Assembly: GCA_001600175.1 (NCBI GenBank)
Contig: BCJC01000003.1
Location: 1,612,001-1,676,000, forward strand
DNA from: Erythrobasidium yunnanense
Taxonomy: Eukaryota; Basidiomycota; Cystobasidiomycetes; Erythrobasidiales; Erythrobasidiaceae
DNA length: 64,000 nucleotides
Direction of reading: 5' to 3'
Position numbers and translations under genes: made by a program. Below are positions 1 to 64,000 of the stretch, piece by piece. Each line of letters opens with the position of its first letter. The stretch's first letter is position 1. The notes under the pieces are model-generated. The model made no database searches, was not told the DNA's origin, and saw only the letters and a program-made list of their open reading frames with translations.

Positions 1-513
1 GCCAGTCCCAGGCCAGAGAATGACCATCTACGCTGATGGACACGCGAACCAGCGCATAGATGTCCGCTGATTCCCTCAAAATGCCAATCTCGAACGAGAG
101 CTGACGACGGTCATCGCCCCCCTTTCAGGAAGGAGCCTATGCGGACGTTGTGGTCAAGCTGGGACTCATCAAGCTAATCCAGAAGCGATTCAACATCTGT
201 GACGAGCTGTGCGTGCTTGTCCGACCTTCTACAAGTTCCCAGCTCATGACGATCCCTCACGCAGTCGCAACTCGAATGCTACCATACAATGCCCTATCGA
301 GGCCGGCGACCATGCTATTGTGCAGAGTGTAGATCTGCCCAAGGAGATTCCCAAGGGTGCGTAAGCTACAGTAAGACCACGGCATCCGCTGATCCGGATC
401 GCATATCTCTCACAGCCAAGTTCACCGTCAACGCACAAGCTTACACTCAGCCTCCCGAAGTACCGATGGCATGTGCAACTATTATCATCGACTTCATGGA
501 CCATAGGCTCTAG
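1..513 (+). CDS. NPC2-like (ML domain) phosphatidylglycerol/phosphatidylinositol transfer protein, 3' part
   Basis: Only the C-terminal part lies in the window. Four exon pieces (1-61, 129-208, 265-356, 416-513), joined at GT-AG introns with phases that match, give one open frame ending in TAG. The frame carries family landmarks: an EGAYADVVVKLGLIKLI strand, a CDEL motif, an IQCPIEAGDH turn with its cysteine, DLPKEIPKAKFTV, and a final ACATIIIDFM strand. Proteins of this family are small secreted or vacuolar carriers with an immunoglobulin-like ML fold that bind sterols or phospholipids. The signal peptide and first strands would lie to the left of the window. The conserved cysteines expected in this part are present, and nothing suggests decay. 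Confidence 0.85.
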
Positions 514-785
514 GCAACGATGATGCCAGCAGCTCATTTGGCCGATCTTCCAAGCACATAACTTTGTAATCTTATGTTCGCCAGCATGTATTCACATAAC
601 TCTGTCCCTTTTATGTATATATCTTCGTCTTTCCAAGCTATGCGACTGCTTCATACTCAATATCGTTGACCCGGCTCATCATATCGCTAACTTGACCATC
701 TCGCAACTCGTTCGCATCAAGTTGGCTTCTACCTCACACCATCCATAGCACCTCCTCTGGTTTTGCGGTTCCTTTTCGACAGCGA

Positions 786-2910
786 ATGCAGTATGCTCGA
801 CTTGCAGCCCAAACTTCGTCCTCCGTCCGCCTACAGAAGAGGAAGCTTGGAGCGGTAGCACGAATCCTACAATGCACATTTCATGGCGGAAACCACCTGC
901 TTAACCTTTCTGTACGTTTGCAAGCTCGCTGTCCCAAGTCGTACCCTTTCATGCAGCTGACTCCGACTTTATCGCAAAGCCTGGCCGATCTTCTGCGCTT
1001 TCTTCGCATGCCAGATATCAGAGTACTGATAGCAGGGGAAGGACTACTGATATCGATCGCGTAAGCTTGCGGAAAGGCAATAGGAACTACGCTTTGGCTG
1101 ACCTTTATCGCAGGATTTCATTCTGTCTATCTTGCAAGCACAACCTTCGGCTAGAGACTCGAGATCATATCTCAGAGCATTCGCTTCAGAGCACCAGTCG
1201 AAAGACAAGCAGAAAGCATCCGCTTTGTTTGGCAAGCCTTTGGCAGGCACAGCTGGATCGGATACGCTGGCGATGACAGAAGCTACAACGACATCAGCCT
1301 CAGTGATAGCCGAGGATGCCAATCCGCTTGTGGAAGAGATTCTCAATCCCATCACAAGGCATACAGCCGTGGTCAAGGTACAAGGTCCATTTACGGCGCG
1401 CCAGCGGCATAGCATAGCAGAAGGTCTTATATACCTGCAGCGGCTTGGCTTGGTCAGTATCATTGTCGTCGACGATGAGGCCTGGGCAAATGCTGGTCAT
1501 ATCGGGTCAAGCGCAGCCCAACTGCGGAAGGAGATGGTGCAAATAGCACAAGCACTCGCCGAAGAGTTCGAGAGTATGGGAGGAAGAGCGATCCCGCTAG
1601 TGAAGAGTCTCTTTCGCCTGAAAAGTCAGTCGTCTACGGCAGAGCTGCATGAAGAGGCTTCTTCACCATTCGGAAACCCTACTACAGAAGTCGAGTCGCT
1701 CGAACAGCTCAAGTCGGCTATATCGCGCGGCGAAGTTCCCATCATACCTCCGATAGCCTACGATGCGGACTTGGCGGCGGTAGCAGTCCATTCAAACGAT
1801 GCAATCAAGGCTTTAGTGGAAGCTCTAGCTGCAGAGGGTCATAAGCAGCAGTCTCGTACCTGTCATGGCAAGCTATGCAGTCATTTAGATCATCAACTCC
1901 ATGACATCGACCTAACACCCTTGCGAATGATGGTAATCAACCGCGAAGGTGGTATACCGTCACCTGCTCGCGGCGGCAACCCACACCTCAGCGTCAATCT
2001 AGAGTCAGAGTTTGACTATATCCACGATACTTTCATCTGGCAGAAGACGCATCCCTCTTCCCTCAGCAATTTAGACCTTATTCGATCCTGCTTGAAACTC
2101 CTGCCTCGTGATTCTTCAGCCATCATCGTATCTCACCGGTCTCCCAAAGCACTCATTGCCAACCTCATTACCAACAAACCTGCTCATTCACCCTCTCTTC
2201 ATCATTCTCTCTTGCCCGCTAAGCAGATTCAGCACACTCCTACCATTTTACGCCATGGTTTGCCGATCCGTGTAATCCGAAAGTTGGAGGAGGTAGACAA
2301 ATACAAGCTCACTAAGCTCATGGAGGCATCTTTCAAGAAGACCCTCAATGCCGACAAGTATTTTGCTCGGCTGGAACAGGATCTAGACTTTCTCATTGTG
2401 GCCGGTGAAGGCGAGAGGGACTATCAAGCTGCAGCTATCGTTACTCTCGAAAAGGATACCGACTCTCCAGACTCAACTCCGATAACATACCTAGACAAGT
2501 TCGCTGTCCTACCTTCTTTACAGGGCGACGGCACGGTCGACTTCCTTTGGACCGCTTTGCGTGATGAAACTTTCGGCCTAGGTCTACTGGATGCGCTAAA
2601 TCCTAACGGTGGTAAAGAGGGTGTAGGATTCGGCACGGACCTCGTGTGGCGATCTCGAGCAGACAATCCAGTCAACAAATGGTACTTCGAAAGAAGCAAT
2701 GGTTTTGTGCACATACCTGAGATGGGGAAAGGAGGGACGAAAGGTACCCTGTTCTGGTGCGATGCAGAAGATAGGATAAGACGACAATTAGAAGCAAGTC
2801 CTCAGGATGACCATGAACGAAAAAGTCTCAGCATGGTCATGAGTGAGGAGCAAGGCAGATTATCTAGATGGGCCCGCATCATAGGATCAATCAAAAGCTG
2901 CTGGGTGTAA
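786..2910 (+). CDS. ARG2: Mitochondrial N-acetylglutamate synthase (Arg2 type)
   Basis: This enzyme makes N-acetylglutamate from glutamate and acetyl-CoA, the first step of arginine synthesis in fungal mitochondria. The main exon runs from 1114 to 2910. It opens with DFILSILQAQPSARDSRSYL, typical of the fungal N-terminus, continues through an amino-acid-kinase-like region (TAVVKVQGPF, then IIVVDDEAW), and ends in the GNAT-type synthase domain (YLDKFAVLPSLQGDG, then DLVWRSRADNPVNKWYFERS). An intron at 1061-1113 joins an upstream exon that reads RTTDIDR in the right phase. The first exon is not settled. I give the ATG at 786, which begins a presequence-like stretch, but the phase across the probable 912-956 intron does not fit it, so the true start may differ. 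The catalytic part is full length. Confidence 0.85.
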
Positions 2911-3272
2911 CTGAAGTGGCCGGCGCCGATGCCTGCTATGTCGTTGTAGCAATACAAGTAGAAGCAAGTACACAGGCTTGGATGCAGGGATGAGCAGATG
3001 TGAGAGGCAGGCTCCCGAACGAGCGATACTTCAGACCGGCGATAATCGTGTCAACTGAGAGTCAAGGAAGGTTTCGGTGACCGGATCTTTTGGATTACCC
3101 CTTATTAAGCTACGTTACTCTGATACAACCAATACCAATGCCAAATTACTAAAGTCGCCAATGACTGATTTACGGAAGCAGCAAACCAGGACACCTCCGC
3201 CGATAACTCCTATATACTGGTCCTGGCAACTTGTTATAGATACCGACAATGATTCCCTCAAATATACTGCAT
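2911..3272. other. Intergenic region between convergent genes
   Basis: No gene is visible here. The region holds the 3' flanks of the N-acetylglutamate synthase gene and of the first MFS transporter, whose stop codons face each other. It includes short AT-rich patches that could serve 3'-end formation, but no clear motif stands out. Confidence 0.4.
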
Positions 3273-5378
3273 TTACTCGCTCCATCTGAATGCAGGGTGC
3301 TTCCAGTCGAGGTCTTGGATCTGTCTCTGCGTAAGACCGGCGAGCTTTTCGTCGACATTGACTTTCTCTCTGCGCTTGTTGTCTCGGCGGATAAAGATCA
3401 ACAGACCGATGGATAGCAGGGTGAGTGTTGTAGACGTAGCGAAGTTGATGCCGTTACCAATGCGGTAGTTGGGCTTGTCGAAAGGCAGGAACGCCCCTAT
3501 TCGAAGCAGAATTTAATTAGTAAAAGCGCAAACAAGATGAATGAACGCCGCGCACAAGTGCTGATCAAACCACCAACATTGCCTTTAGATTGAAGCAATT
3601 AGCGTGTAAACAAGTGCCATCGAGTCTGGAAACCTACCGGCCATCACGTTCAGCCCGATGGCAGATGATCTTGCGGTATCGGTCAAGCAGTTCGCGGATG
3701 CTTGTGCGTTTGCTGTAATGATGTTCAGACGATGTTTATATATCTTGGATATTTCGCTCACCTAGCGCGCCGAACTGGAAAGCCCCGATGGCGATGAGGA
3801 AGGTCGCCCCGTATCTGACCATAGGCTGTGATACGTCTGTTCCCAAGAACATCGCATATCCAATGAGCATTAGTGCTCCCGATGCAGGGTAGAAGATCAC
3901 GCGTTTGTTCATCTTCCAGGAGAAGTAAGGGACGAGGACGACGAAGAAGGCGCCGACAAAGTAGGGAGGTGTGGTTCGCAGCTGCTTTGAAACGGTAGTT
4001 GCCTTGGGGTAAATAGTTGCCACGATAGTAGGAAGGAAGAAAGCGAGACCTTGGACCGTGACGTTATCGAGCAGGAAAATGAGTGCAACAGCCATCGAGT
4101 TGGGGTTGAAGATACCACGTAGAATCTTTGCTGTGTCGAGCTTGTCGAGTACTTCGGTAGTTCCGACATTCTCAGACTTGACTCGAGCGATAGCCAGATC
4201 CTTCTCCTCCTGAGTGAGCCAGCGCGCAGTTGCGGGTCTGTCGGTCAGGGTGACGAATGCAATGCAGGCCAAGATCATTGTAATGATGCCTTCGACAAGG
4301 AAGATCATTCTCCAAGTATGGGCAGATCCGATACGGTCCAGTGTGAGACTGTAGCCAGCAGCTATCAGCATCGTCCTTCGTTTCGTATCGAGCACACCGA
4401 TTCATGCTCACATTCCTGAAGCCAGGAGTCCTCCAACGGCACCTGCCAACGGTGCCATTACGACGTAAAGAGCCAGACGGAAAACGAGCTCGCTCTTTCT
4501 GTACCATCTAGAAAGATAGTACGCGATCCCTGGAAGCATACCGGCCTAGCGATATACAACGTATCAGCTAAAGTCTTGATCTGTCGGGAATGCCGAAAGT
4601 CCTCACCTCGAAGATGCCAAGGAGAAATCGGACAGCAGCGGCTTGGGCGAAAGTGTGGACATAAGCCGTGCAGAGGGAGAGGAGACCGAACATGAGGGAG
4701 ATGAAGGGAATGAACCATCCAGGTCCGAAGTACTTGCATGCGATATTGGAAGGGATTTCGAAGACTGTGCAATAGAGGAGACATCAGCTTCAAGCATCGT
4801 TGTTAAGGACTATCAAGCACTGCTTACGGATGTAGCTGATGTAGAAGCAGCTCAAGAGGATATTATAGTCGTACTTGACAAGCCCTAGATCTTTCTCGAG
4901 ACCCGCCAGACGAGCATTTCCAATGTTGGCTCTGTCGATGAAGCAGAATAGATAAAGCAAGGCGACCTGATTGTTGTACGTGCATCGAGGTTGCGAATAA
5001 ATGCGAAGTTGAAGAGAAGGCAGGCCGAAAGTCAGCGACTGGCTTTTCACAAGAACAGCATCACACACAGTAGGGATGATGTAGAGATCAATCTTGAGTC
5101 GCAGCTTTGCTTCGGCTTTGGCATCGAAGGTGATGAGCGCGTTTCCTGCAAGAGCCGGTTCAGCATGCTTTTTGCCCGAGTTGGCTTTCGAGTCGTAGCG
5201 TACCGTATTGATCAGTGGCAGCATGACCGCGAGCAGCGATAGTATCGAGATGTTCTTCCTTCTGCTCGACGTGAGGCTTCTCGCTCAGATCCAACGCGGA
5301 GCCATTGCCGTTGCCATTCGCGGATAGTTGATGCGCGTTACCGTACTCTGCAGCAGACTCTGCATTGTACGAAGCCAT
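3273..5378 (-). CDS. MFS transporter, anion:cation symporter family (Dal5/Tna1-like), copy 1
   Basis: A plasma-membrane permease of the major facilitator superfamily, in the fungal subfamily that takes up allantoate, nicotinate, vitamins or small organic anions. The substrate cannot be told. The N-terminus is a polar stretch starting MASYNAESAAEYGNAH. It is followed by FDAKAEAKLRLKIDLYIIPTV, an FCFIDRANIGNARLAGLEKDLGL segment that is the family signature, and later helices including LLDNVTVQGLAFFLPTIV. It ends with the cytoplasmic tail TQRQIQDLDWKHPAFRWSE. Several short introns split it, and exon ends were placed by homology between the two copies. It lies about 0.7 kb downstream of a paralogue on the same strand with the same tail motif, a tandem duplication. 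The expected length of about 500 residues is met. Confidence 0.8.
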
Positions 5379-6052
5379 CGATTCGTTGCTTCTTCCTCGA
5401 ATCTCTTCAAGCAGGAATAAAGAAAAGAAAGAGGAAGAAGAGCAGCGCAGACTTCAAGCAAAGAGAAACGAAAGAAAGCTCGCGTGTCCGTGTCCGGAAG
5501 CTCCAGGCCACTCCCTCCAGTCTTCTGCCAGGCTCGGGAAGAACTCAAACCCAGGAGCCCCACCTCTATGTATAGGGACTAAAGTCTTGGCAGAGCCCAG
5601 AACCGAGTGATCGGGCGTCGATCGACACCCTTGACAGCTTCTGATTGGCGCAACTTCCGGTTACTGAACAACCCTGAACCGTTGACAGGCGGCAGATCCT
5701 TTGGCCCAGCGGCTTCTGTTCACCCACGACCGAACAGCCAGGAACATGCAGTCAGGTCACAGAGATGTGCATAAGCGGAGGGCAGAACTCCGAAGGAGCG
5801 CCAGGAACTGGATAAGCTGAGCGGCCGTGGGCCCGTGAACGCCCACTGACCCGCACGAAGGAGCAACATCAGCTCTGTCAAGATGCGACATGGGTTTCTG
5901 CTGCTGATCATTATGATCGATATGCGACTGCTTTGCTCTAGACAAGATTACTGAAACGACGTGACTGCAACGTGCAACCCGACGAACTGCGTACTGACGG
6001 CCTCGGTCAGTGATAATACTGTAGAAATGCCTGCCTAAGGTGGAGAGTCTGA
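5379..6052. other. Intergenic region between the tandem transporter genes
   Basis: This is the promoter side of transporter copy 1 and the 3' side of copy 2. A purine-rich run near 5418-5480 on the plus strand, which is pyrimidine-rich on the coding strand, lies just upstream of the copy 1 start, as is common for fungal promoters. No separate gene is supported. Confidence 0.35.
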
Positions 6053-8686
6053 TCAATCTCTCCATCTGAAGGCAGGATGCTTGTACTCGAGGTCTTGGAT
6101 CTGTTTCTGGGTAAGACCTTCGAGAGCAAGCTTTGTATCTGCTCTGTCACGTCGCTTGTTATCTGCCAGGACCCAGAGGTAGAGTCCTATTGAGATAAGG
6201 AGAATCGTGGAAGAGGTCGCTAGATTGAGACCATTACCGATCTGCACAGAGTAGAATCAAAACATTGTCAGTATAGCGATAGGTACTGCCGCAACAACGT
6301 TTTGCACTTACAGGGTAGTTGGGACCGTCGAATGGCAGGAAGCTGTCACAAGTCAAAGCACATTCCTCAGTTTCCACAGTTGATACCAACATCGTAAAGA
6401 GGGAAAAGAACATACGACCCTGTTTGAGAGCCGAAAATATCAAATTAGTAAAAGCTCAAATCGGAGAAACTAATAGCGAGAAGTTTCGTACAAGTGCTGA
6501 TGAGGCCACCTATGTTCCCCATAGCGACGTTGAAGCCGATAGCTGCAGACCTGGCGGTGTCCGAGAGGCAATTGGCCGAGACCTGAGCGACCGTCAGCTT
6601 GGTTTCCCCAACTTCTGTCTTCTTTCTTCTTACTTGCGCATTTGTCATAGCCCCGAAGCTGTAGTACAGAAAACTTCCTTAGCCTGTATGCCTTTGTTCA
6701 GGCCCAAGCGGGCCAGCTTACATGAAAGCGCCCGGAGCGATGATGAAAGTAGCGCCATAGCGAGTTTGCGGGTCAGTACTAGCCAGGAACATGATGTATC
6801 TGTGAAGCAGGAAGTGTCTGGGTCAGACTCAAGCAGTTGAGACATCGATCGGAAGACACGCACCCAGTCATCATCAATGGCGCTGAAAACAGGAATGTCC
6901 ATAGTCTTTTATTGACTTTCCAACTGATGAAGGGAATAAGGAGATTGACTGTGTTCCGCAAGTGGAATTAAGCCCTTGTCCGCCGCAGCAAAACAACCGA
7001 AGACTTACGGAAAGCTCCGACGACGTACGCTGCGCGGGTATCAGCTCCATATGCTTGGGAATACAAGGAAGAGCGGACGTACGAGGTGCAGTTCGCAATT
7101 GTTGAGAAATTACACTTGAGCGAGGATATATGGTCCTGACGATGGTAGGGAGGAAGAACGCCAATCCCTGCACCGTAATATTGTCCAGTAAGAAGATGAA
7201 AGCGACAGCGAGAGTCTATCACCGCAGCTGTCAGCCCATCTCTCCCAAATTACGGGAATCAGGGAGACACTCACATTCGGGTTCTTGAGACCATTTCTGA
7301 ATTTCGCCCAGTCTAGTTTGTCGAGCAAGTCTGTGCTTCCTACATTCTCACTCTGTACACGCGCAATGGCGATCTTCTTCTCTTCTTCAGTCAACCAACG
7401 CGCAGTTTCTGGCCGATCCGTGAGAGTGAAGAAGCTGATAATTGCTAATCCGACTGTGATGATTCCTTCAATCAAGAAGATCATCTGAGGTAGAGAAGAG
7501 GTAGGAACGTGTGAGCTATATGCAGAGACTGAGAGGACCAGGGGAGAATAGGAAAGACTCACCTGCCAGCGCTCGATCGAGCCGATGCTGTCGATTTTCA
7601 ATATTCCCGAAGCGAGGAGACCACCGAAGGCGCCTTGGAGCACGATACATCAGCTACCATGACCCCTGATCTCACGGCTTTGCAGGACTCACCAGCCAGC
7701 GGGGCCGTAACCAGATAGAGGGACAGTCTAAATGCCAATTCCGCCTTTCTATACCATCTCGACAGGTAATAGGCAATACCTGTGTATACCTAGATATCAG
7801 TGCATGTTGGTACTTTTTTTCCCACCAGCTTATATTACCTGGAAGCATTCCAGCCTAGCCATAATCCTCTTTTCAGCGATGTTCCGGCAGTTTTGGAAGG
7901 CCGAGTCTCCTCACCTCGAAGACGCCCAGCAAGAAACGAACGGCAGCAGCTTGGCCGAACGTATGTACGAACGCCGTGCACATCGACAAGAGCCCAAAGC
8001 CGAATGAGATAAAGGGGATCCATCTGCCAGGACCGAAATACTTGCAGCATACATTGCTGGGGATCTCGAAGATCTGGCGGAAGACACTCTCGTCAGATTA
8101 CGGTTCGGAGCTTTCGAGCGCAAACGAGGGAATGGCTCACGATGTAGGAGATGTAGAACATTGTAAGAAGTAGATTGTAGTCATATCCTGCCAGGCCGAG
8201 ATCTGTTTGGACTGCATTGAATTTGGGGAATCCAGGGCGAGCGATAATGCATACCTGCTTCTAGACCGGCCAGCCTCGCATTTCCTATATTCGCTCTATC
8301 GATGAAGCAGAACATGTAGAGTACGGCACTGTATTGACGTGCAAGACGCCGGTAAACGAGTGAAGCGGAAATAAGGTAGGCAAGCTATCAGCGGTCGCAT
8401 CCATACGACAAATACCAGATCGCACGTACACCGTCGGGATAATCATTAAATCAATCTTGAGTCTGATCCTCGCTTCTTCCTTTGGGTCGAATTTGACAAG
8501 TATATTGCCATACTCGTCTGTCAATGCATGTTCGTTCTCAGCTGCTATAGCTTGGTTCTCGAATGTCGCTTGATATCCTTTCGCTGTGTTTGCCGTTGTC
8601 CCATCGTCGCCGGCTTTCGTATTGTCGAACGTCGACAGATTGTGTCCTCGCTGAGATTCTGGGTCGTGAAGATTAGCCGATGCCAT
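6053..8686 (-). CDS. MFS transporter, anion:cation symporter family (Dal5/Tna1-like), copy 2
   Basis: This is a paralogue of the gene just downstream. Its N-terminus reads MASANLHDPESQRGHN and is followed by KFDPKEEARIRLKIDLMIIPTV, which aligns with the same region of copy 1. Further shared parts are a helix with FLLDNITVQGLAFFLPTIVR, the loop LTDRPETARWLTEEEKKIAIAR, and the C-terminal tail LTQKQIQDLEYKHPAFRWRD. It is split by more introns than copy 1, including ones at about 7216-7273 and 7484-7561. Signature residues match copy 1, so both probably fold and transport similarly. The soluble N-terminal stretches and the loops differ, which is where specificity or turnover may have diverged. 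Substrate unknown. Confidence 0.78.
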
Positions 8687-9183
8687 CGTTGCTTCAACTT
8701 ATCAGTAGGAGGAAGAAAGTGGCAGACTGGACGCTCAAGGTTGTTCTGACTGGACGGGGAATAGGATTTGCAAGCACACGATGTCATGACGGCCGGTCTT
8801 GGCCGCACCGTAAGTTACCACAAGACTCGGCAGAGAGAGAATTGGCATAGCTGGAGTCCCAGTCACCAGTAAGGAGTAGAATGGCAACATGGTTGATGCT
8901 GACTCACGATGGAGCCAGAGAGGTAGGTGTTTTCTGTCTGGCGTCTTCGTTGCTCAAAAGTGCTATACGCGTGAAAGCCGTCAGAATAAATGGCCTGTAT
9001 GCGGCTATGTATCTCATGTAGCAGCATCTTTGGCGGATCACTGCCTTCACTTTGCGCGTCGTTGTTGTCTCGTTGTGAAAAAGGGCTGCTTCAGCTGGCT
9101 TGACCAAAGCTCAATCCAAATCTTGTGTTTTGCATCGTCGTTGCTGCTCGTCGTTCTTGTATCACCCTTCGTTCCATCCTGCC
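8687..9183. other. Divergent promoter region
   Basis: This lies between the starts of MFS copy 2 (minus) and the small secreted protein gene (plus), so it should hold both promoters. Open frames can be read through it but have no recognisable protein features. No gene is called. Confidence 0.35.
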
Positions 9184-9831
9184 ATGGCTCGTTCATCCCT
9201 CCTCCTCGTTCTCGTCGTCGTTTCCCTCGTCCTGGCCTCGTCACTGGCCGTCACTGCTGCACCTCCTCCTCCTCGAGATGTCGTCGTTCATCGTCGCCAG
9301 CAGCTCGAGTCGCGCGCAGAACTGCCATCAACAACAGCAGCGAGCGTAGCACCATCATCTGGAGCATCCCAAGCAACAGCCTCAGCTACGCTCAGTCCAT
9401 CATCAGCAGCAAACTCGACCGTTGCAGCTCCGTCAGCATCAGGAAACAGTACTGCTACTGCAACAGGCAACAGGAACAGTACATCAGTCAATGTTACGTC
9501 CACATCAACATCGTCTACCTCAGACAGGCCAAAACCCCAAGCTACAGACTTTACGGCGCAGGTGAGCTAATACTGTCTAAAGAAGGGCATCGCAGATACT
9601 AATGATACTGTAATGTAATGCAGACCATGGTCGCCCCTGCTCCTGCAGCTCAAGGTGGAGGAAGGGTCGCTCAATCGCCAGATGATTCGGTAGGTTTAGC
9701 CCAACTTTCGTCTGTGGGATTATACTGACAGTGATTGACTGCAGTACATCGCCGCTGCTCATCGCAATGCCATGCTCGGCCTATCAAGTGTCATCGCGCT
9801 CGTAGCTTCAGCAGCCTATTTCACCCTCTAG
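9184..9831 (+). CDS. Small secreted or GPI-anchored Ser/Thr/Ala-rich protein
   Basis: The ATG at 9184 opens a strong signal peptide (MARSSLLLVLVVVSLVLASS, then an AAP-like cleavage area). About 100 residues rich in serine, threonine, alanine and asparagine follow, with several N-x-S/T sites, as in cell-wall or surface proteins. Two introns (9562-9623 and 9690-9744) join in frame to a last exon that is hydrophobic to its end (AMLGLSSVIALVASAAYFTL), the pattern of a GPI-addition signal or a C-terminal anchor. A frame upstream of 9184 is open, but starting there would bury the signal peptide, so 9184 is preferred. No conserved domain is seen. The likely role is at the cell wall or surface. Confidence 0.7.
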
Positions 9832-10502
9832 ATGCACACGCCTCGCATATACTCGTTCTTCTGCCGCATATACTCGTTCCCACGGACAATACTCTTCGTT
9901 CACCAAGCAAGCAGTAGATTCGCAAAACTCGTTTGCAGCTATTTATTCAGTTCCGTAAAGTCGCTGCAAATCTCGTTCTTTGTCGTTACTTGCAATAGAT
10001 GCAATTCACCTCTATTGCAGGCATCTAGGCTCCTACCTCTTCATTGTCGTTCTATCCTTTTCGACAACGTTCGCTCGCAAGAGCATGCAGTGGATCTCTT
10101 CTGAACGCTTTCACATCTTCCTACCTTTCTTTTCCTTTTCTGTGTCTTTGCATTGCTTTCCAGATGTCATCGCGCTTCAACTCTCACCCTTCTCTTCGTA
10201 TTTGCCTGGTTTTTCGCCCTCTTATGCTAGTCTATTCCCTGTATATCGCAAACTTCTCCAAGTCCAGTCTTCCTCATTCTTGTATAGATTCTCATTCATA
10301 TCTCGTTCTTCTGTGTCTTCCGTAATCAGAGCTCTCGCGCCGCAATTGGTAGTAAGAGCAGTCTATCGTCTTGCGGTATCTAGGTCTGACGCAGATACAG
10401 AGGCTTCCTTTTGCTTCTTCTTCTTATCCTCCTGAGGGAATAGAAGTCTGTGAGACGGACCAAGATTCAGCCACGAAGGTTCAGCATCGAAAGCAGGGTC
10501 AT
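9832..10502. other. Long 3' intergenic region between convergent genes
   Basis: A T- and C-rich region separates the ends of the secreted-protein gene and the APSES gene. Long open frames exist because stop codons are sparse, but they read as Ser/Phe/Leu-rich noise. A long 3' UTR of either neighbour is plausible. Confidence 0.35.
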
Positions 10503-12235
10503 TCACTTCTTGATATCCTCAATCTGCCCGCTATTTATCTTTTCATACCTCCTTTGGATGAGGCTTGAATACTCTGCTGTAGCTGAATAGTACGGATGTC
10601 CTGCCGGCACGATCATCTTTCTCATACCGCCTCCCATAGCTGCGTATCTCTCTGCCTGCCCAGGAGCATTTACTGGCGAATAGCACTGCTGTACGACGAC
10701 CGAGCTACTGGAGCGATCTGACAGCGAGTGGCCCGAAGAAATAGAGACGAGACCTGAAGAAGGTAGAGCTAGTCCAGGAGCGAAGTTCGATGCACGAGGT
10801 GTGGAAGAAAGCTGATATGCCGATGTTCCGAGCGGTGCTGCTGACTCAAGAGACGAGATCAGGGTACTGAAGCGGGGTAGATAGGCGCCTGGGGCGATTT
10901 CTTGCTCTTTCTGTAGGTCCGAAGGTCTGGCTGGTTTGCTAGCTTCGCTGTCAAGTGAACTAGACTGATAGTGGACAGTCGAAGTGCTTTTGGGAATGTT
11001 GGGAGAAAGCTTGCTTAGAGCAGTTCTAGCTTGCGAATAGGGCATGAAACGATGCTTTGGGAGAGTACGAGCTGGACCTGCTGAAGAAAGTATAGCATCG
11101 TTCGTGCATACTGTTGGTAGAAGAGGGGATGTAGCTTTCAGCAACGAGGTACGGGCGGCCGGGGGAGGAGAAGCTCGTTTGTAAGATGCATCTTTGACTT
11201 GAACACGTGGAAGAGGAGAGGTGTCTGCTTCACGGTGCTTATCTTGATCTGCAGGAAGACTGGTAGCGGTCGTGAAGTTGGTCGGCTGAGCTGGAAGAGG
11301 AGGGCCCACGGACGGTCCGTGCGCAGCACCAAGTACCTGAAGAGACGACATTCACATTAGTCAATGCTCAGTAAGCATCTCGGAATGCTCACCTCGTTCA
11401 AGAAAGGCGGTCCAAAGAACGGTACCAATTTCTCCCTGATGTTCACGCAGTATTTCCCCGCCATGATCTTAGCATCTTCAAACCTCAACCATGTCCCGCG
11501 CAAGCTAGGGGGATTATTGTGGATCTGTTTAACAATACGTCCGTCGTTTTGTTCTACCATTGCGCGGATGGACGTAGCTGAAGACGACGAAGACTTGGGG
11601 AAAGTGCTGTTTAGCATTTTGGCGGTGACGCTTTGATGTCCTGCTGCTCGTGCGAGTGGAGTGAAGTTTATATCGCCCGTATCGGCGTCCATCATGAGAG
11701 TGTACTTCTCCACCACATCCTGCTTAGCCGTTGCAGTCTCTGCTTTATTGCTGGTATGTCTTGTCGTCTTGGTTGAGGCTAACGAGGGACGTGAAGGAGA
11801 AGCTACGACTGAGATAGTATATTCATAGACTAGCATATAGCCTTTCTTGTCGGCGGTGGTAGAATAGCGTTTCAATGAGACTGGATATTGAGGAGAAGGA
11901 TAGATTTCCCATTTTGCTGCCGATGAAATGGTGGTAAATTGATAGTCTGCAGTCCTTCGTGCAGTAGAGAGAGCCTCCAGTACCTCTAGTGCTTCGGCTT
12001 CTGAGGCACCTAAGTCCGACTCGTTCCTGGTGCTCGAGACCGCTGACGAAGGCTCGGAAGGGATGGGTGAGCCGGCAGACACGTCTACGTAAGAAGCATT
12101 ATACTGCGTTGCTTCATTTTGCTGCTGCTCCTTCTTATCGCTGTCGGTGAGGAATCGGCCGTAGAGGGTGAAATAGTCGTGCGTCTTGACGGACGGAGTA
12201 GGAAGAGGGAGGACAAGGTCTCTATTAGATGACAT
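10503..12235 (-). CDS. APSES/KilA-N-like DNA-binding protein (Bqt4/Xbp1-like)
   Basis: Two exons (12235-11393 and 11336-10503) are joined by a 56-base intron with a GTGAGC donor and a CAG acceptor. The product is about 560 residues. The first half holds an APSES-like domain read in pieces: KKGYMLVYEYTI, TLMMDADTGDINFTPLARAAG (matching the ND-IN-TKLL core of the family), then RIVKQIHNNPPSLRGTWLRF, EDAKIMAGKYCV and REKLVPFFG. A basic and serine-rich loop of some 35 residues interrupts the domain after the first strand. The second half is Ser/Pro/Ala-rich with no domain. Family members are either DNA-binding repressors or, as in Bqt4, nuclear-envelope tethers. No membrane helix is obvious at the end, which favours a regulator. 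Confidence 0.65.
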
Positions 12236-13101
12236 GGGATGCTGTTGTTACTGTGTGAGAATCGTTTAGAGTAAGCTTAGTATCTTCAGCTAGCCGCTAT
12301 TGATGGAGGTGGGATGAGAAGGGAGCGAGGGTGGATGCAGGAGCAGAAAGAGAAGAGTTTCGAATGCATGATGTCGTGAACAGAACACTAGCTGCGATCT
12401 GCATCCTCCTCTGGACACCTTGCTTTGGCAGCTTCGGAACGCTCAGCATCGACGAAATCGAGTATGATTGGCCCACGGTCGGCAGGGCGCAAGATATTAG
12501 TCGTTATATCTCGTGGCTTGGTAGGTTTGGGTTGCTCGTTCTTGGGTAGCAGGTCTCGCTTCATGCCAGATCTCATTTGCCCAAAGCAGTCGAGAGTCGC
12601 GAGTTGGGAGGGAGCGAAGGAGCCAAAGAGCACGAAGAGGCCTGCACTGCTTTGCGTTGGTCATTCCAATTGAACTGGGAAAAACCTGTCGAACGCCCGA
12701 GTAGCGGTTGATGCGCTCAATGAGGCCGGTGCTCGCTCGTTTGGGTCGCAAGGAAATACGGCTGCAGCGTCATCTGGGAATGAATGGGAGCCAAGACAGG
12801 AGGTACAGCGCGAGCAGCAGCTTTGGTCGTTGTTTCTGGACGTGGTCGTTGAAAGATGGAACCGGATCTCATCATTATCTGGGGAGTCGAATGAGAACAG
12901 AGCCAGGCTGCTTCGGGCTGAGAGAGGTTGATAGCAGCAGATTTCATTTGCATTCTTCTGAAGATGAGCTTCTGTTCATGCACAGACGAGAGCATATTGA
13001 CTTGTAAAGCTGGTGAAGCATGGAAGCGCGAAGTACGAAAAAAGAGCATGCTAATCTATACCGAATCTATCCATTTCCTACAGAATAGCGCGTGATTGAT
13101 G
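12236..13101. other. Intergenic region upstream of the APSES gene
   Basis: This 0.87 kb region holds the APSES gene promoter and the 3' flank of the Pch2 gene. A minus-strand open frame of 81 codons (12388-12633) has a plausible amino-acid mix but no recognised family and no confirmed exon partner, so it is not called. Confidence 0.35.
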
Positions 13102-15352
13102 CTAGCGCACACTCCCATTCCCATTCTCCACAGCGAGCATCTGTTCCTTCTCCTTCTTGACCGTCTCGAGCATCGCGTGCAGCCATACATCTACTCCATC
13201 CTTCATCTCATCCTGATTCATTTCTTCATCATCCACCGTGCTCTCACTCTCTTCTCCTTCTTCACTCTCGTACGCTTCGTCTCCATCTTGCCCATTCTCG
13301 TCTGTATCCATGTCGAAGTCGGCTATCGCTCCGCTCGCAATATACCTCGCGTGCGCAAGGACAGGTATTCTTCGAAGTGTTCTTCCAGACATTCCATGAC
13401 ATAACTCCGCCAGTCTGCCCAGCGCTTGCGAGTACCGGACAACTTGCCGTGTAGAAGGGGTGATGCTGTCGTAGCCTTCGTTGTATGCTTTCAAGCGACG
13501 CCATTCTAGTAGTTCGCTGGGTCGAATGATCCCACTTCGCATGAGCTCGCGAAGACACCCTAGAAGAATCCAGTAGACCGCTTGTACGGGAGGAAGTCCG
13601 ATATATTGCTTGACGTCAGCGCGGTCGATAAAGGCGGAGTCTATACTTCGTTGTCAGACAGCTGGGGTAAGGAAGAAATACTTGGTGCGCACCTATCGCT
13701 CCCGAAAGATTGGAGGTAGTCATGACGAGGACATTCTTCTTGTTCTTCAGCTTGTCCAGCTGAGTAAGCAGAGCATTGACGACCTAGATAGTGAAACACT
13801 TCAGCTAAGGCTCTGTCAACCGAACTGTGCTCATATACGCACCCTAACGGCGTCACTCGGCTCCTTCCCATTCATAGCCGTATCTCTCGCCGTAGTGAGC
13901 GACTCCACTTCATCAATCAGTACCACGACGAAACATTCTTGATCTTCGACTAGCTCTAGAACCCGCGTAAAGAGTCTTTGCACGAGTTTTCCGGACTCTG
14001 AGAACCACTTCGACATGATGGAATGTGAATTAATCTCGACTAGCTTGCCATGAGTATATCTGGGGATGGTAAGATCAGCTATTAGGGCGGTGATGCAGCT
14101 AAGGAGAGTGGGTGCACCTGTCCGATAGCCTGATGGCCAGCTTCTGAGCGAGAGCGCGACAGAGACTTGTCTTTCCCGTTCCAGGTGGCCCATGTAGAAG
14201 AACGAGTCTACGAGACATCGTTTGAGCATTATTGTCTTAACAACAGTCAGGATTGAGGACAGCGACTGACCGATTCCATGTAATCACATTGAAGTCTACT
14301 TGCTTATCCCCAAACAGTTGCGTAGCATGTATATAGTTCAGAAGATTCTGCTTTATATTATCATCGTAGATAAGGTTGTCCCATATCCCTTCCAGCGCTT
14401 GAGCTGGTAAGTGAGCGACAGTCGCAGCCATAACTTCGTTATCTTCAGAAGAGCCTTGGCCAGCTTGGTGGTCGTCATCGTCATCGTCTTCTCCTCCCTT
14501 CTTAGATGGTGCTGCAGTGAAGGAATCGACTATGAAAGTTTGTGATGGGCGGTAAATGTGGATCTTCAGGTCGACCTCGCGTAGGTAGACTATATCGGTG
14601 TGTTGAGCTATAGCAATGACATCGTAAGCTATGGCAATTTGCTGCCGATATTGAGCATGCTCACTTGACTCAGCAACGCGTATAGTATCGACATATTGGG
14701 CTAAGAGACCGACTTCCTCCCAGTCGACGATGAGGGATTCGGGGATGAGTGAATCGAAGTTTGCAAGTATGAATTCGTAAACTGCTCTTTCTAGGATATC
14801 ATGGCGGACAGAATGACGCGAGTTGGCCGAAAGAGCGACTTCGACTATTCAAACATGTTCGTCAGCCCCGGGTCGCATCTGACGCGTATGTGATCTCTTT
14901 AACGCACTGTGTAGTTGTGCTCTGCGTGTTCGAGCTGCCAGTTTGCGCTTCTTGGGCCTTGGAGCTGAGCTTGTTGATGCAGCCGGCTGCTTGTTCTTCT
15001 GGAGCAGCATTTCAGCCAGACTTTGTTCTCCCATGCTCCCAGTAGATGTAGAAGCAGTCACGATGTCCATAGCATCGTCCTTTTCGTTGTTTGACACGCC
15101 TGAGATCTTGTTGTTTGCCGGATTTCGCTGGTTCCTTAACGCTCCTCGACGAGCCTGGCTGTTCTCGCGGTCGCTTCCACTGGCGCTGTCGTTGTCGCTG
15201 TTTCGCTCGTCGTCCTTCGCGTTGTGCGTTTGCGAAGTTGCTGCTTTCCCGCCCGATTCCTGCTGCTGCCTGGTTGCACCTATCGTCGCTAATTGCTGCC
15301 TCTTCCGTCCAGCAGACGGCGACGGCGGTGGTCCAAAGGAGAGAGCCTTCAT
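13102..15352 (-). CDS. PCH2: Pch2/TRIP13 AAA+ ATPase (meiotic checkpoint, HORMA remodeller)
   Basis: A hexameric AAA+ ATPase that remodels HORMA-domain proteins (Hop1, Mad2) in meiotic checkpoint and spindle-checkpoint control. Exon 1 (15352-14908) is joined by a 63-base intron to exon 2, and the junction reads [19 protein letters not shown], the usual start of the Pch2 N-domain. Next come [20 protein letters not shown] and [20 protein letters not shown] (Walker A, spanning an intron), [31 protein letters not shown] (Walker B) and EPSDAVRV. The sensor and arginine region ([11 protein letters not shown]) and a C-terminal helical lid follow. Exon 1 adds about 145 low-complexity residues (Ser, Gln, basic) before the N-domain. 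An acidic stretch of some 35 residues sits in the lid near the C-terminus. Key ATPase motifs are intact. Confidence 0.88.
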
Positions 15353-15523
15353 CGGCCAGCTGAACTATCAGTATCAAACTTCGAAGTACGGTCTAGAGAA
15401 GAGACAGACGCGAAGATGCCAAAGGAACACACGTGTTGATGTAGGATAATGAGTATGACAGGAAGAATGCTACATGGAGGAGAGAAGATCTATGCTACAC
15501 TGGCACTGCCCAAGACGAATCCT

Positions 15524-18500
15524 CTAACACTCTATCCCTCGATCTACCGCCAATCCTATATTTACAAAGCCACTATACAGCTCGCGCAGAGCCATGCAGA
15601 CATCTGGACCTTCAGTGCCTCGGAGATCCACCAATGCTCCAGTCGAAGGATCCATGTATCGCAGCAGATGACGCTCGTGGACCCTGGCCAACAGCTTTCC
15701 ATCATCCAAGTAGGCCGCCAGCGAAGCAACGCTTGCATCATACGCGATTCCAGATAGATAAGAAGTTGGACTCTCACTGCTGCTGATACCGTCTGCAGTA
15801 AGCAGAAGGAGCCGCAGATGGTGCGATAGGAGTGAACGGACGTGGCTTGGCGGTAGGATGGACGTGAGCGAAAGAGCAGGCTGATACGCTGGTGACAGCA
15901 GGCGCAATGTATCCAGGAGGAGAGACGGATTGAAAGTATGTGCATCGTACGTGACGTCCGACGTAGCAGGAAGGACTGCTTTCCTCCACAGCGCAAAGCC
16001 TTCGCCTGCTGACAGAGGAAATGCGTAGCCGCGGCCTTCCTCTGTGATCGGTATCTGCGACTGAGATAGGGGCTGTCTTCGGAGGTTGAAGCTTGATAGG
16101 AAGCGGGCCTGGATCAACTCGGCTGCTGCTATGCTGAAGGTCGTGTTTGTCGAGATGTAGCCGAAGAAAGCCAGCTCTGATGCCTTGTCCACAATGTCCA
16201 TGGCTAAGATACTATCGGGCCCTTCCTTCTTCAGCGATCGAAGGATTTGAGGTACGGAAAGAAGCTGAATGACTGCCTGTTCTTCGTACTCTCCAACTTT
16301 GTACATAGCTTCTGGATCGCCAGCGCGAGCAGCGTTACGAAGCCGAGCAATCTCGCGCGTATTGCTATGCCAGAGCCTGTCTTTGTTGAAGCCGCAAGTG
16401 CCAGTCTCATCGCATCCTTCCTGCCCTCGCACAAGCCGTTCATCGAGCTTCTCGATATAGCCGACTATGCCCTTCATGCGATTCATCTTGCGTAAAGCTT
16501 GCGCTTCCTTCGTGTTCTCCTCCATTGTCCGCTCACCGCTGAAAAGACGGTGAACCCAGCCTGCATGTATGAAGGCATTCATTCCAGTTTCGTCTCCTGC
16601 CCCATCATTCGTCGCGTTTGCAGTGATGGAAGCATATGTGGAGGCTGTCAAGTACTGCCTGTCCGTGATCTCCCATGGTATGCGTTTGACATGTAGATTG
16701 CGTGAGAAGGGGATCGCACCAAGACGCCATAGGAGCTCAAGCTTTGATCTTCGTCCGTATCGCATATTCTCCTGATATGCCTCCGTAGCGTCCCATCGAA
16801 AGCCAATCTGGGGTTCTTCAGGCGCTTCCGGCTTCGAAAGCTGCCAAGCCATTGGGTCGGCAGCGTGCTTGCCAATTTCTTCAGCGGCTTGTGAAGTGAC
16901 GATGCCGTTGTCCAAAAGCCGTATCATTGGTATAGTGACATATTTCAGGGCATCGGAACCTTCGCCCTCAGCTAGCAGAGACTGAAGTAGAGACGCCATT
17001 GCTGTGTTGGTGAAGAAGCAATTTCCGTCCATCGGCAAGATCCAGCGTGCATGAGGCAGAGATCGTCCATGTTGCAAAGCATAATTGCGCCCGCCGTTCT
17101 ACAGAGTTCCCGTCAGAATGGCTTTACTCTGGTGCTGTGTTGCCTCAGACCTACATTATTGATGGCATACAGATTCTTGTCATGCAGCGTATACTCCATA
17201 GCTCGGAGCCGCGTAAGGGTGACCAATTGGCCTTGCTTGTCGTCCGCTTGGACAGCGGACTTGACGTCAAGAGTATCTGTTGACGCCAGGGAAAGACATG
17301 TTTTAGTTCTCTTCCTATATGAGTGAGTAGACGCCTTACCTGCTAGTGCTGGACTACCGACTCCCCATAAATTGTCGGCTGTTGCTACTCCTTCATCCCA
17401 GCGAACTTTCTGTTTCGCGTATTCCGACCACTCGAACGGAATATGCAGTACCCTGTCCAGCGATATACCGAACTCTTCAAACAGAGCCAAGATTGGATCT
17501 ATCGTTTCCGGCGAAGTTAGGCGGTTGAGGATATAGTATTTTTCAACTTTCAATGGGTAGCTGGATGCTGGAGATGAGAGGAAGGAGAAGTCGCTCTCTT
17601 CGGAAAGCATGAAGCGGAGATTGCGTAAGGTCTGGCCTTGACCGTGTCGAGGAGGAAGATCGTTGCCCAGGATGCGGTACAGCACGACAGTATCCCGCTG
17701 TGGCTGGTCTATGTGACTATGAAGGTGTAGAGAATTCGAAAAGGCCTTGTAATCCGTCTTGCGACTCGCCAGCGACTTGAGCGTACACAGCTGATACAGG
17801 CAGACTGCTACGACCACGATGCCGATGAAGAGGCCTAGAAGGTCCCTCAATCGTGTCTGTGACTTTGTCTGCCATCTTTCGAAATGCTGCCATTGGACCG
17901 AGTATGACCGTTTGTGCTGATGCGAACGGCCAGCTGGACGCTTGCTGATGAAGGACGCTTTTGGTGTCTGAGATGGCCCGGCGTGAACGTTGCTGTAGCG
18001 AGATAGAGGACCGTCTTGTATGTGTGATGTGTGCGAAGGCTCTTGAACAACAACAGACGGTTTCCGCACTCTGCGTACTAAGCCGCCGGATGGGCTGCCT
18101 GGCCCTCCTCGTAGCGCTACCGAACTTGTGCGTGCATGTATCTTCTGTTCAATCTGTTGCTGTTGTTGTAGCTGAACTGCTGAGAATACATCTTGCCCTG
18201 CGCCTTCTGCCAAACGAGACTCTCCAGCCCAACTAGGGCCAGACGGCGGTCCGCCTGTTGTCGATGTCGATGAAGTTGACCATGTCTCGCTGCTACTTGC
18301 TGCTACGGAGCTGAAACCACTGCTTTGGCGAGAGCGGGTATCGTTTCGAGGAGACCCATCATGCTCCGCTGGCGCTGAGAATTGACGCGATTGATGTTGA
18401 TGCGGGAAGAGTGGAGTTGGTGATTGTGGTGAAGCTAAATTGCATCTCGGGTCGCTATGATAAGGCGGAGTTGGTGGAGAGCGAGAGATCCATCCTCCGG

Positions 18501-18648
18501 CGAAGTGTTCTGAAGTCACGCTTCCTTGGGAAGATAACGGAGGTGAGCTGTCCGAGGTTGTCGATGATTGGCCATCTGTATGTGTATGCTCATCGTAGTC
18601 TGGTGTATCTTCGTGATGTATATGAAGCCTGGCTGCAACGTCGAGCAT
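15524..18648 (-). CDS. Type II membrane protein with glycosyltransferase-like lumenal region and possible alginate-lyase-like toroid
   Basis: The start MLDVAARLHIHHEDTPDYDE (18648) is preferred to an upstream in-frame ATG at 18846, which reads CA-repeat-like leader sequence. A Ser/Pro-rich cytoplasmic tail of about 265 residues is followed by one membrane helix (about residues 268-290, DLLGLFIGIVVVAVCLYQLC), then a lumenal part with VVLYRILGNDLPPRHGQGQT and KVEKYYILNRLTS. Two introns near 17281-17340 and 17100-17149 join in frame and give AINNGGRNYALQHGR and RWILPMDGNCFF. The last 400 residues are helical, with an NTTFSIAAAELIQARFL segment like the alpha/alpha toroid of alginate lyases. Golgi-type topology suggests polysaccharide or glycan work. 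The exact reaction is not recognised. Confidence 0.6.
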
Positions 18649-19388
18649 CGAGAATGAGCTTGCTTGGACGCGCCAATACCCGTCCAGCGAGAGTGGGCGT
18701 AGTGAGCTGAAGTAAAGAGAGACTATGTGTGGTGTGTGTTGAATGAGTGTGTGTGTACGTAGTATATGTAGAACCAAGAAAAGCACCAGTGCTGGAATGT
18801 GATGGAGATTCGTCAAGAGCTGCTGCGTGATCGTTGGCCTTTTCACGCGTTGAGCATCCGGGAATTGACACCGCTTGCGTGCAGTCTGAACGTATACGCG
18901 TATTGGTGCTTCTTCAGTCTTGCAGTATCATTCTTCTTCCAGCTTCTTCTTCTCCGCTCCCTAATGAACAGCTGTCAGAGGTCTGAGCGAGCACTTCCAA
19001 CGGCTTTTGACAGGTCTCCGATTCCAGCCTGACAAACAACGAGAGCTCAGCGATGGAGATACGCTGCACGATGAGCAATGAAGTGGAGTTCCGACTAACT
19101 TTGAAGGGCTACCCCGCTAGCTTCGACCTCCTTTCCAGCGACGCCAGGGGGAGATTTCCAAAGTATCTGTATTTTGAGGTGTTTTCCTGTCCTTTCTTCT
19201 TCTCCAGCACCTTGACGGTCAACAATCCATCGCAGTTATCTATCTCACATCTCTGCTGTGCAGGGAACCCCGACGCTCTTTAAAGATACCACATATCCCC
19301 CCTTAACCCACTGGTTGGAGAGGGCATCCCCTGGAAAGAATTCAAGCACATACAATAGTTGACCTACTGCAGAGCGGATCCTCGCACG
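18649..19388. other. Divergent promoter between the membrane protein and the alginate-lyase-domain gene
   Basis: No gene is called. TG/CA-rich tracts at about 18720-18770 lie in the leader of the minus-strand gene. The region serves two divergent genes, both with alginate-lyase-like features, so co-regulation is possible. Confidence 0.35.
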
Positions 19389-21753
19389 ATGTACACATCC
19401 AAGCTGGTCTTGTCGGCCGCTGCGCTCGCGGGACTCGCCAGGGGTGAAGGCGATATCTCTACGCTGATCTGGTGTGAGAAGCTGATTAGTAGCTACAGCT
19501 GATCCGAATGACTGGGTCAATCCTGCCTACATGCAAGCTGCAGCCAAGAATGCGCCAGTCGGGACCACGAAGGCCATGCAGTCGATTCTTCACCAGGCTG
19601 CCAAGAGCTCGAAGGGCGGTCCATGGAGTGAGTTGCTACTCTCAAAAGTGCTGTTGACTTGAGCTGATGTTTGGAGAGCGCCAGTGTTGACCAACTCGAC
19701 CGTTTTCGCCCCATCTGGCAATCCTCGTGACTACTTCAGCTGGGCGCCGTAGTGAGTCGAGTGCACTCATATGCTGCAACAACATATATGATGCTTCTTG
19801 ATGGCAGCCACTGGCCTGACTGCAACTGGTGCAACTCTTCCCACGTCAACTCGACCAACAGCGGCCCTGCAGCTCCGGCTCCTACGCTTGCAGATTCCAG
19901 CGAACCTGAACCCGATAATTCTGAAGAAGAGACAGAGTCTCTACGCAAGCGCGCTGCTGAAGGTCAAGCATGGGATAGCTGGATCCCGCTAGACTGGACA
20001 CCCGAGAACGAGACGTCTATCGATACAGACCGACCTGTTGGAAGAAGCTTCAATGCTTTGTCCAACTTCCGTAGACCTGTCAAGAGAGATGAAGGTGTAG
20101 AAGGAACGCCTGTTTCAGTAGTGGTCAGCTCGGAAGCATCACCCTCGTCAAGTACGCTCCAAGACGCTTCGACAGCTCAGCCTACAGCAGCTGGTCTGCC
20201 AAACGACGGCTATGCTCATTTCGATGTCAAGGCTCCCGCTCGTAGCAAACCTCCTCCTGCAGCTGTCACTGCTTCAAGAGCCGCTCAAGCGGGTGCTGAC
20301 AAGGGCCCGCAAGTCAGCGCTACGAAAGCACCTTCTTCCAGCTCGAAAGCCCCAAGCTGTACAGTTTCATCAACTTATGTCGCTCCTACAGCTAGTAAGT
20401 CAGATTCTTCGCACTAAGGTCCGAGCCCGCTGATATTTCTCGTCATCAGCCTACTCCGTCTGCAAGTACATCCGCAAGGACGGACAAGTCAATCCAGATG
20501 TCCGTACCTTGAATGCTAGCGACTACATGGGCAAAGTGACACAAGCTGGCATCATGAATGCTCTCGCCTGGGTTCTGACGAAAGACGGCGAATACTCTCG
20601 AGTCTCCGCATCGTACATAGACGCCTATTTCGCTTCCAACACAACTGGCATGAATCCGAACCTCAACTATGGACAGATCGTCAGAGGGCCTCCTGGAAAC
20701 CAGCTCGGGAGCTTCATGGCTGTCGTTGACCTAAGAGGTATTACGAGAGTCGCGAATGCTGTGCAGATACTCAGACAGACATCTGCACCTGATTGGACCC
20801 TGGATAGAGATCGAAGAATGGTTGTGTGGGCTAAGAGCTACCTCAATTGGTTGCAGACCAGCGATATCGGCAAGAAGTCCGCAGCTGCTGCCAAGTAAGT
20901 TGAGTCAAGATCGAGGAGGATGCGCATCGTGCTGATAAAGCTCTTACGATGTTCTAGCAACCACGCTACCTTCCATGCGAATCAGCTTATAGCGCTTCAA
21001 ATCTTGATTGGCGACTATGCCGGCGCGAAAGGCACAATTAGCACCTTCTTCTCTACCACCTTTAAGGAACAGATCACAGCAACTGGAGAACAGCCTTTCG
21101 AAGCCGTGCGAACGCATCCCTACCACTACAGAGCTTTCAACCTCGAAGGCTTGATCGTTATCGCAAAGCTCGCCGACCAGCTTGGAGTGAATGTCTGGCA
21201 AGCGCAGTCGAAGTACGGAGCTACCATCCAGACCGCTATTGATTTCACTATGAAGCTGGATCCCAAGTCCGAAGATGTGCAAGAGATGGTGCCGCATGTC
21301 ATGGCAGCTGCTGCTGCATATGGAGATCCCAAGGGCAAGTATATCGCTTGGATCAAGGCTACACTGCCGGAATACGATACGAAGACCTACTGGGCCTGGA
21401 ATCAGATTGGAGCATTCACCGCCAGTCCTACTTCAGCCAAGAAGCCTAAGGCGAAGAGATCCCAGATCTTCGTGCAGCCAGATAATGCTTCGGAACCTCT
21501 CGAGGAAGAAAATGAGGATGTCAAACCTGTTGCGGGAAGTCTGCAGAAGGTAGAGCTCCAGCCTCTGCCTGTTTCGTACATCCCAGCTGTCGAGGACTTG
21601 AATCATCTGGAGCCGCCTCTCTCACTCGTCAAGCGGCTTACTGCGCGTGCTACTCGGCTCTTCGCACGCAGCAGCAACAGTACTGGTACTATCAGCTCTG
21701 ACTGGGCAGCTGTTCTTCGCTCCCGAGAGGGAAACAACTTTGGCCAGGTCTAG
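19389..21753 (+). CDS. Secreted alginate-lyase-domain protein
   Basis: Exon 1 (19389-19443) encodes a signal peptide (MYTSKLVLSAAALAGLARG). Introns at 19444-19498 and about 19629-19682, then two more near 19752-19808 and 20396-20451, join in phase. The catalytic-type toroid carries SKGGPW, APSGNPRDYFSWAPYHWPDC, NNHATFHANQLIALQILIGD, GEQPFEAVRTHPYHYRAFNL and TYWAWNQ, with the Asn-Asn-His and Tyr-His pairs placed as in alginate lyase family proteins that cleave uronate polymers by beta-elimination. A disordered insert of about 190 residues, rich in Pro, Ser and Ala, splits the domain between the CNWC motif and AYSVCKYIRKDGQV. The C-terminus is a Ser-rich tail. The substrate may be a glucuronan or another uronic-acid glycan, which is inferred only. 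Confidence 0.72.
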
Positions 21754-21968
21754 TTTAATACGTGTCGCAGCTAGTCATGCATGTTGTTGCGCCTTCCCTC
21801 TGCAATGTAGCTCAGCTTGTGCTCTTTATTCATGTTCCTTTTGTCGGCCCTGTACGGGTGCCTACCTTTTTCAGCCTATTGCGGGTCTCTTTCCTCCCTA
21901 CTCTTGCAAGGCGATACGGTGAATACTAACAGAATTTCTTTACGCAGGACGAAAAAGCACTTCGCTAG

Positions 21969-24900
21969 ATGAGCACAGACGACAGCGACAATGCCCTTTT
22001 GCTCGAAAGTCTCGCTTGGGACATCCCGAAAGATCTGAACGAGCTCTCGACGACCCGGCTATGTCTGGTGCAATGGCATCCACTGGCGACAGAAGAAGCA
22101 AAGCAGACTGCAGAGCTCATCTATTGGAGAAGGTAGACAGCTGATACTGACAATCCCGGCTGATCTTTTTGTTGACTTTGATCGCTTTCGTTCATGCAAT
22201 ATAGGAGGAATAGGGCTCAGGCAGCTGCGGCAATCGCTCGCAACGCTGCAGAGCGGGAACGATCTACTACAGAAGAGAAAGTCAAAGAAGAAACTGCGAC
22301 AAGTGCGCCTGCGGAAGCCAGCGCTTCTGCTGCTCCAGCTCCAGCTCCAGCTCCGGCTGCTCCGGCTGCGCAAGCAACACCTGCTGCAGCTACAACCGAC
22401 ACAAAAGAAAGTTCTGAAAACATCGACAAATCAGCTGCCCCAGCAGCAGACCCTCCCTTCGTCACGTTTCAAGGAGATCCTCGATATCCTCCAGTCAATG
22501 CTCCCGCTGCTGCCCTCCCAGAGAGACCAGCCGATCCTAATCCCGTACTGGCAGAAGCACCTGCTGGAGAAGATGCGGCAGCACGAGACGTTAGATACGC
22601 TGCTTATCAGGCGATGCTCCGTCGACAGATTGAGCACGATAAGCAGCGCAAGCAGATAGAAGCAGACAGAAGATTAGCGGAGCAGATGGCACAGAGCCAG
22701 GAGATGCGTCAACAGCACAACGTACAAGTTGCTCGTCGAGCAAGGCAGGAGAGGCCTGCTACCTCTTCTTCCTCGTCGTCAAACAGTCCGCCCGTAGCAA
22801 TGGCTCGCAATCGCGCGAATGGACCAGGAGCTGGTCCCGCCGACAATACACCTAATGAGAGAAATGCAAGGCGCCTTGCAGAAGAGCACGCGAGGCTGCA
22901 TCGCAATTCACGTACTGCAAAGAAAATGACGTTCTTGGAACAGATGGAAGCAGATAACGCGGCACGCGTCGCAGACGCAAATCGCAAAGAGCTTGCCAAA
23001 GATGGACCGGGCGCACCTCCTCATCAAGGTCCGGTCAATATCCCTCCTATCATAGTGCCCAGACCTGGCGTACCTGCTCGACCGCCTCCACCCGTTTCGC
23101 CCGAGCGCCAGCGCATACTCAACGAAGCTCGTCTACGTATGCGAGCATTGGAGCAGCCTCGACATCTGCCCGACGCCGCTGCTCGAAGAAGACGCTTCGA
23201 AGTCCTCTGCGATAGTCTCGGCAATCCGCAAACTCCCGCCGCTTTCTTGGAAGCTCTGAATAGAGCACATACTGCTTTACAAGCAAAGCGATCTGCAGGC
23301 ATTCCAGACTATGACTACTGGAAGAACAAAGCGGACTACATCACTCTGCTAGCGCAAGAGCGTGAACGCAGGAACAGGGCTTTCCAAGCAGGGCTAGATG
23401 CACTCGAGCAGGAACGCTTGCGGCGAGTCGATGATAGAGCAGATCTGGCTAGTATCGCAGATAGTGCAGAAGATTTGGAAGGCGTGGTCTTGCGGAGACG
23501 CAGGAGCATGGCTCCAACACCTTCGTCGATACTGGATGCAGCACCGCCATACGTTAAAGCCGAGGCAGATGCTGCTAGTACGGCCATGGACATCGACCCG
23601 AAAGAAGAGGAAGAAAAGCCGAAGCCTGTTCGCAGAAACAGCCTGGATGCCGAAAGCGAGGCAGATCGTCAGGCGAGGTCGAACGCTCCTACTCCAGCTG
23701 CAGCTGGGGGCGTCCGCTTCAGAGACCAAGACTCTGTCATACCTACTCCTCGGTATAACTCTCCGGAAACAAAGCCTGCCGTCAAGCCGGAGCCTAAGAG
23801 TGAAGAGAAGCCAGAGATACCAGATGAGAATGGTAACGATCGTGGTGAAGGCCCTTCTTCCGGTGCGAACAGTTCTCCGACTGGCAAGAGAAAGCGAGAA
23901 GAGGAAGATACGCCGAATGGCATCCTCGAGCCAGGTACACCACCGCCTCGCAACGCGGGCAACGAGCAGAAGAAGGCAAAGATTGAAGAAGAGTCACCTG
24001 CTATCGTCAAGCTCGAAGATGCGAGATCTGCCAACAACACTCCCAGCACTTCCGCTCGCAGCGTACCTCCCCTGTCTACTTCTGACTCTACCTCAACATC
24101 CACCTCAGCTTCTGCGTCCGCTTCGGCTTCTACTTCCTCTCCTGCGCAGCATGCGATCAATCGGCCTTCATCACGCTCGGGCACGCCATCCTCCAGCACT
24201 TCAGAAGATACTAGCCGTGCAAAAGTACCTGCAGAATACGTCTCCGACCTCATCTGTCTATATGTCGGCAACATCCCATCTTCCATCACTGCAGACGAAC
24301 TTCGCGCCTGGCTACTGGAATCCATGCCTGATCTGCCTCGACCAGCAGCAGTATGCCGCGCGAATCGTTCTGTTGGAGCAGATACGTACTATGCGCGCGT
24401 CTACTACGCTACTCAAGCGGAGGCAGAACGCGTGCTGGTGGCGCTCAGAAAGCGTACTATCGGAATACAAGGAGCAAAGCCTTCGCTTGCTATCGTCAAG
24501 CAGAAGATGTCCAAGTTGACTATTCTATGGAGCGATCTAGAACAGTGGGCGAAGGATAGACTAGCGCAGAGAATGGGAAGAGCGCCCGTCGCATCTACTC
24601 CCGAGCAGAGTATACGCGGAATTGCACGCAATGGCCTTCCAGTCAGACCGACCACGTCTACGCCTGTTGCGCAATCTTCAACTTCCTCGACAGCTACAGC
24701 ACCTCTCTCGACCTCGTCTTCCGTCACCGCAACATCTCGCTCTCCACCCTCTTCGTCAATAGGTTCTCGAGCACTGGAAGCGATGTCAGCATCACAGGAG
24801 AGCTTACCAATGGCTCAGACTGCGTTATCGTCTGCCCCGAGGCGCCGAGCCTCTTTCTCCGCACCATCCGCTGGTCTGGAAGCTCGTCTGGAGCAGTCCG

Positions 24901-25337
24901 CGGCTCCGCCATCATCAACCAGCCGTTCAGGACCGAACGAGAGACCTAGTCTACAAGAGAGACTCGGTGATCTGCGTAATGCAACGCCAAATGGATCGGC
25001 TTCAGCAACGGGCTCATCTGCGCGTACAGCATCACAGAACACTCAGATCAGACATACTCCAGCGGCTACATCTACTTCAACGCCGACTGCTCCCCGTGCT
25101 GCTAGGCAAGATCAAGTCAATGGCCACCAAGTCCAGACATCAAGCGCTCCCCGGCCAGCACCCTCGAATAGCTCACGGTCAGCAAACAACAGGCAAGACT
25201 CCCTTCTGTCCAGGCTGGGCGGCTCGGCAACGACTTCCACTTCCACCTCCAATTCTTCCTTACAGCCAGAAGACAACAGCCGCAATGCATCAAAAGCAAG
25301 AAGCAATTCTACGGATCTTCTGTCTCGCTTGGGATGA
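21969..25337 (+). CDS. Large RRM-domain protein with long disordered regions
   Basis: A first exon (21969-22132) joins across a 72-base intron (22133-22204) to a single long exon; together they encode about 1,100 residues. The first 500 residues are Ala/Glu/Arg-rich with likely coiled coil (ALEQERLRRVDDRADLASIA). A Pro/Ser/Glu-rich region follows, then one RRM fold at about 24236-24545. Its RNP2-like strand is LICLYVGNIPSS, its RNP1-like strand TYYARVYYATQAEAERVL, and the C-terminal strand IGIQGAKPSLAIVKQKM. The tail is Ser/Thr-rich and ends with two copies of an LLSRLG motif. RRM proteins bind RNA or proteins; the specific role is not recognised. Its stop lies 12 bases from the stop of the convergent gene. 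Confidence 0.6.
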
Positions 25338-25349
25338 ATAATCCTCTCC

Positions 25350-25788
25350 TCACGACGACGATGGTGAGGCAGGAGCGCCCTTCGTGCGAACTGCTTCGAG
25401 CTCCGCGCGAAAGGCAGGTGACTTTAGGTATTCTACGTGCTTCTCCCATGCCTGCCTGGCGAGATCTGTGTACGATGCGGAACGAGTCAAGGCGTGTAAT
25501 ACTGCAATCAGACATGTACATACCGTTGTGGTCCTGCCTCTGTGCAAGCAAATCCTCTGTCCCCCTTCGTACTTCATCCAGCCTGGCAAGGAATTGCGCG
25601 TCTGGAGGATAGTCACCACGAAAAGCAATGAGGTTGCATAGCTCCTCCTTGTTGCCAGAAACCGCCTTGAATTTAGGATCGTCCTCCAAGCGATAGACAC
25701 GATCGTCTGCTGCCCGAACAGGCCACAGCGATGAATCCCAATTAGTAACGATGCTGAGTGTGAACGTATTGTACTTACAGGCTCGCAT
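25350..25788 (-). CDS. Small conserved-looking protein of unknown function
   Basis: The last two exons are clear: ADDRVYRLEDDPKFKAVSGN, then NLIAFRGDYPPDAQFLARLD, joined across an intron of about 60 bases (GTATGT donor, CACAG acceptor) to LARQAWEKHVEYLKSPAFRA and a Ser-rich end. The frame upstream of about 25740 (ERIEIECKRMRACK) is open, but the start codon was not located; another exon further right is possible. Composition is that of a normal soluble, mostly helical protein with no membrane segment. I do not recognise the family. It is convergent with the RRM gene, with overlapping 3' ends likely. Confidence 0.45.
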
Positions 25789-26189
25789 GCGCTTGCATTC
25801 GATTTCGATTCGCTCAGATTCTCGACCTCTGCGCGTTCGACGCCGTTCGTGATGGCGTCCTGCTTGTCCTTTTGTCAGATCCCTTCAACCCTCTTCGTGC
25901 TATATCAGCACCTTCGTACTGCACGACGGGCTGCCTGGCCTCTCCTGTGCTCTGGTTGCATCTGATTCGTCCATCCTGAAGTTCGTCGGAAGCAAATCCA
26001 AGATCGAGCTGGAGGAGACATCTCTTGCATCAATATTCCTACAGGTAATTGATTGGTATCTGTAGTACGTGTACCTACTGACGCTCTTCCGCTTAACACT
26101 GCTTTTGTGTTGGCCTGACTTTGCGATTTTGACAAGCAAAGTCTGGTCTTTCGGGTGAGGAGGGATGAGTCAGTAGGCTCGAGATTAAT
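25789..26189. other. Probable upstream region of the small unknown gene
   Basis: This may contain its first exon and promoter. Minus-strand frames with basic, Ser-rich text can be read at 25905-26139, but no start or splice set could be fixed. Confidence 0.3.
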
Positions 26190-28144
26190 TCATGGCAAAG
26201 GCTATGCGGCAAAGATCAGGCGGCTTTGCTTCCCCTTCCCTTCGATCCCTTCTGCGCAATCAAATAACAACAGCAGCGGCAATACAAAGGCAAGAAGCGT
26301 TTGTGCCAATCTCCTATATCGGCTTGGTCAATATGAGACCGCTTCTCCGTGCATCTTTGTGTTCTTTGGCTCTGGCCAAGATCACCAGGGGGGCGCTCTT
26401 TTGGTGTATGCTTCTTGGGCTTGATGGCCGAGTGTTGTAGTCTCATCGTAAGGCACGCAAACATTCAGAAGGATGTAGATTAGCACGTTGCAAGCCACTT
26501 TCACGAAGCAGACAGACTTACGGCAGCAAATATATCGGGCAGGACCCCTGAAGAGCCGTAAGCGTGTTCTCAGTGACGGTCATAGCAAGCTCCTTTGTAG
26601 ACCACTCATTAACGGCCTTCTCGTCCTTGACTGTAGGCTTGACATTGGATTCGGGATGTTGCAGAGTACTGGCGGTGTCGAGCTCGAGACGGGAGTGTCG
26701 ATCTCCATTTCGCCTACTTTGCTTTCGGGCTTGAGAAGGGCTGCGTTGTATCCCTCCAGCTTTGTTGGCGCGCCACCTGAGCCTGCTGCGTTTCTTCAGT
26801 AAAAGCGATCACGTTTGCTAGCAAGGCGAGGCCAAACCACCGGCTTCTTCTTTGATAATTACTGGCATCTGAGCTCCCTTGAGAGCCAAGTCCATCATCG
26901 TCAATTTCCCCTTGAGCTCTTCGACATGGGCTTGCAATTCGGCTGCCTCTATCGCTGCTTTCAAAGCCTTGGAATGGTGGCCTTGGAAGTACATAACCTT
27001 ATACACGATCACTCAGAGACATCAAAAAGAAGAGAAGACCATCAGAAATGACGCCCAAACAACCCAGGTCGCATGCTGTACCAGGGCTATCAGATCTTCT
27101 TTCTCGAGGTCATCCAAGGCATCCTTGGAATAGATTGGTACCCCGTTATTCGGTCGCTTTGGGAGTGGAAGGACAATCCAGAGCTCTCAGCAAACTGGCC
27201 TCGTCTGCTTGAGCGGTTCCTGACGATATTGTTGTAGTCAATCTCGTTTCTAGCTTGCTCGCTCCATAGGTCGTACCGATCCGTAGCCAGCGGGAGGACC
27301 GTGTTTGAGCCGTCTATCGTGAATGTGAGCTGTAACTACATGCCAACAGAGTTGAGATGTCCCTGCGTCCAGACCCAAGAGGCGGTCGCTCTGTTCCCAT
27401 GCTTCGTGTCTTTCTTGTGTATTTTAAAAGCGGCTACGTTGAGGCTTGGGTGTCCGCATACATCGCATTTGTACTGATTGGCAGCTCTTGGGCAGATGGC
27501 CAAAGAGATGCGTGGCCAAAGAAGTGGGATCGCCGTAGGTTTTCTCGCATCCGGGGAATGGGCACAGATATGGGCGATAATCAGTATGCACACTGCTATA
27601 ATGAATGTTGAAAGTTTCTGGCTGTAGCGACAGTCAGCTACGAGAAATGCACGAGAACCTGTCACTCACGTCTTTTTTGGTTGAATAGCGACAATCACCA
27701 AAGGCACAGCGATATGTTAGACGACCAATGTAGTCTCTGAAGATCTGACAGTGGCCCTCTGGCGGATCTGGAAGTATACCGCGCTTTTGTGAGTTGCGGC
27801 CCTTAGCTCCACCTATTTGAGCTCCTGCGATCAACGGTAGCCGGCTCACGAGGCCGTGAAGCATCTCAAGCCGAACAGCCTCGAAATATTCGCGGATGAG
27901 GCTCCAGAAGCGGAGTATTGAGTGCATCGAAAAGATCTATCGCTTTCACTGTCTTAAGTTCGCCAAGGCCGCCGACGAAGATGATATCGTAGCCTAACGG
28001 AAGATCTGAGGAGGAGATATCGCCTTGTAAATGACCAGAAAGAAGGCGCTGTGCTTGCTCGGGCAGGATGAGGAGGCCATCCCGGGAGCTTGTGCGGATC
28101 GCCGATACAGGTAGCCTCGCGGTAAGGAGGAAGCATCTGTGCAT
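26190..28144 (-). pseudogene. Decaying C2H2 zinc-finger gene
   Basis: Coding-looking text runs along the minus strand but changes frame several times where no intron fits. From the 5' side: LGYDIIFVGGLGELKTVKAI, then FWSLIREYFEAVRLEMLHGL in another frame. Three C2H2 fingers follow. Finger 1 (YRCAFGDCRYSTKKD) spans an intron at 27622-27668; finger 2 is PYLCPFPGCEKTYGD at about 27496-27578; finger 3 is YKCDVCGHPSLNVAAFKIHK at about 27396-27473. Fingers 2 and 3 are each complete but lie in different frames, separated by only 22 bases. Further down come LATDRYDLWSEQARNEIDYN, KDALDDLEKEDLIALVQHAT, LEGYNAALLKPESKVGEMEI and a lysine-rich end. A recent pseudogene, or sequence errors in a live zinc-finger gene, would explain this. 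The family beyond C2H2 is not recognised. Confidence 0.5.
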
Positions 28145-28426
28145 GGCAGTCAGCTCGCTTCCGTATGCCGAAAGCAGGAGGCCGACTTTACCTCACGTGA
28201 GATCCGGTATATCTCCTGCCTAGCGTTGAGGCTTCGTCTTACGAAGTATCCATGGTACCTGTTGATTACGAATGGTACGATTATTGACGAGACAATGTAT
28301 AGAGTAAAGGTAGCTGTGAAGAATCGAATGTTAGAATGAGGTATGAGCAAGTGAATGTTAGGAGATTTGAGTGGATGACGACTAAGATGGAAGGAAGACA
28401 AGAGGCATTCGTCAGGCAGCGAGCTT

Positions 28427-28615
28427 TTAATACTCGCTCGCCAATTCTTCCACTTCCATGACTTTGGAATATGGAAGATCGATCTGTCGAACGGTCAGCA
28501 GAAGCGTCGTGGAAGTGGAGGACTGATCGAGGCTAGAGACTTCGCACATGTTATATGCGACCTTCCGTAGGACTCTGCCTTTTGCGGTCTTGACGAGGGC
28601 CGGGCAGTACAGCAA
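28427..28615 (-). pseudogene. C-terminal fragment of an unidentified gene
   Basis: A minus-strand open frame reads TAKGRVLRKVAYNMCEVSSL, then TLLLTVRQIDLPYSKVMEVE and a stop. Composition looks coding, but no complete upstream exon set was found between 28616 and 28900. It may be the end of a decayed gene, like its neighbour. No family recognised. Confidence 0.25.
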
Positions 28616-29088
28616 TGGAAGATCCTAGCTGGTTCGGCCAAATAGATTCGCATGCAGGAAGCAGCTATATGTTCTGGTTCGCAAGACTAAGGCTGTCTTG
28701 GCACGCGGAAGGCCGACCCTGTGCGAGCCTGTCGAGACTTGAGACATCGTGGACCAACAGTTTGCTCGGGATGCCAGCTTTCCGATGGCTCCGCGGCAGT
28801 GATTGTGCGTTTCCTTAGAGCCCGCTGCACACTATGTGAGATCTGAGCTCGAAACCTGCTTCGTTGCTGATAAGACGGGCGTCGGAGTTGTCCAGGCACG
28901 ACAACCGGAACGCCGCCGGTCTCACGAAACAGGCTCGCAAGCAGTAAACAGCTATATATTTTGAATCGCAGGAGTCAGGATGTCTTAGAAGTCATAAGGA
29001 AGATCCGTTTTGAACGTCCCTACGGGCGGCGTTTTAGCAGGCCTGATTGAAGTATATATACGTGTTTTCCAATGTTTAAGCTTTCAAC
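28616..29088. other. Gene-poor stretch upstream of tRNA-Val
   Basis: No gene is supported. Short AT-rich patches (29053-29061, and near 28950) precede the tRNA. Minus-strand frames here have no recognisable content. Confidence 0.3.
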
Positions 29089-29168
29089 GGTCGGCTAGCT
29101 CAGTTGGGAGAGCGTCAGCTTTACATTAGATACGCTGAATGTCAAGAGATCGAAACTCTTGCTGATCA
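29089..29168 (+). tRNA. tRNA-Val (UAC) with a 7-base intron
   Basis: All stems pair by eye. The acceptor is GGTCGGC with GCTGATC (two G-U pairs) plus discriminator A; the D stem is GCTC/GAGC; the anticodon stem is TCAGC/GCTGA; the T stem is AAGAG/CTCTT. The anticodon loop is seven bases too long. Removing TTAGATA (29126-29132) after position 37 restores the loop TTTACAC, with anticodon TAC at 29122-29124, as in other fungal tRNA-Val genes. A run of five Ts at about 29176-29180 is a good Pol III terminator. The T loop starts A-T-C-G instead of T-T-C-G, so the B box is weak. Confidence 0.75.
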
Positions 29169-29473
29169 TGTTTGCTTTTTGGACGATCCAAGTAGACCTG
29201 GGGCTTTAGCGGTCGCTCAGGGCTGCGATCCAGCAATTGCGCGTTTTGCCTGCATCGTATACATATGACAACCAGCGATTGCACGTAGTCTGCGTCGCAT
29301 ACATGTGAAGCTGAAGCTTCTCTTTTTATTCGCGGAGGCTAGGTAAAGCACATATCAGGGAAGAACGGCCTCTCGAACAGGCCTTGGGTCAGATAGCGGA
29401 TGTCATATCAATTGCGAACGTTTTCCAAGTACAAGAACTCCACCCTCACGTCCCTATGTAACCTTTGCAGCAT
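29169..29473. other. Intergenic region after tRNA-Val
   Basis: Contains the T5 terminator of the tRNA and the 3' flank of the Mpv17-like gene. A short imperfect repeat around CAGCGATTGCGC/CAGCGATTGCAC-like words occurs near 29231-29285. No gene. Confidence 0.3.
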
Positions 29474-30459
29474 TTAGAGCCCCTTACTCTTCTCCTCCGC
29501 ATCCTTCTTTGCTGCCTGTTTAGCCTTGAGAGCAGCCTGCTGCTTCTTGACACGTACATTGACCCAAGTGCCTAGGAAGAAGGCTACAAGGGAGAAGAAA
29601 GGTACCCAAGTCTCTGGGGAAAGATACTTCTGAGCAAGCAGAAGCGATACGGGCTGGGTTACCCAGGCCATCTTCAAGAGGGCGAAGATTTGCATCTTGA
29701 CGAACTTGATGATGGCATTGACACTGCCGAGGCCGTTGATGACGCCCAAAGAGGCCAGGTAGGCTGACATCTGGATTGGCGAGACGATCAGGTTGCTCGC
29801 GAGGATCATGCCGACTGCGAGCGAGTATTAGAGCTGCTCTAAGAATATTGCGAACAACTCACTCTTCGCCTTTGCTCCAGTCTTGCCTGCAAACGCCTTG
29901 GCTAGACTTCCATTGAGGAAATGGCCAAGCGGGGCACTGACCAGGAAGCCTGTGCAAGAGCGTTAGACAAGTGCTGTAAAATTAGTGAGGCACCCACCAT
30001 AAAGCGCCAGCTTAAAGGCTCGAGAATTGGCCTTAACCCAGTCAACCGGCAATAGTCCGGTCTTCTTGTAAGGCTGCAAGGATGTCGAGGAAGAGCTTTA
30101 GAGGTAGTATGAGACGAGCATGCGCGTGCGACATACAGCCGGCGCAGATCCAGCAAGGTACTGAGCTAGATTTTCCTGGAGACATGTTCAGCTGGACTTC
30201 TCGGCGTTCGCGAACAGAAGGTCGCACTTGGATGAAGTTGAGAGCAGCATTGGTGAGTCTGTACACTCGTATCAGCAATGTATCGCTGCAGGGAACCCGT
30301 AAAGACTTACGCCTTGGTCAAAAGAGGTCGCAGGACGAGACTGCCGGCGACGTCTCAGCGCGCTGAAGAACGAGATCTGCATAAGCTGGCCTACCTCTCC
30401 AGGTACTTTGCCAGCAGTGGGTTGACTGGCTTTCTTGTAACGACAATTGCCTGGCTCAT
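29474..30459 (-). CDS. Mpv17/PMP22 family membrane protein
   Basis: A small multi-span protein of peroxisomal or mitochondrial inner membranes. The start at 30459 reads MSQAIVVTRKPVNPLLAKYL. Later exons give LVLRPLLTKALTNAALNFIQ (the family's N-terminal signature, spanning an intron), AQYLAGSAPA, and the loop YGFLVSAPLGHFLNGSLAKA (also across an intron). The conserved C-terminal part reads KMAWVTQPVSLLLAQKYLSP and ETWVPFFSLVAFFLGTWVN, followed by a lysine-rich tail. The usual W-x-x-x-P-x-x-x-x-x-N order is kept with changes. The first intron boundary near 30395 could not be fixed exactly. Members are thought to form non-selective channels or to influence metabolite flow. Its arrangement of exons fits PMP22/Pxmp2-like proteins best. 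Confidence 0.78.
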
Positions 30460-30669
30460 CTTGTTTGATCTTGTAAGAGCAGAGACAAGGCAAGGCGCGG
30501 TGTCAGCCGGAACACAAGAGCCGGGTCTTCTATACTCCCAGAAACCGCGATGGATGAGGATGCAGCAAAGTCTATGCTACATACAATAGAGATGTAACGC
30601 GCAGAGATACCACGCGAAATGCAAGAAGTCGTGGTCGTATTGTATCAATCAGCTTTATGTCTCATCCAA

Positions 30670-31815
30670 ATGGACGACTGGGAGGACCTTGAGCCAGACA
30701 CCTTTGCATCCACGCCAGAAGATGATCACGTAGAAGCGCCATCACCGCCCAAGCAAGAGCCAGCAGAGACAACGCCCTCGCCGGACGTTGACGAACCCAT
30801 ATGCCGGATCTGCTTCTCTGGAGCAGACGAAGAGGACTTAGGGGTCAGCTATACTGCCAGTGTTACTATCGTAGCTAATACTTTAAGTAGAAGCTTATAA
30901 CACCCTGTCTATGCAAGGGCTCGGTAGCCAAAGTCCACGTCGCCTGCTTGAACCGCTGGCGAAACACGTCAAGGAGCAGCAAGTCGTTCTTCGAATGTGA
31001 TCAATGTCATTATCGATATCGAATCAAGCGGGCCAGGATAGCGGGTCTTGCTGAGAATCGATGTACGCCAAGTCATCGTCCGGTAACCATGATCATGCTG
31101 ACCTATCTTTGATACAGACGCTCTCGCATCCTTGACTATCGCCTTCTTCGTGGTGCTCGTCTTCCTGAATGGCTTCATAGGCAACTGGCTCCTGAAACAA
31201 GGCAACTCCGACTCGTTCGTATCGACCATGTTCTTCAGCGGCCCTCCGGATCCTTACTCTACATGGCCATACCGGGAGTCATACCTTCCTCTTGACGCTG
31301 TCGGTCAAGCTGTCGAGTACGCCAACAAGGTAGCGCAGGACATCGCTCGGACAGAACCGAAATCTAGCAGATTCAAGCGTAAGGTGATCGAAGACAACGC
31401 GAAGTCTGGCTCGTCCTATAGGATAGTCAGAGAGCGAGTCCGGCCGCGCAAGTCGGTGGTCAAGGCTATCAAGCAGACTCTCAGCCATTTCGTCCTGGGT
31501 ATCTCTATGACGGGAATCGGCAGCTTTCTATGGCTGCTGTTGACGCTGCCGCTATGGTAGGTCTCCGAATAGTTAGATTGTGGAGATACTGACCTTCCAG
31601 ACAGGCCACTACATCCCCTGCGAAACGGATTGTTCCGGTCAATGCGTGCTGGCCGAGACAGCAGAGGCAACCCATCTCCTCTTGGAACGGCTGTTCTTGT
31701 CCTCTTCGTAGTCGTAGGACTAGTCAAGAGTTTGCATCTCTGCTACAAGCTCACACGCAAGACAGCTCATATTATCTTGACGAGGGCCGAAAGCGGCATT
31801 TTGGAAGTAAGATAG
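30670..31815 (+). CDS. Membrane RINGv (MARCH-type) E3 ubiquitin ligase
   Basis: Four exons, with introns at 30844-30890, about 31061-31119 and about 31558-31603. The acidic N-terminus MDDWEDLEPDTF leads into a RING-variant finger: ICRICFSGADEEDLG, then LITPCLCKGSVAKVHVACLN, WRNTSRSS and FFECDQCHYRY. That is the C4HC3 pattern with the histidine in fourth place. After the finger come YALASLTIAFFVVLVFLNGF, a second hydrophobic segment near VLGISMTGIGSFLWLLLTLP and a third, LGTAVLVLFVVVGLV, so three membrane passes are likely. MARCH-type ligases sit in the ER, Golgi, endosome or mitochondrial membrane and mark other membrane proteins with ubiquitin. The target is unknown. All metal ligands are present. 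Confidence 0.85.
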
Positions 31816-31976
31816 TGAAGTTTCCTTTGCTACATGTATATAAGCGCTATATGTTGTTGATGAAACTTTGGTACACATAACTATTCGAGCTTCCTGGACT
31901 AAAAATGCTATTCTGCTGGATGCTGCGCTGTTCCACTCACTAAACTTTGTCGACGACTGCATACTTCTACACGCTC

Positions 31977-34900
31977 TCAAACGCTACTGATAAACTCCTT
32001 TGCGATAAGATACCCAAGCCATACGTTCTCATTCCAATCGCCAGACCCTTCCCAACCTCTCGTATTCGTTCCTTCCGCGCCAATCTTGATACCGTCCACG
32101 AGCCAGAACCGACTTAGATCTGTGATTTGACGCATGCGCTCGGTCCATTCTGGCCTTGGCGCCCAGTCAGCTCGACATAAGGGTTCTGTCAAGAGCAGGT
32201 TGATGCCGAGCTGTAACCCGAGGATTACCGGTGAATTGAGTGCTGAGAGAAACTAGGAGTCAGCATGAGCACTGGTTCAGTTAGGGCATAACATACTGGG
32301 TTGACTGTTTAGCAAGTAGATCAAGGCAGGCAAAGCCAGTGCCTTTGGACTGTAAGACTTGAGCGACTCAAGGTTTGTCTCGTCACCTTGCTCGGAAAGC
32401 TGGCATGCGAGCTCCCACTAGTGACAGATTTAACTATTAGCTTACGTTATCCTGGAATCCTGCTGTTATCGACTTACTAGACCATCCTGGACCTCCCTTA
32501 CATCGTCTAGTCCGGCACATCCTGCTCCTTCGACATCTTCAGGACTCTTGAAGCCAAGCAGGCATCTTTGTATCCGCACAACAGCCATTCCTAGGGGCCC
32601 TGCAAGTTTGGCAGGACTGGCTGAAGGTAAGTATTCTAGCAAAGCTGGCGCTGCAAATAGAGTCGGGAGGATGTTGTCTTTCTGGTCGGCCTTGATAGCC
32701 TGGACTGGTAGCGCCTTGGCATCCGAGAGGATTTGCTCGATCACATCGGACGACACTTTCTGTTCCATTCCAGCAGGGAGTAGACGCCAAAGGAAGTCTT
32801 GTGTAGAGCCTTCGAAGATGCCTCTGATACCATGCGGGTGGGCTAGCGTCTGCGAGAAGACGTCTTCCGCCTTCTGCTCCCACTGCTCCCGGTTTGCGAT
32901 TGTCGACACAAGTTCCGTAAAGTCCAACGGAAGAATAGTCGAATCGAAGTATTCTCGCGCTTTTACTCCGCGCTCATAGCTTTCTGTGTCTGCTCCAGCT
33001 AAGAAGCGCAAGTAAGGTTCGGAAAGATTGGAGAATGTCGCCATGTTGTCTTCAGATGCATCTGAGCTATCTGATTCGACTGGAAGAGCTCGCGCCCATT
33101 CCTTCATGACCGCAACTTCTCTGTTGGTGAATGCGCTACCGAAGGGTATTGTAAATTAGCTTGCTGTAGAGGTGAGGGTGCGGAAGATAAAGCTCACCCA
33201 AACATACGGCCTCCCCACTCGCATTCCTTGATCAATCTGCTCTTTGCATAATCGTCGCCTCTCCGGATACATGCTCTACTATGTCCAAGCGCTTCGATGA
33301 AAGTTCGGCCTCCTTCTCCTTCCAATTCACCAGGAGTCAGCCAGTCTCCGATCTTTCTCCCTGCGATCTTTGCTGGTGCTTGGCAGTGCAGACCTTGTGC
33401 CGCATAGGCTTTCTGTCTGAAGATGTTAAGTAGCTGTCCTTGAATCTTTGCCAGATTCTCAGTCTTGTCCAGCAAATCTTGTTGCTGTGCTTTGTCGTGC
33501 ACTTCCAGAGGAATGTCGATGTAGAACTGCGGGATAGAAGTATCTTTGTTCTGCAGTTCCTTGTAATTTTTCGGAGTCGTTCGAACAGTATCGGCGAGTG
33601 CGAAACCAGCTTGCACTCTCCGCCAGAGTGCATTCGCGGCTTCGTCGCCGTGTCTGTCTCGTGCAGATTGAAGGAAATCCGACACGGCTTGCCGCGCCAT
33701 TGCGGAATGGCCAGAGTGAGAGTTGTCGATGGAGATGTGGAGGACGAAATAGTAGGGATCGATCTTTAGCTCGCGGAGCTCTTGCGCTGTGACTAGGAGA
33801 TGGTAAGGAAGACCTTCGTACGAGAGCTATGCGGCAAGATCAGCTTTGTACAGAAAGATGCAGGACGGGAGAAGACGTACATTGAAGCCGAGTATCTCAG
33901 GTAAGAACTCGTTAGGGCTGATGCTCATAGCGAGCTGGAGCATAGCTGCGACATAGGGCTGCTTGTTCACGATCTCCCCATCTGGACCAGTATTCCAGTC
34001 CGTGAAGTCATCATCATCAGCTTTTGGCGTTCTCTTGCCAGCTAGAGAGTCCATGAGCCTCTCATATACTGCACAATGCTCTTTCTCGATGTCGCCGTCT
34101 CCGAGCTCTTCTGATAGGACTTGCCAGCTGACGCGCGCTGCTCTCCGTGCCGCTGCGACTGAGTAGGGCTGCTGTGTCGCAGTGACTTCGAGACCTGCAT
34201 TTGACTGATACGTGCTGTGTAGCCATGCGCCATCCACGTATTTCACGACCTGCACTCGCGATCGAGAACAGGAAGTAAGTAGTAGTCAAAGCTAAGGGGA
34301 ATATAGTTTCGAACTCACAGCTGACTCTCTGCACCACCGAGAAGCATCCTCTCTATCTGCGAACATCTCTTTGTCTCCACCTGCTTTTCTCCGCGCCAGG
34401 TACGCCTCGAATTTGTCTGTTGTCTGTCTGTACTGCTTCTTCAGCCATACTTCGAGCTCTTCATCGTTAAAGTTGCTGGAGAGGGAGAAGATGGAGTCCT
34501 TGTCCGCTTCTAGCTCGTCTCTCGATGCAGGGTTGAAGAGGGTGGAGAGGACGTGAAGAAGGAATCGCCGTGCAAGAGGAGGTGCTGCTGGAAAGAGAGA
34601 TAGGTTCTGACATTGGTAGTAGAGTTCGGGAATGCTGATGTGGGTCTCTGGGATGATCTCTGCCGATCCTTGGCTCTCCAGCTCGAGCGCTTCTGATGGA
34701 ACCGGGCCCAACTTCAAAGGCTCGAAAGCATCTACAAGTGTTCTTGCAGAGGAGGCAGAGGATGACCTCGAAGCGATTGACGTTGCTTGGTGAGTACCGC
34801 ATTCTGCACGTGAGGGACGATCGCCTGCAGCATCGGTGTCCCTTTGCCTTGAGTACTCCAGATGCTGGTGCAGCTCTTTCACAGACGGTACTTGGGATTG

Positions 34901-35235
34901 ATTCTTGAGCAGCCAGCGAGTATACGAGATCATGGCAGATGACTTTCTGGTCTTCGGGCAGTCGTGATTCTTGATTGCCGGTGTTTGGAAGATCGCTATG
35001 CAAGGTTAGGGAACGAAAGCTTTGAAGAGAGATGAAGGAGTTATAAGAGAAGAAGTGAAGTTGTATCTACATCGACCTTGCTTCTCCTTCCAAGGACGCA
35101 TGCAGCGTGATTGCTTCTTCCCGAGACGACGATCCCTCCAACTCCGCCCTGCGCCACAGTGACGAGCGACAAAGCAGGAACAAGGATCGCTACAAACAAT
35201 ACGAAGTCTGTACTGAACATGTTCATTGCAGACAA
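31977..35235 (-). CDS. Large heme-oxygenase-like (iron-containing redox enzyme type) protein
   Basis: A multi-exon gene of roughly 1,000 residues. Coding blocks include IFQTPAIKNHDCPKTRKSSA just before MISYTRWLLKNQ, VWLKKQYRQTTDKFEAYLAR, the helix pair EKEHCAVYERLMDSLAGK and LPEILGFNVRLL, then GLPYHLLVTAQELRELKIDP and VLHISIDNSHSGHSAMARQA. The last, a D-N-x-H-x-G-H helix with later basic and acidic helices, is the pattern of heme-oxygenase-fold diiron proteins. The C-terminus ends WLVDGIKIGAEGTN, then NENVWLGYLIAKEF. An N-terminal exon beginning MSAMNMFSTDFVLFVAILVP (35235) would add a membrane anchor, but its junction to the next exon is not fixed; a start at 34933 is the alternative. Substrate and reaction are unknown. 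Confidence 0.55.
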
Positions 35236-35636
35236 TCAATGAGATACAAGCTGCATGCTGAAATCAACTCGAGCTTGGTCGAGCTAGCTCTTCGATCACT
35301 GAAAAGTACACGCGGCCGCGTTGTGCCATCGCGTTGAGTGCAGCTCGCTTACCTTGTAGGCGGCTGCAATGCGGGAAGTCATGATGCCAACGCACTTAAT
35401 CCGATCTGCCTTTGTGCCTTCCGACAAGCGGAAGCTGAGCGACCGCTACTCGACCTGATACCTCCCCAGCGCAGTTGATCCGGGGTACGATGATGCCTTT
35501 GAACTGTTTAAAGCTTGAAAACTGCATCATCCAGCTGCTATGTGACTTTTCTCCCAACCGACAAGCCAATTCAGCAAACTTACCAGCTCTGAGAGCCAGT
35601 AACACACACTACCCACGATTCTACCTTCATCCCAAC
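35236..35636. other. Divergent promoter region
   Basis: Between the starts of the heme-oxygenase-like gene (minus) and the secreted-protein gene (plus). No gene seen. Confidence 0.3.
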
Positions 35637-36289
35637 ATGCTCTTCCACGCAAGCCTCAAGGTCCTGGCGACCGCTTCCTCTCTCCTCATGATCTCCTCCT
35701 CCTCTGTCCGTGCTGCTCCCCTCAACAGCCTCCATGCCCGAGACGCCTTTAGCGTTACCGTCAACCCTGCTTTTGCTTCCACCGATATGAAGGTAGTGTA
35801 TCCGGTCACCAGCATAACCCCTGCTGTCACTGCTGGAACGACCGGCTATGGTGAGTGCTCTGATCAGTATTGGAGAAGGAGACTGATGCTCGTCTTCCTT
35901 AGACAAGGTTCACTTTGTGCCTGTGAGTGCATTGCTCCATACAGACGTAGAGTATCGGTTCGCTGACGAGTACCTCGACTCAGGGTGCTAATGCTGGTCG
36001 ATACATGGTGACCGTTCCCGATGTCAACACCTGTGTGGTCAGCAAGAACGATGTCATGGCTTTTGGTCCTTGCGCTGGAGAAGGCGACAACGTTAGTTTT
36101 GCGGTCCTCTGCAGCGACAAGCCCGGTAGTGTCGCAGATTCGAAGGTCTGCGCTTTCTTCTTGGGTCAATCATCGGAGAAGAAGTGCGTCGTCCCGAGCG
36201 GAGATGCAGTAAAGCTGGCTACAGACTGTGATGCTGCCAATATGCAGGCTTCCCAACTCTGGGAGGTACGAGCAGCACCTGCTGCTTAG
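35637..36289 (+). CDS. Small secreted cysteine-containing protein
   Basis: The ATG at 35637 opens a signal peptide (MLFHASLKVLATASSLLMIS, then SSVRAAP). Two introns, at about 35851-35903 and 35924-35984, join in phase to give GYDKVHFVPGANAGRYMVTV. The mature part of about 145 residues has six or so cysteines (for example TCVVSKNDVMAFGPC, VLCSDKP, KVCAFF, KKCVV, TDCDAA), suggesting disulfide bonding. No catalytic motif is seen. It is the kind of small secreted protein often counted as a candidate effector or wall-associated protein, but nothing here shows such a role. The frame is complete. Confidence 0.7.
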
Positions 36290-36824
36290 GTGTCCTTGAC
36301 CTCTTTGTAGACCTTGTTTGTACGGCACGATCGCAATACACGGCGCTTCTTGATTATCGCATCCAATTTTGCCAGAGCGTCCTTGTGGCAGGAAGATATA
36401 GAGAATTGCGTAAGAGAGTACTCAAGCGGTCTGACCAGCGCAAGTGAGCATCGGAAGTCTTGCAGAGGTGGGCGGTCTTTACGGAAATCGCGCATGGAGG
36501 GATGGGAAAGTAAGATTCAGTGAGGAGGTAGATGTGTATGCGCTTGATGTGCATTGTATGTACAGTCAGGAGATAATCGGTGCCTCGATTCAATAAGGTT
36601 CTGGTAAAGCAGCGCGCTTTGCAGAAGCAATGACACTGTGGATATGTAAAGTAGTAGCGAGATACTCAGTCATCTCTCCTTTACTTTTCTCTTTCTTTTC
36701 TTTCTCTTTTCTCTTCGCCCTTGGAAAAATTGTGATCGAATCTTGCTCGAAGGAAGGCGGCCACTTCGACTTAGGGGTTTTCGCTGTTTCAGTCCTACTA
36801 CTTTCCAGTCACAACACCGTCAAG
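36290..36824 (+). promoter_or_regulatory. Promoter of the eS8 gene with pyrimidine tract
   Basis: A long C/T-rich tract (36672-36720) lies about 110 bases upstream of the eS8 start. Such tracts mark the core promoter and transcription start of highly expressed fungal genes, especially ribosomal-protein genes. The left part of this stretch is the 3' flank of the secreted-protein gene. No other gene is seen. Confidence 0.5.
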
Positions 36825-37677
36825 ATGGGTATTACAAGAACCTCAAGGATAAAGAGGTGGGCATACAGCGACAACAGCCAAGACGGCGGCGATGGCCTCG
36901 TCTTTGTTGGGCTTTTCCAGCGAGAGAAATGGATGCTGATGGAGTGAATGGTATCGACGTCTAGGTCGGCTACTGGTGCCCAGCGCGCCCACTTCCGCAA
37001 GAAGAGAAAGTTTGAGTTGGGCAGACAGCCAGCGATGACCAAGCTGGGCGTCAAGAGGGTGCACACCGTCCGTGTTCGAGGAGGAAACCTGAAGCACAGA
37101 GCGCTGCGATTGGAGACTGGAAACTTTGCATGGGGTTCAGAACACTGCACACGCAAAACGAGAATCATCGGCGTCGTCTACAACTCGACAAACAACGAGT
37201 TGGTCCGAACAAATACCCTCGTCAAAAACTCAATCATCCAGGTCGATGCCGCTCCCTTCAGACAGTGGTACGAGGCACACTACGGTTCCCCTGTATCAAA
37301 GAAGGGCAAGCAGGTTGGTCGCATCCCATACATTCTGCAAAACCGCCAACTAAACCAGCTTTATTCGGCAGTCCGAGGCAAAGGAGGAGACCAAGCAATC
37401 CAACCACACCAAGCGCACCCTTGAGGAGCGCAAAAAGACCGCAAAGATCGACCCTCTCCTCGAGTCGCAGTTCTCCGCTGGTCGTCTATACGCATGCATC
37501 GCTTCCCGCCCTGGTCAATCCGGACGAGCTGATGGTTACATCCTCGAAGGAAAGGAGCTTGAGGTGGGCATACTTTCTCACTCGCACATATGGGAGAATC
37601 CTTTGCTGACTTGGTGTTGTCGCGAACAGTTCTACGTCCGAAGACTGAGAGCAGGCAAGGCAAAGCACGCCCAATAA
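36825..37677 (+). CDS. RPS8: 40S ribosomal protein eS8
   Basis: Four exons (36825-36856, 36965-37313, 37372-37563, 37630-37677) join perfectly. The product begins [20 protein letters not shown] and continues through [80 protein letters not shown] and [20 protein letters not shown], ending [15 protein letters not shown]. This is the whole of eS8, a component of the small subunit body that binds 18S rRNA. The first exon encodes only the first ten or so residues, with an intron of 108 bases, the early-intron layout usual for ribosomal-protein genes. Length, about 205 residues, matches the family. Confidence 0.97.
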
Positions 37678-38154
37678 GCGGATCGCAAGTCGCCGTCACC
37701 TTTCCTCCATATACTCTTTCTCGTCGTTATCTTGGGAAGAAGAGATGGACTAGAACGGCTCTCGCTGCCCCCTTGTTTGGATGTGTTGGAGGAGGACCGC
37801 ACAGTCAGGCCGTTGTATATCTACAGCGACTCTTCCTTGCAATGCAGCGATTGGTTTGAAACTATAACGGAATTCTGTCCTTTAAGGATATCATCCTAAA
37901 AAGGGTTTTGACAAGAACGTCACGGATAACTAATGGATGCTCGGCAGACGGTTGCTGATGCGCTCTCGCACGCTGGCTAATCTGCATCGTCAAAGTCCGT
38001 CAGCTCGCTGAGCTGGAAATTACCTAAGAACACAGCAGATCAAGCCTATATACATACAATGCTACAACAGCACTAAAGACAAAGCTAACAAGACAGCGGA
38101 CTGCTCCCTCTCACTACTACTACTGACGACTGAGTACTCATCACTGATTACTTA
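37678..38154. other. Intergenic region between convergent genes
   Basis: 3' flanks of the eS8 and BRCT genes. An ACT-rich stretch at 38110-38160 carries near-repeats (ACTACTACTACTGACGACTGA-like) and reads into the end of the BRCT gene. No gene. Confidence 0.3.
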
Positions 38155-39495
38155 TCACTGACTGCTCGAGATATGTATACACTCCTGCTCGATAGTAGGA
38201 GAAGAGGTAAGGTCGATCGAGGTAGATCCGCTCTCCTCCGCTACAGCAGGTGGAGATGCTGATGCTGATATCGAAGACGAAGACGTAGAGGTACTCTCGA
38301 CTAGAGACGACTTGATGGAGGCTTGAGTCTCCGATTTAAGTGTGGAATATCTAGACTCGGCCAGCTTCTTGCCTTGAGCTATGGAATCTAGGACCCTGTA
38401 GCGTTATTACGGTCAGAGATACTGTCTAATAGGATGTAAGGTGTGATGTACCATTGTGGGGTCACTACTTTCGTGTTTGAACGACTGGTCATCTCCTTGT
38501 GCGTCTTCGAGGCGCTAAGGTTCTGTGTACAGATGATATGCGTACATCCTCGTTTACTGAATGCGTATCTGGGAAAACGAATCAGAATGCGTTCACGCAA
38601 AGCTTAGGATGAAGGTGTGCAAACCTAATCTCTCCTCCGTTACGCTGGACGAGCTTGATGAGCTCCAGGTTACCAATGAGAGGTGTTGTCACTCCGTTGA
38701 TACTGCAGGTAACATCCATTAGTTCCTTTTCCTTCTAGAAAGCGTCTGAATGCGACTGACTATGCTCTCACGCCAGCAAAGATAACACTTTGCGCTTCTT
38801 CGCCTTGAGCTTTCAGCTTGGCTGTCCGAGAAGCATTGTATCTGTTCGTAGATGATCTTGAGCGGCCATTGCCTATCATTGCTTGTGCTCAGCTTGTATA
38901 GATCTGACACGAATTAAGGACACTCACTTGTTTGATGGCCAGAACTGCACGAGACATAATGGAAGGCACTCGAGTCTGTTGAGCATGTATACGTTAGCCT
39001 GCGTCATCGTACCAAAGCGGATACCGTACATGAAGCCGAGTTTGTCTGTTCGATGAGGAAAGCAGCCAGGTCAGCCATTTCTTGGGTATACTAGTCGCGC
39101 GCATATCAAACGCACAATAGGGTTATCAGAAGCTTTCAAGCTCTTCGCAATGCCATCTACAGCCTTCTTGAGCTGTTTCCCATAATTCCAAAATGTCAGA
39201 ATATCAAGCGCGTCAACTTCTACGGGCGACTGACTTTGGATGAATGAGCAGCTGGAAGGGAGGACAACGACGAAGGCGCTGATGTTGATTCTTCTCGTGC
39301 TTTGCCTTTGCCTTTCGTACTGGGATTGTTGCTGCTGCTGTTGTGCGTCGACTGGAAGAACGAAGGGATGGCGCTCGAGGGCGGGAGACGGCGCTGCTTG
39401 CTCGCTACAGTGCTATTACTACTGCTCGATGAGGATGCTGAGGATGTTCGTATGGGTCCAGAACTAGGCTGGCGAGTAACGAAGGCGTCCATCAA
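38155..39495 (-). CDS. BRCT-domain protein (Rev1-type BRCT)
   Basis: Seven or so short exons. The N-terminus is Ser-rich with MMDAFVTRQPSSGP and AIPSFFQSTHNSS (a double-Phe motif reminiscent of PCNA-binding peptides). A helical piece follows (DALDILTFWNYGKQLKKAVD, EMADLAAFLIEQTNS), then RVPSIMSRAVLAIKQ. The C-terminal half holds one BRCT domain: SVIFAG, INGVTTPLIGNLELIKLVQR, NGGEIRYAFSKRGCTHIICT and SNTKVVTPQWVLDSIAQGKK, with the invariant tryptophan. The order resembles the BRCT of Rev1, but no polymerase follows. It ends in a Ser-rich acidic tail, ESGSTSIDLTSS, near a SUMO-interaction-like I-D-L-T. DNA repair or replication is inferred from the domain alone. Confidence 0.6.
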
Positions 39496-40072
39496 GGATG
39501 TTGCGATTGAGCAATGTCATGGGCGTGAGACAAGCCAGGTTCAGAATGGATGTCGAAGATACGCTCGAAAGCAGAAAGTACACTACTACAACATACAGAT
39601 TACATATACTGGTACTGATGGAAGTAGGGATCCAAATCTACTAGATACAAGACTGGAACTCTGTCTGCTAAATGGTCCTGACAAAAGACCATAGACAAAG
39701 ACCTTGGCGCACTCTTTGCTCGTCTTCTAATCCAAGTGAAATCATTCACTCGTTTCGCCAGCTTAATACACTCCCGCCGCATGTCAGGTCAAGCTTCTCT
39801 TGCCAGCAGGACCTCAGCCTAATCTGTGGGTATCGCGCGTTAAACAGCATGCATTCTGGTCGCGCGTGGAGGTTCCTTCTCTTTGCTATGTAAAGTATCG
39901 ATACTGCCACAATGTCGAAGGATGACAGAGCAGAACCGACCGCTTAGTTTCGTAAGTGATGGTCGCGAACTGCTGGCTTGCGGAATCGATTTGTGAGCTT
40001 CGTCCAAGACCATATTTGCGGTGGTAGAAGGATAGGAATCTCTCGATCTCGATGATTTCCGGGACTGAGGTT
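39496..40072. other. Intergenic region between two minus-strand genes
   Basis: Promoter side of the BRCT gene and 3' flank of the Med2-like gene. No frame with recognisable content is seen. Confidence 0.3.
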
Positions 40073-41127
40073 TCATGACGCTCCGCCGGTCCCGTCGAAC
40101 AAGCTTCCAAAGCTCGAGAAGTCTATATTGCCTACAAACGGCATCAGAGACCATTATGACGACATTACAAGCAATGACTACTCACCGGCATTGAAGTCGC
40201 CCAGCAGATCACCTGCTCCACCTTGTTGCTGTTGCCCAGATCCTCCCGCTCCTAGACTAGCTAATAGACTGTTAAAGTCGTTCGCAGACATGCTCGAAAA
40301 GTCTGCATTTGTAGAAGTTGACCCTATGTCGTTTAGATCGCTTAGATTCAAGCCCAAATTGCTGCTATCCATCTGCATATCGATACCTCCAGGATTACCG
40401 GCAGCGCTCTGTCCTGCAGTCTCAGATGTAGCACTGAGCGGATTCAACGCTGACTGTGCTGTGGCGGCGGCTTGGTTCAGAGCAGTAATCGGACTGGAGA
40501 TACTGGTCGAGTTGCCTGAGCCGAATAGATCTTCCATCTCGTCATCTTCTAGAAGAATCGGTTTCCTATCAGGCTGTGGTTGCGCTGAATGTGACTTGTC
40601 TGCGTCGTGCTCTGTCCCGGATGCTAGGCTGGCATCTGGTACGGCGGTACTGCTTTCCGTTTCTTCGCTCTTGACTTGCGGAGGCGTGTCTGATTTCGTC
40701 ATATCGTGAACGATGATATGTCTCGCTTTCATCTACCTGAAAGCCTTAGCTCATTGGAACCAGATTTTCTGAGAGGTATAAGCGCACCAGCTCTAGCTCC
40801 ATAGCATCACACGCATCGTTGTAGTCCTTGATAGCTTGTGCAAGAGGACGTGTTATACTTCCAGGTGCTTTGGCTGCATAGCTCTCTACGCCCAGTGCTT
40901 TGACATCTCGATGGAACCGGAGAACTAGGCCGAGTTGTGATATGGCTGTCTGATGGACGAGGACGGGGATAGAATGTAGATGACGAGAGAGGGAAGGTTG
41001 TGAGTTATGTGGACTCAGCTTGGAGCATGAAACATCAGCCATCTACCTGCAATGACGAGCGCGCGTCCTGGATGTTTCGCTGGATTGTGTTGTTTTCCGA
41101 GGATGTAGTCAGTGTAGTTGCAGACAT
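40073..41127 (-). CDS. Putative Mediator subunit (Med2-like)
   Basis: Four exons: MSATTLTTSSENNTIQRNIQ to SSLQ; TAISQLGLVLRFHRDVKALG to ACDAMELEL; KARHIIVHDMTKSD with a long Asp/Ser/Gln-rich tail; and a last exon NIDFSSFGSLFDGTGGAS (stop at 40073). All junctions hold phase. The first 90 residues form two amphipathic helices, and an acidic EDDEMEDLFGSG motif and a Gln/Gly-rich end follow. A short helical hairpin with disordered acidic tail of this length resembles basidiomycete Mediator tail subunits of the Med2/Med29 type. The family assignment is tentative, since no diagnostic residue set is known to me. A general nuclear coactivator is the main alternative. Confidence 0.4.
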
Positions 41128-41223
41128 GATGCAGTGCCAGATATCTTCATGAAATAATCGTTGAATTGGTGCTGATGAAACAGCCGACAAAGTGTTGTAT
41201 CGACTCTACCAATTCTTGCTGCC

Positions 41224-42927
41224 ATGGCCCCCGCTGCTGGTTCTTCGTCACTTCGTCCAGCAAAAGCAGCTCATCGCTATCGTCCAGGACAGGCGCCAAA
41301 GGGATACGACGACGACCGCGACACCGCAGAATCGAGCGACGACAACGACGATGAAGAGAAACCGCGGGCAAAGAAGCAGCAGCCCATCAAACAACAGAGA
41401 AACGATGGCCTGACAGTTCTTAACGAAGGCCAGAGCCTGCCTACGCAGAAACAGCCGGCGTCAAGAGCTATAACGGTTCAAGTGACAAAGGAATTGGGCC
41501 AAGGAGCGGCTGCGGCTTCATCGTCTGAAGGTGCAGCTACATCAAATATAAGATGTTAACATTACGCTGAATGGATATATCCAGAGGAAAGCTCAGGAGA
41601 AGAGGAGCAACACGCAAAGCCGGCCTACAGACCGCCTCCTGGAAGTGTCGCTGCAGGCAAAGCGAAGGCAGTAAGCTATTCGCAGCTGATGGCACGGTTC
41701 AACGGCTCATGCTATTCGTACAGGAATCTAGCGAAGAGGAATCATCGTCCGAAGAAGAATCCGAAGATGAACCTGCACCAGCACCTTTATACAAGCCTGT
41801 CTTTGTTGCAAAGTGAGTGATAAGGCTCCCACGCATGCGGCAAAGTCACTGAATCGTTGGGAATAGACGCAATCGAGACACGGTAGCCAAAGATCCATTA
41901 GCATCCTTAGATCCCGAAGAAGCAGAGATGAAGCGACAAGCCGAGCTAGAAGAACGCCGGAAACAGAGTACACACCTCGCAGGAGAAGCTATCAAGCGCG
42001 CACTTGCTGGAAAGGATAAATCAGAAGTTGCGGGCCTCAAAGATATGGATGATACGGATGGAACGGATGATCAGGGGGAGTTTGAGCAGTGGAAGCTGAG
42101 AGAGCTGATGCGCGTTAAGCGAGAGAAGGAGGTCAACGTGGAGTCAGTGCAACTTCCCTATGTCAGGGCTAATAGCAAGCTAATGGTGTTTTTCGCACAG
42201 ACGCGAACGTGAACGAGAAGAGGTGGAAGCTAGAAGAGCTCTACCTGAAGCCTTACGGTTGAAAGAAGACACCGAACGCGCCGCAGCTTTACGAGCCGGG
42301 AAAATCGCCAATCGGGGTCAACAGAACTTCCTCCAGAAATACCACCACAAGGGCGCCTTCTACGCCGACGACGAGATTCTATCTCGGTACGACTATACTG
42401 CGCCCACAGAGTCTGCTGTCCGAGATGTTTCAGCCTTACCTGCAGCTATGCAAGTACGGAATTTCGGCAAGATGGGCCGTACGAAATATACGCATTTGGT
42501 GGATCAAGATACGTCTGATAGGAATGCAGGGTGGTCTGGCTCCGGCTCAGGGTCAGGGAGAGGGAAACAGGGAGCAGATAACCTGAATCAAGGATGCTTC
42601 AACTGTGGTGGGAACCATATGAAGAAAGACTGTCCGCAGTTGGTAGATGGAATGGGACCCGCGGGCGCGAGTGGTGCCAATGCGGGCCCGATAGGTAGGA
42701 GAAGAAGGAATAGCAGATCAACGAGCCCGCCGAGAAGAGATAGCAGGCGGCGGAGTAGGAGCAGGGATAGAGATAGAAGTAGGAGCAGGAGTAGGAGTCC
42801 GCCAAGGAGGAAAGATGATAGAGGAAGCGATAGATACGAAAGGAGCAGAGACTCATACCGGCCATCAGATAGCGGGAGGCAGAGGGACGATAGGGACAGA
42901 GAAGATAAGCGCAGGCGGTATGATTGA
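41224..42927 (+). CDS. MFAP1-type spliceosome protein with zinc knuckle and RS tail
   Basis: Exons beginning MAPAAGSSSLRPAKAAHRYR are joined at introns of 41-57 bases. An acidic middle (SSEEESSSEEESEDEPAPAP) leads to the MFAP1 core: LYKPVFVAKRNRDTV, DPEEAEMKRQAELEERRKQS, FEQWKLRELMRVKREKE, HHKGAFYADDEILSRYDYTA and VRNFGKMGRTKYTHLVDQDT. MFAP1 is a B-complex component of the spliceosome that contacts Prp38 and helps activation. The C-terminus adds a CCHC zinc knuckle (CFNCGGNHMKKDC) and about 75 residues of Arg-Ser repeats, both typical of RNA-binding splicing factors. I know MFAP1 homologues mainly without these parts, so the extra tail is notable. The frame is open to the stop at 42927. Confidence 0.85.
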
Positions 42928-43083
42928 CTGTACTAGCGTTAAGTAATGTCCATACATGCTGGCTTCCTGCTTGAGCTCGTAACACGAGCCGTCTGCAAAC
43001 CTGAAATCTGCTTCGACTGCCTGCAAGGAGCTAGGCAGCCGCACTGCTTACTCGTCGATATCTATGCTACATGGTCCCGAATA

Positions 43084-44131
43084 CTAAATCTGCACTGTCT
43101 TGCCTGCACGCCTTAAGCGTTCTTCGAACTTTGCAAACTCGTCACTCGCGACAGCTTCCTCTGCCGATATGACTTGCTCTACGCCCTTCACTTCTGGAAT
43201 CTATGCAAGAGAGGTGTGTATTAGCTATAATCATGACGGCATAAAGGGTTGGCGAGCTTACATAATGCATAAGCATCCGTTCAATGCCGTTCTTCAGGGT
43301 GACTGTGCTTGAATCGCAGCCTCTGCACGAGCCTTTCAAACTGACTGTTACTAGGCCAGTGTCTTCATTAAAACCTTTGTATTCGATATCGCCTGCATCA
43401 CGATGCCATCAGTTGCTGTGACCACAATACCGTCCTTGCGGAAGGTACGTACCTCCATCTTCTTGGATCGCTGGCCGAACTCGAGTATCTAGCAATTCTT
43501 TAACCATTGCTACGATCTCAGAGTCTGTATCGAGTATCCGAGTATCTTCAGGTCCTTCACCAGACTGATGTCCCTCAAAGAAGAGTGCTTTGCCCGAGCT
43601 AAAGTGTTCGATGATAGTTGCGTAGATCTCAGGCTTTATAAGAGCCCACTGCGTATCCTCCGTCTTGCTGACCGTCAAGAAGTCCGGCCCAAAGAAGACC
43701 AATCTGACGCCTGCGATGTCGAACAATGCGCTCGCTAGGGGTGATGTACGAGCATCTTGAGACGATAGAAACTCGTGTGTCTGCCCCGTCTCGCTCAAAG
43801 CCATCCCAGGAATGAACTTCAAGCTGTCTTCATTCGGCGTCGTTTCTGTCTGTACGAAGAAAGTACGGCACTGTTGCCGCCTTCCTGCGTCTAAGGCTGC
43901 GCTTCTGGACCTGACTCTACTGCTGCTGCTTGTGGACGTCCAGCTTGTTGAAGCTCCAGCTCTTCTAGGCAGCATCGACATAGCTCTTCGTGCACTCGGC
44001 TGAGACAGCGCAGAGCGAGCTGTCGGCTCAGCGACTGTACGCGCCGTTCTGCAGACGCAGCGTGCAAGTGGTGAAAGCATTGACATAGTTGAAGGAATGG
44101 TGCAAGAGTCAAGGTGTATGCTCGGCGCCAC
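43084..44131 (-). CDS. NFU1: Nfu1 iron-sulfur cluster scaffold/delivery protein
   Basis: A mitochondrial protein that passes iron-sulfur clusters to lipoate synthase and other targets. A presequence rich in Arg, Ser and Ala (from 44131, or the inner Met at 44086, [18 protein letters not shown]) precedes the N-domain: [40 protein letters not shown] and [11 protein letters not shown]. The NifU C-domain follows: [16 protein letters not shown], then across an intron [20 protein letters not shown], with the cluster-binding [17 protein letters not shown]. The last exon ends [17 protein letters not shown]. The two cysteines of the C-x-x-C site are present. The size of about 300 residues is normal. 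Two introns of ordinary length were seen near 43204-43261 and 43393-43454. Confidence 0.92.
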
Positions 44132-44219
44132 TTTAGTGATACTGAGGTCTGGGATTGATAGGTAAGCAGGTATAAAACAACGCTGCTTCGTTCTCTATGA
44201 TACTTTTGGCACGTAAAGC

Positions 44220-45637
44220 TTAAGGGTATCTAGGCCGGACCTGAGAGAGGTCTGCAGCGGAAGTGTATCTTCGTCGCTGTTGAAAAGAGGGTGTTTGAGG
44301 GCGGGACAGATTATCAGCGTACATACCCTGCTCCTCCATCGAATCGAAAGGCATGGCCGAAGGACGAGCTTGAGCTTCGCGGTAGCTATCGAAGGCATAC
44401 CTCGATGGAGAAGTAGAACGGCTTGCAGAAAGTCGAAAAGGGTCAGAATGCGCAGGAAAGGGCGGAAGGCCTATGTCTGAAGTACCCTGCCAGGGTATCT
44501 GGCCAAAAGAAGTACTGCTACTTGAAGCAGCAGAGCTGGGGTCAAATGCTCTGAAACGCGAACCAGTAGGCGGTTCTGAGCGGATGATGGGATGTATGGC
44601 TGAAGTGCGCTCATTGGTAGGTGCCAGCGATAGGCTTGTAGAAAGTCTTCTTGGTCTTGGCTGCAACTGTGGCAGATAGTCTAGGTTGGGCATTCTGTCG
44701 ATATCCATTTGTGATGAAGGTAGTGAGAAGGGCTGCTGCACAGCTGGTGTCTCTCTGTACTGAGCATTTCCTTCTGTGTGATTATGAGCAGGGAACCGAG
44801 CGCGTGCCAAATCAATCGTAGCCATCGGAAGCCTTTCCAGTCTCTGAAGCAGATCGCCCACCTCGTTTATATCGTGACGACGCTTGACTCTTGCAAGGCG
44901 GGCTAGACGTAGCCCTTCTAGCAGAGCTATAGCTTCATCGTATGAACTCGGTTGTTGAGCTGAGTTTTTGATATGCTACTGAACGAATCAGCATAGTTCG
45001 AAGGTGTTCAGCTGCACTTACCCCGCAGGAGTTGCATAAAGTGCGCACTCCGAGAGGGCCGCGTCGCCATGGGCCATTCGTGCCTTCACATACAACACAG
45101 CGGACAATGCTGCCTGCAGTAGCAGGTTGTGCCAATGTTGGGACCTGCTACAGGTCAGTTTAGAGGACTTTCGAAGGCATGATCGAAGGCACTGTCACAT
45201 GCCTGCTGAAAAGCGCTTCCCGGTGCGCTGCTAGACGAAGGACCAGAGGGAATCGCATATTGCGAAGCTGACTGGCTGCTGAACGGACGAGACACTTGCG
45301 GCAGTTTGTATGGATCGTCTAAATGAATAGGAGGTGAACGATTGATACGATTCATGGACATGGGCGATTCATGATTGCTGATGAAGGGGGGTTGATCGAG
45401 GTCGTGCAGCTGGATCTGAGTCAAGCGTGAAGATGGCGCGCGCTCTCGAGCTTCATCTGATAGCACATCTCTAGTCAAGGACTGCCAGCGTAGAGGGTCT
45501 CCGTGGCTCCAGGCAGGTCTAGAGTCACCGTTCATCGGAGGGCCGGCGAAGCTAGGCTCCTTGCTAGGCTCCTTACTTGCCAACGGGCCTGCTTTCTCGA
45601 GTGGAGAACAGAAGCAAGAAAGAAGCATCAGCAGCAA
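44220..45637 (-). CDS. GATA-type zinc-finger transcription factor
   Basis: The N-terminal exon (from 45637) is Ser/Pro-rich. The next exon holds one GATA finger: RCVVCEGTNGPWRRGPLGVR then TLCNSCG, a C-x2-C-x17-C-x2-C pattern with the W-R-R-G-P core. An intron falls right after the last Cys-Gly. The following exon is SYDEAIALLEGLRLARLARV and a basic RRHDINE run, with a coiled stretch DLLQRLERLPMATIDLARAR, and the last part is disordered. The residues after the finger differ from the usual basic tail, so DNA contacts may be unusual. The first intron boundary near 45130-45180 could not be fixed. Likely a nuclear regulator of nitrogen, iron or light responses as in the family, but no specific one is identified. 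Confidence 0.7.
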
Positions 45638-45985
45638 GGATGCTCGCTCCTAGCATTGCTAGACCTCTGCTCGCACGCGCATAAGATCCGGATCCCTTGG
45701 TCGCGAGCTTTTTGCCCTGATCCGACTACTGGAAGGGGATGTAAAGGAACAGAGAAAGGTTATCCGAATGGTCTTAGGTGAAGGGCATGCCGGCTCATGA
45801 TGAATTTCGATAAAGGCTCAGATGGGAGCTTGGGAGAAGCAAGTCGCGCAGGAGAAGGAGAGCATCCTGAGATTGTATGAGAGATTTGCAGTCAGAGAGA
45901 AGGGACTTATGCGCTTCGTCAAAGATGTCCTGCCGAGCCGATTGTGGGTCCAGGTCTGCCATCCTCGTACTGATACGACATCGCG
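45638..45985. other. Divergent promoter region
   Basis: Between the GATA factor gene (minus) and the MetE-like gene (plus). Open frames on both strands look non-coding. No gene. Confidence 0.3.
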
Positions 45986-47547
45986 ATGACTGCGATTCGC
46001 AACCCTCCATTCAGAGCAGAGCAGCTAGGAAGTCTGCTTCGTCCCGATGCGCTGCTTCAGAAACGATACGACGTCGCATCCGGCAAAGCGAGCCAGTCCG
46101 AGCTCCAGCAGCTCGAAGACCAGGCGGTCAAGGACATCGTCCAGCTTCAGCAAGAATGTGGCTTCCACGGCATCGGCGATGGAGAGTTTAGGTGCGAGCC
46201 ATGTCGTTCAAATGGTGTGCCGGTCCATGCTAAGATTGTAGACCGCGCTCAGACGCCATCAATTCTGGGGCAGAACCTTCGAAAGCTTCAATGGCATGAA
46301 GGAACTCCAGCTAGGCGTCCTCAAGGGCTATGACCAGTCAATGTTCCGCATGTATGCTCCGGATGTCAAGGTAGGTCGTGCCTGGCAAACAGGCTGTTGA
46401 GTACTGCTGAACAGCGACATGACAGTCATTCTTCGAGGCAAAGGAGATTCCAAACGCTGTGACTGTCTGCGTAGGCAAGATATCACATCCCGGAACAAGC
46501 TCCAATCTGCCGGAGCTGCAAGCCGTGCAGAGCTTGCTGCCCAAGGAGCAATGGAAGAACATCAAGCTTACTCTCATCTCGCCTTCCTGGGTGAGCTTGT
46601 CTTTTGAGAGATACCCTGTACTGTCTGACTGGCTTCTGCCGCGCTAGTACCACTTCCGATACATGAACGGACGTGCCTACCCAAAGGACGTATATGCCAA
46701 CGACGAAGAATACTTTGCCGATTGTGCCAAAGCATACGCAACCGAGCTCAAGATACTATACGATGCCGGCCTGCGCAACGTGCAGACCGACGATCCCAAG
46801 TAGGGCGCAGAGCAGATACCTATTAGGACTATCTAACATTGCTGTCACTAGCCTCTGCTACTTCTGCAGCGAAGCTATGCTGGAAGGCTGGAAGAACGAC
46901 CCAGAGAACGACAAGACTGCTGAAGAAATGCTAGACGCCTACATCAAGTATTACAATGCTTGCTTCGAAAGGCCAGCCGATATGCACCTTGGTATCCACA
47001 TGTGCAGAGGGTGAGACTATCCCTAATACAGACTCAGCCTCGAGTGATTCTGACTTGTCCTGCAGCAACTACCTTGGCAGCCGACACTTCAGCGAGGGAG
47101 GTTACGACCGCATCGCCATCGAGATGTTCCAGAACCTGAATGTGAACACCTTCTTCCTGGAGTACGACACACCCAGAGCTGGAGGATTCGAGCCACTCGA
47201 GCACCTGCCGCTTGATAAGAATGTGGTCTTAGGTGTCATCACGTCCAAATTCCCAGAGCTTGAGGACAAAGCCGCTATGATCAAGCGCATCGAAGAGGCT
47301 GCAGACATCATGGCCAAAGGAACTGGTCAGACTCGCAAGGAAGCGCTGCAGCGAATCAGCATTTCAACTCAGTGTGGTTTCGCCGTAAGTACTGTGTTTA
47401 TCAAGCTCACAAGCCCGAGAGTCTCTTCTGACAGTACCTTTTGCTCAGTCCCATGCCGAAGGAAATGCCCTAGGAAAGGAAGACATGAAAAACAAGCTCA
47501 AGTTGGTCAGGGCTATCGCTGACGATGTCTGGCCAGGCGAGCCTTAG
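45986..47547 (+). CDS. MetE-like (UROD/cobalamin-independent methionine synthase fold) protein
   Basis: Six exons; the first is 45986-46191 and the intron 46192-46252 joins in frame to RHQFWGRTFESFNGMKELQL. It starts MTAIRNPPFRAEQLGSLLRP and continues FRMYAPDVK, YHFRYMNGRAYPKDVYANDE, AKAYATELKILYDAGLRNVQ, LCYFCSEAMLEGWKND, MHLGIHMCRGNYLGSRHFSE, VNTFFLEYDTPRAGGFEPLE and NVVLGVITSKFPELEDKAAM, with SISTQCGFA near the end. The H-x-C plus later C in STQCGF are the zinc-site residues of the MetE fold. At about 400 residues it matches fungal single-domain MetE-like proteins, which lack the N-terminal half of methionine synthase. The methyl donor is not known. A 160-base homologous fragment lies 5 kb downstream at about 52520-52680. 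Confidence 0.85.
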
Positions 47548-47854
47548 ATAGACCTTACATACAGCCTGAACGCAGTCAGTACGCGATGTCAACATAGAGA
47601 AATGGTTAGCAGTATCGCTGAAGAAGAAACGCAGTTATTTAAGGAGGCGAAAATGAGCTTGTTATGTGCCCAGGCCATTAGCTGATTCGCGTAGTTCGGT
47701 TGTGATCAGCGCATGCTTTCATTGTCCAGAGCAATGTTTAGCTGACATTGGTAACCGCCGACGATGTCTACGTTGAAGACCTATAGTTTGCACTCATAAT
47801 TTGTGGTCTACAACGCACTGACTCCTCTGATCTCTCAATTCTATAATACGAGGG
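47548..47854. other. Intergenic region between convergent genes
   Basis: 3' flanks of the MetE-like and Q-rich genes; no feature seen. Confidence 0.3.
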
Positions 47855-50374
47855 TCACCGGCGAGCTGCGCCAGTCAGCAAGGCCATAAGATCGATCTGA
47901 TTCTGTTGCATCTGTTGCGGGAAGGATTGTTGCGGCGGCGTAGGTTGCTGTTGCTGCTGCTGATGTTGTTGAGGATGTTGCTGTTGGGGCGCAGGGTATC
48001 GAGGTTGTTGTGCCCGCGCTCCTTGAGCGATGAGCTGTGCCAAGGCGTTCTGGGGCGCGAAATTATGCTGAGGAGGCGGAGGATTCGGGTAATTGTGATT
48101 GAAGTGCTGCTGTTGTTGATGAGGAGGTAGTTGCTGGCCTGGCATCGCGGGCGGCGCGAAATGCTGACCACCAAAATTGGATAGCGGAGGGGAAGGATAT
48201 TGACGAGGAAGCTGGCCTTGGGGAGGGAAGGGCCCAGCGAAAAAAGGGTTCCCCTGTTGCTGTCTTTGCTGCTGGTGCTGCTGCTGCTGGTACTGACCTT
48301 GTATAGGCGGGATCTGCTGACCGTTTGGCTGCCCATACATCTGATGAGGAGGTGGTTGTGCATGTCGAGCGGGCTGCAGCTGAGACGCTAATAGAGCTAG
48401 CATATGTGCATGCTGTTGCTGTTGCTGATCGCCTTGCTGAGCAGGAGGATCTGATGCTGCACTCCTGCTGTTCTGTGGTGATCGAGCGGGATGCTGTAAA
48501 GGTCCATTGCCTTGTTGATTGTAATGCGGAGCACCGAGGTTCCCAGCATATGCAGAATTGGGCGACATAGCGGAGGGTGGAGCCTGAGCGAACTCCCGTC
48601 TTGATGGCTGACTGGGCTCTGCACTGATACCTTGAAGAGCTTGGCCTGCGCTTCCACTCATCCTGTTCGCCAGGCGAGATGCAGAAGGTATTTGTCTCGA
48701 CTCAGGCGAAAGCGGCGCATTAACAGCTTGCTGAGGTGCAGATTGTCTTTGCTGCTGATGCCGAGGCGGGACTTGAGCCATCATTTGCTGGTGCTGTAGA
48801 CGCGCCGAAGTAGGCGGGGAATGACGTGGAAGAGACTGGCTCATTGGAGGCTCGTAAGCGACTTCGGCGTTCTCGTAGGCTTGAGCTACCAGATCACGGG
48901 ACTTGGGGTTGTTGTGTCCTTGTCTAGAGAGTATCTGAGGCTGATGCTGCTGATTCGGAGATAGGATTGTTGAAGCTGCAGGCGGGTTGGGCGAAGCATC
49001 TGCCGATGTCGATGCCGAAGTGGATGACATATGCAGCATGTTCATCAGACGCTCCATGCTCTTGGCATCTCCAGTCTGTGCATTCGGACTCTTGCCGCCA
49101 GAAGGAGCAGCAGCAGCTGCGGATAGTAATGATGCGAATGACATGTTTGCCGGTGAAGGTTGGCTTTGTGGTGCAGCAGGAGGCGGCGAAGCTACACCAG
49201 GATTTTGCGGACCAGCTGTATTTGCTCCAAAGATCTTAGCAAAACGAGATGATCGAGGTTTATCATCTTCTTTCTTGCCCGAGCTGCCTGCAGGCCCTGG
49301 TAGGAGGAAGTCGGCGAATACGGATTTCTGGACTGGAGGTTGGGCGGTCGTTATTGACTCGCTGTCTTTCGAAGTAGCTGCATTCATCTTCGTAGATGCG
49401 TCCTCAGCAGAACCTGTACAAATACTTAGCTAGAGCTTCGTTAGGGTGCCAAAATGCTTACCATTCGGTGCTGCTGAATTCGTCTCTTGACTGTCTTCAA
49501 TGTCCGGCAGACCCATCTCTCTTCGAAGAGCCCTCTCCTCCTCTGCCTTTCGTTTGCGCTCAATCTCCTTCATCTCTGCTTTCCAAGCTTGTATAGAATC
49601 CACATGCGAGACTTCGCTGGCCTTGTTTGACTTGGCTGCATCTGCATGCAACGACGATTCCAGTGGCGCCTCTAGTTCAAGCACTCCTTCTGCATCATTA
49701 GGTCCATCTGCAGCCCAAGCTGGCAGACCTTCCTCTTTCTCCATCCAAGCCGGCTGTCTGCGTCTGTCTCCATTGCGCTCACGCTCGCCTGGTCCTGGAA
49801 TCTGGCGGTCGCGGTCTGTCCTGGCTGATCTTGGACCGTCTCTTGCTTCTTTTGCGGTCCTCCATCCTCCTTCTTCGATAGCTCGCCCATCTTTGCGGAC
49901 AAACTCGCCTGGCCCTCGCCTGCGTTCGATTGCATCCCCTCGAGCGTTGCTGTTCCAAGGCTTCAATGCTTCCTCACTATCTCGTGTGGCTCTTCTATCT
50001 TTGTCGTCCTTGCCTAGAGCTTTGGCACCTGACAGCCTAAAGTCGCCCATAGCTCCAGTCGCAGGCGTTGTTGTTGCAGAAGCAGGCCCATTGCGGTCTC
50101 CACGTTCACGTCGTTCTCTGTCGTTCCAAGCTGGCTTCTCCTTGTCAGTCCAGTTGTCGCCTTTGCCAGGTCGACCTCCGCTAGTCTGGCGGTGCGGAGC
50201 TGATCCTCCAGTGGGATTGCTTGCATGTCCAGGAGTAGGTGGCTCATATTCGCCGTACCATTCAGATAAGGACTTCAATGCTTTGGGAGGTGCGACTTTG
50301 GGAGACCGGGACAGCTGCAGGATGGTTCGTCTGGAGTAGCATCTGGCGTAGCGGGACTTCTTGATCACAAGCAT
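47855..50374 (-). CDS. Gln/Pro-rich protein, possible eIF4E-transporter (4E-T) relative
   Basis: Two main exons. The first starts MLVIKKSRYARCYSRRTILQ, where YSRRTIL approaches the Y-x4-L-phi peptide that binds eIF4E; it continues PKALKSLSEWYGEYEPPTP and a long charged region (GGWRTAKEARDGPRSARTDR, IQAWKAEMKEIERKRKAEEE). The second exon (49387-47855) has KSVFADFLLPGPAGSS and SSRFAKIFGANTA, then over 350 residues dominated by Gln, Pro and His, ending NQIDLMALLTGAARR. This layout, an N-terminal eIF4E-type peptide, a middle of short motifs and a Q-rich tail, fits cap-binding repressors of the 4E-T type found in P-bodies. The assignment is tentative because the peptide departs from the consensus by one place. 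Confidence 0.45.
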
Positions 50375-50588
50375 GGCGTCGCTTGCAGTGCTGGAAGCGG
50401 AGGAGTCTGTATTTGCAAGCTGGTTTAGCGCTTGAGCTCGCGCTGTTCTGGCTCGCTCGACTTGCCGCCGTAGTCGCTCATGGCGTCTACTATCGCTGTT
50501 GTTTCTTTGTCGTTTGTGGTAGGGTTTCTGTCAACGCTGTATCTTCATCGCTTGGTCTTGCTGAATTGCTGAAAGGCGACCTTTGCCT

Positions 50589-51188
50589 TCATCCGGTCCT
50601 GAACATACGGAGACTCTCTCGAAAGTCTGGCAAGGCGAGGCGCAAGGAGTAGAGATACTCCACCGCGGCAAGACTATCATATATGAACTCAGCTCCCTGT
50701 TTCACGGTATAAAGCTTGGATGTGCTCGGTATCGACTTCTCTGGCCTCGACGGAACAACGGAGACGACGGTAGCCTGTGTCCTCATGCTGATGCTCTGCT
50801 CTGCAAACGCAAACATCCTCGTCATGCCATTGTAATTCCCAGCCGCTCCTGAAGCCATGTCCCCGCTTTCCTCCTTCGCTCTTGCAAGTACTACTGACAA
50901 CGACATCAGTATCCATGCTAAGCTTCGCCTTACACGCTAAGCGTACCCACATCCTCCCCTCGAGCTGCACACGCCGTCTGGAAGATGCGACCTAAGTATA
51001 GCTTTATCTTTCTCGTCGGTGGCCGTGAACATGGTATACGGCATGGAAGTGGAGGTTATGACGTCCATGCTACGTATATCTAGGCCTTCGATGACGCTCG
51101 GCGCTGAACATTCCACTTTTCTGGAGTTTGACCTGGAAGATTGGCCTGGAAACCCAGAGTATAGAAGCTGTCCCTTTCGTCCCAGCAT
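50589..51188 (-). CDS. Unidentified protein gene
   Basis: Three coding-looking blocks on the minus strand: SNSRKVECSAPSVIEGLDIR with VITSTSMPYTMFTATDEKDK; GRIFQTACAARGEDVGTLSV; and EESGDMASGAAGNYNGMTRM, STSKLYTVKQGAEFIYDSLA and AAVEYLYSLRLALPDF to a stop at 50589. Introns near 50888-50930 and 50998-51010 would join them, but phases could not all be reconciled. No domain is recognised. It could be a fast-evolving gene or one beginning to decay. It is divergent from the broken locus to its right. Confidence 0.35.
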
Positions 51189-51499
51189 CTCTTTCTTCTC
51201 TTCTCAACAATCTGATCATCTATACACACTAATACTGACTTCACCTTCTTACACAATCTAACATAATCTTTACCTCTCACATATCCATTTAAACTCATCT
51301 TTCTACTGTTTCAACATTCATTAATTGGTGAGTGTCATCATGATATACTACGCAACTATGGTTACTTCACTTGGTGGCGAGCTGTAAGTGCCGTGCGCTG
51401 TCTCAAGTCTGGACAAGATAATTGACTTTGCTTGGCGGTCATAGGGAACCATCGTCCTTGCTACGCACTACTTCTAGTCTTCTCATGAAGCGACAAGAG
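51189..51499. other. Intergenic region left of the USP-like locus
   Basis: AT-richer than its surroundings (51210-51340), with no coding signal. It would hold the promoters of both flanking loci. Confidence 0.3.
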
Positions 51500-52491
51500 T
51501 AATTGTCGAATATATTCCGCGAGAAGAATGTATCGAACTTGCGCAGAAACTCTGGTACGGATTCTCCCACCGGCAGCGCAAGCATTCTTTCTGGAGATCG
51601 AACAGTCTTTCACACTTTGCAGCCCCTTTTGAAGAAGCTTCGTACCGTATCTGGGACGAGCTTGCAACTAAAGCAGCCTTTCAACGCGATGTGCGCGTCA
51701 GCACTATCGCCGCCGAAGAGGTGACTATGTACCGACGCAAGACGGGTCCCTCTAAGTGCGGGGGATGCACCAAGTTCCAGGAACGGGACTTTGTTCTCTT
51801 CAGAGACCTTCCCGGCCTGAAAAAAGATACAAAGCGCGGCACCAAGGATGCGGTCATGACGCTAAGCCTCTCATGCACAGTACAAGGTGAGTTGGATAAC
51901 AGTTCGGTAGACATCAGCTGATTGCAGAGTCTTGACGCAGAGCCTACCTACACTTTCTGTACTGGTTGTGCTCGTCACCCAAGCGATTCCGGAGGTTGTC
52001 CACCACCATCAGCTGATTATACCATCACAGCGGCTGGAACGGGCGGCGCCTCTAATGCCTCTATCAAACAAACGCAGCAGCAAGTCCTCTGCTTGGTCAA
52101 TCGATGTATTGACGAAGACAAATTCCTATACAGTGACACCTTACAACGTATCACGTTTTCACGACCATTGAGGGCAAACCTCTGGCAGGAGTTGTGAGCA
52201 GCTTCCAACTGGGCAGAGGCAAAGGTAGAAGGGAGACAGGGTGGAACGAGCTCTCCAGCGGTATCTCAGGAGGCGTCTAACGACACTGCAGTTCAAGTCT
52301 ATCTCTTGCGAACCGGTCCCACCAGTGCAGCCTTCACGCATGTCGAATACCCGCATTTCATTGCTGCAGGCGCGACTTTTCCCGCTGCTCTCTCTACCTC
52401 CGGCAGCATTCTCGATACTCCCGCTACAATCGCTACGGCTTTTGACCGACCTCAGACTACCGCCAAGTGCGTCAGTGACCTCTCACCTCAG

Positions 52492-52517
52492 GCGCCTTTG
52501 GGTCTCCGGCAGTCTCC
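52492..52517 (+). repeat. Left direct repeat flanking the MetE-like fragment
   Basis: The word GCGCCTTTGGGTCTCCGGCA plus six more bases recurs at 52683-52708 with three mismatches. The two copies bracket the MetE-like fragment. Confidence 0.7.
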
Positions 52518-52519
52518 GA

Positions 52520-52680
52520 CAAGAATGTAGTCTTGGGTGTCATCACATCCAAGTTCCCAGAGCTTGAGGACAAAGCGGCTATGATCAAGCGCGTTGAGGA
52601 GGCTGCAGACATCATGGCCAAAGGAGCTGGTCAGACTCGCAATGAAGCGCTGCAGCAAATCAGCATTTCAACTCAGTGGG
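52520..52680 (+). pseudogene. Inserted fragment homologous to the MetE-like gene
   Basis: Reads NVVLGVITSKFPELEDKAAM, IKRVEEAADIMAKGAGQTRN, EALQQISISTQWG. It matches 47220-47375 of the intact MetE-like gene over about 160 bases, with around a dozen differences by eye. Most are third-position silent changes, so the fragment probably came from another functional paralogue or diverged while selected. It lies between direct repeats of about 26 bases. All of the matched region falls in one exon, so it cannot be told whether the copy passed through RNA. Confidence 0.75.
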
Positions 52681-52682
52681 GT

Positions 52683-52708
52683 GCGCCTTTGGGTGTCCGG
52701 CAGCCCCC
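52683..52708 (+). repeat. Right direct repeat flanking the MetE-like fragment
   Basis: The second copy of the repeat at 52492-52517. The host frame continues through it (APLGVRQPPSRIAR here, APLGLRQSPTRM on the left), which suggests a duplicated target segment. Confidence 0.7.
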
Positions 52709-54500
52709 GTCTCGTATCGCGAGATACTTGCGGCCTATAGCGTACACGATTTTAAATTTGCATGCAAGTTCGTTCGTGACACAGGGACCAGCCAATACAG
52801 CATGCTAATGTTAAACTTCGGGTTCAGCTGCTGGGTAAGTCTGCGACCGTGGAGTCAGAAGCGTACGCTAAAGTTTTGACAGCTTAACAGCGCTCTACAG
52901 TTCATGCATGCCTCTCCTATCATGCTGCAGCGCTTGAGAGGTGCGTTCACGCTGTAGTGTTGTGCGGAGTGTACTGAGCGACTTGTGTAGATACTCAACC
53001 CTCGTTATCCAACGCCGATCACGCATTGTTGTCAAGCATCCGCGATCTGCTGATATACATGAAGGATCCTCCTCATTATACAAATGCTGATCTCCTCAAG
53101 GCTGTTTTCAGCCGGATGACTTTCCCGGGTTGGCTAAATCTTTCGAGGGTGCAAGCGCGCAGCAAGACTGCTCTGAGGCCATAGACCTACTTATGGACTT
53201 GTGCGGCTCCCCTGAGGCTATGAATACTCAGTGGGCTATCGACAAGACCTGTACGGCACCGCACTGTCAAGCACATGTAAGCTCGAGTCAAGATCTCGAC
53301 GCGCTGCAGCTGGCGCGCCTTACAGCATAAGCGAAAGGTAGACCCTTTGGTAACGCTGCGAGTCCGGCCGGGATCTGCCTCGCTCACAGATCTCGCGGTT
53401 TGTCCGGAAGGTTTTCTACGGGAGCGTCCACATACGCACGTGTTTCCAATGTCCAGTGTGTCTCCACAGGGAGGCTGTACGGCGCACTGAGCTCATCAGC
53501 CTTCCCGATGAGATGGTCATTCAGTTGGCTAGATTCGACGATTCCTCGAAGAAACACAAAGATTTCGGCAAGACAATCTATATACCAATCAAGAACAGAG
53601 CTACTGTCAGGATCCCGCAATCTCGTCGAGTGGAATGCCTGCTCGGAGGCTGATTGCGACGCCCGTTTCTTGACTGACGGGAAGTTGCATAATGAAGTCG
53701 GTATTCTCTTCGACACTGTACATGCTGTGCTGAATACATTGTTATAACAGATCCTACTGATACATCAACTTACTGCGACAATCGCTTTCCTTATGCTTGA
53801 TATCTGGTGCATAGTAGTCGACCTTCCAGAGGAAGGATCATCATCATGATAATTGTTATCATCATTCGGCTACGCATCCTCCGACCCAAGTGTGCCGTTC
53901 TCGGCGTCTCGAGAAGCCTGGGTCTGCTCTTCAACGCAACATCACTATGAACTATCCCAGTGAGTTCCTGGGGCATTCTGCCGTACACGATTGACACGAT
54001 CTCCTTCTGTCAACAGAGCAAGAGAAAGGAGATCAACAAGCTGCGGGGAGGTGAGCTGAAGAGCGGCACAGTCATACTGCCTGCTGAAATACCAAGCCAT
54101 CTCCTCTGCAGGCTTCAGCTGCTGTACCTGAACCCAGAGAACTGGACCACCGGCATTTCGGGATGCTCATTTTTTCTAGACGCAGCCGCAAAGAGGTTCC
54201 ATTCAGGCCAGAGTCAGCTTGGTGATCCGTGTCCGGATTCAGCGCAAGGGAGCTCAGCCGGCTTCAAGCTCTACATCTTAATCCAATGTTCGGAGTATCG
54301 AACTTCCTGTCCAGGTAAGGCAGCACTTCCGAGGGTATCGGTCGCGAGTCCGGCTGAACATGTCTTTTCCTGTCTTGTGCGCCAATTGACGAGCTTTCCT
54401 TCGAAATGGAGAGTCATAAAGGCTGCAAGACAAGCTTTAGAATGGTTCGCATGTAAGGAAAGGTATTTTTCGGTGTTAGTTCATGCAAGCATCGTGTAAG

Positions 54501-54792
54501 GAGAGCGGCTGAAGTCACGAATTCGCACATGTACACATGCTGGAGTCGGAGGAAGGTAATACTGTACAATTCCAAGCTTTCGAAGTATCATGCATGATGT
54601 TGAGTATTGATTCAGACGAAAATCTGCACATTTCGTAGCCCGCTGCAACACGCATGAGGAGACTTGTTCTTGGAAGCGAGACTACGCTGAGGAGGAGCAT
54701 CCCTTGCGTCTGAAGTGCGCATGCGAATATCATAACTATTGCCTTCGTCTCGCTAGAAGAAATTTGACCCTTGGCTTCATCTCTCTTCGGCG
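54501..54792. other. Promoter region of the Med5 gene
   Basis: No gene or notable motif is seen between the degenerate locus and the Med5 start. Confidence 0.3.
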
Positions 54793-57462
54793 ATGGAGAC
54801 CATCGAAAGTCTGGCGAGAATCTGCGCCAGCAAAGGCTTTTCTAGTGAAACAGTGAAGTCGAAGGAGAGACAGTCCACTGAGCGTTTTGCTGATGCGATT
54901 GCGCAGTGGTTCCGGCTGGTCCAGAAAGCAGTCGATTCTCGTGATCATCCAGACCAAGGCGAAGCTGCCAGGCTGACCATAGGCAAGCTATCCCACAAGT
55001 CTTGATGCCTGCATCTCAATTTACGATAATCTTCCCTTAGACTCGGTGCTGGCTTCGTTCATCCCGCTCGATTCAGTCGGCAAGCTCGAAAGCCTCGGTG
55101 AAACGCCGCTATCCTATCTGTCGCTATGCTGTTCCAAGTCGGAGGCTGCTCGTTATCATCTTCTGAATCGTCTACTCGAGCGGGCCATGCACTCGCTACC
55201 AATTGAAGCGTTGGAAAGCTACGAAGTTGGATCTCGCTTCAATAACATTTCGAGCATTTTGCTATCGTCTGGCGGTCCTCTTACATCTTCAAACGACATC
55301 GATCCTAATGCTGTCTTACGCTTGATGCGTCTGGCCTTCATGCAGGGCCTTGTACCGCTCATAGACCTTGCGGGCTACCTGCTAGCGATGCCCGGCGAAA
55401 AGACAGCAAGCAGGATTCAGAACAGCGCCCGTGATGATCTAAAGTTCGTGCACGACCAGCTAGCCTCAGACAAGGCAAAGACATTCACGCCGCAACAAAT
55501 AGAGTTGGCTCGCCAGGGCGTCTATGCAATTGAGGCGATGGCTCTTCCAGGGACCTCGTTTATCAGAGATGACGGTTCATCGGGAGCCGGGGCCGAATAC
55601 AGCATGCCTCTCGAGATCGAACTAATCTTACAGCAATGCCTGAGGGTATGGCTACGCAGCATGTCCCTGAAACATTACTGACTATTGCGTTTTTGACAGA
55701 CACCCCTGAAATCATATGCGCTTCTGCAAGGGTCGATACGAGCTCGACTGGCCTTCTTACGGTCTCGAGAAGTCCCCGATGAAACGGCTATCCGCAGCTG
55801 GCTAAAGGACCTAGTAGCGTGTCTGAAGTCGCATGTATCGCACTGGTCAAGCGATCCTAACAACAGAGACAGAGCGCGATGGAAGGCACTTGGCTTGGCT
55901 GTGGTGCGTGTTCCAAGAAGCCGGTCAGCATATCTTTGCTGATCAGAGCGGCAGATGCCACATCAACTTTCAAATCTCATAGAAGAACTTACGAAGACTG
56001 GCGTGCAGCGGCAAGCCTTTCAAAAGGCTCTAGACAGCATAGACTTCTCGGCCTGCAAAGAGCTGCTGGATCGACTGAAAGCTGGTGTGAGGGGCGGTCT
56101 AGATGAGGCCGCCTTAGCTTCAGTAAGTCGTTCCTGTGCTCGAAGCATTCATCTGATATTTGTTCAGTCGCAGGCCTCTCCGGAAGCTTTGGTAGCGTCT
56201 CTTTCCGAAGTTGCCTATTCATACGAGTATCACCATAGCGCAGCAATGCTGATGGAGGAGGTGCGTACGCGATGCCGATGACACCGATTGCGACTTAAGC
56301 GTGTTTGCTACTGCAGCGTATTACACAATGGGTCAATACGTCAGACCTACCATCCTCGGCATCGTTCCTCCGCACCCTTGTCGCGGAAGGTCCTGCACTG
56401 GGTGATGTTTCATCACTACAATTCGATCTCGGGCATTGCCTGAGCCGTGTCTGTCAACTCATGGATTCTGCCGACTTCGTATCGGAGTACGGAGCCGGCA
56501 GCGGTATGGAGCTCTATGGAAGCCTTATACTGAGTCTTCAGACACTTTGCTACCGACATAGCCTCGATATGTCTGCTGGTACTACAGCCAACTTGGTGCG
56601 CGGCCCAAGTGCATCAGGGACCTGCAGATCTCTCGCCTCTTTGTCGCAACAGCATAGAAGCCTCGTATCTCTCTGGATCACAGCTCTTCACGGGAACGAA
56701 GGTATAGACGACGATCTGCTCAGGTCGACGGGTCCGATGACCTTCCTAGGACTGGCAGCTACTATCGTTGAGCAAAGCCTGCAAGCCTGGCAGATGGGTG
56801 TCATAGATACAGATAATCTGCTGGGTGGTCTATCGTACTTTACACAGGATCTCCTCAGCTTCTCGTTACCTGGAATCATGGCATATCTGGCAAGGCGGCC
56901 GTACGTCTAGTGCTTTCTATATTGAGGCTATTGCTGATAGAGGTTCAGTCACAATTTTTCTGGGTCTTTGCTCGTGATCAAATCGCTACTATCCATGGAA
57001 TCAACCCCAGCTTGTGTAATCGAGCTCGCTGCTCCTGATCTCTATACATTCCTAGAATCAGCACCTGCATCGCTGCCTGAGCACAGTACGGATGTTCAAG
57101 CACTCAAAGCCAGGATAGGTCAACGCTCGTCGATCAAAATGGATTCGGAGACTCTGTCTAGGGCTCTTTACGGCACAGGCAATCTTCTAGAGAATTGGCA
57201 AGCGGTCATGCGTTTACAGTCGGTTTCAGAACTATCGAAGATATGTGCACAGCAGGAGCCGGTGCTTGCAAGTGCGTTGTGGTCTGTCGTCCCATCCAAG
57301 CAGGTTCCTGTCCTTGTCAACAGCATCAACAGAGCTGCACATCAGGTGGAAACAGTAGCATTAGCTATCCTTAGAACAGGTCATCGAATGCCAGGCGATG
57401 CTTCCTTTACAAATAGTGTAGCGGCGTGGATCAAAGTGTATGCTAGCGAGTGGGCAGCTTAG
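54793..57462 (+). CDS. MED5: Mediator complex subunit Med5 (Nut1)
   Basis: A helical-repeat subunit of the Mediator tail, which links activators to RNA polymerase II. Multiple exons run from METIESLARICASKGFSSET (54793). The core reads DSVLASFIPLDSVGKLESLG, PNAVLRLMRLAFMQGLVPLI, LRTLVAEGPALGDVSSLQFD, SLVSLWITALHGNEGIDDDL, LRSTGPMTFLGLAATIVEQS, NLLGGLSYFTQDLLSFSLPG (the most family-like stretch) and QVPVLVNSINRAAHQVETVA, to a stop at 57462. Introns at about 54998-55040, 55649-55699, 56122-56168 and 56262-56314 are ordinary. Length near 850 residues is at the short end for Med5. A second Mediator-like gene lies at 40073-41127. Confidence 0.75.
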
Positions 57463-57665
57463 GCTTGTGGGATAAGATACATGATGGCTGTTTATTGAAC
57501 TCCTATCATATGCTATGCTATGCTTGTGTCTAATCCGAGTGCCTGCCCAAGAAACCTTCCAGACGGTTTTCATGGCCGCATCGGCGGCCGAGCATCAAAC
57601 GCGGTGAATGGATGAGTTGTGGGGCAGTTTAGATTGCACATGAAAAGGGCGCCTTTCATCAAAGA

Positions 57666-57792
57666 GTCTGGTTAGCTCAGTTGGTTAGGTTAGTTACGAG
57701 CGTTTAAGAGAGTAGCAACAGATCCTGACAATTCAACACAGAGCGTTCGACTGTTAATCGAGAGGTCTACAGTTCAAACCTGTAACTGGACG
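57666..57792 (+). tRNA. tRNA-Asn (GUU) with a 53-base intron in the D arm
   Basis: Exons 57666-57688 and 57742-57792 join to 74 bases that fold exactly: acceptor GTCTGGT with ACTGGAC plus discriminator G; D stem GCTC/GAGC; anticodon stem TTCGA/TCGAG; loop CTGTTAA with anticodon GTT; T stem TACAG/CTGTA with loop TTCAAAC. A TTTTT terminator lies at about 57811-57815. The insert (57689-57741) splits the 3' strand of the D stem after its first G, not the usual position 37/38 of the anticodon loop. The A box upstream of the insert and the B box downstream are intact, but their spacing grows by 53 bases. Confidence 0.85.
57689..57741 (+). other. Spliceosomal-type intron inside tRNA-Asn
   Basis: It starts GTTAGT, has CCTGAC (branch-like CTGAC) 12-16 bases before the end, and ends ACACAG. 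These are the signals of the mRNA introns in this window. Its first five bases (GTTAG) repeat the five exon bases just before it. Confidence 0.7.
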
Positions 57793-58594
57793 CTGGAGCG
57801 TTAGCTCTTCTTTTTCCCCGGTTTTCTAAGTTTTCCTGATGCCTCCGGGCTTTCACACTTTTTGGCAAGCCCAGATGTGTCAGGAAGCCCGATCCCGCAT
57901 ACGAGCGTATGTATACATCTATGACTATACGTAGAGCGAGTCTCGAGGCTATCTGACAAGCAATGCCAATGTTGTGGCCAGAAGAAGTTTTTTTACCCCT
58001 ATTTTCGCTCAATACGTTATAACGCGGGCAATAGGCCCGCAAGACATCCATACGTGTTCCCGCACAGTAGAACATCTCAGATCATCAAAGGAAAATCCGC
58101 GGCGAAGATTTTTGCGGCTTGTAGATCGATTTCTTTTTTGCGATATTTCGAATATTTCGAATATGGTCCGAAAAATTCAGGAAGCAGTCCATATGCACTA
58201 CATCACTTTAGAAACACATATATAAGCTGTATCGGTCGCGGCGAACGTGATTGAATGAGCTCGAACGGATTTTGTGCAGACTACAGAAGAATCGCTCCTG
58301 TAATTATTCTCTAGCTTTCCGGCGCGAGCAAGAGACGTCTACTATACTTTCAAGTGATACTGGTACCGTCAGGATCACTGTTTAGCTGCTGCGACCCTTC
58401 CTGACTTTTCTGGCTGCCTCAGGTACCGCCTGACCGGCTTTTCCGTCTTTCCTAGGTCGCTTCAGCGTGATAGTTCGTTATACATCCTTCAATCGCTCCA
58501 CGGGAAGGTAACACAAGCTGTAAATACACCTTCGCACCCAAATGACCAAAAAACGTGACTTTCATCTCTTGACCGAACGCGATAACACCGCAAC
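57793..58594. other. Intergenic region between tRNA-Asn and the coiled-coil gene
   Basis: Holds the T5 terminator of the tRNA and an AT-rich patch with two copies of ATATTTCGA near 58142-58165. No gene is seen; it includes the coiled-coil gene's promoter. Confidence 0.35.
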
Positions 58595-59965
58595 ATGGAG
58601 CAGCTGCAAGGGCACGCTGCAGAGCACCAGGAGCTACTCACTGAACTCGGACAACTGGACTATGCCCATTCCGCGTTAACGCAGGCCGAAGCACGGATTG
58701 AAACGCTCAATGACGATTTGAAGGCACATCAGAAGGCGCTGCAGGACATCTCGAAACAGACGCAGAAAGAGTACGATGATTGGCAGAAGGTTGAACACTC
58801 AAGATTGCGAAGGGCGGCGCTGCTCGTCAGAGGCCGAGACAATCTCGAGGCGCGAGTCGAGAAAGAGGAACGAGAGTGGCTCGAGGCATTGAAAGAGGTA
58901 CATCCTGAGCACCAGATAGCGCAACACAAGCTGACTATATTATCAGGAAGCCCGCATGAAAGACAAGATCACGACCACACAACGCGAAATTGACGAGATG
59001 CGAGACATGGTTGTTGACCTCAAGGCGCTCTCTGCAAGACATACTGCAGCTCAGAAACGTCTGGACTCGATATACGAGCATGTCTTTGCTGGACCGAGTA
59101 GGCCAAGCTTTGTTTGGTCACGAGCTGTGCTGAATCATGTTACAGGCGAGCAGTTCCCAGAAGAAGATAATGCGGAAACAGAGGTGTATGCTCTAGAGAA
59201 GGAGTACGAGGATGTACGCATATTGCCCATCCTCCAGAATATAACGCTGATATAACATTGTAGACACAAAGCAAGATGAACGGAACAGCCCAATCTATCA
59301 GTCTGCTTGCCAAAGCAGATGCCTCCATGGTACAAGCTATCAGGGAGCTCAACCAAGTTTCGTTCAGTTTGGACGGACCCCTATTCTTCCGATCCAGCTA
59401 TGCAGACGTGATGGAGCGGAACCACATCGAGAAAGCTGCTACGTATGCCTCTCGCGTGTCCTCCTTCTATAACGAAGCGAGATCGTACGACAAGGAGCTC
59501 CCGGCGTCGCTGGAACTTCCAAACCTGATAGCACTAGCGAACAGCTACTTCGACGACCGCTTCTGGACAAGCACGATGGATACTGTGGACAAGCTTACCA
59601 AGAACGTGGATGTAGCCCAGCGCGATATCAAGCGGTCTTCGACCCTGCTTCGGGAGGAGATCAAGAAGAGCCAGAACCGGGTGAAGACCCTGCAGAGCAA
59701 ATCACAGTCAGTCCATCTACGTTTGAGGCGCGCAAGAGCATTCTTGGACTCGACACGGCGTGCTATTATGGTGGATGTGCAGATGGGCATTGCTGGACAA
59801 CAGCTTGTCGAGGAACCTGAATCTATGGATACTTCCTCTAGCACCAACAATGAGTCTAGCAATAATCCGTATGCAGCGTTCCTTGTGAGCAGGGCAGCTA
59901 CTCTGGATCAACCGGCGGAAGAAGCTCCTCCAGCCTACGTTCCTCGTACGCGGGACTATCAGTGA
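58595..59965 (+). CDS. Coiled-coil protein of unknown function
   Basis: Starts MEQLQGHAAEHQELLTELGQ and is joined across introns near 58895-58945 and 59212-59263. The first 140 residues are predicted coiled coil (SALTQAEARIETLNDDLKAH, ALQDISKQTQKEYDDWQKVE). A globular-looking middle follows (HVFAGPSRPSF, VWSRAVLNHVTGEQFPEEDN), then further coil with TAQSISLLAKADASMVQAIR and SSYADVMERNHIEKAATYAS. A basic helix HLRLRRARAFLDSTRRAIMV is followed by a Ser/Asn/Pro-rich tail ending PPAYVPRTRDYQ, where PPAY is a WW-domain-binding type motif. I recognise no family. A PPxY motif suggests a possible link to a HECT ubiquitin ligase or endocytic adaptor, as inference only. Confidence 0.55.
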
Positions 59966-60410
59966 AAGGTCATGCGATACTATCAGTGAAGTTCTATACT
60001 GCAGTCACAAGAAGTGTGTTGTCGTGATAATCGTAGTTTTGGAAGCTTGTTTGGTCGTGGGCTGTTTTGCATGGTCAGAGTATTTCTGCATGTCTGCCGT
60101 ACAGATACGCGTGTAGACTTGGCTTACACGCGATGTCACTAAATACAGTCTTTGCCCGCCCTTCGGCCGAGCCCTAGTCGAATTGTGACTCGATTTCCCA
60201 AAATTCCGGGAACTCGTTTCTTTCTTTCTTTCTCCCTCTTTCTTTCCTCCCTTATCTTTCTTCGAAAAAAAAACCAGGGAAACCACTGTTGACGCACGTC
60301 AAGAACGACACGACGTAGCACAGCTTGTTGAGGGACCCGCTCGTCGCAAGAACCGTCCAAAACCGCCATTTCCAGCCAAAGAGAGCCCTTCCATTATTTC
60401 ACCTACGAAG
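59966..60410 (+). promoter_or_regulatory. Promoter region of the bZIP gene with pyrimidine tract
   Basis: A pure C/T tract (about 60209-60252) marks the likely core promoter of the bZIP gene. No gene is seen. Confidence 0.45.
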
Positions 60411-60428
60411 ATGCAGGCCTCCCTCTAA
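60411..60428 (+). promoter_or_regulatory. Upstream ORF (MQASL) in the bZIP leader
   Basis: A five-codon reading frame with its own ATG and TAA lies about 170 bases before the main start and downstream of the C/T-rich tract. It is the only ATG seen between the tract and 60596. Confidence 0.5.
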
Positions 60429-60595
60429 ACCCCAGCGTACCAACGCAACCAGCTAGTCAAATTGTCAGTATATAGCCATCCATACGCTGTCGATCTTGGT
60501 CGCCGTCGTTTGTCGGGTCCATCCGGGCTGACTCGTTTTGGCGTGTGACTTCTGGCAGACCTTCAGCAACCACCCAAGTAACATCATAAGCAATA

Positions 60596-62176
60596 ATGGC
60601 TTATATATCAACCACCAACATGGCCTCAACTACTCCCATCCCTCAAGCAACAACAGCTACATTTCAAGAAGCGCTCTCGAGCATCCCGTGTCCGCAGCAG
60701 GCACAAACTCCCGTAAGGCAATTACAACTCGAGCTCGACGGCCAAAAGCCTGGTAGTAGTATCATTCAAACAAAAGCTTACAATCTGCGATCTTCCACTT
60801 CTACTCTCAAAGTATACAACCCCTCCCTGAACTCGCAGAGTTCCCGGCCTTCGCGCCCATCAGTCTTAGACAGTAATTTCAACAACTACGACTCGGTATC
60901 GTCAACGTATACAACACCATCAGCTCCTGCTGTATCAGCAAGCAACAACAGCCAAGACTTTGTCCTCAGCGACCACTTCGCGGACACCAGAACTATACAA
61001 TCATACCTGTGCAACTATCTAGAAGCGCACACCAAGCAGCTATCAGCTCTACAAGCTTTATTAATCACTTCGATAGCCAAAGACAACTCGTCAGTCATGT
61101 CTAGCGTACCAGCTACCCCGCCGCAACATCAGACAGACCTCGGAATGGTCGCTGATTTCAAGACCTCCGATGGGGACTTCGGTGAGCTACCGCATCTGTT
61201 CGAGTGGTGTGAAATGCAGGATACTTACTCCTGTACACCTTCAACAGATCCCCTCTCCTTCCTCAACGACTTCGACTCCATCCCTGTTCCATCAACTTAC
61301 CGCCAAGCAGACTTTGCAACAACGGCTGCTCCGCTCGCCAACGCCTTCCATGCCTTCAGGAACGTTTCGGGCTTCGAGGACACTTCGCCTAGCCTTACTC
61401 CGTTCGGCCTAGACGATGATACTCCACCCGTCAACACACCTGCGCTGGAAGCCGACGATGGTTCTACCATAACCTCACCCATCTGGAACGACTTCTCAAG
61501 CTTCAACCTCTTCCCATCGTGCGGTCAGACGGATCTGCTAGGGAGTGTTTTCAGCAAAACCTCCTTCGCTGATCCCTCTACCGTCTCGCCTACCGACCTC
61601 GCTCTACCACTACCTCTGCCTCAGTCTCTACCATCCGTCGTACCTACAGTCGCTGCACCTGTCCCACCTAAGCGCAAATACAATACTAAGAAGCGCTCTG
61701 CGACACCAGCGGACGATACATTCGAGGTAGACGAAGCTCCTCTTCCCAAGCGTAAGCGTCAGACTTCGCAGGCTGCTACCTTCAACGGTACGCGCAACAC
61801 AGCTGTACCCTATGTACCTGTCGATGCGCCTACCCAGACAAGGCAATATCACGGCCCTCCATCCAAGACGTCCAAGCGAGATGTCCCTGCCGCAGCAGCG
61901 AAGAAGGTAGCAGCCTTGAAGGCTCAAGCAGCCATGATGGGCACAGAAGCGCCTGCAGACGTTATTGAGCAGAGCATTGAGGAGAAGCGAAGGCAGAACA
62001 CAGTAGCTGCCCGTCGGTCGAGGTTGAGAAAGGCAGAACACCTCTCAAACTTGGAAGAGCAAGTGAGAAGTCAGCAGGAACAGTTGCTTGCGCTGCAGGC
62101 GGAGAAGGATAGATTGGAATTGGAGAGACAGACGTGGATGGCAAGAGCTATACATGCCGGATGGAAGGAGACTTAA
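60596..62176 (+). CDS. bZIP transcription factor (Gcn4/Cpc1-like)
   Basis: An intronless frame of 526 codons. The last 60 residues form a bZIP domain: basic region RRQNTVAARRSRLRKAEHLS (the N-x-x-A-A-x-x-S-R order of Gcn4), then a leucine zipper LSNLEEQVRSQQEQLLALQA with LEL spacing. A lysine-rich region (KRKYNTKKRSATPADDTFEV, PPKRKRQTSQAAT-like) precedes it and serves as a nuclear localisation signal. The N-terminal half is Ser/Thr/Asp-rich with aromatic-acidic patches (DTYSCTPSTDPLSFLNDFDS, SPIWNDFSSFNLFPS), typical of activation domains. Gcn4-type factors turn on amino-acid synthesis under starvation. A short upstream ORF in the leader fits the translational control known for that family. 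Confidence 0.75.
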   Translation: MAYISTTNMASTTPIPQATTATFQEALSSIPCPQQAQTPVRQLQLELDGQKPGSSIIQTKAYNLRSSTSTLKVYNPSLNSQSSRPSRPSVLDSNFNNYDSVSSTYTTPSAPAVSASNNSQDFVLSDHFADTRTIQSYLCNYLEAHTKQLSALQALLITSIAKDNSSVMSSVPATPPQHQTDLGMVADFKTSDGDFGELPHLFEWCEMQDTYSCTPSTDPLSFLNDFDSIPVPSTYRQADFATTAAPLANAFHAFRNVSGFEDTSPSLTPFGLDDDTPPVNTPALEADDGSTITSPIWNDFSSFNLFPSCGQTDLLGSVFSKTSFADPSTVSPTDLALPLPLPQSLPSVVPTVAAPVPPKRKYNTKKRSATPADDTFEVDEAPLPKRKRQTSQAATFNGTRNTAVPYVPVDAPTQTRQYHGPPSKTSKRDVPAAAAKKVAALKAQAAMMGTEAPADVIEQSIEEKRRQNTVAARRSRLRKAEHLSNLEEQVRSQQEQLLALQAEKDRLELERQTWMARAIHAGWKET

Positions 62177-63151
62177 GAGCTTGGCTAGCGATAATCACAA
62201 GATAAAAACACAAAGGGCTTCACAAAGAGATTGGACTCGCTTCACTGCTCGTGATGTACACTCCGGATAAGGGCAAGACCGGACGTATGATAGTGTACCA
62301 CCTCGTATACTTTGGAAGGATCAGATCTGGACAACCCATGATAACACAACAAAAACAAGATGGATTCTCCTTCCACACCCAAAAGCCGTCGAGTTAAGAT
62401 CATTCGATCTCGTCAATCTCGATGGCACTTCTGCACCGCGAGGGTTCCAGAGACTAGCTCTCAGACAGACTCTCACGGTCAGACAAGCTTCATTTCGCAC
62501 ACATTTCGTTTATTCTACTTTCACTACATCCCTCGTGGATACCTTTTCACATCATGCCGCTGTCTTCATGCTCGGGCTTTTTAGCTGTCTCTTTCTCTTC
62601 ACATCTCCCTTGTACGACTTTTAGCGTTTTTGCGATAGAGATCAGGATCAATGCGAATGCAATGCTATATAGCAGGAAAATTACACTTGATTGCCTTGCC
62701 TTGCGATTCTTGCAGACATGAAGGGTATTACGGGGAATATCACGATTGGGCTTTCCCGCAAGCGAAGTTCTCTGCCGACAGGTAGAGTAAAATAGCTTGC
62801 AACGACATCCTCCAGTGAGGAAGAGCTCCCTTGTCGACGTTCACAAATGTACAGGCTGTCATCCGGTGATATCGCGGTCTGTCATTGGGCTGCATATCGC
62901 TTGTCGATAGCCTCGAGCATGGGCCAAGCTCCGTACGGTATGCAGAGTGCTGAAAGACTCCTCTTGGTCTGATTTCTGCCTGATGCTTTCGGCCATGTAA
63001 ATGAGTGCTGTAAGATTTGCCCGGCTTTCGAGGGGGTCTATACTAGCGGAACCGATCGATTCAAGCTGATGCTTATGCTCCTCGGGGACTTTGTCTAGTC
63101 TAGCTGTCTAGCCTTTGCATAGTCGGATGAAGCGTGGTCTTTCAAACGAGC
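62177..63151. other. Long intergenic region between convergent genes
   Basis: Between the bZIP and Trs33 stops. Open frames near 62360-62584 read as noise; no RNA gene or repeat is visible. 3' UTRs of both genes are likely. Confidence 0.3.
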
Positions 63152-64000
63152 TCATGGCTTCTGAATAGTCTTGACTTGGAAGATGCCTAGCGAGAGATGG
63201 AACATATCGATCAGCAGAGTAGACAGAGCAGTGCGGTCAGACCCACATTGGCTTCCTCCGTTATAGTCCAGAGTCACAGTAGTATGCAGACCTAGGACTG
63301 CTAAAGATCCTCGGACGATGCCAGACGGTACAGCCAGCAGCTGATAGTCAGTCGACCAATCAGCCGGTGGTCCATGACTGCTCAGCCTGAAATGCAACGT
63401 ACCTGCAATGCTTTGCGTTGTCCTTCCTCTCTCGCCGCTGGATCGTCCGGATTCGCTATCGACAGGCGAAGCAGAGGCTTGAAAGCGTTGTCTTGCAGCA
63501 CAAAGACTCCACGATGGTTTGTCCGAAGGTTGTCACTGCGCATCAGTTCAAGGTACATCGTCAGCTCAGTTCCGAAGAGTCACCCAACGCCTAGACCGAG
63601 AGTCTTACATTTGCTTGTCGTAAAGGGATGTCCATATGCTAGATACGGCGATAGTCAGCATTGCATCGCATGTAGGTACAGGCTCACTTACTCTTTGCAA
63701 AGGAACTTGACCACTTCAAGCGGTTCAAGGGCGGGAGAGGTATTGGCGGCAGCTGGTGCTGGATTTGATGCCGTGCTTTGCGATGCGGCCTGCTTTGCGA
63801 TGGGAGGCCGCTCTTTCGCCAGGCTAAAGCGAAAACATTGGAGCAGGATCAGACTGATTACTTTTGGACAAGAAATTCAGGTAGCCTCCGCCTACCGCTC
63901 TGACAGGGACCATCCTAGTCGGAAGCCGATAGTCTCCAAGCGAACGCGCAAAGCTTCGTCTATTTGCCTGGTATTGTCGACAGGCTGTAACGGCGGAGCT
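63152..64000 (-). CDS. TRS33: TRAPP complex subunit Trs33/TRAPPC6, 3' part
   Basis: The 5' end lies beyond the window. Pieces on the minus strand join across short introns: ALRVRLETIGFRLGWSLSER; KERPPIAKQAASQ and ALEPLEVVKFLCKE; IWTSLYDKQ; DNLRTNHRGVFVLQDNAFKP; LRLSIANPDDPAAREEGQRK; then LAVPSGIVRGSLAVLGLHTT and a final FQVKTIQKP. These are the landmarks of Trs33, a subunit of the TRAPP vesicle-tethering complexes that act as exchange factors for Rab1/Rab11-type GTPases at the Golgi. The loop before FLCKE is longer than usual and Ala/Ser/Pro-rich. Termination at 63152 (GKP-like end) is clear. Confidence 0.8.

Follow-up and report, generated by a model that had tools for sequence, protein, structure and literature searches.

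A spliceosomal-type intron in the D arm of a tRNA-Asn gene of Erythrobasidium yunnanense, one of many such introns in the tRNA genes of this genome

A gene for tRNA-Asn(GUU) was identified on the forward strand of the window, i.e. the whole 64,000-nt stretch of E. yunnanense DNA that was analyzed. As shown in Table 1, the gene is interrupted within its D arm by an insert with GT-AG ends, and in this respect the initial annotation was confirmed. Removal of the insert yields a 74-nt product with complete stems (cloverleaf score 57.75, on our own scale), which was identified by ARAGORN as tRNA-Asn(gtt). The unspliced gene was named wrongly by the same program (Leu(tag) with a 34-nt intron), and default ARAGORN and Rfam scans of the window missed it. 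A lax Rfam scan detected the 3′ part of the gene alone (22 bits, compared to a cut-off of 29). Nuclear tRNA introns and mRNA introns are separate worlds, with different positions and different enzymes. The Asn intron is located at 22/23, not at 37/38, the canonical tRNA-intron site. By reading, the gene also carries the signals of a Pol III transcribed host (A box, B box and a T5 run); the two boxes are presumed assignments, made by comparison with the consensus, and transcription would follow from them.

Table 1. Features of the tRNA-Asn(GUU) gene (positions are those of the window)
Feature	Position	Strand	Basis
tRNA-Asn(GUU) exon 1: nt 1-22, acceptor 5′ strand, D-stem 5′ strand, D loop, G22	57666..57688	+	direct reading, cloverleaf
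A-box-like internal promoter TAGCTCAGTTGG, intact	57673..57684	+	read in sequence; compared with consensus
Spliceosomal-type intron, 53 nt, GTTAGT...CTGAC...ACACAG, in D stem between G22 and A23	57689..57741	+	
Putative branch site CTGAC; A at 57728, 13 nt before intron end	57725..57729	+	
tRNA-Asn(GUU) exon 2, A23 to discriminator G73; anticodon GTT at 57753-57755	57742..57792	+	
B box GTTCAAACC, intact	57772..57780	+	read in sequence; compared with consensus
T5 run, probable Pol III terminator	57811..57815	+	

The edges of the insert can be shifted by one base (57688-57740) to give the same product, and one of these two phases is GT-AG. In a free deletion scan, 29 of 675 deletions (25 distinct products) shared the top score, one of them with GT/GC-AG ends; the D-arm boundary is not fixed by the cloverleaf score alone. 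When the sequence upstream of the T arm was shuffled 1000 times and up to two GT-AG removals of 48-71 nt each were permitted, no shuffle reached an equal cloverleaf. It had also been suggested that a GTTAG duplication at the 5′ edge might be a trace of the origin of the insert. The repeat is indeed present (GTTAG/GTTAGT, the slash marking the splice site), but its reading as an insertion trace was rejected, as GTTAGT recurs as the 5′ site of the tRNA-Phe and tRNA-Thr(CGT) introns, whose exon ends lack the repeat. The duplication appears to reflect a D-loop motif that abuts a 5′ splice site. Another short repeat, GAGCGTT, is found within the intron (57698-57704) and again at the 3′ exon edge (57741-57747), and the intronic copy could form a rival D stem in the unspliced RNA.

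A Med5 gene lies upstream of the tRNA gene. The downstream ORFs tested gave Pfam matches (YwqH-like, bZIP) that were all under the curated cut-offs. The ARG2 protein of the window shows 91% identity to a metagenome protein and 63% to Cystobasidium minutum, its best named relative, which points to a source within the Cystobasidiomycetes. The sole match of the default Rfam scan is a second tRNA gene (29089-29168; L012) without a spliceosomal-type intron, for which the ARAGORN name Ile(UAU) was replaced on inspection by Val(UAC) with a 7-nt intron at 37/38.

Searches of the genome with tRNA and T-arm patterns, combined with fetched stretches, resolved at least 22 distinct tRNA genes, spread over nine contigs, that together contain 34 introns outside 37/38. 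The hosts (number of introns in brackets where there is more than one) are Asn, Ile(AAU) (3), Arg(CCG) (2), two Lys(CUU) genes (1 and 2), Lys(UUU), Phe (2), Gln(CUG), Cys, Ser(UGA), Leu(UAA) (3), Leu(UAG) (3), Leu(CAA) (2), Leu(AAG), Thr(AGU), Thr(CGU), Arg(CCU), Arg(UCU), two Gly(GCC) genes, Pro(UGG) (2) and elongator Met (2). An ordinary 37/38 intron (8-34 nt) is additionally present in 16 of the 22 genes. At least 18 other tRNA genes contain, by inspection, no spliceosomal-type intron. One of the pattern searches covers the first 100 of 182 matching places. The initial search favored uninterrupted genes and several isotypes were not found, so the true interrupted fraction cannot be stated. 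A scan of 49 contiguous T-arm anchors (316,260 bases), in which one GT/GC-AG removal was allowed, gave 27 cloverleaves, 11 of them via an intron, and brought out the Lys(UUU) gene. This gene was outside the earlier ARAGORN, deletion and branch-site runs, which therefore cover 21 genes or fewer.

The 22 genes do not include L065, an identical inverted copy of L064 located about 3 kb from it, or four degenerate Glu-like copies (L069, L070, L105 and L107). The latter are situated close to contig ends (C6 and C9), within sequence that these ends have in common and that is probably subtelomeric, and the acceptor 3′ strand has been lost in L105 and L107. Genes for initiator Met, Tyr, Val(AAC/CAC), Ala(AGC), Ser(GCT), Arg(ACG) and further Pro tRNAs were not found among the tRNA genes. 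Initiator Met alone was searched with a pattern of its own (GATCGAAACC; 25 places, none of the 20 inspected being tRNA-like), and the anchors of the other missing isotypes may be split, which makes the gene counts incomplete. Several ARAGORN names were rejected on inspection: L007 (Gln) was reread as Lys(UUU), L008 (Gly) as Trp, L011 and L063 (both Trp) as Arg(CCG), and L013 (Arg) as Leu(CAG), and in each case the 37/38 intron then fits.

Insert boundaries that require no splice-site assumption were provided by paralogue pairs: Ile(AAU) L068 versus L033 (three inserts), Arg(CCG) L063 versus L011 (two) and Lys(CUU) L089 versus L088 (one). All six inserts fell on GT..AG, five uniquely and one in a four-phase tie. 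As background, 5633 GT..AG segments of 51-61 nt occur on both strands of the window, which is about 0.4% of the start-and-length combinations. Each of the six paralogue-defined introns contains CTRAY, 12-20 nt from its end.

In the complete set of 34 introns, where most boundaries outside the paralogue pairs were placed by eye with GT-AG in mind, 33 have GT-AG and one has GC-AG ends, and the length is 51-69 nt (median 55 nt). G is found at position +5 in 27 introns (25% of random GT..AG segments) and a pyrimidine at -3 in 30 (44% of random segments). CTRAY with its A 8-25 nt before the end was detected in 26 of the 34, compared to a background of 6.3%; 26 also have the motif within 8-40 nt of the end, compared to 11.3% of the 5633 random segments. 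A strict CTRAY is missing in eight introns, and four of the 34 lack even a loose match. The features expected of spliceosomal (U2-type) introns are present in this set, i.e. (i) GT-AG ends, (ii) 5′-site and branch-site consensus at a fungal distance and (iii) the size class of mRNA and U6 introns. A depletion of T runs, considered as a sign of Pol III selection, was rejected: T4 runs are not avoided in the 34 introns (8/34, versus 7.1 in shuffles), and T5 runs were absent, versus 2.1 in shuffles (fraction of shuffles as low, 0.105).

The structures restored by intron removal were examined in several ways. ARAGORN gave the expected anticodon in 16 of 21 genes after removal and in 2 of 21 when unspliced. 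The five mismatches after removal are Ile (unnamed), Arg(CCG) (called Trp), Phe (Ala), Leu(TAG) (taa) and elongator Met (no call). The shuffle test was applicable to 16 genes, the T arm of the other 6 of the 22 being split by an intron; 14 of the 16 beat all 1000 shuffles, and 27 of the 16,000 shuffles reached a score of 50. The weakest cases are elongator Met, on which ARAGORN was silent even after removal and with whose score one of 1000 shuffles tied, and Arg(CCU), whose 69-nt GC-AG intron cannot be recovered by the GT-only shuffle test and whose score in that test was reached by 33 of 1000 shuffles. When a branch-site rule was applied, 15 of 18 genes were recovered (the exceptions being Phe, Arg(CCT) and Pro), and none of 300 shuffles scored 50 or more; Pro being unrecovered, all 20 of its shuffles were counted as equal.

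In a scan of any deletion under all dinucleotide rules, GT-AG ranked first, giving the maximum at 7 of 13 loci and a score of at least 50 at 11 of them, against 4 and 8 loci, respectively, for the rules that came next. The 13 loci include one degenerate Glu-like copy. The margin is modest because the D loop tolerates many deletions. The first free deletion scan ranked 18 of 33 introns with its top products, and the three Ile and two Arg(CCG) rows of that scan had mis-trimmed 37/38 introns. In the two Gly(GCC) genes the introns lie at different sites, and their removal yields the same 71-nt product from each gene; the spliced products of the two Lys(CUU) genes differ at one of 73 positions.

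Besides 22/23 in Asn, introns were located (standard numbering, our own reading) at 5/6, 9/10, in the D loop, at 25/26 or 26/27, 31/32, 35/36, 48/49, 51/52 and 53/54; the regions hit are the acceptor stem, D arm, anticodon loop and T arm. Both Lys(CUU) genes found carry an intron at 5/6 of the acceptor stem (GCCCG/GTA..TTTAG/GTTAGC). In Thr(AGU) and Lys(UUU) the intron lies at 35/36, within the anticodon. The Lys(UUU) gene (L007; G000:C2:626475-626613) contains a 55-nt intron (GTACGT..CTATAG) at this site, followed by an 11-nt intron at 37/38; taken as a single 66-nt 37/38 intron, the insert would give the anticodon UUG, and the gene was named Gln by ARAGORN. The 53/54 site, in the T arm, is common to four Leu isoacceptors (L058, L061, L062 and L064/L065) and Ile, and the Leu(AAG), Leu(CAA) and Leu(UAG) introns share the start GTGAGY..CAAA. 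The Leu introns at 53/54, three of which are alike at their 5′ ends, may represent one old intron, and the overall spread of positions argues for several intron gains.

The Asn and Phe (L059) introns occupy the same site (22/23) and have the same 5′ site (GTTAGT), which would fit either a common origin or repeated insertion. Both Gly(GCC) genes (L096 and L097) have the sequence CGGGCGG at the acceptor 3′ end, where G72 is mismatched with G1, and a conserved CCTATCTAAACC..CAATGCAG/CA downstream. Cutting out a GA-AG segment (GAAAGT..GCAG; 53 nt in L096, counted by hand) would bring back C72 and A73. A non-canonical acceptor intron is possible in these two genes, the alternative being a GT-AG intron in the trailer.

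Putative introns of the same size class were also found in other genes of this genome. Yeasts of the Cystobasidiomycetes (Erythrobasidium, and Sakaguchia under older names) have multiple introns in U6. In the U6 gene of E. yunnanense (L091; G000:C3:381000-383200, near 382,000), inserts of 59 and 56 nt were located by script within the conserved core. Their ends are tied among three and four phases, respectively, and for each insert one of these phases is compatible with GT-AG. A third insert (52 nt; AAA/GTGCGT..CTTAG/ATTGG) and a fourth (55 nt), both mRNA-type, were placed by eye. Rfam recognized this gene as a fragment only (23.5 bits, versus a cut-off of 44). Thus, the comparison with U6 that the initial annotation had drawn was borne out, and mRNA-type introns in a gene of the Pol III class are very likely a fact of this genome. 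As for the protein genes of the window, a frame-keeping GT-AG candidate of 48-63 nt with CTRAY was predicted from the sequence, with a 5′-site filter applied, at 10 of 17 ORF junctions (9 distinct candidates).

The most probable interpretation (probability about 0.9) is that the locus is a functional nuclear gene for tRNA-Asn(GUU), probably present in a single copy, with a spliceosomal intron in the D arm of its pre-tRNA, and that it is one of many such genes. The gene would be transcribed by Pol III from its intact A and B boxes, and the spliceosome would excise the intron, branching at the CTGAC site; the D arm would form, and tRNA-Asn mature, only after excision. In the genes that carry a 37/38 intron as well, two splicing machines would act on one pre-tRNA. 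The sequence itself provides the positions, boundaries, motifs and restored cloverleaves, and the searches gave no second Asn gene; we infer transcription, spliceosomal excision, the order of the two reactions and essentiality. The initial annotation had proposed spliceosomal maturation as one of two options, and the occurrence of the same intron type in 21 further distinct tRNA genes supports it.

The other option was a dead gene copy, in which the GT-AG insert would have arisen by chance, tRNA-Asn being supplied by another gene. According to PMC4090602, eukaryotic tRNA genes with insertions in the D and T arms are for the most part regarded as pseudogenes, apart from those of nucleomorphs and a red alga, and the degenerate Glu-like copies near contig ends are examples of decay in this genome. 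A normal tRNA-Asn gene was sought elsewhere in the 10 contigs (20,915,242 bases). An uninterrupted anticodon-to-B-box pattern matched one place in the whole genome, the gene in the window. The 161-base Asn locus, used as a DNA-similarity query, gave one match, to itself, and the spliced Asn sequence gave two pieces, both from the window gene. An anticodon-arm pattern, also open to a 37/38 intron, matched nine places, of which by inspection the window gene alone has a tRNA context. These searches score best candidates only and could miss a divergent or split second Asn gene, so that their evidence for the absence of another tRNA-Asn gene is strong, not proof. As these searches of the 20.9-Mb genome brought up no further tRNA-Asn gene, a dead copy is very unlikely. 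Neither decayed structure nor a functional copy elsewhere, the marks of a tRNA pseudogene, was found for the Asn gene: all of its stems, the A box, the B box and the terminator are intact. Moreover, all three Lys genes found, and the sole Phe, Cys and elongator Met genes found, carry introns of this type, and they are hardly all dead.

It is also most improbable that the Asn insert is a non-canonical intron cut by the tRNA splicing endonuclease. Cyanidioschyzon and cryptophyte nucleomorphs offer precedents, with multiple non-canonical introns in the D and T arms (PMC4090602), and the ordinary 37/38 introns occur in this fungus. However, such introns need neither GT-AG ends nor CTRAY, both of which are present here, and the length of 51-69 nt is that of U6 and mRNA introns. 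A relaxed bulge-helix-bulge helix was of similar frequency at the introns (10 of 34) and at random cuts (1151 of 4400), in what is a weak test, as just 4 of 16 canonical introns gave one. Finally, an assembly, annotation or self-splicing artefact is extremely improbable: the assembly was taken as given, but 34 similar inserts with precise ends occur in 22 genes on nine contigs, and 51-69 nt is far below the size of group I and II introns, which are much longer.

Several known systems resemble the one described here. According to the available part of PMC5832005, mRNA-type introns occur in fungal U6 snRNA and U3 snoRNA genes (U3 also being assigned to Pol III), these two have so far been the sole small structured RNAs known as often intron-interrupted, and their introns have GTRWGT donors and an RCTRAC branch about 15 nt from AG, with GC-AG rare. 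Common to those introns and the present ones is the occurrence of GT-AG spliceosomal introns in small structured RNAs, U6 being a Pol III product; here, in contrast, the hosts are tRNAs of many gene families, with up to three introns per gene at many positions. The canonical 37/38 introns, processed by the Sen endonuclease and ligase, likewise lie within nuclear pre-tRNA, and those described here differ from them in site, in having GT-AG ends and a branch site, and in length (51-69 versus 8-34 nt). Spliceosomal introns are also contained in the nuclear rRNA genes of ascomycetes, and a messenger-RNA intron in 18S rDNA is reportedly the subject of a paper title from 1993. These are mRNA-type introns in a structural RNA gene as well, but in a Pol I transcript with many copies, not in a tRNA. 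In eukaryotes, non-canonical tRNA introns are described in nucleomorphs and a red alga (PMC4090602, available part). The ectopic introns of cryptophyte nucleomorphs and Cyanidioschyzon merolae share with ours the location in D and T arms and the number of up to three per gene; unlike ours, they are 3-24 nt long (Guillardia) or of the BHB type (Cyanidioschyzon), with no spliceosomal signals described in that part. No report of spliceosomal introns in tRNA genes was found in searches of the open-access literature, and the available parts of PMC4494063 and PMC11782384 contain nothing on them.

In the pairs L033/L068 and L011/L063, some Ile(AAU) and Arg(CCG) paralogues have kept the 37/38 intron and lack every spliceosomal one, as if these intron-poor copies were derived from a spliceosome-processed precursor. 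An origin from cDNA would mean that the spliceosome worked ahead of the endonuclease, whereas an ancestral state of these copies would imply a gain of three and two introns by their counterparts. Either origin fits the sequence. We lean towards a joint reading in which the spliceosome would be an obligatory, general tRNA-maturation machine in this lineage, acting first on essential pre-tRNAs, with the unrelated endonuclease system second. It would assemble the anticodon (34-35/36) in Lys(UUU) and Thr(AGU), and the intron-poor Ile(AAU) and Arg(CCG) copies could preserve this order, having arisen by reverse transcription. If this joint reading is true, a transcript of L007 skipped by the spliceosome, with the whole insert cut as a 37/38 intron, would carry the anticodon UUG instead of UUU, so that splice choice could alter decoding.

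The introns account for the failure of ARAGORN and Rfam to find, or to name correctly, many of these tRNA genes. The natural pairs of loci with and without introns provide a view of intron gain and loss in RNAs that lack a reading frame. The findings suggest that the spliceosome can act on short folded Pol III transcripts almost anywhere along their length, even within a stem or the anticodon. In E. yunnanense, the maturation of tRNAs for several amino acids seems to have passed in part to the spliceosome, which would make translation directly dependent on splicing.
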